This document shows, piece by piece, positions 1-35,294 of a stretch of 35,294 nucleotides of DNA. Source of the stretch: Syntrophales bacterium. GTDB lineage: Bacteria > Desulfobacterota > Syntrophia > Syntrophales > CG2-30-49-12. The notes under the pieces were generated by a model. It made no database searches. It saw only the letters and a program-made list of their open reading frames with translations, and was not told the origin of the DNA. The position numbers were made by a program, and so were the translations under genes. Location: the NCBI GenBank assembly GCA_030018935.1, contig JASEGZ010000019.1, forward strand, positions 1-35,294, written 5' to 3'. Within the stretch, counting starts at the first letter, position 1. The number at the start of each line of letters is the position of its first letter.

Positions 1-1
1 A

Positions 2-65
2 GGGGCGTAAGCCCCGGCGCCCGATGTACGGAAATAGCGAGCGAAGCGAGCGATTTCCGTACATC
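2..65. repeat. Paired palindromes at the left edge
   Basis: Two hairpins lie side by side. Positions 2-6 (GGGGC) pair with 11-15 around a GTAA tetraloop. Positions 23-35 (GATGTACGGAAAT) pair perfectly with 53-65 around a spacer made of repeated GCGAGCGAAG units. No coding sequence overlaps them. They resemble small mobile or REP-like palindromes, but the window edge hides what lies to the left, so the identity is unknown. Confidence 0.6.
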
Positions 66-132
66 TTGTTCATAGACGACAATGTCGCCTTTTCTTTGGT
101 TTCCAGGGTGTAGACGTCGTCGTCTCCACTTC

Positions 133-345
133 CTATAGGCTATTCCCCCCCCTTCTTTCAAGAATCTGTTCTAATGGATTATTTATTCTCATGAAATCCC
201 TGGTACTTACGTGGGTAGGATTTCTGTGTTTTTGAATTTCGGCGCCTTAATAATTCTTGTATGTATCTGAGGTCAATACCGCTTTTTAAAAGATGGGTAG
301 CAAAGGAAATAGTCTTTAATATCGTTATCGCCGGCCTCAAAAGGC
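133..345 (-). pseudogene. Decayed tyrosine recombinase (integrase) C-terminal remnant
   Basis: On the minus strand, from about 307 downward, the translation reads SFATHLLKSGIDLRYIQELL followed by RRRNSKT. This matches the conserved block of phage/XerC-type integrases around the catalytic H-x-x-R region and the helix after it. The usual HxLRHSFATH start is degraded to KTISFATH. After SKT the frame breaks; shifting by one base restores THVSTRDFMRINNPLEQIL, the typical region after the tyrosine, to a stop at 133-135. The tyrosine itself is lost at the frameshift, and no intact N-terminal or core domain is seen. It is a dead remnant of a mobile element or integron-like recombinase. The alternative, a sequencing error in a live gene, is unlikely because the upstream catalytic motifs are also missing. 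Confidence 0.6.
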
Positions 346-633
346 TCTTTATCTACAAAACTAAGAAAATCCCCGTTGTGGTAAGATAGCCCACCGTTTT
401 ATGACCGTGTTTTCTCATGACAGGCTCGCGCCGTGGATCTTCAAACTTGTATTTACGGGATGAAGTAATTAATTCCATAAAACACAATACTACAGGAATC
501 TGCAATGTCAAGAAATGATTATGATTTTGCGATATTTTTTTGTAGCCGTGTCCGTTGATAATAAGGTCTGACCTGCAACTAAAAATACGAAAAGGCTTCC
601 TGCTGCCGGAGGGAAATTGTCAAACAAATATAC
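346..633. other. Gene-poor stretch with no recognised gene
   Basis: I see no recognisable protein here. A minus-strand sequence at 507-512 (TTGACA) and 485-490 (TATTGT), 16 bp apart, resembles a sigma70 promoter. It sits just before a 41-codon ATG reading frame at 478-353 that I cannot assign. This may be the decayed remainder of the mobile element to the left. Confidence 0.4.
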
Positions 634-662
634 TTGACTTTGTGAATGGATCAGGATAGACA
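634..662 (+). promoter_or_regulatory. Probable sigma70 promoter of the thiamine operon
   Basis: TTGACT at 634-639 and TAGACA at 657-662 are separated by 17 bp. The predicted start point near 669 lies just ahead of the TPP riboswitch aptamer, which fits a riboswitch leader. The -10 box is weak, so this is an inference from spacing and position. Confidence 0.4.
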
Positions 663-683
663 GAAACAAAAAGCTCGATACAT

Positions 684-752
684 CCAGGGGTGCCGCGCAG
701 GCTGAGAAGATACCCTTTGAACCTGAACTGGATCATACCAGCGTAGGGAGTG
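684..752 (+). promoter_or_regulatory. TPP riboswitch (THI element) aptamer
   Basis: The conserved blocks of the thiamine pyrophosphate aptamer appear in order: GGGGTGC at 687-693, CTGAGA at 702-707, ACCC at 712-715, TGAACCTGA at 718-726, then GGATCATACCAGCGTAGGGA at 730-749. The thiamine genes follow directly. TPP binding should stabilise this fold and favour the terminator at 785-826, lowering transcription of the operon when TPP is plentiful. Confidence 0.95.
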
Positions 753-784
753 CCATCTGAGCGATTTCCAGAAGTTCTATATTC

Positions 785-826
785 AGAGGGGCCATATCCC
801 GTGGTAAGAAGGTATGGCTCTTTTTT
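785..826 (+). terminator. Riboswitch expression platform: intrinsic terminator
   Basis: AGGGGCCATA at 787-796 pairs with TATGGCTCTT at 813-822 (ten pairs, two of them G-T), and the 3' arm runs straight into six T residues at 821-826. It lies about 35 nt after the aptamer and 33 nt before the first gene, so it is the likely transcription-termination switch. An ATG at 814 falls inside this stem, which argues against using it as the gene start. Confidence 0.85.
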
Positions 827-858
827 ATTTGGCAGAGAGGAGACCGTCGTCTCTTTCC

Positions 859-1530
859 ATGGCAAAAAGAATAGTATTTGTGATTTCCGGAGGCCAGGTC
901 CTGGATCTTGCGCTTTTACATGCAAAACTAAAGGCGCATAGAGGAGCAGAGATAATCTGCGCCGACGGTGGAGTACGCCATCTTCCTTCCCACGGTCTGA
1001 TTCCCGATGTTATCATCGGAGACATGGATTCTCTCGATCCTGAGAAAGAAAAGTACTTCGAGGAACGGGGAAGTCGGATCATCAGGCGCCCTAAGGAAAA
1101 GGAGGAAACAGATACACAACTGGCCCTCGAATATGCCTTGGGGATGAACCCGGAAGAGGTATGGATCTTTGGCGCCCTCGGGGGAAGGGTTGATCATACC
1201 CTGGCCAACATCTCCCTCCTTATTCTGGGTGCAGAGAGGGGCATAAGGATAAAATTGGTGGATGAATGGTGTGAGGCTTTTGTTGTGACCGCCTCCTGCG
1301 TGATTGAGGGGCAGACGGGGCAGACGGTATCCATTCTTCCCCTTTCGTCAGCAGTGACCGGCATAACCCTGGAGGGATTTGAATATCCTCTCAAAGATGG
1401 GACAATGGAAATCGGAAGGCCCTACGGTGTAAGCAACCGGTTGATAGAGGCCAGAGGCGTCATTTCCGTGGCTTCAGGATATCTGCTCGTAGTGAGGTAT
1501 TTCAAGGCGGGGGTTTTCCCCCCGAGGTGA
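859..1530 (+). CDS. thiN: Thiamine pyrophosphokinase
   Basis: Transfers pyrophosphate from ATP to thiamine to form TPP, a cytosolic salvage reaction. The 223-residue protein shows the family landmarks in order: ICADGG, the metal/ATP motif GDMDS, KEETDTQLAL, GGRVDHTLANI and, near the end, GVSN. An upstream in-frame ATG at 814 would add 15 residues but lies inside the riboswitch terminator stem; starting at 859 (MAKRIVFVISGG) matches the family. The ribosome-binding site is poor: an AGAGGAGA stretch is about 15 nt upstream, and a small GAGAC/GTCTC hairpin lies between and could bring it closer. It is the first gene of a three-gene thiamine operon controlled by the TPP riboswitch. The name thiN is also used for the unrelated thiamine-phosphate synthase domain fused to the next gene. 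Confidence 0.93.
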   Translation: MAKRIVFVISGGQVLDLALLHAKLKAHRGAEIICADGGVRHLPSHGLIPDVIIGDMDSLDPEKEKYFEERGSRIIRRPKEKEETDTQLALEYALGMNPEEVWIFGALGGRVDHTLANISLLILGAERGIRIKLVDEWCEAFVVTASCVIEGQTGQTVSILPLSSAVTGITLEGFEYPLKDGTMEIGRPYGVSNRLIEARGVISVASGYLLVVRYFKAGVFPPR

Positions 1531-1539
1531 CTTGAGGAG

Positions 1540-2913
1540 ATGAAACCAAAAAGGATATTAACCATTGCCGGTTCAGATTCCGGTGGCGGAGCAGGGATTC
1601 AGGCAGATTTGAAGACGATTGCCTCCCTTGGGGGGTTCGGGATGAGTGTCATCACCGCCTTGACAGCCCAGAATACTCTCGGTATCCAGGACATCCATGA
1701 GGTCTCCCCGGAATTTGTCAAGAGGCAATTTGATTCTGTGGCGTCGGACATAGGCATAGATGCAGCCAAGACCGGTATGCTTGTCAACTCCGGGATAATA
1801 GAGGTAGTGGCAGACGGCATTAGGGAATACAGCGTTGAAAAGCTTGTTGTTGATCCGGCAATGGCAGCCAAAGGGGGAACGCCGCTGATCAAGGGTGAGG
1901 TCAGGGATGACCTGATCAGGGAACTGATCCCTCTGGCCCTTGTGGTGACACCGAATATTTCCGAAGCCGAGGTCCTCTCCGGGATAAAGATTGCCTCCCT
2001 CGACGGGATGAGAGAAGCGGCGCGGGTCATTTATGATCTGGGGGCAGAGAATGTACTGGTCAAAGGGGGGCATCTGATGGATGCCGATGTCACGCACGCC
2101 AGGGACATCCTCTATGACGGGAAGAATTTTTACGAGTTTTCCTCTGAGAGGATTGATACTAAAGACACGCATGGTACCGGGTGCACCTATTCCGCCGCTA
2201 TTGCCACCGGTCTTGCCATGGGGAAGAGTGTTTTTGAGGCCGTGGAAGAGGCAAAAAAGTATATCACAGAGACCATCAGGTTTTCCTATCGTATCGGTGG
2301 GGGGCAGGGACCAACGAACCATCTCGCCCCTCTTTTACGGGAGGTGGAACGTTATCGCTGTCTTGATGAGCTGAAGGCCGCCCTGCAAAGATTGAAGGGG
2401 GAAAAATGCGGTCATGTCATCCCGGAGGTACAGTCAAACCTCGGCTATGCCCTTCCCGGCGCCAGGGGGATCGAGGAAGTGGCGGCTGTTCCGGGCAGGA
2501 TTATCCGGATCGGAGATGAGGTGGCAACCCTCTGTGAGCCGGCTTTCGGCGCCTCTTCACATATCGCAAAGATCATCCTCACCGTTTTGAGGTACAACAG
2601 TGAATATCGTGCGGCGATGAATATCCGGTTTTCGGAAGATATTGTAAAGATATGCCAGGCCTTGGGGTATGACATCGCCCATTTCAGTCGGGCAGGCGAA
2701 CCGCCTGAGATGAAAGAGAGAGATGGTTCCTCCCTCGAATGGGGAACGGAGACTGTCCTGGCAAAGAGGGAAAAGGTTCCCGATATCATCTTTGACAGGG
2801 GCGATGTGGGGAAAGAGCCGATGATCCGGGTCCTCGGGAAGGACCCTCATGATGTTGTGGATAAGGTTTTAAATCTGGTAAGGAAATTGAAAGTCGTAAG
2901 TCATAGGTCGTAA
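1540..2913 (+). CDS. thiDN: Fused HMP/HMP-phosphate kinase and thiamine-phosphate synthase (ThiD-ThiN)
   Basis: A two-domain enzyme of 457 residues. Residues about 1-265 are ThiD: N-terminal IAGSDSGGGAGIQADLKT, then TALTAQNT, and the anion-hole motif DTHGTGCTYSAAIA. ThiD phosphorylates hydroxymethylpyrimidine twice. Residues about 280-450 are the archaeal-type ThiN domain (QSNLGYALPGA, VAAVPGRIIRIGDEV, FGASSHIAKIIL, MNIRFSEDIV, DIIFDRGDVGKEPMIRVLG). ThiN joins HMP-PP and thiazole phosphate to give thiamine phosphate in place of ThiE. Such fusions are known in archaea and some anaerobic bacteria. The gene follows thiN after 9 nt and precedes the thiazole synthase, so both thiamine halves and their coupling are encoded together. 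The last six codons (VVSHRS) and the stop come from a heptamer repeat array, so the C terminus has probably been altered by the repeat. Confidence 0.93.
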   Translation: MKPKRILTIAGSDSGGGAGIQADLKTIASLGGFGMSVITALTAQNTLGIQDIHEVSPEFVKRQFDSVASDIGIDAAKTGMLVNSGIIEVVADGIREYSVEKLVVDPAMAAKGGTPLIKGEVRDDLIRELIPLALVVTPNISEAEVLSGIKIASLDGMREAARVIYDLGAENVLVKGGHLMDADVTHARDILYDGKNFYEFSSERIDTKDTHGTGCTYSAAIATGLAMGKSVFEAVEEAKKYITETIRFSYRIGGGQGPTNHLAPLLREVERYRCLDELKAALQRLKGEKCGHVIPEVQSNLGYALPGARGIEEVAAVPGRIIRIGDEVATLCEPAFGASSHIAKIILTVLRYNSEYRAAMNIRFSEDIVKICQALGYDIAHFSRAGEPPEMKERDGSSLEWGTETVLAKREKVPDIIFDRGDVGKEPMIRVLGKDPHDVVDKVLNLVRKLKVVSHRS

Positions 2914-2942
2914 GTCGTATGACTGACGACTGACGACTGATG
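2893..2942 (+). repeat. Heptamer GTCGTAA array at the thiDN stop codon
   Basis: Seven 7-bp units in a row: GTCGTAA, GTCATAG, GTCGTAA, GTCGTAT, then GACTGAC, GACTGAC, GACTGAT. The second half is roughly the reverse complement of the first, so the array can fold. It starts inside the last codons of thiDN and supplies its TAA. Similar arrays occur at 11110, 19541 and 25321. Confidence 0.85.
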
Positions 2943-2962
2943 TTTTAGGAGGAAAGGATAAT

Positions 2963-3736
2963 ATGGAATTGAATGAAATTACCATCACGAAAGCGATTAT
3001 AGAGCGGTTCTCGGAGAAGCTGCTCGCCTGCACGGAAGTGGATACAGCTATCGTGGGAGGTGGTCCCGCCGGTCTCGTGGCCGGCTATTTCCTGGCGAAA
3101 GCCGGAAAAAAGGTGGCGATATTTGAGAAAAAACTGAGCATCGGCGGCGGCATGTGGGGCGGCGGTATGATGTTCAACGAGATCATCGTGCAACCGGAGG
3201 CCAGGGAACTCCTCGATCTGTTTGACGTACGCACAAGGGAGTATGAACATGGTTACTACAGCGCCGATGCCATCGAGGCGGTCAGTACGATTTGTTCCTA
3301 TGCAACAAAGGCGGGGGCCAGGGTCTTTAATTGTATCACCGTGGAGGATGTGATGATCCGTGAAGGACGGGTGATCGGTCTTGTGATTAACTGGACACCG
3401 GTCGAGGTGACGGGTCTCCATGTTGACCCACTGGCGATTGCCGCAAAATCTACCGTTGATGCCACAGGTCATGCCACGGAAGTCCTCCGCGTGATTGAAC
3501 GAAAGACAGATATAAAATTTAACACGCCAAGCGGGGCCTTGATGGGTGAGCGTTCCATGTGGGCGGACAGGGCAGAACAGTTGACTCTGGAAAATACAAG
3601 AGAGATCTGCCCCGGCGTATATGTAGCCGGGATGTCGGCCAATGCGGCCTTCGGCGGCCCCAGGATGGGTCCCATCTTCGGTGGCATGCTCCTTTCAGGG
3701 AAGAAGGTTGCCGAACTGATTATTGCCAGTGGCTAA
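2963..3736 (+). CDS. thi4: Thi4-family sulfide-dependent thiazole synthase (ribose-1,5-bisphosphate-like archaeal type)
   Basis: Builds the thiazole half of thiamine on an NAD-derived intermediate with glycine and sulfur. The 257-residue protein has the dinucleotide-binding motif GGGPAG (about 32-37), [12 protein letters not shown] (61-72), and the C-terminal [21 protein letters not shown]. Yeast THI4 donates sulfur from its own cysteine and is used once. Here the equivalent loop reads GLHVDPLAI with His153 instead of Cys, as in methanogen enzymes that use free sulfide and turn over repeatedly. That fits an anaerobic, sulfide-rich life. The start ATG has a good AGGAGG/AAAGGA site upstream. 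It is the third gene of the riboswitch operon and replaces the usual ThiG/ThiS/ThiH route, none of which is seen here. Archaeal homologues annotated as ribose-1,5-bisphosphate isomerase are related, but the thiamine context settles the role. Confidence 0.9.
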
Positions 3737-3746
3737 AAAATTGAAC

Positions 3747-3957
3747 TTCAGCGGGACCTTTGAAAATTGACTTCACAAGGGCTCAAAATCTTTTTTCGAC
3801 CATTCTAACGCTCGCTCCACTGCAAAGGCAACAACTCGCGCTGCGCGCTCAAACATTTGCCTTTGCGGCCGTTTCGCTTCGCGAAGAATAGTTGCGAAAA
3901 AAATCTTGCATTTGCCCTTTCGAAGCCAATTTTCAGTCTCGCAAAGTTCTCTTCAGC
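3747..3957. mobile_element. MITE-like element, copy A, with TTCAGC target duplications
   Basis: The element spans about 3753-3951 and is bounded by the direct repeat TTCAGC at 3747-3752 and 3952-3957. Its left arm starts GGGACCTTTGAAAATTGACT. The reverse complement of the right arm starts GAGAACTTTG and then shares TGAAAATTGGCTTC and a run of T followed by CG. It has the same nested layout as copies B (10846) and C (25103), but the core sequence differs while the stem GCAAAGGCAA/TTGCCTTTGC keeps its pairing. It carries no transposase, so it would need one supplied in trans. It occupies nearly all of the 317-bp gap between thi4 and cca. Confidence 0.75.
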
Positions 3958-4053
3958 CCAATTTGCTGCTGCTTTAATTTCAGGTTATGGGCTACGGCCT
4001 ATAGTCCCTTGCCCCTTGCTTAGAGAGGGCTTAAGGTCTCGGAAGGTTTGAAT

Positions 4054-5424
4054 TTGACCGTTGATACTATTGATAAGATACCTGTCTCTGGTGAGGCAGC
4101 GGCCGGTATTGTCCGCCAGTTGCAGCGGGCTGGTCATGAAGCCTATCTCGTCGGCGGCTGTGTGCGCGACCTCCTGCGGGGTATCGAACCGGTGGACTAC
4201 GATATTGTCACCTCCGCCCGACCCGATGAGGTCCAGGCGCTGTTTCCTCACACGGTGCCGGTGGGGGTGAGCTTCGGTGTTGTCCTCGTCATTGAAGGGG
4301 GACGAAGCTACGAAGTGGCAACATTCCGCACCGAGGATGGTCATGAAGATGGGCGGAGACCCTCTCAGGTAAAATTTGCCACGGCCAAGGAGGATGTCTA
4401 CCGCCGGGACTTCACCGTAAATGGTCTCCTGTTGGAGATAGAGACAGGCCGCATCATTGACTATGTGGGTGGCTGTCAGGATATTGAGCGTCGCCTCATC
4501 CGCACAATCGGTGAACCTGAAGAGCGTTTCTCCGAGGATTACCTGCGGGTGCTCCGTGCCGTCCGCTTTGCCGCCAACCTTGGCTTTGAAATTGATCAGC
4601 AGACCCTTGATGCTGTCAAGCGGCATGTCCCCGCCATCCGCCGCATCAGCGCGGAACGCACCCGTGAAGAACTGACCCGTCTTCTCACCGGCGGTGGGGC
4701 GCGGCGCGGGATGAAACTCCTTGCCGCTACCGGCCTTCTTGCCGTCCTCCTTCCCGAGGTCGAGGCGATGCGTGGTGTCGTCCAGCCGCCAACATTCCAT
4801 CCCGAAGGCGATGTCTGGGAACACACCCTGCGGATGCTCGACCTGTTGCCCGGCGGGGCGGGTAAAGAGGCCGATGCCTGCCTCGCCTGGGGTGTCGTCA
4901 TGCACGACATAGGGAAGCCCTGTACACGTTCCGAGGACGAATCAGGCGTCCATTTCTACGGTCACGTCCGCAGGGGAGAGGAGATCGCCGGCGCTATCCT
5001 GCAGCGGCTCAGATTTTCCCGTGCAGATATGGAGACGATCATTGACCTTGTCCACTGCCACATGCTCTTCATCCATATAAAGGAGATGCGCCCCAATAAG
5101 TTGAAACGTCTGCTCAGGAAGCCCCGCTTCGACCTTCATCTTGAACTTCACCGCCTCGATTGCCTGGGAAGCCACGGTTTTCTCGACAACTACAAGTTCT
5201 GCAAGACAAAGCTTGCCGAACTTGCCACAGAGGAACTGCACCCGCCGCGTCTGATCACCGGCCATGACCTCATCGCCATGGGCTTTCGCCCCGGCCCCAT
5301 CTTCAGTGAGATCCTGAAGGCTGTTGAGGATGCGCAGCTCGACGGTGAGATACTTACCGGGGATGAAGCCCGCAGGCTGGTGATGACTCGCTGGGGACGT
5401 GAATCTTCTTTCCCGAACCCCTGA
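4054..5424 (+). CDS. cca: tRNA nucleotidyltransferase (CCA-adding / poly(A) polymerase family) with HD domain
   Basis: Adds or repairs the 3' CCA of tRNAs (or polyadenylates RNA; the two activities share one family and cannot be separated by sight). Landmarks: YLVGGCVRDLLRG with the DYDIVT metal-binding aspartates, RRDFTVNGLLLE, EERFSEDYLRVLRAVRFAA, then a helical RNA-binding neck. A C-terminal HD domain shows VVMHDIGKP. I place the start at the TTG at 4054: the GGAAGG site at 4041-4046 is then 7 nt away. The TTG at 4048 would leave only one nt, and no ATG is near. The protein is then 456 residues, normal for HD-containing members. The one tRNA gene in the window (19686) already encodes CCA, so repair or other tRNAs may be the main need. 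MITE copy A sits just upstream. Confidence 0.9.
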   Translation: MTVDTIDKIPVSGEAAAGIVRQLQRAGHEAYLVGGCVRDLLRGIEPVDYDIVTSARPDEVQALFPHTVPVGVSFGVVLVIEGGRSYEVATFRTEDGHEDGRRPSQVKFATAKEDVYRRDFTVNGLLLEIETGRIIDYVGGCQDIERRLIRTIGEPEERFSEDYLRVLRAVRFAANLGFEIDQQTLDAVKRHVPAIRRISAERTREELTRLLTGGGARRGMKLLAATGLLAVLLPEVEAMRGVVQPPTFHPEGDVWEHTLRMLDLLPGGAGKEADACLAWGVVMHDIGKPCTRSEDESGVHFYGHVRRGEEIAGAILQRLRFSRADMETIIDLVHCHMLFIHIKEMRPNKLKRLLRKPRFDLHLELHRLDCLGSHGFLDNYKFCKTKLAELATEELHPPRLITGHDLIAMGFRPGPIFSEILKAVEDAQLDGEILTGDEARRLVMTRWGRESSFPNP

Positions 5425-5550
5425 GATAGTCAATCATCGGGTCAACAATTAAAGGAACAACATCGGGCAGCAGGATCGGGAACAGGACAGGAAACACGGG
5501 AAGTTTCCCTGAATTTACTCACAAGACGCAAAATTCTGTTGACTCTTAGG

Positions 5551-5623
5551 AAATCGGGGCGGGCAAAATCGGGGGCGCAAAATCGCAAAATCCAAAATCG
5601 GCAAAATCGGGGTCAGGTCTTTT
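5551..5623 (+). repeat. Degenerate AAAATCGG repeats ending in GGGGTCAGGTCTTTT
   Basis: AAATCGGGGC, CAAAATCGGG, GCAAAATCG, CAAAATCC and CAAAATCGG follow one another, ending with GGGGTCAGGTCTTTT at 5609-5623. The last motif is an inverted match to AAAAGACCTGACCC at 6533-6546 and 6572-6585, on the other side of the transposase gene. These are probably the recognised ends of that element. Confidence 0.7.
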
Positions 5624-5626
5624 ATC

Positions 5627-5655
5627 TTGACATTTCCGACGGGTTATGATAAAGT
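5627..5655 (+). promoter_or_regulatory. Strong sigma70-like promoter of the transposase gene
   Basis: TTGACA at 5627-5632 and TAAAGT at 5650-5655 are 17 bp apart. The predicted start point (about 5662) is almost at the ATG (5665), and no Shine-Dalgarno is visible, so the mRNA may be leaderless or nearly so. Confidence 0.55.
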
Positions 5656-5664
5656 ACCGCCATC

Positions 5665-6543
5665 ATGGCACGCCCACTTCGCATAGAATACCCTGGCGCT
5701 GTCTATCATATCACAAGCCGGGGAAACGAAAGAAAGGCCATTTACAAAGACGATCATGATCGTGAGGGTTTTCTCTCCACCCTACAGCGTGCCAATAATC
5801 GATATAACTGGATCTGTCACTCCTACTGCCTTATGGACAACCACTACCACCTTCTCATCGAGACCCCGGATGGCAACCTCTCCATCGGTATGCGGCAGCT
5901 AAACGGTGTCTACACCCAGTTTTTTAATAATCGGCACAGGAGAACCGGTCACCTCTTCCAGGGGAGATACAAGGCTATCCTCATCCAGAAAGACAGTCAC
6001 CTCCTCGAAGCCTGCCGATATATCGTCTTAAACCCCGTCCGTGCCAGGACGGTTGGACAACCGGAGGACTGGAAGTGGTCCAGTTACCGCGCCACGGTCG
6101 GCAAGGAACAGCCACATCCCTACCTTACCACAGACTGGATACTCGGGCAATTCAGCGGAAAAAGAGGAGAGGCAGAGAAGGAATACCGGCAGTTTGTCCA
6201 AGAGGGTATCGGAAAAGAATCGATCTGGTCAGGTGTTAAGGGGCAGGCCATACTCGGTGAAGATGAATTTATTGGCAGCCTCATTGATCATTTCAAAAAA
6301 CATAAAGACGTGATCGAGATACCAAAAGGCCAGCGATATGTGAACAGACCGGCACTTGAAAAAATATTCCCAGAGATTATAATAAAAGACAAAGAGAATC
6401 GTGACAGGAAGATACTGGAAGCTGTTGAGAGATACGGTTATCGGCAGAGTGAAATTGCCCGGTACCTGGTTATGCATTATTCGACGATAAGCAATTTGCT
6501 ACGGGGAGCGGGGAAAAGCCTAATACCAAAAGAAAAGACCTGA
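5665..6543 (+). CDS. REP-associated tyrosine transposase (RAYT, IS200-like Y1 domain)
   Basis: A single-strand DNA nuclease of the HUH Y1 family related to IS200/IS605 TnpA. Residues about 1-150 form the Y1_Tnp domain: GAVYHITSRGNERK, the metal-binding HYH at 60-62 in LMDNHYHLLIE, and the catalytic tyrosine in CRYIVLNPVRA (Y119). The tail at about 255-285 (YRQSEIARYLVMHYSTISNL) looks like a DnaA-type helix-turn-helix. RAYTs cut and paste short palindromes rather than themselves. The 292-residue length is normal for the C-terminally extended type. The gene lies between inverted copies of GGTCAGGTCTTTT, and its TGA stop lies inside one of them. It is intact, with a good promoter but no ribosome-binding site. 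It may or may not serve the palindromic elements elsewhere in the window; nothing in the sequence links them directly. Confidence 0.88.
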   Translation: MARPLRIEYPGAVYHITSRGNERKAIYKDDHDREGFLSTLQRANNRYNWICHSYCLMDNHYHLLIETPDGNLSIGMRQLNGVYTQFFNNRHRRTGHLFQGRYKAILIQKDSHLLEACRYIVLNPVRARTVGQPEDWKWSSYRATVGKEQPHPYLTTDWILGQFSGKRGEAEKEYRQFVQEGIGKESIWSGVKGQAILGEDEFIGSLIDHFKKHKDVIEIPKGQRYVNRPALEKIFPEIIIKDKENRDRKILEAVERYGYRQSEIARYLVMHYSTISNLLRGAGKSLIPKEKT

Positions 6544-6631
6544 CCCTAATTCCTAATTCCTACTTCCAAAGAAAAGACCTGACCCTAATTTCCCTCTAAT
6601 TTCCCTAATTTTCCTAATTCTCTAATTCCCA
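6533..6631. repeat. Duplicated AAAAGACCTGACCC motif followed by CTAATTTCC repeats
   Basis: AAAAGACCTGACCC occurs at 6533-6546 and again at 6572-6585, inverted with respect to 5609-5623. It is followed by degenerate CCTAATTTCC units to about 6631. The layout mirrors the left flank (repeat array outside, motif inside), so the transposase gene is bracketed by a large inverted arrangement. Confidence 0.7.
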
Positions 6632-6654
6632 GGGATGTGGGCCGCGAAGACGGC

Positions 6655-9285
6655 TTAGAGTATTTCCTGCAACTTGGAGAGGGCCTGCCCCAGGTTTTCC
6701 GGGGCTGATCCGCCAGCCTGGGCCATGTCGGGCCGCCCGCCGCCGCTTCCCCCCACGAGGGGAGCGATTTCCTTGATGATCCTTCCGGCATGGTAGCGGG
6801 CGGTCAGATCTTTCGTCACTAGGCACAGGAGCATGGCCTTTCCCTCCGTTTCACTGCCGAGGAGGATGATGCCCGAGGGGAGCCTGTCCCTGAGCTTGTC
6901 GCCAAAATCACGGAGTGTCTTGGCATCCGCCGCTTCCACCAGGGCGGCGAGAACGGGAACACCTTTGATCTCTCTGAGGTTGCTCAAAAGATCGAAGGAA
7001 TCTCTCGTTGTCAGTTTCGCCTTGAGCGCCTCGATCTCCTTTTCCAGGTCCCTCTGGTGGCGGAGAAGCTTTTCCGTCCTTTCCGCCAGTTCAAAGGGAT
7101 TGACCTTCAGGAGATCGGCCGTCTCCCTCAGTTCTTTTTCCATGCCGCGCACGTACCTGACGGCTTCTCTCCCCGTGAGGGCCTCGACACGCCTTACTCC
7201 CGCGGCGACTGACGATTCATGGATTATCTTCAGGAGGCCGATTGCGCCGGTCCTCGCGACATGCGTTCCCCCGCACAACTCCTTGCTGATATCGCCTATC
7301 CTGACGATCCTGACCTCCTCCCCGTATCTCTCGCCGAAGACTGCCGTGGCGTCTGTTTTCATGGCCTCCTCAAGGGATAAGATATCGGTGTTTACGGGAA
7401 TGTTTTGCCTGATGTATTGGTTGGCCAGGGTTTCAATGCGTTCCAACTCGTCATCCCCCACCCGGGAAAAGTACGTAAAATCGAAACGGAGGCGTTCCGG
7501 GGAGACGAGGGAACCGGCCTGTTTAATATGATCTCCCAGGACAGCCTTCAGTGCCGCCTGGAGGATATGTGTGCCGGAGTGATTGGCCTCCGTCGCCCTC
7601 CTCCTCTCCTCATCAACCACTAAGTGAACAGTGTCTCCTACCTTCCCTTCACCTTTCTTAACCTTTCCTGAATGGGTAATGAGATTATCGAGGGGTCTCA
7701 GGGTAGCCAGTACCTCAAAGCGAAATGCACCGCCCTCCATGAAACCGGTATCTCCCATCTGTCCGCCGCTCCCGCCATAGAAAGGAGTCCTCTCGACAAT
7801 GATCTCGACATCTTCCCCTTCCGTTGCCGTTTCCACGGGTTGTCCCTTTTTCAGGATGGCTACGATACGCGACAGGTCTTCGATAACTCCCCCGTAGCCG
7901 GTAAATGCAGAGCTGATACCACGGTTAGAGAGCTTCTGGTAATGCTCTGCCGCGGCCTCTTCACCGCTACCCTTCCAGGATTCCCTCGCCCTCTCCCGCT
8001 GGGTCTCCATCGCCCTATGGAATCCCTCCATGTCAACGGAGAGGCCATCATCCCGGACAATATCCACTGTCAGGTCGGTGGGGAAACCATAGGTATCGTA
8101 AAGTTTAAAAACCACCGCGCCGGGGACAACATTTTTCCCCGCTCTTATCAGTGATGTTATCTCCTCCTGGAGGATTCTCAAACCGGCATCGAGGGTTTCC
8201 GTGAAACGCTGCTCCTCGTTTGCCACCACCTTCCTGATGAAGGATGTCTTTTCGGTAAGGTCAGGGTAGGCGTCTTTCATCACATCAATCACCACCCCGG
8301 CCACCTTGTGGAGGAACGGTTTCTCAAGGCCGATAAGTTTCCCGTGGCGTGCCGCCCGTCTCAGGATCCTCCTCAAGACATACCCCCGTCCCTCGTTGGC
8401 GGGAAGAACACCATCGCCGACCAGGAAAGTAACGGCCCGGCTGTGATCGGCGATAACCCTGATGGATATATCGTCCCTTTCACTCGCCCTGTAATTTTTC
8501 CCGCTGATCTTCTCAATAAAACGGACGATTGCGCAAAACAGGTCGGTATCGTAATTACTCGTGACGCCCTGGATAACCGTCGCCAGGCGCTCAAGGCCCA
8601 TACCCGTGTCAATACTGGGTCTCGGCAGCGGGGTCATCCTGCCGGAGGCATCACGATCGAACTGGGTAAAGACCAGATTCCAAAGCTCGAGGTGACGGTC
8701 ACAATCGCAGTTAATATTGCATGCAGGTTTACCGCATCCCGTCCCTTCCCCCTGGTCGTAGATGATCTCGGAGCAGGGACCACAGGGACCGGTCTCCCCC
8801 ATCATCCAGAAATTGCTTTCTCCCCCCATACGCACAATGCGTTCCGGAGGGAGACCGATTTTCTTATGCCAGATGGCAAATGCTTCCTCATCATCTCGGT
8901 AAATGGTCACCCAGAGTTTCTCTCTCGGAAGGCCCACGACCCTGGTAAGGTACTCCCATCCCCAGGTGATGGCCTCTTCTTTCCCGTAATCGCCGAAGGA
9001 GAAATTTCCCAACATCTCAAAGAAAGTGTGATGACGCGAGGTAATCCCTACATTTTCCAGATCGTTGTGCTTCCCTCCCGCCCTGGCGCATTTCTGAGCG
9101 GTTACCGCCCTTTTGTAGGGGCGCTCCTCCCTGCCGAGGAAACAGTTCTTAAACTGCACCATCCCTGAATTGGTAAAGAGGATGGACGGATCGTCTTTCG
9201 GGACGAGGGATGAACTCAAGACCCGTGTATGGTCCTTTCCCTCAAAGTATCTCAAAAAACTCTCCCTGATGTCCATCGCTCTCAT
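6655..9285 (-). CDS. alaS: Alanyl-tRNA synthetase
   Basis: Charges tRNA-Ala. The 876-residue protein has the class II catalytic domain at the N terminus (RESFLRYFEGKDHTRV, SSSLVPKDDPSILFTNSGM, RHHTFFEMLGNFSFGDY). The editing domain has HSGTHILQAAL and the zinc/editing motif CGGTH, and the C-Ala domain has GGSGGGRPDMAQAGG. A longer reading frame reaches 9327, but family members begin just before the IRESFL helix. The ATG at 9285 (MMRAMDIRES) has a GGAGAGG site about 12 nt upstream; the ATG at 9273 is an alternative. The gene overlaps the end of recX by 44 nt, so translation is probably coupled in the recA-recX-alaS operon. Confidence 0.95.
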   Translation of the reverse strand: MRAMDIRESFLRYFEGKDHTRVLSSSLVPKDDPSILFTNSGMVQFKNCFLGREERPYKRAVTAQKCARAGGKHNDLENVGITSRHHTFFEMLGNFSFGDYGKEEAITWGWEYLTRVVGLPREKLWVTIYRDDEEAFAIWHKKIGLPPERIVRMGGESNFWMMGETGPCGPCSEIIYDQGEGTGCGKPACNINCDCDRHLELWNLVFTQFDRDASGRMTPLPRPSIDTGMGLERLATVIQGVTSNYDTDLFCAIVRFIEKISGKNYRASERDDISIRVIADHSRAVTFLVGDGVLPANEGRGYVLRRILRRAARHGKLIGLEKPFLHKVAGVVIDVMKDAYPDLTEKTSFIRKVVANEEQRFTETLDAGLRILQEEITSLIRAGKNVVPGAVVFKLYDTYGFPTDLTVDIVRDDGLSVDMEGFHRAMETQRERARESWKGSGEEAAAEHYQKLSNRGISSAFTGYGGVIEDLSRIVAILKKGQPVETATEGEDVEIIVERTPFYGGSGGQMGDTGFMEGGAFRFEVLATLRPLDNLITHSGKVKKGEGKVGDTVHLVVDEERRRATEANHSGTHILQAALKAVLGDHIKQAGSLVSPERLRFDFTYFSRVGDDELERIETLANQYIRQNIPVNTDILSLEEAMKTDATAVFGERYGEEVRIVRIGDISKELCGGTHVARTGAIGLLKIIHESSVAAGVRRVEALTGREAVRYVRGMEKELRETADLLKVNPFELAERTEKLLRHQRDLEKEIEALKAKLTTRDSFDLLSNLREIKGVPVLAALVEAADAKTLRDFGDKLRDRLPSGIILLGSETEGKAMLLCLVTKDLTARYHAGRIIKEIAPLVGGSGGGRPDMAQAGGSAPENLGQALSKLQEIL

Positions 9286-9766
9286 CATTACACAAAGATT
9301 CCTCTCCTGCCGTCTCCAAGATATCAAAAACCAGGCCTGGCGGGAAACCTTTCCCCACCAGGCTCCTTCCCAATCTTCTCAGTTCCTTCGGGTCGGTGAC
9401 CTTCCGGTCCTTTCCCTTTTTACCGATCAGTTTCCCGATGGCCTCCCTCTCGGAGATTTCTTCCCGGGCGCCGGCGACGGCCTCCCCAATCAATTCACTG
9501 GGAATCCCCTTTTCCCGGAGGCTCATCTCGATCCTTCGATTTCCGAGGAGTCTGTTTACCGCAAGGTTACGAGCCCACTGCCGGGCAAAGGATGCGTCGT
9601 CCAGGTATCCCCGTTCGAGGAGATAATCCAAGACCCTGTCCACGACAGGGTTGTCAAAACCCTTCTCCTTCAGCCTTGCCCGTAACTCCTTCCTGCTCCT
9701 TGCCCGTATCGAAAGAAAACGAAAGGCCTTCTCCCTTGCCCTTTCAAGAAGGAGGTCGTCCTCCAT
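9242..9766 (-). CDS. recX: RecA regulatory protein RecX
   Basis: A small modulator that binds RecA filaments and limits their growth. The 174-residue, charged, helical protein has the three-helix repeats of the family: REKAFRFLSIRARSRKELRARL, then LDYLLERGYLDDASFARQWARNL, then a degenerate third repeat near ELRRLGRSLVGKGFPPGLVFDIL. It starts 9 nt after the recA stop and overlaps the alaS start, as in many bacteria, so it is co-transcribed with recA. Confidence 0.9.
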   Translation of the reverse strand: MEDDLLLERAREKAFRFLSIRARSRKELRARLKEKGFDNPVVDRVLDYLLERGYLDDASFARQWARNLAVNRLLGNRRIEMSLREKGIPSELIGEAVAGAREEISEREAIGKLIGKKGKDRKVTDPKELRRLGRSLVGKGFPPGLVFDILETAGEESLCNDESDGHQGEFFEIL

Positions 9767-9775
9767 TACCGCCTC

Positions 9776-10789
9776 TTATCCCGCCTCCCTTGTCTTAAAT
9801 CCAAACTTTTCCCGTACTGCCTCCTCGATCTCTCTCGCGAGGTCTTTATTTTCCTTGAGGAATGCCCTGGTATTATCCCTTCCCTGACCGATTCTCTCAC
9901 CCTTGTACGAATACCAGGCGCCACTCTTTTCAACAATGTCATTGTCCGTGGCAAGATCGAGGATACCCCCCTCTCTCGAAATGCCTTCCCCGAAGATAAT
10001 GTCAAATTCCGTTTCCCTGAAGGGGGGCGCCAACTTGTTCTTTACCACTTTGACCTTTGCTCTGATACCAATGATATCCTGTCCCACTTTGATAGGGCTT
10101 ACCTTCCTGATGTCGAGGCGCATGGTAGCGTAAAATTTGAGTGCATTTCCGCCCGTTGTCGTCTCCGGGGAGCCAAAGAAAACCCCTATCTTCATCCTTA
10201 ACTGATTGATGAAAATCACCGTGGTTTTGGATTTACTGATCGTGGCTGTGAGCTTGCGGAGTGCTTGGGACATCAATCTCGCCTGGAGTCCCATCTGGGC
10301 ATCCCCCATTTCCCCTTCCAGCTCCGCTTTGGGCACAAGGGCAGCCACAGAATCAATGACAAGGACATCCAGGGTTCCGCTTCTTACAAGGGTCTCGGCG
10401 ATCTCGAGGGCCTGTTCACCCGTATCGGGCTGAGAGATGAGGAGGTCATCCGTATTTACACCGATCTTCCTCGCATAGGTAACATCCAGGGCATGTTCGG
10501 CGTCAATGAAGGCAGCCAGGCCATTCTGTTTATGCGCCTCTGCCACGATATGGAGGGCCAGGGTGGTCTTGCCACCGGACTCGGGACCAAATATCTCCAC
10601 AACCCTCCCCCGGGGAATCCCCCCTGTACCGAGGGCGATGTCGAGACCGAGTGAACCGGTGGATATTACCGGAACATCTGAAATCTGTTCTCCGCCACCC
10701 AGTCTCATGATGGAACCCTTTCCAAACTGCCGCTCGATTTGAGTGATGGCAAGCTCCAACGTCTTTTCTCTATCCAGATCTGATCCCAT
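9776..10789 (-). CDS. recA: Recombinase RecA
   Basis: ATP-dependent strand-exchange protein and SOS co-protease. The 337-residue protein carries the Walker A motif [17 protein letters not shown] as Walker B, the L2-region motif [21 protein letters not shown], and the C-terminal acidic/lysine domain. I start at the ATG at 10789 ([13 protein letters not shown]) because the GGAGG at about 10794-10798 is 5 nt upstream. The earlier ATG at 10801 overlaps that site. MITE copy B ends 56 bp upstream of the start, so the native promoter and any LexA operator must be within those 56 bp, inside the element, or beyond it. I could not recognise a LexA box. Confidence 0.97.
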
Positions 10790-10840
10790 GATTACCTCCA
10801 TTTTGACAAATTCAAAACCCCAAATTCAAATGTTCAAAAC

Positions 10841-11055
10841 ATCTTGAGAGCTTTGAAAATTGCCTTCATCAGGGCTTCAAAATCTTTTTTCGACCATGGA
10901 TCATTTAGTTTTGCTGCCAGGGCAAAACTCAGGCTTCGCCTTCAAACAGTTGCCCTGGCGGGCGCTTCGCTGCGATGGCAGAGCCCCCCTCCCCGAAAAA
11001 ATCTTTGATCCGCCCTTTCTGAAGCCAATTTTCAATTTTGCAAAGCTCTCATCTT
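10841..11055. mobile_element. MITE-like element, copy B, with ATCTT target duplications
   Basis: The element at 10846-11050 begins GAGAGCTTTG and ends CAAAGCTCTC, a perfect 10-bp terminal inverted repeat extended imperfectly to about 45 bp. The 5-bp sequence ATCTT flanks it on both sides (10841-10845, 11051-11055). Inside, CCAGGGCAA pairs with TTGCCCTGG, AGGC-TTC-GCCT forms the tip, and CTGCCA pairs with TGGCAG. The 97 bases at 10913-11009 are identical to 25169-25265 in copy C. It fills most of the thpR-recA gap. It contains no protein-coding gene that I would defend. Confidence 0.85.
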
Positions 11056-11109
11056 TATCCTACCTGCGTTGTTTTGAATTCTGCGTTTTGGTCATTTGAT
11101 ATTGTTCAA

Positions 11110-11123
11110 GACTTACGACTTAT
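11110..11123 (-). repeat. Short heptamer GTCGTAA array at the thpR stop codon
   Basis: On the minus strand the sequence reads ATAAGTCGTAAGTC. The TAA stop of thpR is the first triplet of the repeat, as in thiDN and the mutase small-subunit gene. It is only two units long. Confidence 0.6.
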
Positions 11124-11704
11124 ATCCCCCGAAAGGGAAACCAGGCCAGTTTTGTATAAATGGCCCCCCCCGGTGTCAGTTCACTCTTGAGAAGGGTGAG
11201 TCCATCGGCCTGAAACTGTCCTGCAACGTAATTCCCTCCCCCTTCCACAACCGCGGCCAGGCCAATCACCCCTTTCGGCGACTTAATCCTTCCCAGCGTT
11301 AGATGCGGCCGGAAGGGCCTTTCCTCCCTTTTAAAACCATAATCCTGAAAACCGCGATCCATGACCTTCTGGAGATTGCTCAACGGCACCACATCGCCAT
11401 TTATCCCAAGCCAGATGACACGAGGCCGCATTACATCCGGAAATACCCCGACGGCTTTGACACTCAGGGAAAGTGGCTTGACATCGGCCACAGTCTTCTC
11501 CACTACCCGGCTGATATTTACCACGTCATCCCCGGAAATATTGCCAAAAAATTTCAGTGTCAGATGCATCCCTTCCAGTCTCGCCCAGCGGATAACCCCA
11601 TGGATTGTTTTCTTCAGACGGTTCTGAATACCTACAATCTCGTTTCTGATCTCCCCGGGCAGCTCAATGGCCACAAATGCCCTTATCGTCTTTTCTTCGG
11701 TCAT
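11120..11704 (-). CDS. thpR: RNA 2',3'-cyclic phosphodiesterase (2'-5' RNA ligase family)
   Basis: A 194-residue member of the 2H phosphoesterase superfamily. Both catalytic H-x-T-x motifs are present (HLTLKF near residue 47 and HLTLGR near 134), with the typical start RAFVAIELP. It opens 2',3'-cyclic phosphates to 2'-phosphates; the physiological substrate is uncertain across the family. The start has a GGGGAG site 7 nt upstream and lies within the end of cinA (41-nt overlap), so the two are translationally coupled. This pairing with cinA upstream of recA is common in Desulfobacterota. Confidence 0.9.
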   Translation of the reverse strand: MTEEKTIRAFVAIELPGEIRNEIVGIQNRLKKTIHGVIRWARLEGMHLTLKFFGNISGDDVVNISRVVEKTVADVKPLSLSVKAVGVFPDVMRPRVIWLGINGDVVPLSNLQKVMDRGFQDYGFKREERPFRPHLTLGRIKSPKGVIGLAAVVEGGGNYVAGQFQADGLTLLKSELTPGGAIYTKLAWFPFRGI

Positions 11705-12953
11705 CTCTAATCTCCCCGGTGAGGTATCTTTTGAGCATCATGAGCGCCGACTGGGAGGAGATCATCTTGATCCTTCTCCTGTCCCACCGGTAAAAAGAAT
11801 GGTGGCAGATGGTTCTTTTCCCGTCCGCAAGAGCGATAAAAACGGTACCCACCGGCTTTTCCTCTGTCCCCCCTGTGGGACCCGCAATCCCCGTTACGGC
11901 CAGTCCCAGGTCTGTCTTCCCGAGTTTCCTCACCCCTTCCGCCATGAGAATAGCCGTCTGCTCACTCACGGCACCGAACTCATGTAGAACTTGCCCGGGA
12001 ACCCCGAGGAGTTCGGTCTTGGCTACATTGCTGTAGGTAACCACCCCCCACTCGAGAAAGGCAGAGCTCCCCGGTATATCTGTCAGACGATCGGTAATCA
12101 GCCCGCCGGTACATGATTCGGCCACGGCAAGGGTCAGCTTCTTGCCTGTTAGCAGGGAGGCAACAACACCTTCGAGGGTATCGTGATCATAGGCAAAGAT
12201 GTAATCCTGGAGTCTGTCTTTAACATATCCTTCCGCTTCCCGGAGCTTCTCCTTTGCCTCTGTTTCGGTGGCATGTCTGGCGATGAGGACAACATGGTTT
12301 TCCGGAAAGTTGGGATAGAATCCAATACTCACTCCCAGACTAACAAGATCAACATCGGCCAGTGCCTGATCTACACCCGCCTCAGCGATGCCAAACAACT
12401 TGATGATTCTGCTTTCGATATACTGCGCCTTCTCCGTAAATTCCCTCCTGAAGAGAGGAATTACACCCTCCGGTAGCATCCTCTTGACCTCAACAGGGAC
12501 ACCGGGAATGACGGCAATGATCCTGCCGTTCCTTTTCAGGGAGAATCCCCAGGCCGTTCCTATGGGATTACAGATTGTTTCGGCACCCTCCGGAAACACG
12601 GCCTGTTTGGCATTGTTTGACGTCCATCTAAGACGATGCTTCTCGAAGAGGCCCTGGATATGTCTGAGGACAGCCTCATCGGTGTGGAGCTTGAGATCAA
12701 AGGCCCTGGCGATGGCCGCCGTGGTAATGTCATCGGCCGTGGGACCGAGACCACCGGTTACGATCACGGCATCGGAAATACCCATAATATAGTTCAGTCC
12801 GCCCCCAATGGTATTTTCATCGTCACCGACGGACATCATCAGCGATACCTGCCATCCCTGGACATTCAACTCACGGGCGATAAAAGAGGAATTCGTATCC
12901 TGCGTCTTTCCACTGGTTAATTCATTACCGATGGTCAGTATGCCAACCTTCAT
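11664..12953 (-). CDS. cinA: CinA-family protein (molybdopterin-binding-like domain plus nicotinamide-nucleotide amidase)
   Basis: A 429-residue two-domain protein. The N-terminal MoCF/COG1058 domain (MKVGILTIGNELTSGKTQDTN; TGGLGPTADDITTAAIA) has ADP-ribose pyrophosphatase activity in some family members. The C-terminal PncC-type domain (LAVAESCTGGLITDRLTDIPGSS; VTGIAGPTGGTEEKPVGTV) deamidates nicotinamide mononucleotide, recycling NAD breakdown products. The gene follows pgpA and overlaps thpR. A GAAAGG site lies 9 nt upstream. A 6-bp hairpin (CCCTGC/GCAGGG, 12975-12991) sits in its leader; I give it no function. Confidence 0.93.
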   Translation of the reverse strand: MKVGILTIGNELTSGKTQDTNSSFIARELNVQGWQVSLMMSVGDDENTIGGGLNYIMGISDAVIVTGGLGPTADDITTAAIARAFDLKLHTDEAVLRHIQGLFEKHRLRWTSNNAKQAVFPEGAETICNPIGTAWGFSLKRNGRIIAVIPGVPVEVKRMLPEGVIPLFRREFTEKAQYIESRIIKLFGIAEAGVDQALADVDLVSLGVSIGFYPNFPENHVVLIARHATETEAKEKLREAEGYVKDRLQDYIFAYDHDTLEGVVASLLTGKKLTLAVAESCTGGLITDRLTDIPGSSAFLEWGVVTYSNVAKTELLGVPGQVLHEFGAVSEQTAILMAEGVRKLGKTDLGLAVTGIAGPTGGTEEKPVGTVFIALADGKRTICHHSFYRWDRRRIKMISSQSALMMLKRYLTGEIRDDRRKDDKGICGH

Positions 12954-13041
12954 CTAAAAATACCTTTCTCACAGCCCTGCTTTAAGCAGGGAAACGCCTC
13001 TGCAACAACAATTTTATCATCCTGTAAGCCAAAGGTATGTC

Positions 13042-13500
13042 TCATATACCCCAGAACTCAGTGAGGAACAAAAGAACCATATTGCTATAGATGCCAGCCA
13101 CGATGTCGTCTGCCACGACTCCGTAACCATCTGGAAGCTTCCTCTCGAAATAGCTGGCGGGAAAACATTTGACAATGTCAAAGAACCGGAACAGAAGGAA
13201 ACCCAAAAATACGTGCAAAACGGTGGGGGCAACCAGAAACATAGTGTACTGGAGGCCAACAATTTCATCAATCACGATGTGCGGCGAATCCTTTTCGTCG
13301 AATATCTTCTCCGCCCGTCGGGACAGATACCATGCCAGACAGGTAAAGACCAGTATCGTTACCAGGTAATAGGGCCAGGACAGAAATGAAAAGATCAGAT
13401 ATATGGGTATACCAACAATCGTCCCCGCAGTTCCGGGAGCAAGGGGTACGAATCCACTGCCGAACCCTGTGGCCGTAAATTTTATAAGCTTTTCAACCAG
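13042..13500 (-). CDS. pgpA: Phosphatidylglycerophosphatase A, with an apparent CTG start
   Basis: Removes the phosphate from phosphatidylglycerophosphate to make phosphatidylglycerol; a membrane protein. The open frame from 13500 encodes 152 residues, the normal PgpA length. It shows KFTATGFGSGFVPLAPGTAG near the N terminus, a hydrophobic pair IYLIFSFLSWPYYLVTILVF, the active-site block VIDEIVG, then FRFFDIVKCFP and YGVVADDIVAGIYS. No ATG, GTG or TTG precedes the conserved N terminus. The first conventional start is a GTG at 13275, in the middle of the domain (VIDEIVG), which would delete half the enzyme. An in-frame stop lies at 13513-13515. A CTG at 13498-13500 has AAGAGGTG just upstream, so I infer CTG initiation. 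It begins the minus-strand pgpA-cinA-thpR-recA-recX-alaS run. Confidence 0.87.
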   Translation of the reverse strand: MVEKLIKFTATGFGSGFVPLAPGTAGTIVGIPIYLIFSFLSWPYYLVTILVFTCLAWYLSRRAEKIFDEKDSPHIVIDEIVGLQYTMFLVAPTVLHVFLGFLLFRFFDIVKCFPASYFERKLPDGYGVVADDIVAGIYSNMVLLFLTEFWGI

Positions 13501-13667
13501 AAAACACCTCTTTTAAAACAGACGGGCATTGGACCCTTCAACTTATCAGCCGGTGTAATGGCAATCAAATTACCCCCTTTTCCCAACCCTGTCAATTGTT
13601 TTGATACGACCATAAAAAATCCCCCTACTTACCTCTAACTTCACGATTTGAAATACAGGCCCATGCC
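13501..13667. other. Divergent intergenic region between pgpA and the diadenylate cyclase gene
   Basis: The full gap (13501-13785) separates two divergent genes. Apart from the plus-strand promoter (13668-13696) and leader hairpin (13721-13737), I see no gene or repeat. I did not find a convincing promoter for pgpA. Confidence 0.5.
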
Positions 13668-13696
13668 TTGACATATGCGACATTTATGGTTAATCT
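13668..13696 (+). promoter_or_regulatory. Probable sigma70 promoter of the dacZ-like/clpB/htpX operon
   Basis: A perfect TTGACA at 13668-13673, 17 bp, then TAATCT at 13691-13696. It would give a leader of about 80 nt containing the hairpin at 13721-13737. I saw no CIRCE or sigma32 element ahead of the operon, although two of the three genes are heat-shock genes elsewhere. Confidence 0.5.
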
Positions 13697-13720
13697 ACAT
13701 ATGAATTTAGCTTTTGGTTC

Positions 13721-13737
13721 ATCGGCTAAAAGCCGAT
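13721..13737 (+). promoter_or_regulatory. Leader hairpin
   Basis: ATCGGCT at 13721-13727 pairs perfectly with AGCCGAT at 13731-13737 around AAA. TTC and GAA outside can extend it with a small bulge. It lies in the predicted 5' leader of the diadenylate cyclase mRNA, with no T tract after it. Its role is unknown. Confidence 0.4.
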
Positions 13738-13785
13738 AGATGAAGAGGGAAAGCTTACAAAATTAAGCAGGAATGGGATAAATAG

Positions 13786-14658
13786 ATGATTTCAATCAAC
13801 AGAACCTTCTTTGATTTTGCCTGTCGCCTTGCCTCTGAGATAGAAGCCAGGGCCGTCCTGCTCTACGCCGATGTGGCTTCGGATCTCCCGATTTCGGCTG
13901 AGCAAAAAACGAGTTTTGACTTGATCCTGGTTACGAAGGGGAGCGAGGAGATACCGGAAAAATTTAAAGATTCAGGACTGATACTAATAAATGTCCCCAA
14001 TGTGAATCTAACAAGGGTCGGTCAGATAAAAATCGCCATTACCAAAGGCATCGCCACGGGCTTATTCAAGAAGGGGGACAAATTAGTTTGTCTTACCGGC
14101 GTTCCCAGGTTTGGCTATGTGGACAGTATGTTTGTCATTGATGTGGGCAAAGAGTTTGAGATCCTGACTTCCAAAGACATGACAGATATTATTGAAGGGG
14201 TCTATCCTGAAGTTTTCGGCGCCGTCCTGAATATAGCCCTTGAACTGGCCGCTCAGGGAAGAGAGGGCCGGAAGGCGGGCACCATCTTTATCCTGGGAGA
14301 TCATGAAAAGGCGCTGCAACTCTCGAGACAGATGATCATCAATCCCTTCATGGGGTACCCCGAAGAGGAAAGAAATATCCTCAATCCCGATATGGAGGAG
14401 ACGATTAAAGAGTTTTCGGCCATTGACGGCGCCTTCATTATCAAAGATAATGGCGCCATTGTGACGGCGGGGAGGCATCTCAATGCGGCCTTGGAGAGCA
14501 AGGATTTCCCCCGTGGTCTCGGAAGCAGGCATATTGCCGCTGCCGGTATCTCAAGCGTTACCCATGCTATCGCCGTTGTTTTATCGGAATCTACAGGCAA
14601 TGTTACTGTATTCAAAAACGGAAAGATATTTGTAAGTATTGAGAAACCTATAGAATAG
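13786..14658 (+). CDS. DacZ-like diadenylate cyclase (c-di-AMP synthase)
   Basis: The C-terminal half (about 160-285) is a DAC/DisA_N domain that joins two ATP into cyclic di-AMP. It has the DGA motif at 214-216 ([21 protein letters not shown]) and the [13 protein letters not shown] block at 244-256. The second signature is RHI rather than the RHR of DisA and CdaA. The N-terminal half (about 1-130) has no membrane helices and no DisA-type DNA-binding domain. It resembles a pyruvate-kinase C-terminal-like fold ([30 protein letters not shown]), which is the architecture of archaeal DacZ. Length 290 residues. It is co-directional with clpB (7 nt gap) and htpX, suggesting c-di-AMP production linked to envelope or protein stress. 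The domain call is firm; the DacZ subgroup is inferred from memory of the architecture. Confidence 0.8.
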
Positions 14659-14665
14659 AGGCATT

Positions 14666-17254
14666 ATGAGATTTGACAAATTTACCTTAAAGGTTCAGGA
14701 GGCCATCCAGGAGGCCCAGACTCTAACAAACAGCTACGGACAACAGGGGATAGATGTGGAACATCTTCTGCAGGCGTTCCTTAAACAGCCGGAAGGGATT
14801 ACCGGTGAGATACTGAAGAAATTAGGGGCGGATCCCCGGCATATTGAAGGTGAAATCAAAAGAGCGCTGGAGGGGCTGCCGAAAGTCGCCGGCGCCGGCG
14901 TCGGCCAGACCTACATAACCCCCAGATTAAATAAGGTGATGGACAGCGCCCTTACCGAGGCGGCGCGATTAAGGGATGAGTATGTAAGCGCTGAGCACAT
15001 CCTGATTGCGATTACTGATGAAAAAGAGGGACGGGCCGCAGATATCCTTCGCAGTGCGGGGGTCACAAAGGACAATATTTTTAAGGTCCTTGTAGAAATC
15101 AGGGGGTCTCAGAGAATTACCGATCCCAACCCGGAGGAGAAATACCAGGCCCTGAAACGCTATGCAAGAGACTTCAATGAACTGGCCCGCAAGGGCGCCT
15201 TCGATCCTGTCATCGGAAGAGATGAGGAGATCAGAAGGATCATGCAGGTTCTTTCCCGGAGGACAAAGAACAACCCCGTTCTCATCGGAGAACCGGGGGT
15301 TGGAAAAACCGCCATCGCGGAAGGTCTGGCCCAGCGTATCGTTAACGGCGATGTACCGGAGAATTTGAAAAATAAGCGGGTCGTTGGCCTCGACATCGGG
15401 GCGCTCGTGGCAGGCGCAAAATACCGGGGAGAATTTGAAGAGAGATTGAAGGCGGTTCTCAAGGAAGTGACGGAGGCCCAGGGCGAAATTATCCTCTTTA
15501 TAGATGAGATACACACTGTTGTGGGCGCCGGCGCGGCTGAGGGAGCCGTTGATGCATCCAATATGTTGAAACCTGCCCTTGCCAGGGGAGAGTTGCGCTG
15601 TGTGGGCGCTACTACTCTCAATGAGTACCGAAAACACATTGAAAAAGACCCCGCCCTCGAACGGCGGTTCCAGCCCATCCTTGTGAAGGAACCGACAGTG
15701 GAGGATACTATTGCCATCCTGCGCGGCCTCAAGGAGCGTTACGAAGTCCACCACGGCGTAAGAATCAAGGATGCGGCGATTATTGCCGCGGCCACTCTTT
15801 CCCACCGGTATATCAGCGACCGGTTTTTACCGGACAAGGCGGTTGATCTGATTGATGAGGCCGCCTCACGCCTGAGGATCGAACTGGACAGCATGCCGGC
15901 GGAAATTGATGCGCTGGAGAGGAAGGTGATCCAATTAGAAATTGAGCGACAGTCGCTGAAAAATGAAACAGACAGGACATCTGTGGAAAGGCGTGACAAG
16001 ATTGACAGGGAACTGGCAGAACTTAAGGAATCCATGGACAGGATGAAACTGCACTGGGCAAGTGAAAAGGAAGCAATCAAGAGGATCCAGGAAATCAAGG
16101 GAAAGATGGAGGCGTATAAGACGGAGGAATTAAATGCCCAGAGGGATGGAGACCTTGCCAGGGCGGCGGAGATCCGTTACGGGAAACTTGTTGAACTTAA
16201 TAGGGAACTGGAACAGGAACAGATAAAACTCTCAGAAATCCAGAGAGACACAAAAATGCTGAAGGAAGAGGTGGATGCGGAAGATGTGGCGGAGGTCGTG
16301 GCAAACTGGACTGGTATCCCCGTGGCGCGGATGATGGAAACGGATATCCAGAAATTAATCCAGATGGAAGATAGGCTTAAACTCAGGGTTGTCGGCCAGG
16401 ATGAGGGCATTCAAGCCGTTTCCAGCGCCCTGAGGAGGGCCCGTTCAGGACTTCAGGACCCCAATAGACCGATAGGCTCCTTCATCTTCATGGGACCTAC
16501 AGGTGTCGGTAAAACGGAGCTTGCCCGGGCGCTCGCCGAATTCATGTTCGACAATGAACATGCCATGATCAGGATTGATATGTCCGAGTTTGTGGAGAAG
16601 CATTCCGTCGCCAGATTGATCGGTGCACCCCCCGGATACGTAGGATACGACGAAGGGGGCTACCTTACCGAAGCGGTAAGGAGAAGGCCATATTCCGTCC
16701 TGCTGTTTGATGAGATAGAAAAAGCCCATCCCGATGTGTTTAATATCCTGTTGCAGATCCTGGATGACGGGAGATTGACCGACGGCCACGGCCGGACAGT
16801 GGATTTCAAGAATACCATCGTGATCATGACCTCCAACATCGGCGGGCAATGGATACAGGATCCTTCCCTCAGGGAGGAGGAGAAACGAACCAGGACCATG
16901 GAGGCCTTGAAGGCCGCCTTTAAACCGGAATTCCTCAATAGAATAGACGATATTATCACTTTCCGGGCGCTTTCCCTCGCTGACATAGATCGTATCATTG
17001 AGATTCAAATCGGTCTGATTCAGAAGAGGCTTGAAGGACGGAAATTGAGCCTTGCCTTGACAGAAGGTGCAAGAAGTTATATAGCCAGCGCCGGCTATAG
17101 TCCTGTTTATGGGGCAAGACCATTGAAGCGGGCCCTCCAGAAATTGATCCTCGATAACCTGGCGATGAAGATCCTGAAGGGGACGTTTGCCGATGGTGAT
17201 CGTATCACCGTTGACGCGACAGAGAGCGGAGAGATGATTTTTAGGAAAGAATAG
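14666..17254 (+). CDS. clpB: ATP-dependent disaggregase ClpB
   Basis: A hexameric AAA+ chaperone that pulls proteins out of aggregates together with DnaK. The 862-residue protein shows an N-domain (repeats starting [15 protein letters not shown] and [13 protein letters not shown]), the first AAA+ module with Walker A GEPGVGKT at 208-215, and Walker [12 protein letters not shown] long charged middle coiled coil follows (about 400-520). The second AAA+ module has GPTGVGKT near 610 and a C-terminal domain ([19 protein letters not shown]). The middle domain separates it from ClpA and ClpC. It sits between the c-di-AMP synthase and htpX genes with short gaps, probably in one operon. No heat-shock operator was recognised. 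Confidence 0.97.
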
Positions 17255-17269
17255 TATCGGAGGTGCAGC

Positions 17270-18124
17270 ATGAATACTATAAAAACAGCTTTGTTATTGG
17301 GCGCCCTGACGGGACTTTTAATGCTGATCGGGGGATACTTCGGCGGTCAGCAGGGAGTCATCATCGCCTTTATCTTTGCTATGGTGATGAACTTTGGGAG
17401 CTACTGGTTTTCAGATAAAATAGTCCTGCGCATGTATCGTGCCCAGGAGGTATCGGAAGGCCAGACCCCTGAACTCTACTCTATTGTAAAGGATTTAGCT
17501 TTAAAGGCATCCCTTCCCATGCCCAGGGTCTACATTGTCCCTGGTGATGCGCCAAACGCCTTCGCCACGGGGCGAAATGAGAATCATGCCGTCGTGGCCG
17601 TGACAGAGGGGATATTGAGGATCCTGAACAGGGAAGAGTTGGAAGGTGTTATCGCTCACGAGCTGACCCACATCAAAAACAGGGACATCCTCATCGGTTC
17701 CATCGCCGCAACGCTGGCCGGAGCCATTGTCATGCTGGCCCACATGGCACAATGGGCGGCGATCTTCGGGGGGGCAAGTCGTGACAGCGATGAAGAAGGC
17801 GGTGGCGGTATCTTCGGTCTCATCATCATGGCCATTCTGGCGCCTCTTGCGGCAACGCTGATTCAGATGGCGATCTCCCGCTCCCGGGAGTACCTTGCCG
17901 ATGATGGCGGGGCGCAGATATCAAGAAAACCTTATGGTCTGGCAAGCGCCCTCGAGAAAATGGCGGGGGCCTCACAGGCGATCCCCATGAAGGCAAACCC
18001 ATCAACGGCCCACATGTTTATTGTAAGCCCCCTGACGGGGGGGAGATCTCTGATGAATCTCTTCAGCACCCACCCCCCCATCGAGGAAAGGATCGCCAGA
18101 CTGAAGGGTATGAGGCCGCGGTAA
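17270..18124 (+). CDS. htpX: Membrane zinc metalloprotease HtpX
   Basis: An inner-membrane M48 protease that degrades damaged membrane proteins. The 284 residues begin with two membrane segments (about 6-24 and 28-45). The catalytic HELTH is at 130-134, with the third ligand in the [11 protein letters not shown] region, and there are two more hydrophobic segments ([39 protein letters not shown]). The C terminus [16 protein letters not shown] is typical. The gene follows clpB after 15 nt with a GGAGGTG site. Together with clpB and the c-di-AMP gene it forms a stress operon. Confidence 0.95.
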
Positions 18125-18139
18125 CAACTGGCAATGTGC

Positions 18140-18171
18140 CTAAAGTTAGGGTAAAGTTTCTCTAACTTTAG
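18140..18171 (+). terminator. Hairpin after htpX, possible weak terminator
   Basis: CTAAAGTTAG at 18140-18149 pairs perfectly with CTAACTTTAG at 18162-18171. No T tract follows, so termination would have to be Rho-assisted, or it acts as an mRNA 3' end barrier. It lies 15 nt after the htpX stop. Confidence 0.4.
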
Positions 18172-18269
18172 CTCACTTCAAACTTCAAACTCATCAAGTT
18201 TTGAATTCATTTCTTGCCACAAAGAGCAAGAATTTTACGGCTAAGCGTCCTTAAGGAGGTATATATTTC

Positions 18270-18698
18270 ATGGAAGAGGAGAAAAAGGGGTTTGTGGTGA
18301 GGGATAAGCGCACCTTTGATGAATCGGGAGAAGTGCGTAAGGAAGAACCCGCCGAAGCAAAAGAAACAGGTCCCGGCGAGAAAACAGAAAAAGGACAGGT
18401 CCCGCCGCCGGAGGCGGAACAACAGGGACAGCAGCGTGAAGAGAATTATCCAGAGGTTAACTTTGCAAGCTTTGTGCTCTCTTTGAGTACGACAGCGATG
18501 TATCATTTTGGTGATTTCCCCGATCCGGCGACAAAAGAAGCGCGGAAAAATCTCTCTGCTGCAAAACAGACCATTGATATACTGGGCATGTTAAAAAGTA
18601 AAACGGAAGGAAATCTCGATGACAACGAGAAATCCGTGTTAGATGGCATACTTTACGAGTTGAGGTTGAGGTATGTGAAGGAAAAAACCGGACAATGA
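18270..18698 (+). CDS. DUF1844-domain protein
   Basis: A 142-residue soluble protein of unknown function. The first 60 residues are charged and low in complexity (many E, K, P, Q). The rest is the conserved DUF1844 block: NFASFVLSLSTTAMYHFG, NLSAAKQTIDILGMLKSKT and a closing amphipathic helix LDGILYELRLRYVK. A perfect AAGGAGG site lies 10 nt before the ATG. Its TGA overlaps the ispE ATG, so the two genes are translationally coupled, a pairing often seen in Desulfobacterota. Confidence 0.85.
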   Translation: MEEEKKGFVVRDKRTFDESGEVRKEEPAEAKETGPGEKTEKGQVPPPEAEQQGQQREENYPEVNFASFVLSLSTTAMYHFGDFPDPATKEARKNLSAAKQTIDILGMLKSKTEGNLDDNEKSVLDGILYELRLRYVKEKTGQ

Positions 18699-19534
18699 TC
18701 AGAAAACTATCACCGGCAAAGGTGAACCTGTACCTTTGCGTATTTCGCAAGCGGAAAGACGGCTATCATGACATCGCAACCCTGATGCAAAGGATAAGTC
18801 TCTATGATGAAATGACGTTTTCACCTATCGAGAGGGGCATTGTGGTAAAATGTCCGGACTCCCTGCCGGAAAATGAGGATAACATTGTTTACAGGGCAGC
18901 AATGGCCCTTTTTTCTTATGCTTCCTGTGCGTCCGGTATTGAAATTACCATCAAAAAAAGAATCCCCATCGCGGCAGGCTTAGGTGGGGGAAGTTCCAAT
19001 GCGGCCACGACACTGATGACCATGAACGAGATATTCGGGTTCCACTACAGCAGAGATGACTTGATGAAGATAGGGGCAAAATTGGGGGCAGATGTCCCCT
19101 TTTTTATTTTTGGCAAGACGGCATGGGCTTTCGGCATTGGCGATCGCCTTCAGGCGGCGGACAACATCCCTCCCCTGTGGTTTGTCCTGATAAATCCCCG
19201 CTTCGCCATCTCCACAGAGATGGTTTATGAAAATCTAAATTTAAGATTGACAAAAGGATCAATAAATTATACCATCCCGCAACTTCAGACAGTAAACGAT
19301 TTAGTGAAAGGACTACGTAATGATCTGGAGGATGTGACGCTGAACATATATCCCCTCTTACGGCACTTAAAGGATATTTTACTGACACATGGAGCTTTGG
19401 GTACCCTAATGTCGGGCAGTGGGCCGACCGTTTTTGGCATATTTTTAGAGGCAGAGGCAGCGCTAAAGGCAAAAAAGGCCTTGGAAGAAGTGGGAAGGGG
19501 GACGTGGTCTGTATTGATGGCACATTCTATCTAA
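18695..19534 (+). CDS. ispE: 4-diphosphocytidyl-2-C-methyl-D-erythritol kinase
   Basis: Fourth step of the MEP pathway to isoprenoids: ATP-dependent phosphorylation of CDP-methylerythritol. A GHMP kinase of 279 residues with SPAKVNLYLCVFRKRKDGYHD at the N terminus, the ATP loop PIAAGLGGGSSNAATTL, and the C-terminal glycine motif GTLMSGSGPTVFGIF. Start and stop are clear; it overlaps the DUF1844 gene by 4 nt. A heptamer repeat array begins a few bases after its stop. Confidence 0.95.
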   Translation: MIRKLSPAKVNLYLCVFRKRKDGYHDIATLMQRISLYDEMTFSPIERGIVVKCPDSLPENEDNIVYRAAMALFSYASCASGIEITIKKRIPIAAGLGGGSSNAATTLMTMNEIFGFHYSRDDLMKIGAKLGADVPFFIFGKTAWAFGIGDRLQAADNIPPLWFVLINPRFAISTEMVYENLNLRLTKGSINYTIPQLQTVNDLVKGLRNDLEDVTLNIYPLLRHLKDILLTHGALGTLMSGSGPTVFGIFLEAEAALKAKKALEEVGRGTWSVLMAHSI

Positions 19535-19540
19535 ATAAAA

Positions 19541-19680
19541 GTCGTAAGTCGTACGTCGTAAGTCATACGTCATAAAAGGAGGGCCACGCTCCGTCGTGGT
19601 CTAAGTCGTAGGTCATAAGTCCTCGATATAAGATGTACGACATACGACTTATGACTGACGACTTATGACTGATGACTTAA
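19541..19680 (+). repeat. Heptamer GTCGTAA / GACTTAY inverted array between ispE and tRNA-Gln
   Basis: GTCGTAA, GTCGTAC, GTCGTAA, GTCATAC, GTCATAA are followed by a spacer with a small CCACG/CGTGG hairpin. Then come GTCGTAG, GTCATAA, and the complementary set GACATAC, GACTTAT, GACTGAC, GACTTAT, GACTGAT. The two halves can fold into one long imperfect stem. This is the largest of the four heptamer arrays. Confidence 0.85.
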
Positions 19681-19685
19681 AGGGA

Positions 19686-19760
19686 TGGGGCGTCGTCAAG
19701 TGGTAAGACACAAGATTTTGGTTCTTGCATACGGAGGTTCGAATCCTCCCGCCCCAGCCA
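19686..19760 (+). tRNA. tRNA-Gln (anticodon TTG)
   Basis: The acceptor stem TGGGGCG pairs with CGCCCCA, followed by discriminator G and an encoded CCA (19758-19760). The anticodon stem CAAGA/TCTTG encloses the loop TTTTGGT, giving anticodon UUG. The T arm GGAGG-TTCGAAT-CCTCC is canonical. The D arm is short (CGTCGTCAAGTGGTAAGACA), as in other tRNA-Gln. It sits 23 nt before prs. Confidence 0.97.
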
Positions 19761-19783
19761 GTTGTTGTCTTGAAAGGATTTAG

Positions 19784-20725
19784 ATGCTTGAAAGAATAAG
19801 AATTTTTTCCGGTAACGCAAATTTGGCTCTGGCGGAAAGGATCTGTGAAAATCTGGGGGTCCCCCTCGGAAGGGCCAATGTGACTACTTTCAGTGACGGT
19901 GAAACGATGGTGGAAATCAATGAAAACGTCCGGGGTATGGATGTTTTCATTATTCAGTCTACCTGCACACCGGTCAATGTAACCTGCATGGAACTGCTCA
20001 TCATGATTGATGCCATGAAGAGGGCATCTGCGGATCGTATCACGGCCGTTATTCCTTATTACGGTTATGCCAGACAGGATAGAAAGGTGGCTCCCCGGGC
20101 ACCGATTTCGGCAAAACTTGTTGCCGATCTGATCACCACGGCGGGGGCCAACCGTGTTCTCTCCCTGGATCTCCATGCCGGCCAGATTCAGGGGTTTTTT
20201 AATATCCCTGTTGATAACCTATTCGCCACCCCCGTCCTTTTAGAATACATCAAGAGAAACTATGAGGACAACATTGTCATCGTTTCCCCGGACACCGGTG
20301 GTGTTGAAAGGGCAAGGGCGTTTGGTAAGAGGTTAGGGGCAACCCTTGCCATCATTGATAAGAGAAGAGAAGGGCCGAATGAGGCGCAGGTCATGAATAT
20401 CATCGGTAATGTAAGGGGTAAAAAAGTCATCATTTTCGACGATATGATTGATACAGCAGGAACCGTGGTAGGGGGAGCCGAAGCCCTGAAGGAGGAAGGC
20501 GCCACTGAGATTTTCGTCTGTTGCACCCATTCTGTTCTTTCGGGGCTGGCCATAGAGAGGATTGAAAATTCCTGCATAAAAGAGGTTGTGGTCACGGATA
20601 CGATCCCTCTGCAGGAAAAAGCAAAAGCCTGCGGTCGCATTAAGGTCCTCTCTGTTGCTGGATTGCTAAGTGAGGCAGTGAGAAGGATTTACTACAATGA
20701 TTCGGTCAGTTCGCTTTTTATTTAG
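19784..20725 (+). CDS. prs: Ribose-phosphate pyrophosphokinase (PRPP synthetase)
   Basis: Makes PRPP from ribose 5-phosphate and ATP for nucleotide, histidine and NAD synthesis. The 313-residue protein has [19 protein letters not shown] at the start, the flexible-loop region [20 protein letters not shown], the metal-binding [11 protein letters not shown], and the PRPP-binding loop [17 protein letters not shown] site lies just upstream. The order ispE, tRNA-Gln, prs, rplY, pth is conserved in related genomes. Confidence 0.97.
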
Positions 20726-20733
20726 GAGGATAA

Positions 20734-21354
20734 ATGAAGGCAAGTGAGTTAAGGGCCTGTATCCGCAAGGAATCTGGAAAGGGACCGGCGAGAAGATTGA
20801 AAAGGGAAGGGTTGATCCCGGCAGTTTTTTACGGACCGAGGACGGAGACGATGCTGTTGTCAATAAATTCTTCCGCGCTGCTGAAGTTGATAAGAGAAAA
20901 AGAAGAGAATGTATTCATCAAGCTCGTCATTGATGATCAGGATAGGAAGATGGAAAAGTTTTCGGTCCTCAAAGAGCTCCAGACCAATCCGATCACGGGA
21001 AGATTTTATCATGCTGATTTTTGTGAAATCAGTATGGATGATAAGCTTGTCTTTGATATACCTCTTCATTTTATAGGGAAGCCTGTAGGTATTGAAGAGG
21101 GGGGCAATTTTCAACATTTGAAAAGAGAACTGAAAGTTTCCTGCCTTCCGGCAGTACTCCCCGCATTTATTGAGGTGGATGTCAGCGGGCTTCGTATCGG
21201 CGACGCGATCAAGGTACGTGACATTAAGCCGGTGGATGGTGTAACTATTCTTGATCCTGAAGATGCGGTGATCGCCATGGTGACAGCCCCGAGAGTCGTT
21301 GCTGAAACTGAAAAGGAAGATGAATCTAAATCGTCCGCAGAGGAAAAAGAGTAA
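20734..21354 (+). CDS. rplY: 50S ribosomal protein L25 (TL5/Ctc type)
   Basis: Binds 5S rRNA. The 206 residues give the long two-domain form: an N-terminal L25 barrel (MKASELRACIRKESGKGPARRLKREG, VFYGP) and a C-terminal TL5 beta domain (VSCLPAVLPAFIEVDVSGL) with an acidic tail (EKEDESKSSAEEKE). It begins 8 nt after prs with an AGGAGG site and is followed by pth. Confidence 0.95.
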   Translation: MKASELRACIRKESGKGPARRLKREGLIPAVFYGPRTETMLLSINSSALLKLIREKEENVFIKLVIDDQDRKMEKFSVLKELQTNPITGRFYHADFCEISMDDKLVFDIPLHFIGKPVGIEEGGNFQHLKRELKVSCLPAVLPAFIEVDVSGLRIGDAIKVRDIKPVDGVTILDPEDAVIAMVTAPRVVAETEKEDESKSSAEEKE

Positions 21355-21363
21355 GGTCCCCCG

Positions 21364-21957
21364 GTGAGGCTGATAGTCGGGCTGGGAAATCCTGGCAGCC
21401 AGTACCAATTCAGTAAACATAACATGGGGTTCCTGGTCCTCGATAAATTGGCGCAGCGGCAGAACATATCCCTCAGTCAGAGAGGCTTCGACGCACGTTT
21501 CGGAAAGGGGAAAATTGACGAGACCACGGTTTTGCTTGCCAAACCTCAGGCCTTTATGAACCTGAGTGGCGTTGCGGTAAGGAAGCTTACGGAATACTTT
21601 AAAGCGGGTCTTGAAGATCTGATCGTTGTTCATGACGACCTCGACCTGCCATTCGAAATAATTCGTTTAAAGAAAGGCGGAGGGTACGGAGGGCATAAAG
21701 GATTGGGATCTATCATAGATTATCTCGGCGGGTCAGAGTTTATTAGGGTCAGATTGGGGATAGGGAAGCCGCCTCCCGGGACAATGGTGGAAGAGTACGT
21801 CTTAGGGTGTTTTTCTAAGGAGGAAATGAAAATCTTACCTGACATTACCAGCCGGGCATGTGATGCCGTGGGGGAGGTTATTTCATCCGGTATCCAGACG
21901 GCAATGAATAAATTTAATGTTAAAGGTCTCACAAAAAACTTAGATGAGGAGGTATAA
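21364..21957 (+). CDS. pth: Peptidyl-tRNA hydrolase
   Basis: Recycles tRNA from stalled peptidyl-tRNA. It uses a GTG start (21364); the protein reads [20 protein letters not shown], with the catalytic His in [15 protein letters not shown], and [20 protein letters not shown]. Length 197 residues, normal. It starts 9 nt after rplY; the ribosome-binding site is weak (AAGGT), suggesting coupling to rplY translation. Confidence 0.95.
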
Positions 21958-21966
21958 ACAAAGGTT

Positions 21967-24024
21967 ATGGGAGCTTTAGTTGATTATGCGGCGTGGCTGG
22001 GTGTTATCGGGTTGTTACTGGCGTTTATCATTTACAGGTATGTTGTCTCTTTCCCCCCAGGGAATAAAGAGATGGTAGAGATTATGGATAAGATCCATGC
22101 GGGGGCGATGGTGTTTTTGAAGAAGGAGTATCAGATTATCGCGATCTTTTTGGTTGTTGTTTTTCTGATACTCTATTTTTCCCTGGAATCAAAGATGTCA
22201 TCGGTCGCTTTCGCATCGGGGGCAATTTGTTCGATGCTGGCAGGACTTTTCGGTATGCAGGCGGCAACGTACTCCAATGCCAGAACAACGGAAGCGGCCA
22301 GGGAACATGGCCAGGGGAAGGCCCTGACGGTGGCTTTCTATGGGGGGTCGGTTATGGGGCTGTCCGTAGCCAGCCTCGGATTGCTCGGCTTGGGCATCTT
22401 CTTCTACTTCTTTTCCGGGAAAAACCCTACCGTAATCAACGGTTTCTGCATGGGCGCCTCTTCCATTGCCCTCTTTGCCCGTGTCGGCGGTGGTATTTTC
22501 ACCAAGAGCGCGGATGTGGGGTCCGATCTGGTCGGTAAAATTGAAGCGGGGATCCCCGAGGATGACCCCCGGAACCCTGGTGTCATCGCGGATAATGTGG
22601 GGGATAACGTGGGGGATATCGCCGGTATGGGTGCAGACCTCTACGAATCTTACTGTGGTGCCGTAGTCGCTGCTATTGCCATTGGCGCCACCATGGGCAC
22701 ACACAAGATGGTATGGATGTCCCTTCCCATGTTGTTTATCATGGCAGGGTTGATCTCATCAATTATCGGGATCGGCTTCTTCAATTTCCTGAAGAACCTG
22801 AGACCACAAGCGGCCCTCAGCAATTCCCTGTACATCGCCGGGATTCTCTTTATCATCGCCTCATTTTTCGTGGTCAAGTACTCAACGGCAAACATAACGG
22901 CGGAAGAGTTGAAAGCTGCAGGAATGATCAGCAGTTTGGGACCATTCTGGGCTAACCTCTTCGGCATTGTCACTGGCATGTTGATCGGAGGAATTACGGA
23001 ATACTATACGGGTACAGGCCGTGGCCCTGTCGTAAGGATAGCCGAGGCTTCCCAGACAGGTCCGGCAACAAATATTATCAATGGCCTCGCCGTCGGTTTT
23101 GAAAGTGTGATCGCACCTGTTTTCTTCATCGCCATCGCCATCTGGGTTTCCTATATCTGTGCCGGTCTCTATGGGATTGCCATTGCTGGTGTCGGAATGC
23201 TCGGTACCGTTGCCATGACGATGTCTGTGGACAGCTACGGACCGATAGCGGATAACGCCGGTGGCATTGCCGAACAGGCCAAACTGCCACCCCATACGAG
23301 GGAGATTACCGACGGGCTGGATGCGGTAGGCAATACAACAGCGGCGATCGGTAAGGGATTTGCCATTGGTTCGGCGGCGCTGACCGCACTGGCCCTGTTT
23401 GCCGCTTACGTCTCCACTGTCAGGACCTTCCCCGGCTTTGAAAAATTCGCCCTCGACCTCACCGAGGCGCATGTGCTCGCAGGGGCGTTTCTCGGCGTGT
23501 TGTTTCCCTGTATGATGGTCTCACAGACACTGACCGCTGTGGGAAAAGCGGCCTTCGATCTGGTCAATGAGATAAGAAGACAGTTCAGAGAAATCCCCGG
23601 GCTCATGGAGGGTAAGACACCTCCGGATTCGAACAGGTGCGTGGATATTGCCACCACGGGGGCGCTTAAAAGGATGATTGTTCCCGGAGTTTCAGCGGTA
23701 TTGGCGCCAGTTCTGGTAGGTGTATTCATCGGGCCTCAGGCCCTCGGCGGATTCCTTGCAGGAGCGACGCTGTCCGGTGTTATCCTGGCCCTTTTTCTGG
23801 CCAATGCCGGTGGCGCCTGGGATAATGCGAAGAAGTATATCGAAAAGGGTAATTTAGGCGGTAAAGGCTCTGAAGTACATAAGGCAGCCGTCATCGGTGA
23901 CACCGTGGGTGATCCCTGCAAGGATACCTCAGGTCCCGCCATGAATATCCTGATCAAGTTAATGTCGGTAGTGTCCCTCGTTACAGCACCGGCAATTGTT
24001 ACCATCTATCAGATGATTTATTAA
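21967..24024 (+). CDS. hppA: Membrane-bound ion-translocating pyrophosphatase, predicted K+-dependent
   Basis: Hydrolyses pyrophosphate and pumps H+ or Na+ across the inner membrane, saving energy from biosynthetic PPi, common in energy-limited anaerobes. The 685-residue protein has about 16 membrane segments. The catalytic loop motifs are [39 protein letters not shown] and, near the C terminus, [19 protein letters not shown]. The segment [18 protein letters not shown] has Ala where K+-independent enzymes have Lys, which predicts K+ dependence. I cannot decide H+ versus Na+ from sight. It begins 9 nt after pth. Confidence 0.95.
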
Positions 24025-24040
24025 TTCAGGACTGTTCACA

Positions 24041-24109
24041 CCCTTACCACCCTCCCCTCCTGCGCGGTAGAGTGGTAAGGGAAGAACTGACGGCCTTAGA
24101 GGAGGGGGG
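24041..24109. terminator. Hairpin between convergent hppA and meaB
   Basis: CCCTTACCAC at 24041-24050 pairs perfectly with GTGGTAAGGG at 24072-24081. A second option pairs CCCCTCC near 24054 with GGAGGGG near 24101. No T tract follows on either strand, so it is at best a Rho-assisted or bidirectional barrier between hppA and the end of meaB. Confidence 0.4.
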
Positions 24110-25075
24110 TTAGTGGCTCTCTTTAAGGTAACGTCTTGCCACCTCCTCGGCAAGTGTGTAAGGATCAGATTCTCTGTGGGTCAATTTTTCTACCATGCAG
24201 TCGAATTCACCGCTTGTCACGAGGTCTCTTAAAACCGGTTCCAGGATAAAGTCACGGAGAGCTTCATTGATCTCAACGATCGTCTTCCTGCGGAGACGGT
24301 CACCCAAGAGCTGACTACCTGTCAGGTGCTGATAGTGCTCATCAATTTTAAGGGATAGCTCTTCAACCTTCTCTTTAAACGAGACCGGTTCAAACACGTT
24401 TTCCACCATGATTACAGGAGGTCTCCATCCGCCGGGGAAGTCATGTGCCATATTGAGCATGGCCTCTATCAGGCTGTAAAGCTGTTGTGCACCCTCGCGG
24501 TCTGCTTTATTAATCACAAAAATATCAGCGATCTCCATGATCCCCGCCTTCATTACCTGTATTTCGTCTCCCATGCCGGGTACCATAACTACAATGACGG
24601 TGTGGGCATGGTTGACGACTTCGACCTCCTGTTGTCCCGCACCCACTGTCTCCACGATGATGACATCTTTTCCCATGGCATCGAGGATATGAACGGCATC
24701 ACCGACCGCCTTGGAGAGACCGCCGAGGGCCCCTCTGGTCGCCAGACTTCTGATAAATACCTCAGAATCCTCGGCATGTCGTTGCATGCGGATTCTGTCA
24801 CCGAGAATAGCCCCACCGGTAAAGGGACTGGTCGGATCTACCGCCAGGACGCCAACGGTTCTCTTCTTTTCTCTAAATGACGTAATCAGAGCATCGGTAA
24901 GGGTACTTTTTCCCGCCCCTGGTGAACCGGTGATACCTACAATATGGGCCTTACCTGTATAGGGAAAGATGTGTTTGAGCGTTGTCTTTGCTTCGGGGAG
25001 ACGGTCTTCCAAATTTCTGATCAGGCGAGTGGCCGTCCGCACATCCCCTTCTCTTATCTTTTCTGCCTTTTTCAT
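24110..25075 (-). CDS. meaB: MeaB/ArgK-type GTPase chaperone of a B12-dependent acyl-CoA mutase
   Basis: A G3E-family GTPase that loads adenosylcobalamin and protects its mutase partner. The 321-residue protein has Walker A GSPGAGKS, VDPTSPFTGGAILGDRIRM, the GxxE-type segment VETVGAGQ, and NKAD for guanine recognition. I start at the ATG at 25075 because GAGGAG is 10 nt upstream; the ATG at 25093 overlaps that site. It is the third gene after the mutase large and small subunits, separated from the small subunit by MITE copy C. In IcmF proteins this GTPase is fused to the mutase; here it is separate, as with MCM and IcmA/IcmB enzymes. Confidence 0.94.
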   Translation of the reverse strand: MKKAEKIREGDVRTATRLIRNLEDRLPEAKTTLKHIFPYTGKAHIVGITGSPGAGKSTLTDALITSFREKKRTVGVLAVDPTSPFTGGAILGDRIRMQRHAEDSEVFIRSLATRGALGGLSKAVGDAVHILDAMGKDVIIVETVGAGQQEVEVVNHAHTVIVVMVPGMGDEIQVMKAGIMEIADIFVINKADREGAQQLYSLIEAMLNMAHDFPGGWRPPVIMVENVFEPVSFKEKVEELSLKIDEHYQHLTGSQLLGDRLRRKTIVEINEALRDFILEPVLRDLVTSGEFDCMVEKLTHRESDPYTLAEEVARRYLKESH

Positions 25076-25097
25076 ATTTTCAAAACTCCTCATTTAT

Positions 25098-25311
25098 TAT
25101 TTGAGACCTTTGAAAATTGACTTCACAAGGGCTCAAAATCTTTTGACGATTATGCATCATTTAGTTTCGCTGCCAGGGCAAAACTCAGGCTTCGCCTTCA
25201 AACAGTTGCCCTGGCGGGCGCTTCGCTGCGATGGCAGAGCCCCCCTCCCCGAAAAAATCTTTGATTCGCCCTTCACGAAGCCAATTTTCAGTTTTTCAAA
25301 GGTCTCTATTT
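25098..25311. mobile_element. MITE-like element, copy C, with TATTT target duplications
   Basis: The element at 25103-25306 starts GAGACCTTTGAAAA and ends with the exact reverse complement, a 14-bp perfect terminal repeat. TATTT flanks it at 25098-25102 and 25307-25311. Its core (25169-25265) is identical to copy B. In copy B the fifth terminal base is G with a matching C at the other end; here it is C with a matching G, a compensatory change. It separates meaB from the mutase small-subunit gene and may break or weaken their co-transcription. Confidence 0.87.
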
Positions 25312-25320
25312 TCCTTTTCC

Positions 25321-25364
25321 TATGACCTATGACTTACGACTTACGACTTGTTTCCTACGACCTC
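25321..25364 (-). repeat. Heptamer GTCGTAA array at the stop of the mutase small-subunit gene
   Basis: On the minus strand: GGTCGTAG, GAAACAA, GTCGTAA, GTCGTAA, GTCATAG, GTCATAG. The gene's TAG stop (25355-25357) lies in the first unit, giving a C terminus PRS like the HRS end of ThiDN. It lies next to MITE copy C. Confidence 0.8.
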
Positions 25365-25759
25365 GGAACTACATGATTCCTCACCCACTCCACAATTGTC
25401 GCAAGGGGGGCACCAGGGGTGAAAATCGCTTTAAGACCGGCATTGTAGAGCATCTTAAAATCCTCGTCGGGAATGATGCCCCCTCCAATCACAATAATAT
25501 CCTCGGCTCCCTGTTCCCTTAGCAATTCCACAACCTTGGGAAACAGGTGCCGGTGGGCGCCGGAAAGACAACTGAGACCAACCAGATCTACATCTTCCTG
25601 CATTGCCGCGGTAGCAATCTGCTCTGGGCTCTGGTGGCAACCTGTGTAAATAACCTCAAAACCTGCCTCACGAAAACATCTGGCCAGCACCCTGGCGCCA
25701 CGGTCGTGGCCGTCAAGACCTGGTTTCGCCACCATGACACGAATTTTCCTCTGGGCCAT
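25355..25759 (-). CDS. B12-binding small subunit of an acyl-CoA mutase
   Basis: A 134-residue cobalamin-binding protein. It shows the base-off motif D-x-H-x-x-G in KPGLDGHDRGA (the His is the lower cobalt ligand), then GLSCLSGAH and VIGGGIIPDEDF, which are the SxL and GG motifs. Its size matches IcmB and the C-terminal domain of methylmalonyl-CoA mutase. It works with the large subunit encoded upstream at 25949-27631. Homology alone would call it methylmalonyl-CoA mutase C-terminal domain; the substrate is set by the large subunit. An inverted repeat array separates the two genes. Confidence 0.9.
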   Translation of the reverse strand: MAQRKIRVMVAKPGLDGHDRGARVLARCFREAGFEVIYTGCHQSPEQIATAAMQEDVDLVGLSCLSGAHRHLFPKVVELLREQGAEDIIVIGGGIIPDEDFKMLYNAGLKAIFTPGAPLATIVEWVRNHVVPRS

Positions 25760-25780
25760 GCCTCCCTCCCTTGTAACTAC

Positions 25781-25947
25781 TCAGGCACAAAGAGGCAAAG
25801 GCACATAGGCACAAAGTTGCAGGAATACGATCGGAATGTAGGACACAACCAGATACCGCTTTGTAAACATCTTATAGGAACTTAAGCAACTCATTCTCTT
25901 CAGATCTCTCGACTTTGTGCCTTTGGTGCTTTGTGCCTTTGTGCCTG
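25781..25947. repeat. GGCACAAAG arrays in inverted orientation between the mutase subunit genes
   Basis: The left side has AGGCACAAAG, AGGCAAAGGCACAT, AGGCACAAAG. The right side has CTTTGTGCCTTTGGTGCTTT, GTGCCTTTGTGCCT. The halves are complementary over about 35 bp and enclose about 95 bp without obvious structure. The right arm ends just before the large-subunit stop codon. It could fold in the mRNA and set the ratio of the two subunits. Confidence 0.7.
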
Positions 25948-25948
25948 T

Positions 25949-27631
25949 TTAATAATATCCAGGGTCGCGGTACTCGCCGTAAGCTTCCCGATACACGTCG
26001 CATATCTCCTGGACAGTGGCCAGATTTTTAACGGCTTCAATACAGTAAGGCATAACGTTATTCTCTTTTTTGCAGGCATTTCTCAGGTCGTCAAGACTTC
26101 TGCGGACGGCCTGATGGCTACGCTTTCTGCGGACGGCATTTAATCTTTCGATCTGTTCCATCTCAACGCTATCATCTATTCCCACACGGGGAATCACCTG
26201 ATCTCTGGCTGTCGTGTATTTATTGACGCCCACCATGATCTTTTCACTCGCTTCGAGCTGCCTCTGGAAGGCATATGCCGCATCGGCGATCTCTGTTTGA
26301 GGAAACCCTTTTTCAATAGCCGCCACCATACCCCCCATGTCATCAATCTTATGGATATATTCCCAGGCCGCCTCTTCCATTTTATTGGTCAGGGATTCTA
26401 TAAAATACGATCCGGCCAGGGGGTCAATAGTATTGGCAACACCGGTTTCTTCCGCAATGATCTGCTGGGTTCTCAACGCTATTTCCACGGCCTGTTCCGA
26501 GGGGAGACACAAAACCTCATCGAGGGAATTGGTATGCAGGGACTGGGTGCCTCCTAATACGGCTGCCAGGGCTTCGATTGCCGTCCTGACAACATTGTTG
26601 TACGGCTGCTGGGCTGTCAGCGAACACCCCGCCGTCTGGGTGTGAAAGCGCATCCACCATGATCTCGGATTTTTGGCTTTAAAACGGTCACGCATGATCC
26701 TGGCCCACATCCTTCTGGCGGCCCGCATTTTGCAGATTTCCTCAAAGAAATCTATATGGGAATTGAAGAAAAACGATAGCCTCTGGGCAAAGTCATCCAC
26801 ATCAAGACCCTTGCGCCGGATGACATCTTCGACATATTCTATGCCGTTACGGAGGGTGAAGGCAAGTTCCTGAACTGCCGTGGAACCGGCTTCCCGGATA
26901 TGATAACCGCTGATGCTGATCGTATTCCACCTGGGAACATATTTCGCCCCAAATTCCACAGTGTCACTGATAAGTTTTACCGACGGTTCGGGGGGACACA
27001 TCAGGGTCTTCTGGGCAATAAATTCCTTGAGCATGTCATTCTGGATAGTGCCACCGATTTTGGAAAGTGGAACACCTCTGAGTTCAGCCACAGCACAGTA
27101 CATTGCCCAGAGCACCGTGGCCGGCGGATTGATGGTCATCGAGGTGGTTGCCTGCTCCATGGGAATCCTGTCCATCAGGGTAAGAAAATCTTCGAGTGTG
27201 TCAATGGCAACGCCGCACTTGCCGCATTCGCCGCGGGCCTTGGGGGAATCGCTGTCATAACCCATAAGAGTTGGAAAATCGAAGGCCGTGCTGAGACCTG
27301 TCTGGCCTTCTCTCAGCAGGAGGCGCCAGCGCCTGTTGGTGTCTCTGGCGGTGCCCATGCCGGAAAACATCCGGAATGTCCAGTGCCTTCCCCGATAGCC
27401 AGTGGCCTGATTACCGCGCAGGAAGGGAAATTCCCCGGGAACACCGATGTCCCGGGCAAAATCCATATCCTTGATGTCTTCCGGGGTATAGAGCCTTTTG
27501 ATTTCGAGGTCTGATACCGTGGACCAGCGGGCTTTCTGATCCGGTACTGTGCTCACAATTTTCCTCACCTCGTCCTCCCACTTTTTCATGATCTCTCTAG
27601 ATTGATCCAGCAATTCCTCTGTGAAGTACAT
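25949..27631 (-). CDS. B12-dependent acyl-CoA mutase large subunit, isobutyryl-CoA-mutase-like substrate pocket
   Basis: Rearranges the carbon skeleton of an acyl-CoA using adenosylcobalamin. The 560-residue protein is a catalytic TIM barrel without the B12 domain (HWTFRMFSGMGTARDTNRR, GQTGLSTAFDFPTLMGYDSD, GTIQNDMLKEF, SISGYHIREAGS, QSLHTNSLDE). I start at the ATG at 27631, 6 nt after AGAGGTG, rather than the GTG at 27640. With this start the numbering matches Propionibacterium MutB. MutB Tyr89 and Arg207, which hold the carboxylate of methylmalonyl-CoA, are Phe89 and Gln207 here, while catalytic His244 is kept. Phe/Gln is the isobutyryl-CoA mutase pattern, and 560 plus 134 residues matches IcmA plus IcmB. 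The database name would be methylmalonyl-CoA mutase; the pocket argues for a substrate without a second carboxylate. Confidence 0.9.
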   Translation of the reverse strand: MYFTEELLDQSREIMKKWEDEVRKIVSTVPDQKARWSTVSDLEIKRLYTPEDIKDMDFARDIGVPGEFPFLRGNQATGYRGRHWTFRMFSGMGTARDTNRRWRLLLREGQTGLSTAFDFPTLMGYDSDSPKARGECGKCGVAIDTLEDFLTLMDRIPMEQATTSMTINPPATVLWAMYCAVAELRGVPLSKIGGTIQNDMLKEFIAQKTLMCPPEPSVKLISDTVEFGAKYVPRWNTISISGYHIREAGSTAVQELAFTLRNGIEYVEDVIRRKGLDVDDFAQRLSFFFNSHIDFFEEICKMRAARRMWARIMRDRFKAKNPRSWWMRFHTQTAGCSLTAQQPYNNVVRTAIEALAAVLGGTQSLHTNSLDEVLCLPSEQAVEIALRTQQIIAEETGVANTIDPLAGSYFIESLTNKMEEAAWEYIHKIDDMGGMVAAIEKGFPQTEIADAAYAFQRQLEASEKIMVGVNKYTTARDQVIPRVGIDDSVEMEQIERLNAVRRKRSHQAVRRSLDDLRNACKKENNVMPYCIEAVKNLATVQEICDVYREAYGEYRDPGYY

Positions 27632-27698
27632 GTTATTCACCTCTATTCCTGAAAATATTCAACCCGTGCGGTTAGATTTGATCTTGTAATTTCAGTTA

Positions 27699-27947
27699 CT
27701 TTTTCACCGCCGCGCTCAAGACACAGAGGTCGCAGAGGAAAAATATTATTTCTTTTCTGCTGAGAGGGCAGAAAAGAAATAATCTCAATCGCGATTTCAT
27801 CGGAATGGTTAAAGATAGGGGGAGATCGAATATACTTTAGCATTCCTTTATATGCCGTGAGGCTTGAGTTTGTTGTTTTCCGTCCCTCTCAACGGAAAAC
27901 AACAAAGAAGTAATCCCTGCGTACTCTGCGCCTTTGCGGTGAAAAAG
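27699..27947. repeat. Inverted element with two hairpins and complementary loops
   Basis: CTTTTTCACCGC at 27699-27710 and its reverse complement at 27936-27947 bound the element. Inside are two perfect 15-bp hairpins. The first is 27745-27759 with 27769-27783, loop CTGAGAGGG. The second is 27869-27883 with 27892-27906, loop CCCTCTCA. The loops are exact complements over 8 nt. In opposite orientation the halves read alike (CTCAA and GGAATG follow each hairpin), with stem bases changed on both sides. It lies between the divergent mutase and carboxyltransferase genes; the rest of that 474-bp gap holds only the promoter at 28032. Confidence 0.85.
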
Positions 27948-28031
27948 CCTAAACGCACAGCTCAAAAATATCGCAATTAGTATCTCAAAACTGTTACCTT
28001 GTCAAGTCATATGACTGCTTGTTTTTTTGTC

Positions 28032-28060
28032 TTGACGATAACTCTTTTATCCGCTATCTT
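28032..28060 (+). promoter_or_regulatory. Probable sigma70 promoter of the carboxyltransferase operon
   Basis: TTGACG at 28032-28037 and TATCTT at 28055-28060, 17 bp apart, 45 nt before the ATG. An AAGAGG site precedes the ATG of the first gene. No operator was recognised. Confidence 0.5.
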
Positions 28061-28105
28061 ACAGGGGTAACCAGGTAAAATAAACATAGAATTAAGAGGT
28101 AATAG

Positions 28106-29782
28106 ATGCCGGAAGAAAAAAGGCAAAGGCTGACGAAAGCCGAAGGGTTGGAAAGGGAGAGGGAAGCCAACCTGAAACACTGGGAGGAACAGGATGCCAT
28201 CGTGATGAAGCATCGGGAAGAGGCTTACGACATCGGTGGCGCTGCGCAGGTGGAACGTCTGACCCGACAGGGTAAAAAACCGATGCGTGAGCTGATCGAG
28301 ATGCTGATTGATCCAGGGACAGAGTTCTTTGAACTTGGCATTGATGCCGGTTACGACATCAGCAAGAAGAAACTTTACGGCGGAGAGGTTTACGAAGAGG
28401 AGAAGCGCGGCCATATCCCCGGCGGTGGTGTTATTACCGGTGTCGGTGTAGTGCGGGGTAAGGATTGTATGATTATTGCCAATGAGAATCGCTATGCCGC
28501 AGGGACCTATTTCCCCATTACCTTGAAGAAGCACATGCGCGCCCAGGAGATTGCCGAACAATGCGGACTTCCCTGTATCTATATCGCCGATTCCGGTGGT
28601 ATTAACCTCCCGTTGCAGGTAGGCTGTTTTGCCGACGATGGCCACTTCGGGAGCATGTTCTATAACATGTGCCGCATGTCTGCCAGGGGGATCAAGCAGT
28701 ACACCCTTTCCACCGGCGGGAACACCGCGGGAGGCGCCTACATTGTGTATTTAGCATCCGAATCAATCATGATCGAAAAGCTGGCCTATGCCTTTCTGGC
28801 CGGTCCCCCCATGGTAAAATCGGCCATCGGGGAGACCGTTTCCATGGAAGATTTAGGTGGCGCCTATGTTCATACCCAGCACTCCGGCGGTTGCGATCAT
28901 TTTGTGAAAAGCCAGGAAGAGGGAATTGCCAAGCTTCGTGAAATGATGGACTTTGAACCCCCTCAGAAACTTTATATTGACCGGAGAGAGACTAAGGAGG
29001 CGAAGTGCGATTACAAAGAAATGATGCGCTGCACACCCATAGATACGTATCGTTATATCAACATCAAAAATACGATCAAATGCCTCGCCGATGACGGCTA
29101 CTTTCATGAGTACAAATCGTCCTATGGCCCCGGGCGCGGGGAATCCATTGTTTGCGGGAAGATGTGGCTGAAAGGAATCCCCGTAGGAGTTATCGCCTCC
29201 AATGCCAGTGGGATCATCTATATCGAGGCAGCGAGAAAGGCCACGGAGTGGATGATCCGTTGCGGCAACTCAAAGATACCCGTTCTCTTCCTCCAGGGTT
29301 CACCCGGCTACATGGTCGGTAAGGCGGAAGAGTGGGGTGGTATCGGGAAATACGGGGCGGATATGGTCCGTACCTGTTCCTGTTTAGAGGTACCCAAGGT
29401 TACCTATGTGATCGGTCCCGACCATGGGGCAGCCAACTACGGGATGTGTGGCCGGGCATTCAAACCGAGATTCGCCTTTACCAATATGAGGGGCCGGACT
29501 ACCGTAATGTCCGGTGAGACGGCGGGGTTCATCCTGGAGACGGTAAGGAGGAAAAATGTCGAGGATAAAGGCGGGGCGGTTGACGAAGAAGAGATGGCCA
29601 GATTCCGCCAGATGATGAGAGACCGCTATGATGATGAGGGTCATCCCTTCTACACCGGTTCCCTGTTGTTTCACGATGGCGTGATCGCCTTCAGCGAAGC
29701 CCGTGATAAGCTCGCCCGGGCCTTTGAAATTGCCCTCCATGTACCCATGAAAGAGTCCATCTGGGGAGATATGAAAGTCTGA
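28106..29782 (+). CDS. Biotin-dependent acyl-CoA carboxyltransferase (methylcrotonyl-CoA carboxylase beta-like)
   Basis: Moves CO2 between carboxybiotin and an acyl-CoA. The 558 residues form the two crotonase-fold halves of a carboxyltransferase. The N half has GVGVVRGKDCMIIANENRYAAG and CGLPCIYIADSGG. The centre has RMSARGIKQYTLSTGGNTAGG, FLAGPPMVKSAIGETVSMED and LGGAYVHTQHSGGCDH. The C half has VLFLQGSPGYMVGK, HGAANYGMCGRAFKPRF and VMSGETAGFILETV. The NYGMCGRAF and EDLGG blocks are closest to methylcrotonyl- and geranyl-CoA carboxylases, rather than propionyl-CoA carboxylase. It leads a four-gene operon with an AUH-like hydratase, an HMGL lyase and a biotin carrier. No biotin carboxylase follows, so it either borrows one encoded elsewhere or works as a decarboxylase or transcarboxylase. 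Confidence 0.88.
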   Translation: MPEEKRQRLTKAEGLEREREANLKHWEEQDAIVMKHREEAYDIGGAAQVERLTRQGKKPMRELIEMLIDPGTEFFELGIDAGYDISKKKLYGGEVYEEEKRGHIPGGGVITGVGVVRGKDCMIIANENRYAAGTYFPITLKKHMRAQEIAEQCGLPCIYIADSGGINLPLQVGCFADDGHFGSMFYNMCRMSARGIKQYTLSTGGNTAGGAYIVYLASESIMIEKLAYAFLAGPPMVKSAIGETVSMEDLGGAYVHTQHSGGCDHFVKSQEEGIAKLREMMDFEPPQKLYIDRRETKEAKCDYKEMMRCTPIDTYRYINIKNTIKCLADDGYFHEYKSSYGPGRGESIVCGKMWLKGIPVGVIASNASGIIYIEAARKATEWMIRCGNSKIPVLFLQGSPGYMVGKAEEWGGIGKYGADMVRTCSCLEVPKVTYVIGPDHGAANYGMCGRAFKPRFAFTNMRGRTTVMSGETAGFILETVRRKNVEDKGGAVDEEEMARFRQMMRDRYDDEGHPFYTGSLLFHDGVIAFSEARDKLARAFEIALHVPMKESIWGDMKV

Positions 29783-29800
29783 AAGGATAAAGGAAACGAT

Positions 29801-30598
29801 ATGGCGGATATATTGCTGCAGGAAAGGACGGAAGAGGGGATCCTGATTCTTACCATTAACCGCCCGGAGGCGATGAACTGCTTTAACTTTGACCTGCTGG
29901 CCGCTCTGGACAAGGCGATAAGGGAGTCCAATTTTGATGCAGGTTTAAGATGTATTATCATTACCGGCGCCGGCGGGGACGACCCGAAGAAGGCCGCCTT
30001 TTCCACTGGGGCCGATTTGAAGGAAAGAAGGACGCTGACACCGGATCAGGTCCGCCGGTTTATTTATACGATTCGCAGCACCTTTACCGCGGTAGAGCAG
30101 GTGCGTGTTCCCGTTATCGCTGCGATTAACGGTTTCGCCTTTGGCGGGGGCATGGAACTGGCGCTGGCCTGCGATCTTCGCATCGCCTCTTCCCATGCTG
30201 TCATGGGCCTGACAGAGACAAGTCTGGCCATCATCCCCGGCGCCGGCGGCACCCAGCGGCTCCCCCGGATCGTCGGCGTAGCTAAGGCCAAGGAACTGAT
30301 CTTTACCGCAAAAAGAATTGACGCTAAAGAGGCGCGGGAAATCGGCCTTGTCAACAAGGTTGTAGAGGCTGACCAACTGATGGAGGCAGCCCGTCAGATG
30401 GCCCGGGAAATCGCAAAAAACGGCCCGATTGCCGTTGCCCAGGCGAAGTTTGCCATTAATTACGGTATCGAGGCGAGTCTTGGCGTGGCCCTGCCGCTCG
30501 AGTCAAAGGCATACGAGGCAACCATTCCCACGAGGGACCGTGAAGAGGCCCTTGCCGCCTTTGCCGAAAAACGCAAACCCGTCTTTAAGGGAGAATAA
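29801..30598 (+). CDS. Enoyl-CoA hydratase, methylglutaconyl-CoA hydratase (AUH/LiuC) type
   Basis: Adds water to an enoyl-CoA. A 265-residue crotonase with both catalytic glutamates (Glu119 in FGGGMELALACD, Glu139 in MGLTETSLAIIPGAGGTQRL) and oxyanion-hole glycines. Several blocks resemble human AUH: GADLKER near 70-76, AKELIFTAKRIDAKEA, and the C-terminal TIPTRDREEALAAFAEKR-x-P...KGE. That points to 3-methylglutaconyl-CoA to HMG-CoA, the leucine-pathway step between the carboxylase and the lyase whose genes flank it. A generic short-chain enoyl-CoA hydratase remains possible. An AAAGGA site precedes it and the gap to the previous gene is 18 nt. Confidence 0.85.
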   Translation: MADILLQERTEEGILILTINRPEAMNCFNFDLLAALDKAIRESNFDAGLRCIIITGAGGDDPKKAAFSTGADLKERRTLTPDQVRRFIYTIRSTFTAVEQVRVPVIAAINGFAFGGGMELALACDLRIASSHAVMGLTETSLAIIPGAGGTQRLPRIVGVAKAKELIFTAKRIDAKEAREIGLVNKVVEADQLMEAARQMAREIAKNGPIAVAQAKFAINYGIEASLGVALPLESKAYEATIPTRDREEALAAFAEKRKPVFKGE

Positions 30599-30618
30599 TT
30601 TTGCAACAGAGGTGATTT

Positions 30619-31785
30619 ATGACAGAGTACGATTTCTGGAAGATATTTTCCAGGATGCCAAAGAAGGTAACCATCGGTGATATTACGCTCCGTGATGGCC
30701 TCCAGCATGAGGAAAAGTTTGTCTCCACGGCGGCCAAGATCTTTTACGGGGAAGAGATGATCCTGGCGGGGTGTAGGGAGATCGAGTTAACCAACCTGGG
30801 AAGTCCCGAAGGTATTCCCCAGTTCAGGGATGCCCAGCAGGTACTTGCCTATTTCAGGGGTGAGAGGTTCAAAAAACGATGTGAAAAGGCTGGTATAAGC
30901 TGTGATGACATCACCTTTACGGCCGTTACCATTCGTGAGACGGCCGTGGACACAGCCATTGAGTTTAAGAAAAGGGGGATCGGTCCTGATCGTATCCTGA
31001 TGATGGTTTCCACCGATCCCGAGCACCATTTTGCCAATTCCGGCTCAACCCTTTCCCAGTACTGGAAGGAGGCCGAGCGGTGTATCAAAAAGGCGGCTGA
31101 TGTTGGTATAAAGATGTGCGGTACCGTGAGTACCATCTGGGGAAGCCCCATCACCGGGGCCACTAAATTAGAGGATGCCGTGGAGTTTTCCAAGCGCTGG
31201 CTGGAAATTGGCGCCTATGACATTGAACATGCCGACCATGATGGTTCCGCTTCTGCAGATCAGGTTTACCGCTATTTTTCGATGGTCCTTGACGAGATAC
31301 CCTATCCGGAAGTCCATCTGGCCCATTTCCATGAAACCAAGCGTATTGCCAGCGCTTCTGTCCTGGCGGCCCTCCAGGCCGGCATTAACCGCTTTGAGGG
31401 GACCCTCGGCGGATTGGGGGGGCAGCCGACAAACTTCCTCGATGACTGCCCGGTTAGGGGAACGGGTGAGTATTATTACAGGGACCCGAGGTACGTGGGT
31501 CTTATCACCATGGAAGATCTGCTGGTGATGATTGATGAACTGGGCATCGAGCACGGCTATGATGTGGATCGTGTTTTGTGGCTGGGAGCAAAAATGGAAA
31601 AGACGATCGGTCGGAGACTGCGATCTGAAGCCATTTACAACGGCCGGACCATGAAAGAGGGCCATCCGGAGTTTGCCCGCCCTGGCCTCCCGAAGCTGAT
31701 ACAAAAATTAGGGGAGGAGCCTGGTCAGAAGATCCCCAAGGACTGGGCAGCAAAGGCAGTATTGCCGGAGAAGCATCGTCCCTGA
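30619..31785 (+). CDS. HMGL-family lyase (HMG-CoA-lyase-like), with Gln in place of the catalytic Cys
   Basis: A TIM-barrel aldolase-type enzyme of the HMGL/PF00682 family, 388 residues, longer than the ~300 of HMG-CoA lyase. ITLRDGLQHE (Arg25, Asp26) matches the catalytic RDGLQNE. The metal-binding H-x-H is HFHET (236-240), where lyases have HCHDT. The glycine loop is GLGGQP (Q269), where HMG-CoA lyases have GLGGCPYA with an active-site cysteine. The metal centre is kept but the acid/base cysteine is missing, so the reaction may differ. Related families are isopropylmalate synthase, homocitrate synthase and the 5S transcarboxylase. The position after the carboxyltransferase and AUH-like hydratase suggests cleavage of an HMG-CoA-like product. 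It is preceded by AGAGGTG. Confidence 0.8.
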   Translation: MTEYDFWKIFSRMPKKVTIGDITLRDGLQHEEKFVSTAAKIFYGEEMILAGCREIELTNLGSPEGIPQFRDAQQVLAYFRGERFKKRCEKAGISCDDITFTAVTIRETAVDTAIEFKKRGIGPDRILMMVSTDPEHHFANSGSTLSQYWKEAERCIKKAADVGIKMCGTVSTIWGSPITGATKLEDAVEFSKRWLEIGAYDIEHADHDGSASADQVYRYFSMVLDEIPYPEVHLAHFHETKRIASASVLAALQAGINRFEGTLGGLGGQPTNFLDDCPVRGTGEYYYRDPRYVGLITMEDLLVMIDELGIEHGYDVDRVLWLGAKMEKTIGRRLRSEAIYNGRTMKEGHPEFARPGLPKLIQKLGEEPGQKIPKDWAAKAVLPEKHRP

Positions 31786-31837
31786 ACTGTCAGGTGAAGG
31801 ATCTAAAAATTTAAAATTTAAAAAAGGAGGTAATTAA

Positions 31838-32053
31838 ATGAGTGTGGAAGTCACGGCCCCTATGCCGGGAACTATTTTGAAGGTTTTGGTGAAAGTTGGC
31901 GATCAAATAAAGGAAGATGAAGAGGTGGCTATTCTTGAGGCCATGAAGATGGAAAACCCGATTTATGCACCCAAAGACGGGAAGGTCGTTGAGATAAGGG
32001 TCAAAGAAAAGGACAAGGTTGATACAGACCAGGTATTGGTCGTTCTTGAATAA
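31838..32053 (+). CDS. Biotin carboxyl carrier protein (stand-alone biotinyl domain)
   Basis: A 71-residue protein that is essentially one biotinyl domain: VTAPMPGTILKVLVKVGDQI, then EAMKMENP with the biotin-accepting lysine at 37, then a second half ending VLVVLE. It carries carboxybiotin to the carboxyltransferase encoded at 28106. It lacks the Pro/Ala-rich N-terminal extension of the AccB type. A strong AAAGGAGGT site precedes it. It is the last gene of the operon, with a terminator 37 nt on. Confidence 0.93.
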   Translation: MSVEVTAPMPGTILKVLVKVGDQIKEDEEVAILEAMKMENPIYAPKDGKVVEIRVKEKDKVDTDQVLVVLE

Positions 32054-32089
32054 TTAATAACATCAGGGATCAGATGAGGGAAATTTTGG

Positions 32090-32128
32090 ACGGGCGGGAT
32101 AAGCCTTCTTTCCGCCCGTTCTTATTTT
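32090..32128 (+). terminator. Intrinsic terminator of the carboxyltransferase operon
   Basis: ACGGGCGG at 32090-32097 pairs perfectly with CCGCCCGT at 32112-32119, followed by TCTTATTTT. It overlaps the stop codon of the convergent histone-deacetylase-like gene. Confidence 0.7.
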
Positions 32129-33432
32129 ACGAGGAAGATGTCCCTCTCTCTGTCCTGAAGATAAACATAATTATACTTATCTTTACCGGTTGAGGTATAT
32201 ATCTCCTCACCTTTGGCTCTGCAGGCGGGGCAGCTCTGTCCCGGAATAATGACGGCAAATATCCTGTTTCCTGTATCGGCGGCAGAATCAATAGTGACTA
32301 TCCCCCCGCAATCATTGCAAACCCTGACGGTTTCTTCCTGCTGTTCGCTGATACCGTCGGTATCGTAATAGATAGGCTTTTTCCGTCTTACGTATTCTGC
32401 ATTTCCGATCAGTTTTTCCCTCATCAAATCTCTTTTTCCCCAGAGGGTGTAGATTTCCGCCGCTTCCTTTTCTACATACCGGCTGATCTCGTCAGACTGC
32501 CTGATGGTTAAAGGATCATAGTCCGGTTCTCTCACATTGCTGTAATCCAGACCTGCCATCGCTAAAATGATACCGACATTGACATAGGGGAGGGCTTTTT
32601 CAATAGAGTATCCCCCTTCGAGGACCGCGATGTGGGGTGAGAGTCTGTCATTCAGCAGGGCATACCCCTGGGCAGTAAAGCGCATATCGGTGATGGGATC
32701 TGAGTAGTGGTTGTCCTGTCCCGCCGAATTAATCACGAGATCCGGTTTGAATTCATCTAAGATGGGCAGAATCACATGATCCAGAATGTAGAGAAATCCC
32801 TCATCCGACGTCCTTGGCGGCAAAGGTATATTGATGGTGGCGCCGAGGGCGTTGGGGCCGCCGAATTCTCTATGAAAACCGGTTCCCGGATACAGTGTCG
32901 TTCCGTCCTGATGGATAGAAATGCACAGGGTGTTGGGGTCATTCCAGTAAATATCCTGAGTGCCATCCCCGTGATGACAGTCGGTATCTATAATGGCGAC
33001 ACGCTGGGGGCCGTAATGCTTTCTTATGTATTCAATCATGATGGCCTCGATATTGACGTTGCAGAAACCACGGGCGCCGTGGACGACCAGCATTGCATGA
33101 TGACCCGGCGGTCTGACCAGGGCAAACGCGTTGTCCACTTCCCCTTTCATGACCTTTTCCGCCGCCGTTATCGCCCCACCCGCCGAGATGAGATGCGATT
33201 CGGTAATCACGCTTCTTGTATCGGGGACACAGATGTGAACACGGTTGATATCATCGTCAACAGCCACGCCAGGTTTGAATTCTATAATATTATCAAAGTC
33301 AAGAAGTCCCTCTTCAAAGACCTGGTCCTGCGTGTAGAGGAGTCTTTCTTCCCTCTCCGGATGAGTCGGAGAAATGGCCCAGTCGAAGGCGGGAAAGAAG
33401 ATGAGCCCCGTCTTTCTTTCCTTTTTCAGCAT
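32122..33432 (-). CDS. Histone-deacetylase/AcuC-family protein with C-terminal zinc ribbon
   Basis: A zinc-dependent deacetylase-family enzyme (arginase fold). Catalytic features: LVRPPGHHAM, IIDTDCHHGDGTQD (metal Asp and His), SAGQDNHYSDP with the third metal ligand, and EGGYS with the transition-state tyrosine. In bacteria the family deacetylates acetyl-lysine, acetylpolyamines or acetoin-related substrates; the target here is unknown. The 436 residues exceed the usual ~340 because of a tail with two CxxC pairs (372/375 and 401/404), a likely zinc ribbon. It follows the hydantoinase-family gene after 8 nt, so they form an operon. Its possible link to reversing acyl-CoA-driven protein acylation near the mutase and carboxylase genes is only inference. 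Confidence 0.85.
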   Translation of the reverse strand: MLKKERKTGLIFFPAFDWAISPTHPEREERLLYTQDQVFEEGLLDFDNIIEFKPGVAVDDDINRVHICVPDTRSVITESHLISAGGAITAAEKVMKGEVDNAFALVRPPGHHAMLVVHGARGFCNVNIEAIMIEYIRKHYGPQRVAIIDTDCHHGDGTQDIYWNDPNTLCISIHQDGTTLYPGTGFHREFGGPNALGATINIPLPPRTSDEGFLYILDHVILPILDEFKPDLVINSAGQDNHYSDPITDMRFTAQGYALLNDRLSPHIAVLEGGYSIEKALPYVNVGIILAMAGLDYSNVREPDYDPLTIRQSDEISRYVEKEAAEIYTLWGKRDLMREKLIGNAEYVRRKKPIYYDTDGISEQQEETVRVCNDCGGIVTIDSAADTGNRIFAVIIPGQSCPACRAKGEEIYTSTGKDKYNYVYLQDRERDIFLVK

Positions 33433-33440
33433 ATCACGTC

Positions 33441-35105
33441 CTACGTCCTGAGAGAGGCTATCAGACCGGGCTTAACCTGAACCCTGACCCTGATATTTTT
33501 GCCGGTTGTGTAGAACCCCCTTACCATGTTGAACTCCTGATCTTCAGTGACCTCAATCGCCATGTCTTCCTCTTTCGCCCCCATTTTTATCGCCCTTCCT
33601 CGAAGCTTTTCTTTGGCGATCCTGATGGCATCTTCCCGGGTAAATCGCGGGGGAATGGCAATCCGGTCGCCTTCCTCACCGATGGTCAGAGTCCCCTGCT
33701 CGGTATCGGCAAGGATCGCCATCTCCGCCGTTGTCCGTGCCAGGGCCGCCCCTATGGCGTTCGCCACTTCCGCATGTTCAGGAATATAAACAGGACAACC
33801 CAACATCTCTCCGAGACGGAAGGCCATGGGCCTGGCGGGACCACCAACCACGTACAGTATCTTCGGTTCCAATCTTCTGTCCTCAAGTATCTCGTGTATC
33901 GTGTAGACAGGACGATTGTTGATTGCTTCCATTTCATCCAGGACAGCAGAAGCAATCTTCTCACAGGTTTGCTCAAAAATGGTCTTAGCCACTTCCTCAA
34001 CGCTACATTGCATCTTCAGGGCTATCGGCAACAGGGCCCCCTTCGCCCTTCCCCTCTCACCGATCGAAGTCAGGCTGAGGACGATCATGGCATCCGTCGG
34101 CGTAGGGAAAGGTCCCCCGAAGGCGGCAGCCGGCCCTTCTCTTTCAGGACCGATAACGATCCCGCCGTCTTCACATCTGACCCTGCTGTCACCTCCCACA
34201 CCGATAGACCTTATCCGTAGTCCCCTGACCAGTGTTCTGTGGCCGAAAATGGTGACACCCACTGCCTCCAGAAGGGGAACTCCTTCCGCAAAAACGGCAA
34301 TATCCGTGGTTGTCCCGCCGATGTCGAGGGCAATGGCATCATCTCTGCGTTCAACCATGCTCAGGATACCCATGATGCTGGCAGCGGGACCGGAAAGTAT
34401 TGTCTGCACGGGAAATTCACAGGACTGAGCAATATCAATGGTTCCTCCATCCGCCTTGAGGATGTAAATTGGAATAGAAATATTTCTTAAATGCATTAAA
34501 TTTGAAACCTGTTTTACAAAGTTACTGTATATCTCCCGGATGGCCTCATTGAGGAAGGTTGTTGCTATACGCCGGGGAAAGTTGAGGTGTCCGGACATGC
34601 GATGGCCGAGGGATACATGTCTTACATGGGTGGCGATGATTTCATGGATCTCTATCTCCTGGTGCGGGTTTCTTGTGGAAAATTTCCCCACAATGCTGCA
34701 ATGGTCAATTCCGTCCCTTTGGAAACGTTCACCAATCCGGGATACATTATCCCGATCAATCCCGGCGATCTCCATGCCCCGATGATTGACATAACCGGAA
34801 ATAAAATGGCAATCCTCATTGATTCGTAAAAGCGAGGGGGAGAGTCCCGGACCGCTGACCAGAATCATCCCCACCCTGTCGGTCTTGCCCTGAGCAATGG
34901 CATTGGTGGAAATGGTGGTACTGAGAACGACCCTTTCCAACCTTTCAGGATTTTCCTCCTTTAACAGGTCGTCTGTCACCTTCCATAGCGAATCAAGGAG
35001 ATCTCTCTCGTTCGTAAGGACCTTTGCCTTTTTCTTCACCCTGAAGTTTTCTATGAGGACAGCATCCGTATGCGTACCACCTACATCAATACCCAGGATC
35101 ACCAT
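33441..35105 (-). CDS. Hydantoinase/oxoprolinase-family protein
   Basis: The 554-residue protein has the actin-like ATPase fold of the HyuA family. The N-terminal phosphate loop is GIDVGGTHTDAVL; VVLSTTISTNAIAQGK is the usual next block. The central hydantoinase_A part has LSGPAASIMGILS and ALDIGGTTTDIAVF, then GVGGDSRV and VVGGPARPM. Members hydrolyse cyclic amides (hydantoins, 5-oxoproline) or carboxylate ketones (acetone and acetophenone carboxylases). It is shorter than classical HyuA (~690) and no HyuB partner is seen. It starts the operon with the deacetylase-like gene. The substrate cannot be told from sight. An AAGGAAG site lies 10 nt before the ATG. Confidence 0.85.
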   Translation of the reverse strand: MVILGIDVGGTHTDAVLIENFRVKKKAKVLTNERDLLDSLWKVTDDLLKEENPERLERVVLSTTISTNAIAQGKTDRVGMILVSGPGLSPSLLRINEDCHFISGYVNHRGMEIAGIDRDNVSRIGERFQRDGIDHCSIVGKFSTRNPHQEIEIHEIIATHVRHVSLGHRMSGHLNFPRRIATTFLNEAIREIYSNFVKQVSNLMHLRNISIPIYILKADGGTIDIAQSCEFPVQTILSGPAASIMGILSMVERRDDAIALDIGGTTTDIAVFAEGVPLLEAVGVTIFGHRTLVRGLRIRSIGVGGDSRVRCEDGGIVIGPEREGPAAAFGGPFPTPTDAMIVLSLTSIGERGRAKGALLPIALKMQCSVEEVAKTIFEQTCEKIASAVLDEMEAINNRPVYTIHEILEDRRLEPKILYVVGGPARPMAFRLGEMLGCPVYIPEHAEVANAIGAALARTTAEMAILADTEQGTLTIGEEGDRIAIPPRFTREDAIRIAKEKLRGRAIKMGAKEEDMAIEVTEDQEFNMVRGFYTTGKNIRVRVQVKPGLIASLRT

Positions 35106-35219
35106 GCCGCTCTATCTTCCTTTATCTCAATGACTGAATACCTGCATGTTTAAATTAATCCCCCTACCTCCCCCATAGCAAAGGGAAACTAATGAGGAGT
35201 TTTTTCCGCTTATTATTAT

Positions 35220-35248
35220 TTTTTATATAATGATAAATTTACTGTCAA
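35220..35248 (-). promoter_or_regulatory. Probable sigma70 promoter of the hydantoinase-deacetylase operon
   Basis: On the minus strand, TTGACA (35243-35248) is followed by AT-rich DNA. A -10 can be read as TAAAAA at 17 bp (35220-35225) or TATAAA at 15 bp (35222-35227). It lies about 115 bp before the ATG. Confidence 0.45.
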
Positions 35249-35257
35249 GAGTAAATA

Positions 35258-35294
35258 GAATTGTCCGCTTTTGTAGCAAATGAATTGTCCGCTT
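35258..35294. repeat. Repeated 13-mer at the right edge, possible insertion-sequence end
   Basis: GAATTGTCCGCTT occurs at 35258-35270 and 35282-35294, 24 bp apart, the second copy touching the window end. Spaced direct repeats near the tip are a feature of some IS21-like ends, so an insertion sequence may begin here. No transposase is visible inside the window. Confidence 0.45.

Follow-up and report, generated by a model that had tools for sequence, protein, structure and literature searches.

A 249-bp twin-hairpin feature from a Syntrophales bacterium is best read as a gene-less member of a mobile repeat family linked to GxxExxY genes

MITEs are short, gene-less, multicopy elements with inverted ends that lie in intergenic DNA, and known MITE parents carry recognised transposases. 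REP, BIME and REPIN sequences, which go with RAYT (TnpA-REP) proteins, consist of two hairpin units in inverted orientation and are scattered through intergenic DNA; the stem of REP hairpins is conserved. IS200/IS605 elements carry subterminal hairpins that are recognised by structure, and their ends are not inverted repeats. The feature described here has the appearance of a MITE, including gene-bearing relatives with internal deletions (L103, L194), but the only gene seen in its family is GxxExxY (TIGR04256 / PF13366), a gene that throughout the phylum is bracketed by unit-built inverted repeats of this type. In its workings the feature resembles a MITE or a REPIN, yet it is not a REP, since it lacks a GTAG/CGTC tag and a RAYT gene inside, combines a free, variable stem with a fixed loop, carries terminal inverted repeats (TIRs) of tandem units outside the hairpins and is linked to another gene. 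Nor is it an IS200/IS605 element, because its ends are inverted repeats and no Y1 gene lies inside.

The feature occupies positions 27699-27947 of the stretch analysed (hereafter the window), which comprises 35,294 nucleotides and is contig C19 of a 2.07-Mb, 90-contig genome (G000). As the earlier note had claimed, two perfect hairpins with mutually complementary loops are present (Table 1), far above the roughly 0.0003 perfect stems of at least 15 bp (loops 3-12) expected by chance per 35 kb; the only other perfect hairpin of at least 10 bp in the window is found at 18140-18171. The loop originally assigned to hairpin A, TGAGAGGG, takes in one closing base, and once the closing C-G is opened this hairpin can alternatively be drawn with 15 bp and a 9-nt loop. 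The sequence also agrees with the proposal that the hairpins are one motif in opposite orientation with different stems. The element is delimited by a perfect 12-bp TIR (27699-27710 / 27936-27947; 249 bp end to end), and no ORF of at least 100 aa overlaps it. Both ends follow one plan: about three units of 8-9 bp (CACCGCAGAG-NCGCAGAG-NNCGCAGAG) make up an inverted repeat, and a hairpin comes after it at a near-constant distance, its fixed loop reading TGAGAGG from either end inwards. The full length of the window element probably exceeds 249 bp, because CCTAAACGCACAGCTC, just outside the right TIR, is shared in inverted orientation with other copies (GAGCTGTGCGGTTAGGC); a weaker copy of this outer-end sequence is found on the left.

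Table 1. Parts of the twin-hairpin element and its probable outer ends in the window
Feature	Position	Strand	Description
Possible left outer end	27659..27675	+	CAACCCGTGCGGTTAGA, weaker match
Left terminal inverted repeat	27699..27735	+	CTTTTTCACCGC core and degenerate 8-9-bp units (..GACACAGAG-GTCGCAGAGG); the units also end copies in G000, G001 and Desulfobacterales
Hairpin A	27745..27783	+	Perfect 16-bp stem (arms 27745-27760 and 27768-27783), 7-nt loop TGAGAGG; loop conserved and stem covarying in 30 distinct relatives
Linker without ORF	27784..27868	+	Shortened to CTCAGCCGTGAGGCTTGAG in G000:C2; position of the GxxExxY gene in intact relatives
Hairpin B	27869..27906	+	Perfect 15-bp stem (arms 27869-27883 and 27892-27906), loop CCCTCTCA, which is loop A in reverse complement; stems covary in 46 distinct relatives
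Right terminal inverted repeat	27915..27947	-	CTTTTTCACCGCAAAG-GCGCAGAG-TACGCAGGG on the - strand, three tandem units
Probable outer end	27949..27964	-	GAGCTGTGCGTTTAGG on the - strand; also in copies at C60, C39, C32 and G001 C100

The genome-wide search for fixed-loop hairpins with varied stems that the earlier note had suggested does return further copies. Four hairpin-bearing copies occur in G000, including that of the window: one has two hairpins joined by a short linker (C2:73520-73691), another has two hairpins with different stems and the loops TTGAGAGG/CCTCTCAA (C32:18461-18626) and the third has one hairpin (C10:20417-20533). Several solo ends are found as well, at C60, C39 and C34. 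The genes beside the G000 copies are unrelated to one another (response regulator, short-chain dehydrogenase, hisA-like, lemA-like and others, with names read from the protein starts). Repeat ends are present in only 4 of 155 genomes from the order, and within the phylum the hairpin pattern occurs in 21 of 345 genomes, some of which are probably chance matches; a reversed control pattern gave four or five single matches in all in the same 345 genomes. The genomes richest in matches are G200 (58), G224 (32), G235 (17) and G163 (10), and some G235 matches are letter-for-letter identical to those of 'Deltaproteobacteria bacterium NC_groundwater_1539' (L105, L165), which suggests that the phylum of the window is delta-proteobacterial. 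Searching a public genome collection and viral contigs with a pattern composed of the loop and two TIR units yielded, among the matches listed, at least 62 further ends with a stem of at least 11 bp, hosted mainly by Desulfobacterales and other delta-proteobacterial assemblies.

Stem sequences vary at nearly all positions, with pairing kept, among 46 distinct B hairpins and 30 distinct A hairpins. A non-redundant set of 27 B hairpins has 96.3% of its cells paired, compared with 73% after shuffling and 47-58% in slid controls, and double changes number 86 compared with 23.5 in shuffled stems (0 of 500 shuffles); 13 of the 14 stem pairs show double changes in this set, with a covariation of 0.635 against 0.177. 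The constancy of loop B among the 62 ends is by construction, as the search pattern contained CCTCTCAA. Nevertheless, loop conservation is independently supported by the partner hairpins, which were sought in the sequence without a loop pattern: 39 were found in 59 ends, 30 of them with a GAGAGG-like loop, while the remaining nine include three with a small extra palindrome in the loop and two single-base loop variants. Thus, the predicted recognised hairpin with a fixed loop (TGAGAGG / CCTCTCA) and varied stems is well founded, and the outcome that would have spoken against it, namely a lack of other copies and freely diverging arms, is not what is seen, as copies are many and stem pairing is maintained. 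The suggestion that the complementary loops kiss fares less well. The complementarity arises because one fixed-loop end sits in inverted orientation at both sides, and a requirement for kissing is unsupported because the loop A variants TGAGCGG (L125) and TGATAGG (L180) are not accompanied by a matching change in loop B. As a separate observation, hairpin A of L097, L121 and L197 holds a small GC-rich palindrome (CCCCG..CGGG) inside the TGAGAGG loop, as if another repeat had used this loop as its insertion target.

The repeat family is apparently mobile, since near-identical copies stand in unrelated flanks. Two 198-bp elements from different genomes (L136 and L138) are 99% identical, but their flanks are 24% identical, and other element pairs show 75-95% identity inside and 8-39% outside. 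Moreover, the site that holds the C10 copy is cleanly empty in the sister species G001 (C129). At the window locus G001 lacks the hairpin element and has a different left neighbour; upstream of its carboxylase gene lies an internally deleted GxxExxY element with another end type, bearing AAAAGTTT(GT) on both sides. Over 29 elements, no excess of target-site duplication above mismatched flanks was found.

The gene associated with this family, GxxExxY, sits precisely between hairpins A and B. It is intact there, as an ORF of about 127 aa, in at least five genomes (L124, L168, L186, L278 [G224:C13] and L288 [G474:C172]); each of these five copies has its loop 51-58 bp from the start of the element (starts set by eye at the TIR). 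Three of the five ORFs were scanned and all match NCBIfam TIGR04256 GxxExxY (E ~1e-45); two match Pfam PDDEXK_3 (PF13366), and there is weak similarity to Cas4. GxxExxY is therefore predicted to be a PD-(D/E)XK nuclease, an assignment of fold that comes from the Pfam family: no sequence match to GxxExxY exists in the PDB, and an AlphaFold2 model built with three close sequences reached a pLDDT of 35 and was discarded. No relatives of GxxExxY were confirmed in viral contigs. Gene-less copies can arise from gene-bearing ones, because broken (L134), degraded (L103, L155) and deleted (L194) forms are all found. With its 12-bp perfect TIR and tandem units, its lack of coding capacity, the presence of conserved-end copies in unrelated flanks and of gene-bearing parents with the same type of ends in other genomes, the window copy fits best as a MITE-like, gene-less member of the mobile family.

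The linkage of GxxExxY to repeat ends extends beyond the elements with hairpins. Most GxxExxY genes across the phylum sit between unit-built inverted repeats: the best inverted 16-mer between the flanks reaches at least 15 matches at 15 of 28 GxxExxY loci but in none of 110 shifted controls; with a threshold of 14 matches the counts are 22 of 28 and 5 of 110. The repeats bracket the gene in the family at large, while the window copy itself is gene-less. Their units (CGCAGAG, CACAGAG, CACGAAG, CGCAGATT and the like) recur with 8-9-bp spacing. The hairpin is not required for this linkage, because many GxxExxY elements lack hairpins (G034, G055); among those examined, fixed-loop hairpins are confined to a delta-proteobacterial subfamily. 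G000 has no detectable GxxExxY gene, so that mobilisation there would be a past event or occur in trans, whereas G001 holds about ten GxxExxY fragments, mostly at contig ends, several of them identical with unrelated flanks.

How might such an element move? We consider it probable that GxxExxY acts on the paired hairpin ends of a small mobile element, of which the 249-bp feature is one gene-less, non-autonomous copy. The GxxExxY nuclease, or a complex containing it, would recognise the tandem-unit ends together with the extruded hairpin, either as a cruciform or as single-stranded DNA. The tandem units might provide sequence-specific binding, and the fixed loop could mark the place of binding or cutting, such that the hairpin is read by its loop and shape. 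Gene-less copies would be carried along in trans, with the protein being supplied by a full copy or having once been present in G000. What the sequences show is the layout of the element, the covarying stems, the scattering of copies and the place of the gene; that GxxExxY mobilises the element, by which chemistry and on which form of the DNA, is our inference.

It is possible, instead, that GxxExxY is no more than a passenger. If the hairpin pair were REP-, BIME- or REPIN-like and mobilised in trans by a Y1 protein (RAYT or IS200-type), its plan of two short, inverted, intergenic and dispersed hairpin units would be accounted for, and Y1 genes are indeed at hand: G000 has three, one of them in the window. 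Yet Y1 genes are common anyway (249 of 345 genomes); their presence in 20 of 21 hairpin-pattern genomes and 229 of 324 others (p=0.012) compares with 18 of 21 and 104 of 324 for GxxExxY (p=1.4e-6), and both statistics ignore genome kinship. Furthermore, the ends were never seen to enclose a Y1 gene, and the intact elements examined hold only GxxExxY; the REP tags GTAG/CGTC occur at 0 of 60 hairpin bases; constancy lies in the loop and variation in the stem, whereas in REPs the stem is conserved; and the window Y1 gene, one of the three in G000, is bracketed by different repeats of its own, not by the hairpin repeat. A Y1-driven scenario therefore strikes us as unlikely, and the earlier idea of a target for a single-strand transposase finds no support. 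Similarly, GxxExxY could be cargo, or an accessory factor in repair or resolution, and the tandem-unit inverted repeats the substrate of some other transposase. That GxxExxY is found with several unit sequences, with or without hairpins, and that G000 has no helper gene, would fit such an arrangement, as would the occurrence of S23 four-helix-bundle genes within a comparable layout of 7-bp units, which indicates that more than one protein goes with unit-built ends. However, gene family and unit period are matched (7 bp in 16 of 18 S23 loci, mostly 8-9 bp for GxxExxY), suggesting that each protein goes with its own ends, and no gene other than GxxExxY was found inside the intact elements examined. 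On balance we are doubtful of a separate transposase.

A function as RNA was also considered, with the TIR helix closing two hairpins that possibly kiss, and the transcript regulating, or being processed near, the divergent metabolic genes. The predicted RNA fold does close the TIRs and form both hairpins (-99.4 kcal/mol), and the loops are complementary. Against this, the copies adjoin unrelated genes, the orthologous site in the sister species holds another element, Rfam returned no family above its gathering score (sub-threshold chance matches only), the changes in loop A are unmatched in loop B, and no U-run follows either hairpin. A structured RNA is thus very improbable; a regulatory RNA for the neighbouring operons, which the earlier note had offered as an option, is unlikely, the upstream region of the sister carboxylase gene being without the element. 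An intrinsic terminator was rejected for want of a T-run after either hairpin.

There is a real chance that the family represents a new transposon class. Tentatively, and with less confidence than we place in the mechanism proposed above, this class would have a single-domain PD-(D/E)XK nuclease, GxxExxY, as its sole protein and tandem 8-9-bp units as its ends, with hairpins read by loop and shape, not by the sequence of the stem, in the present subfamily, the window element as a gene-less satellite and the S23 genes as a parallel system. A literature search, outside which most subscription journals lay, found neither GxxExxY, TIGR04256 nor the repeat family described as a mobile element, and nothing relevant on four-helix-bundle mobile elements. 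GxxExxY is widespread in the phylum, often multicopy and of unknown function, and its physical tie to mobile repeat ends now gives it a testable role. The hairpins are also a natural example of a DNA structure, with a fixed loop and a free stem, that is kept through strong compensatory change, and they could help in studying the reading of hairpins or cruciforms by nucleases.

The S23 genes (four-helix bundle, PF05635, 23S-rRNA-IVP) have a layout similar to that of GxxExxY, suggesting that those with 7-bp-unit ends form a parallel family of mobile elements. Their units include AAGTCAT, GGTTCAA, TAGGCTA and others at loci L305-L324 (8 genomes) and G000:C35:14662-14976. Dispersed AAGTCGT/AAGTCATA tracts in the window (2883-2947, 11110-11132, 19533-19679 and 25307-25361) match the S23-type 7-bp repeat of the G000 S23 gene. 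Other repeats are present in the window as well. The RAYT-like Y1 ORF (5665-6543) lies between GGGGTCAGGTCTTTT / AAAAGACCTGACCC repeats within 5605-6591. An inverted pair of CACAAAG-type units (25782-25817 / 25912-25947; 36 nt, 81%), 94 bp apart and situated between two cluster genes, looks like a gene-less GxxExxY-type element. Finally, the two copies of a 181-bp direct repeat (10870-11050 / 25126-25306) are 91% identical and lie 14 kb from each other. Related pieces occur near 3755 and 3895, and this further dispersed repeat family is also found in L319 (G000:C43) beside an S23 fragment.
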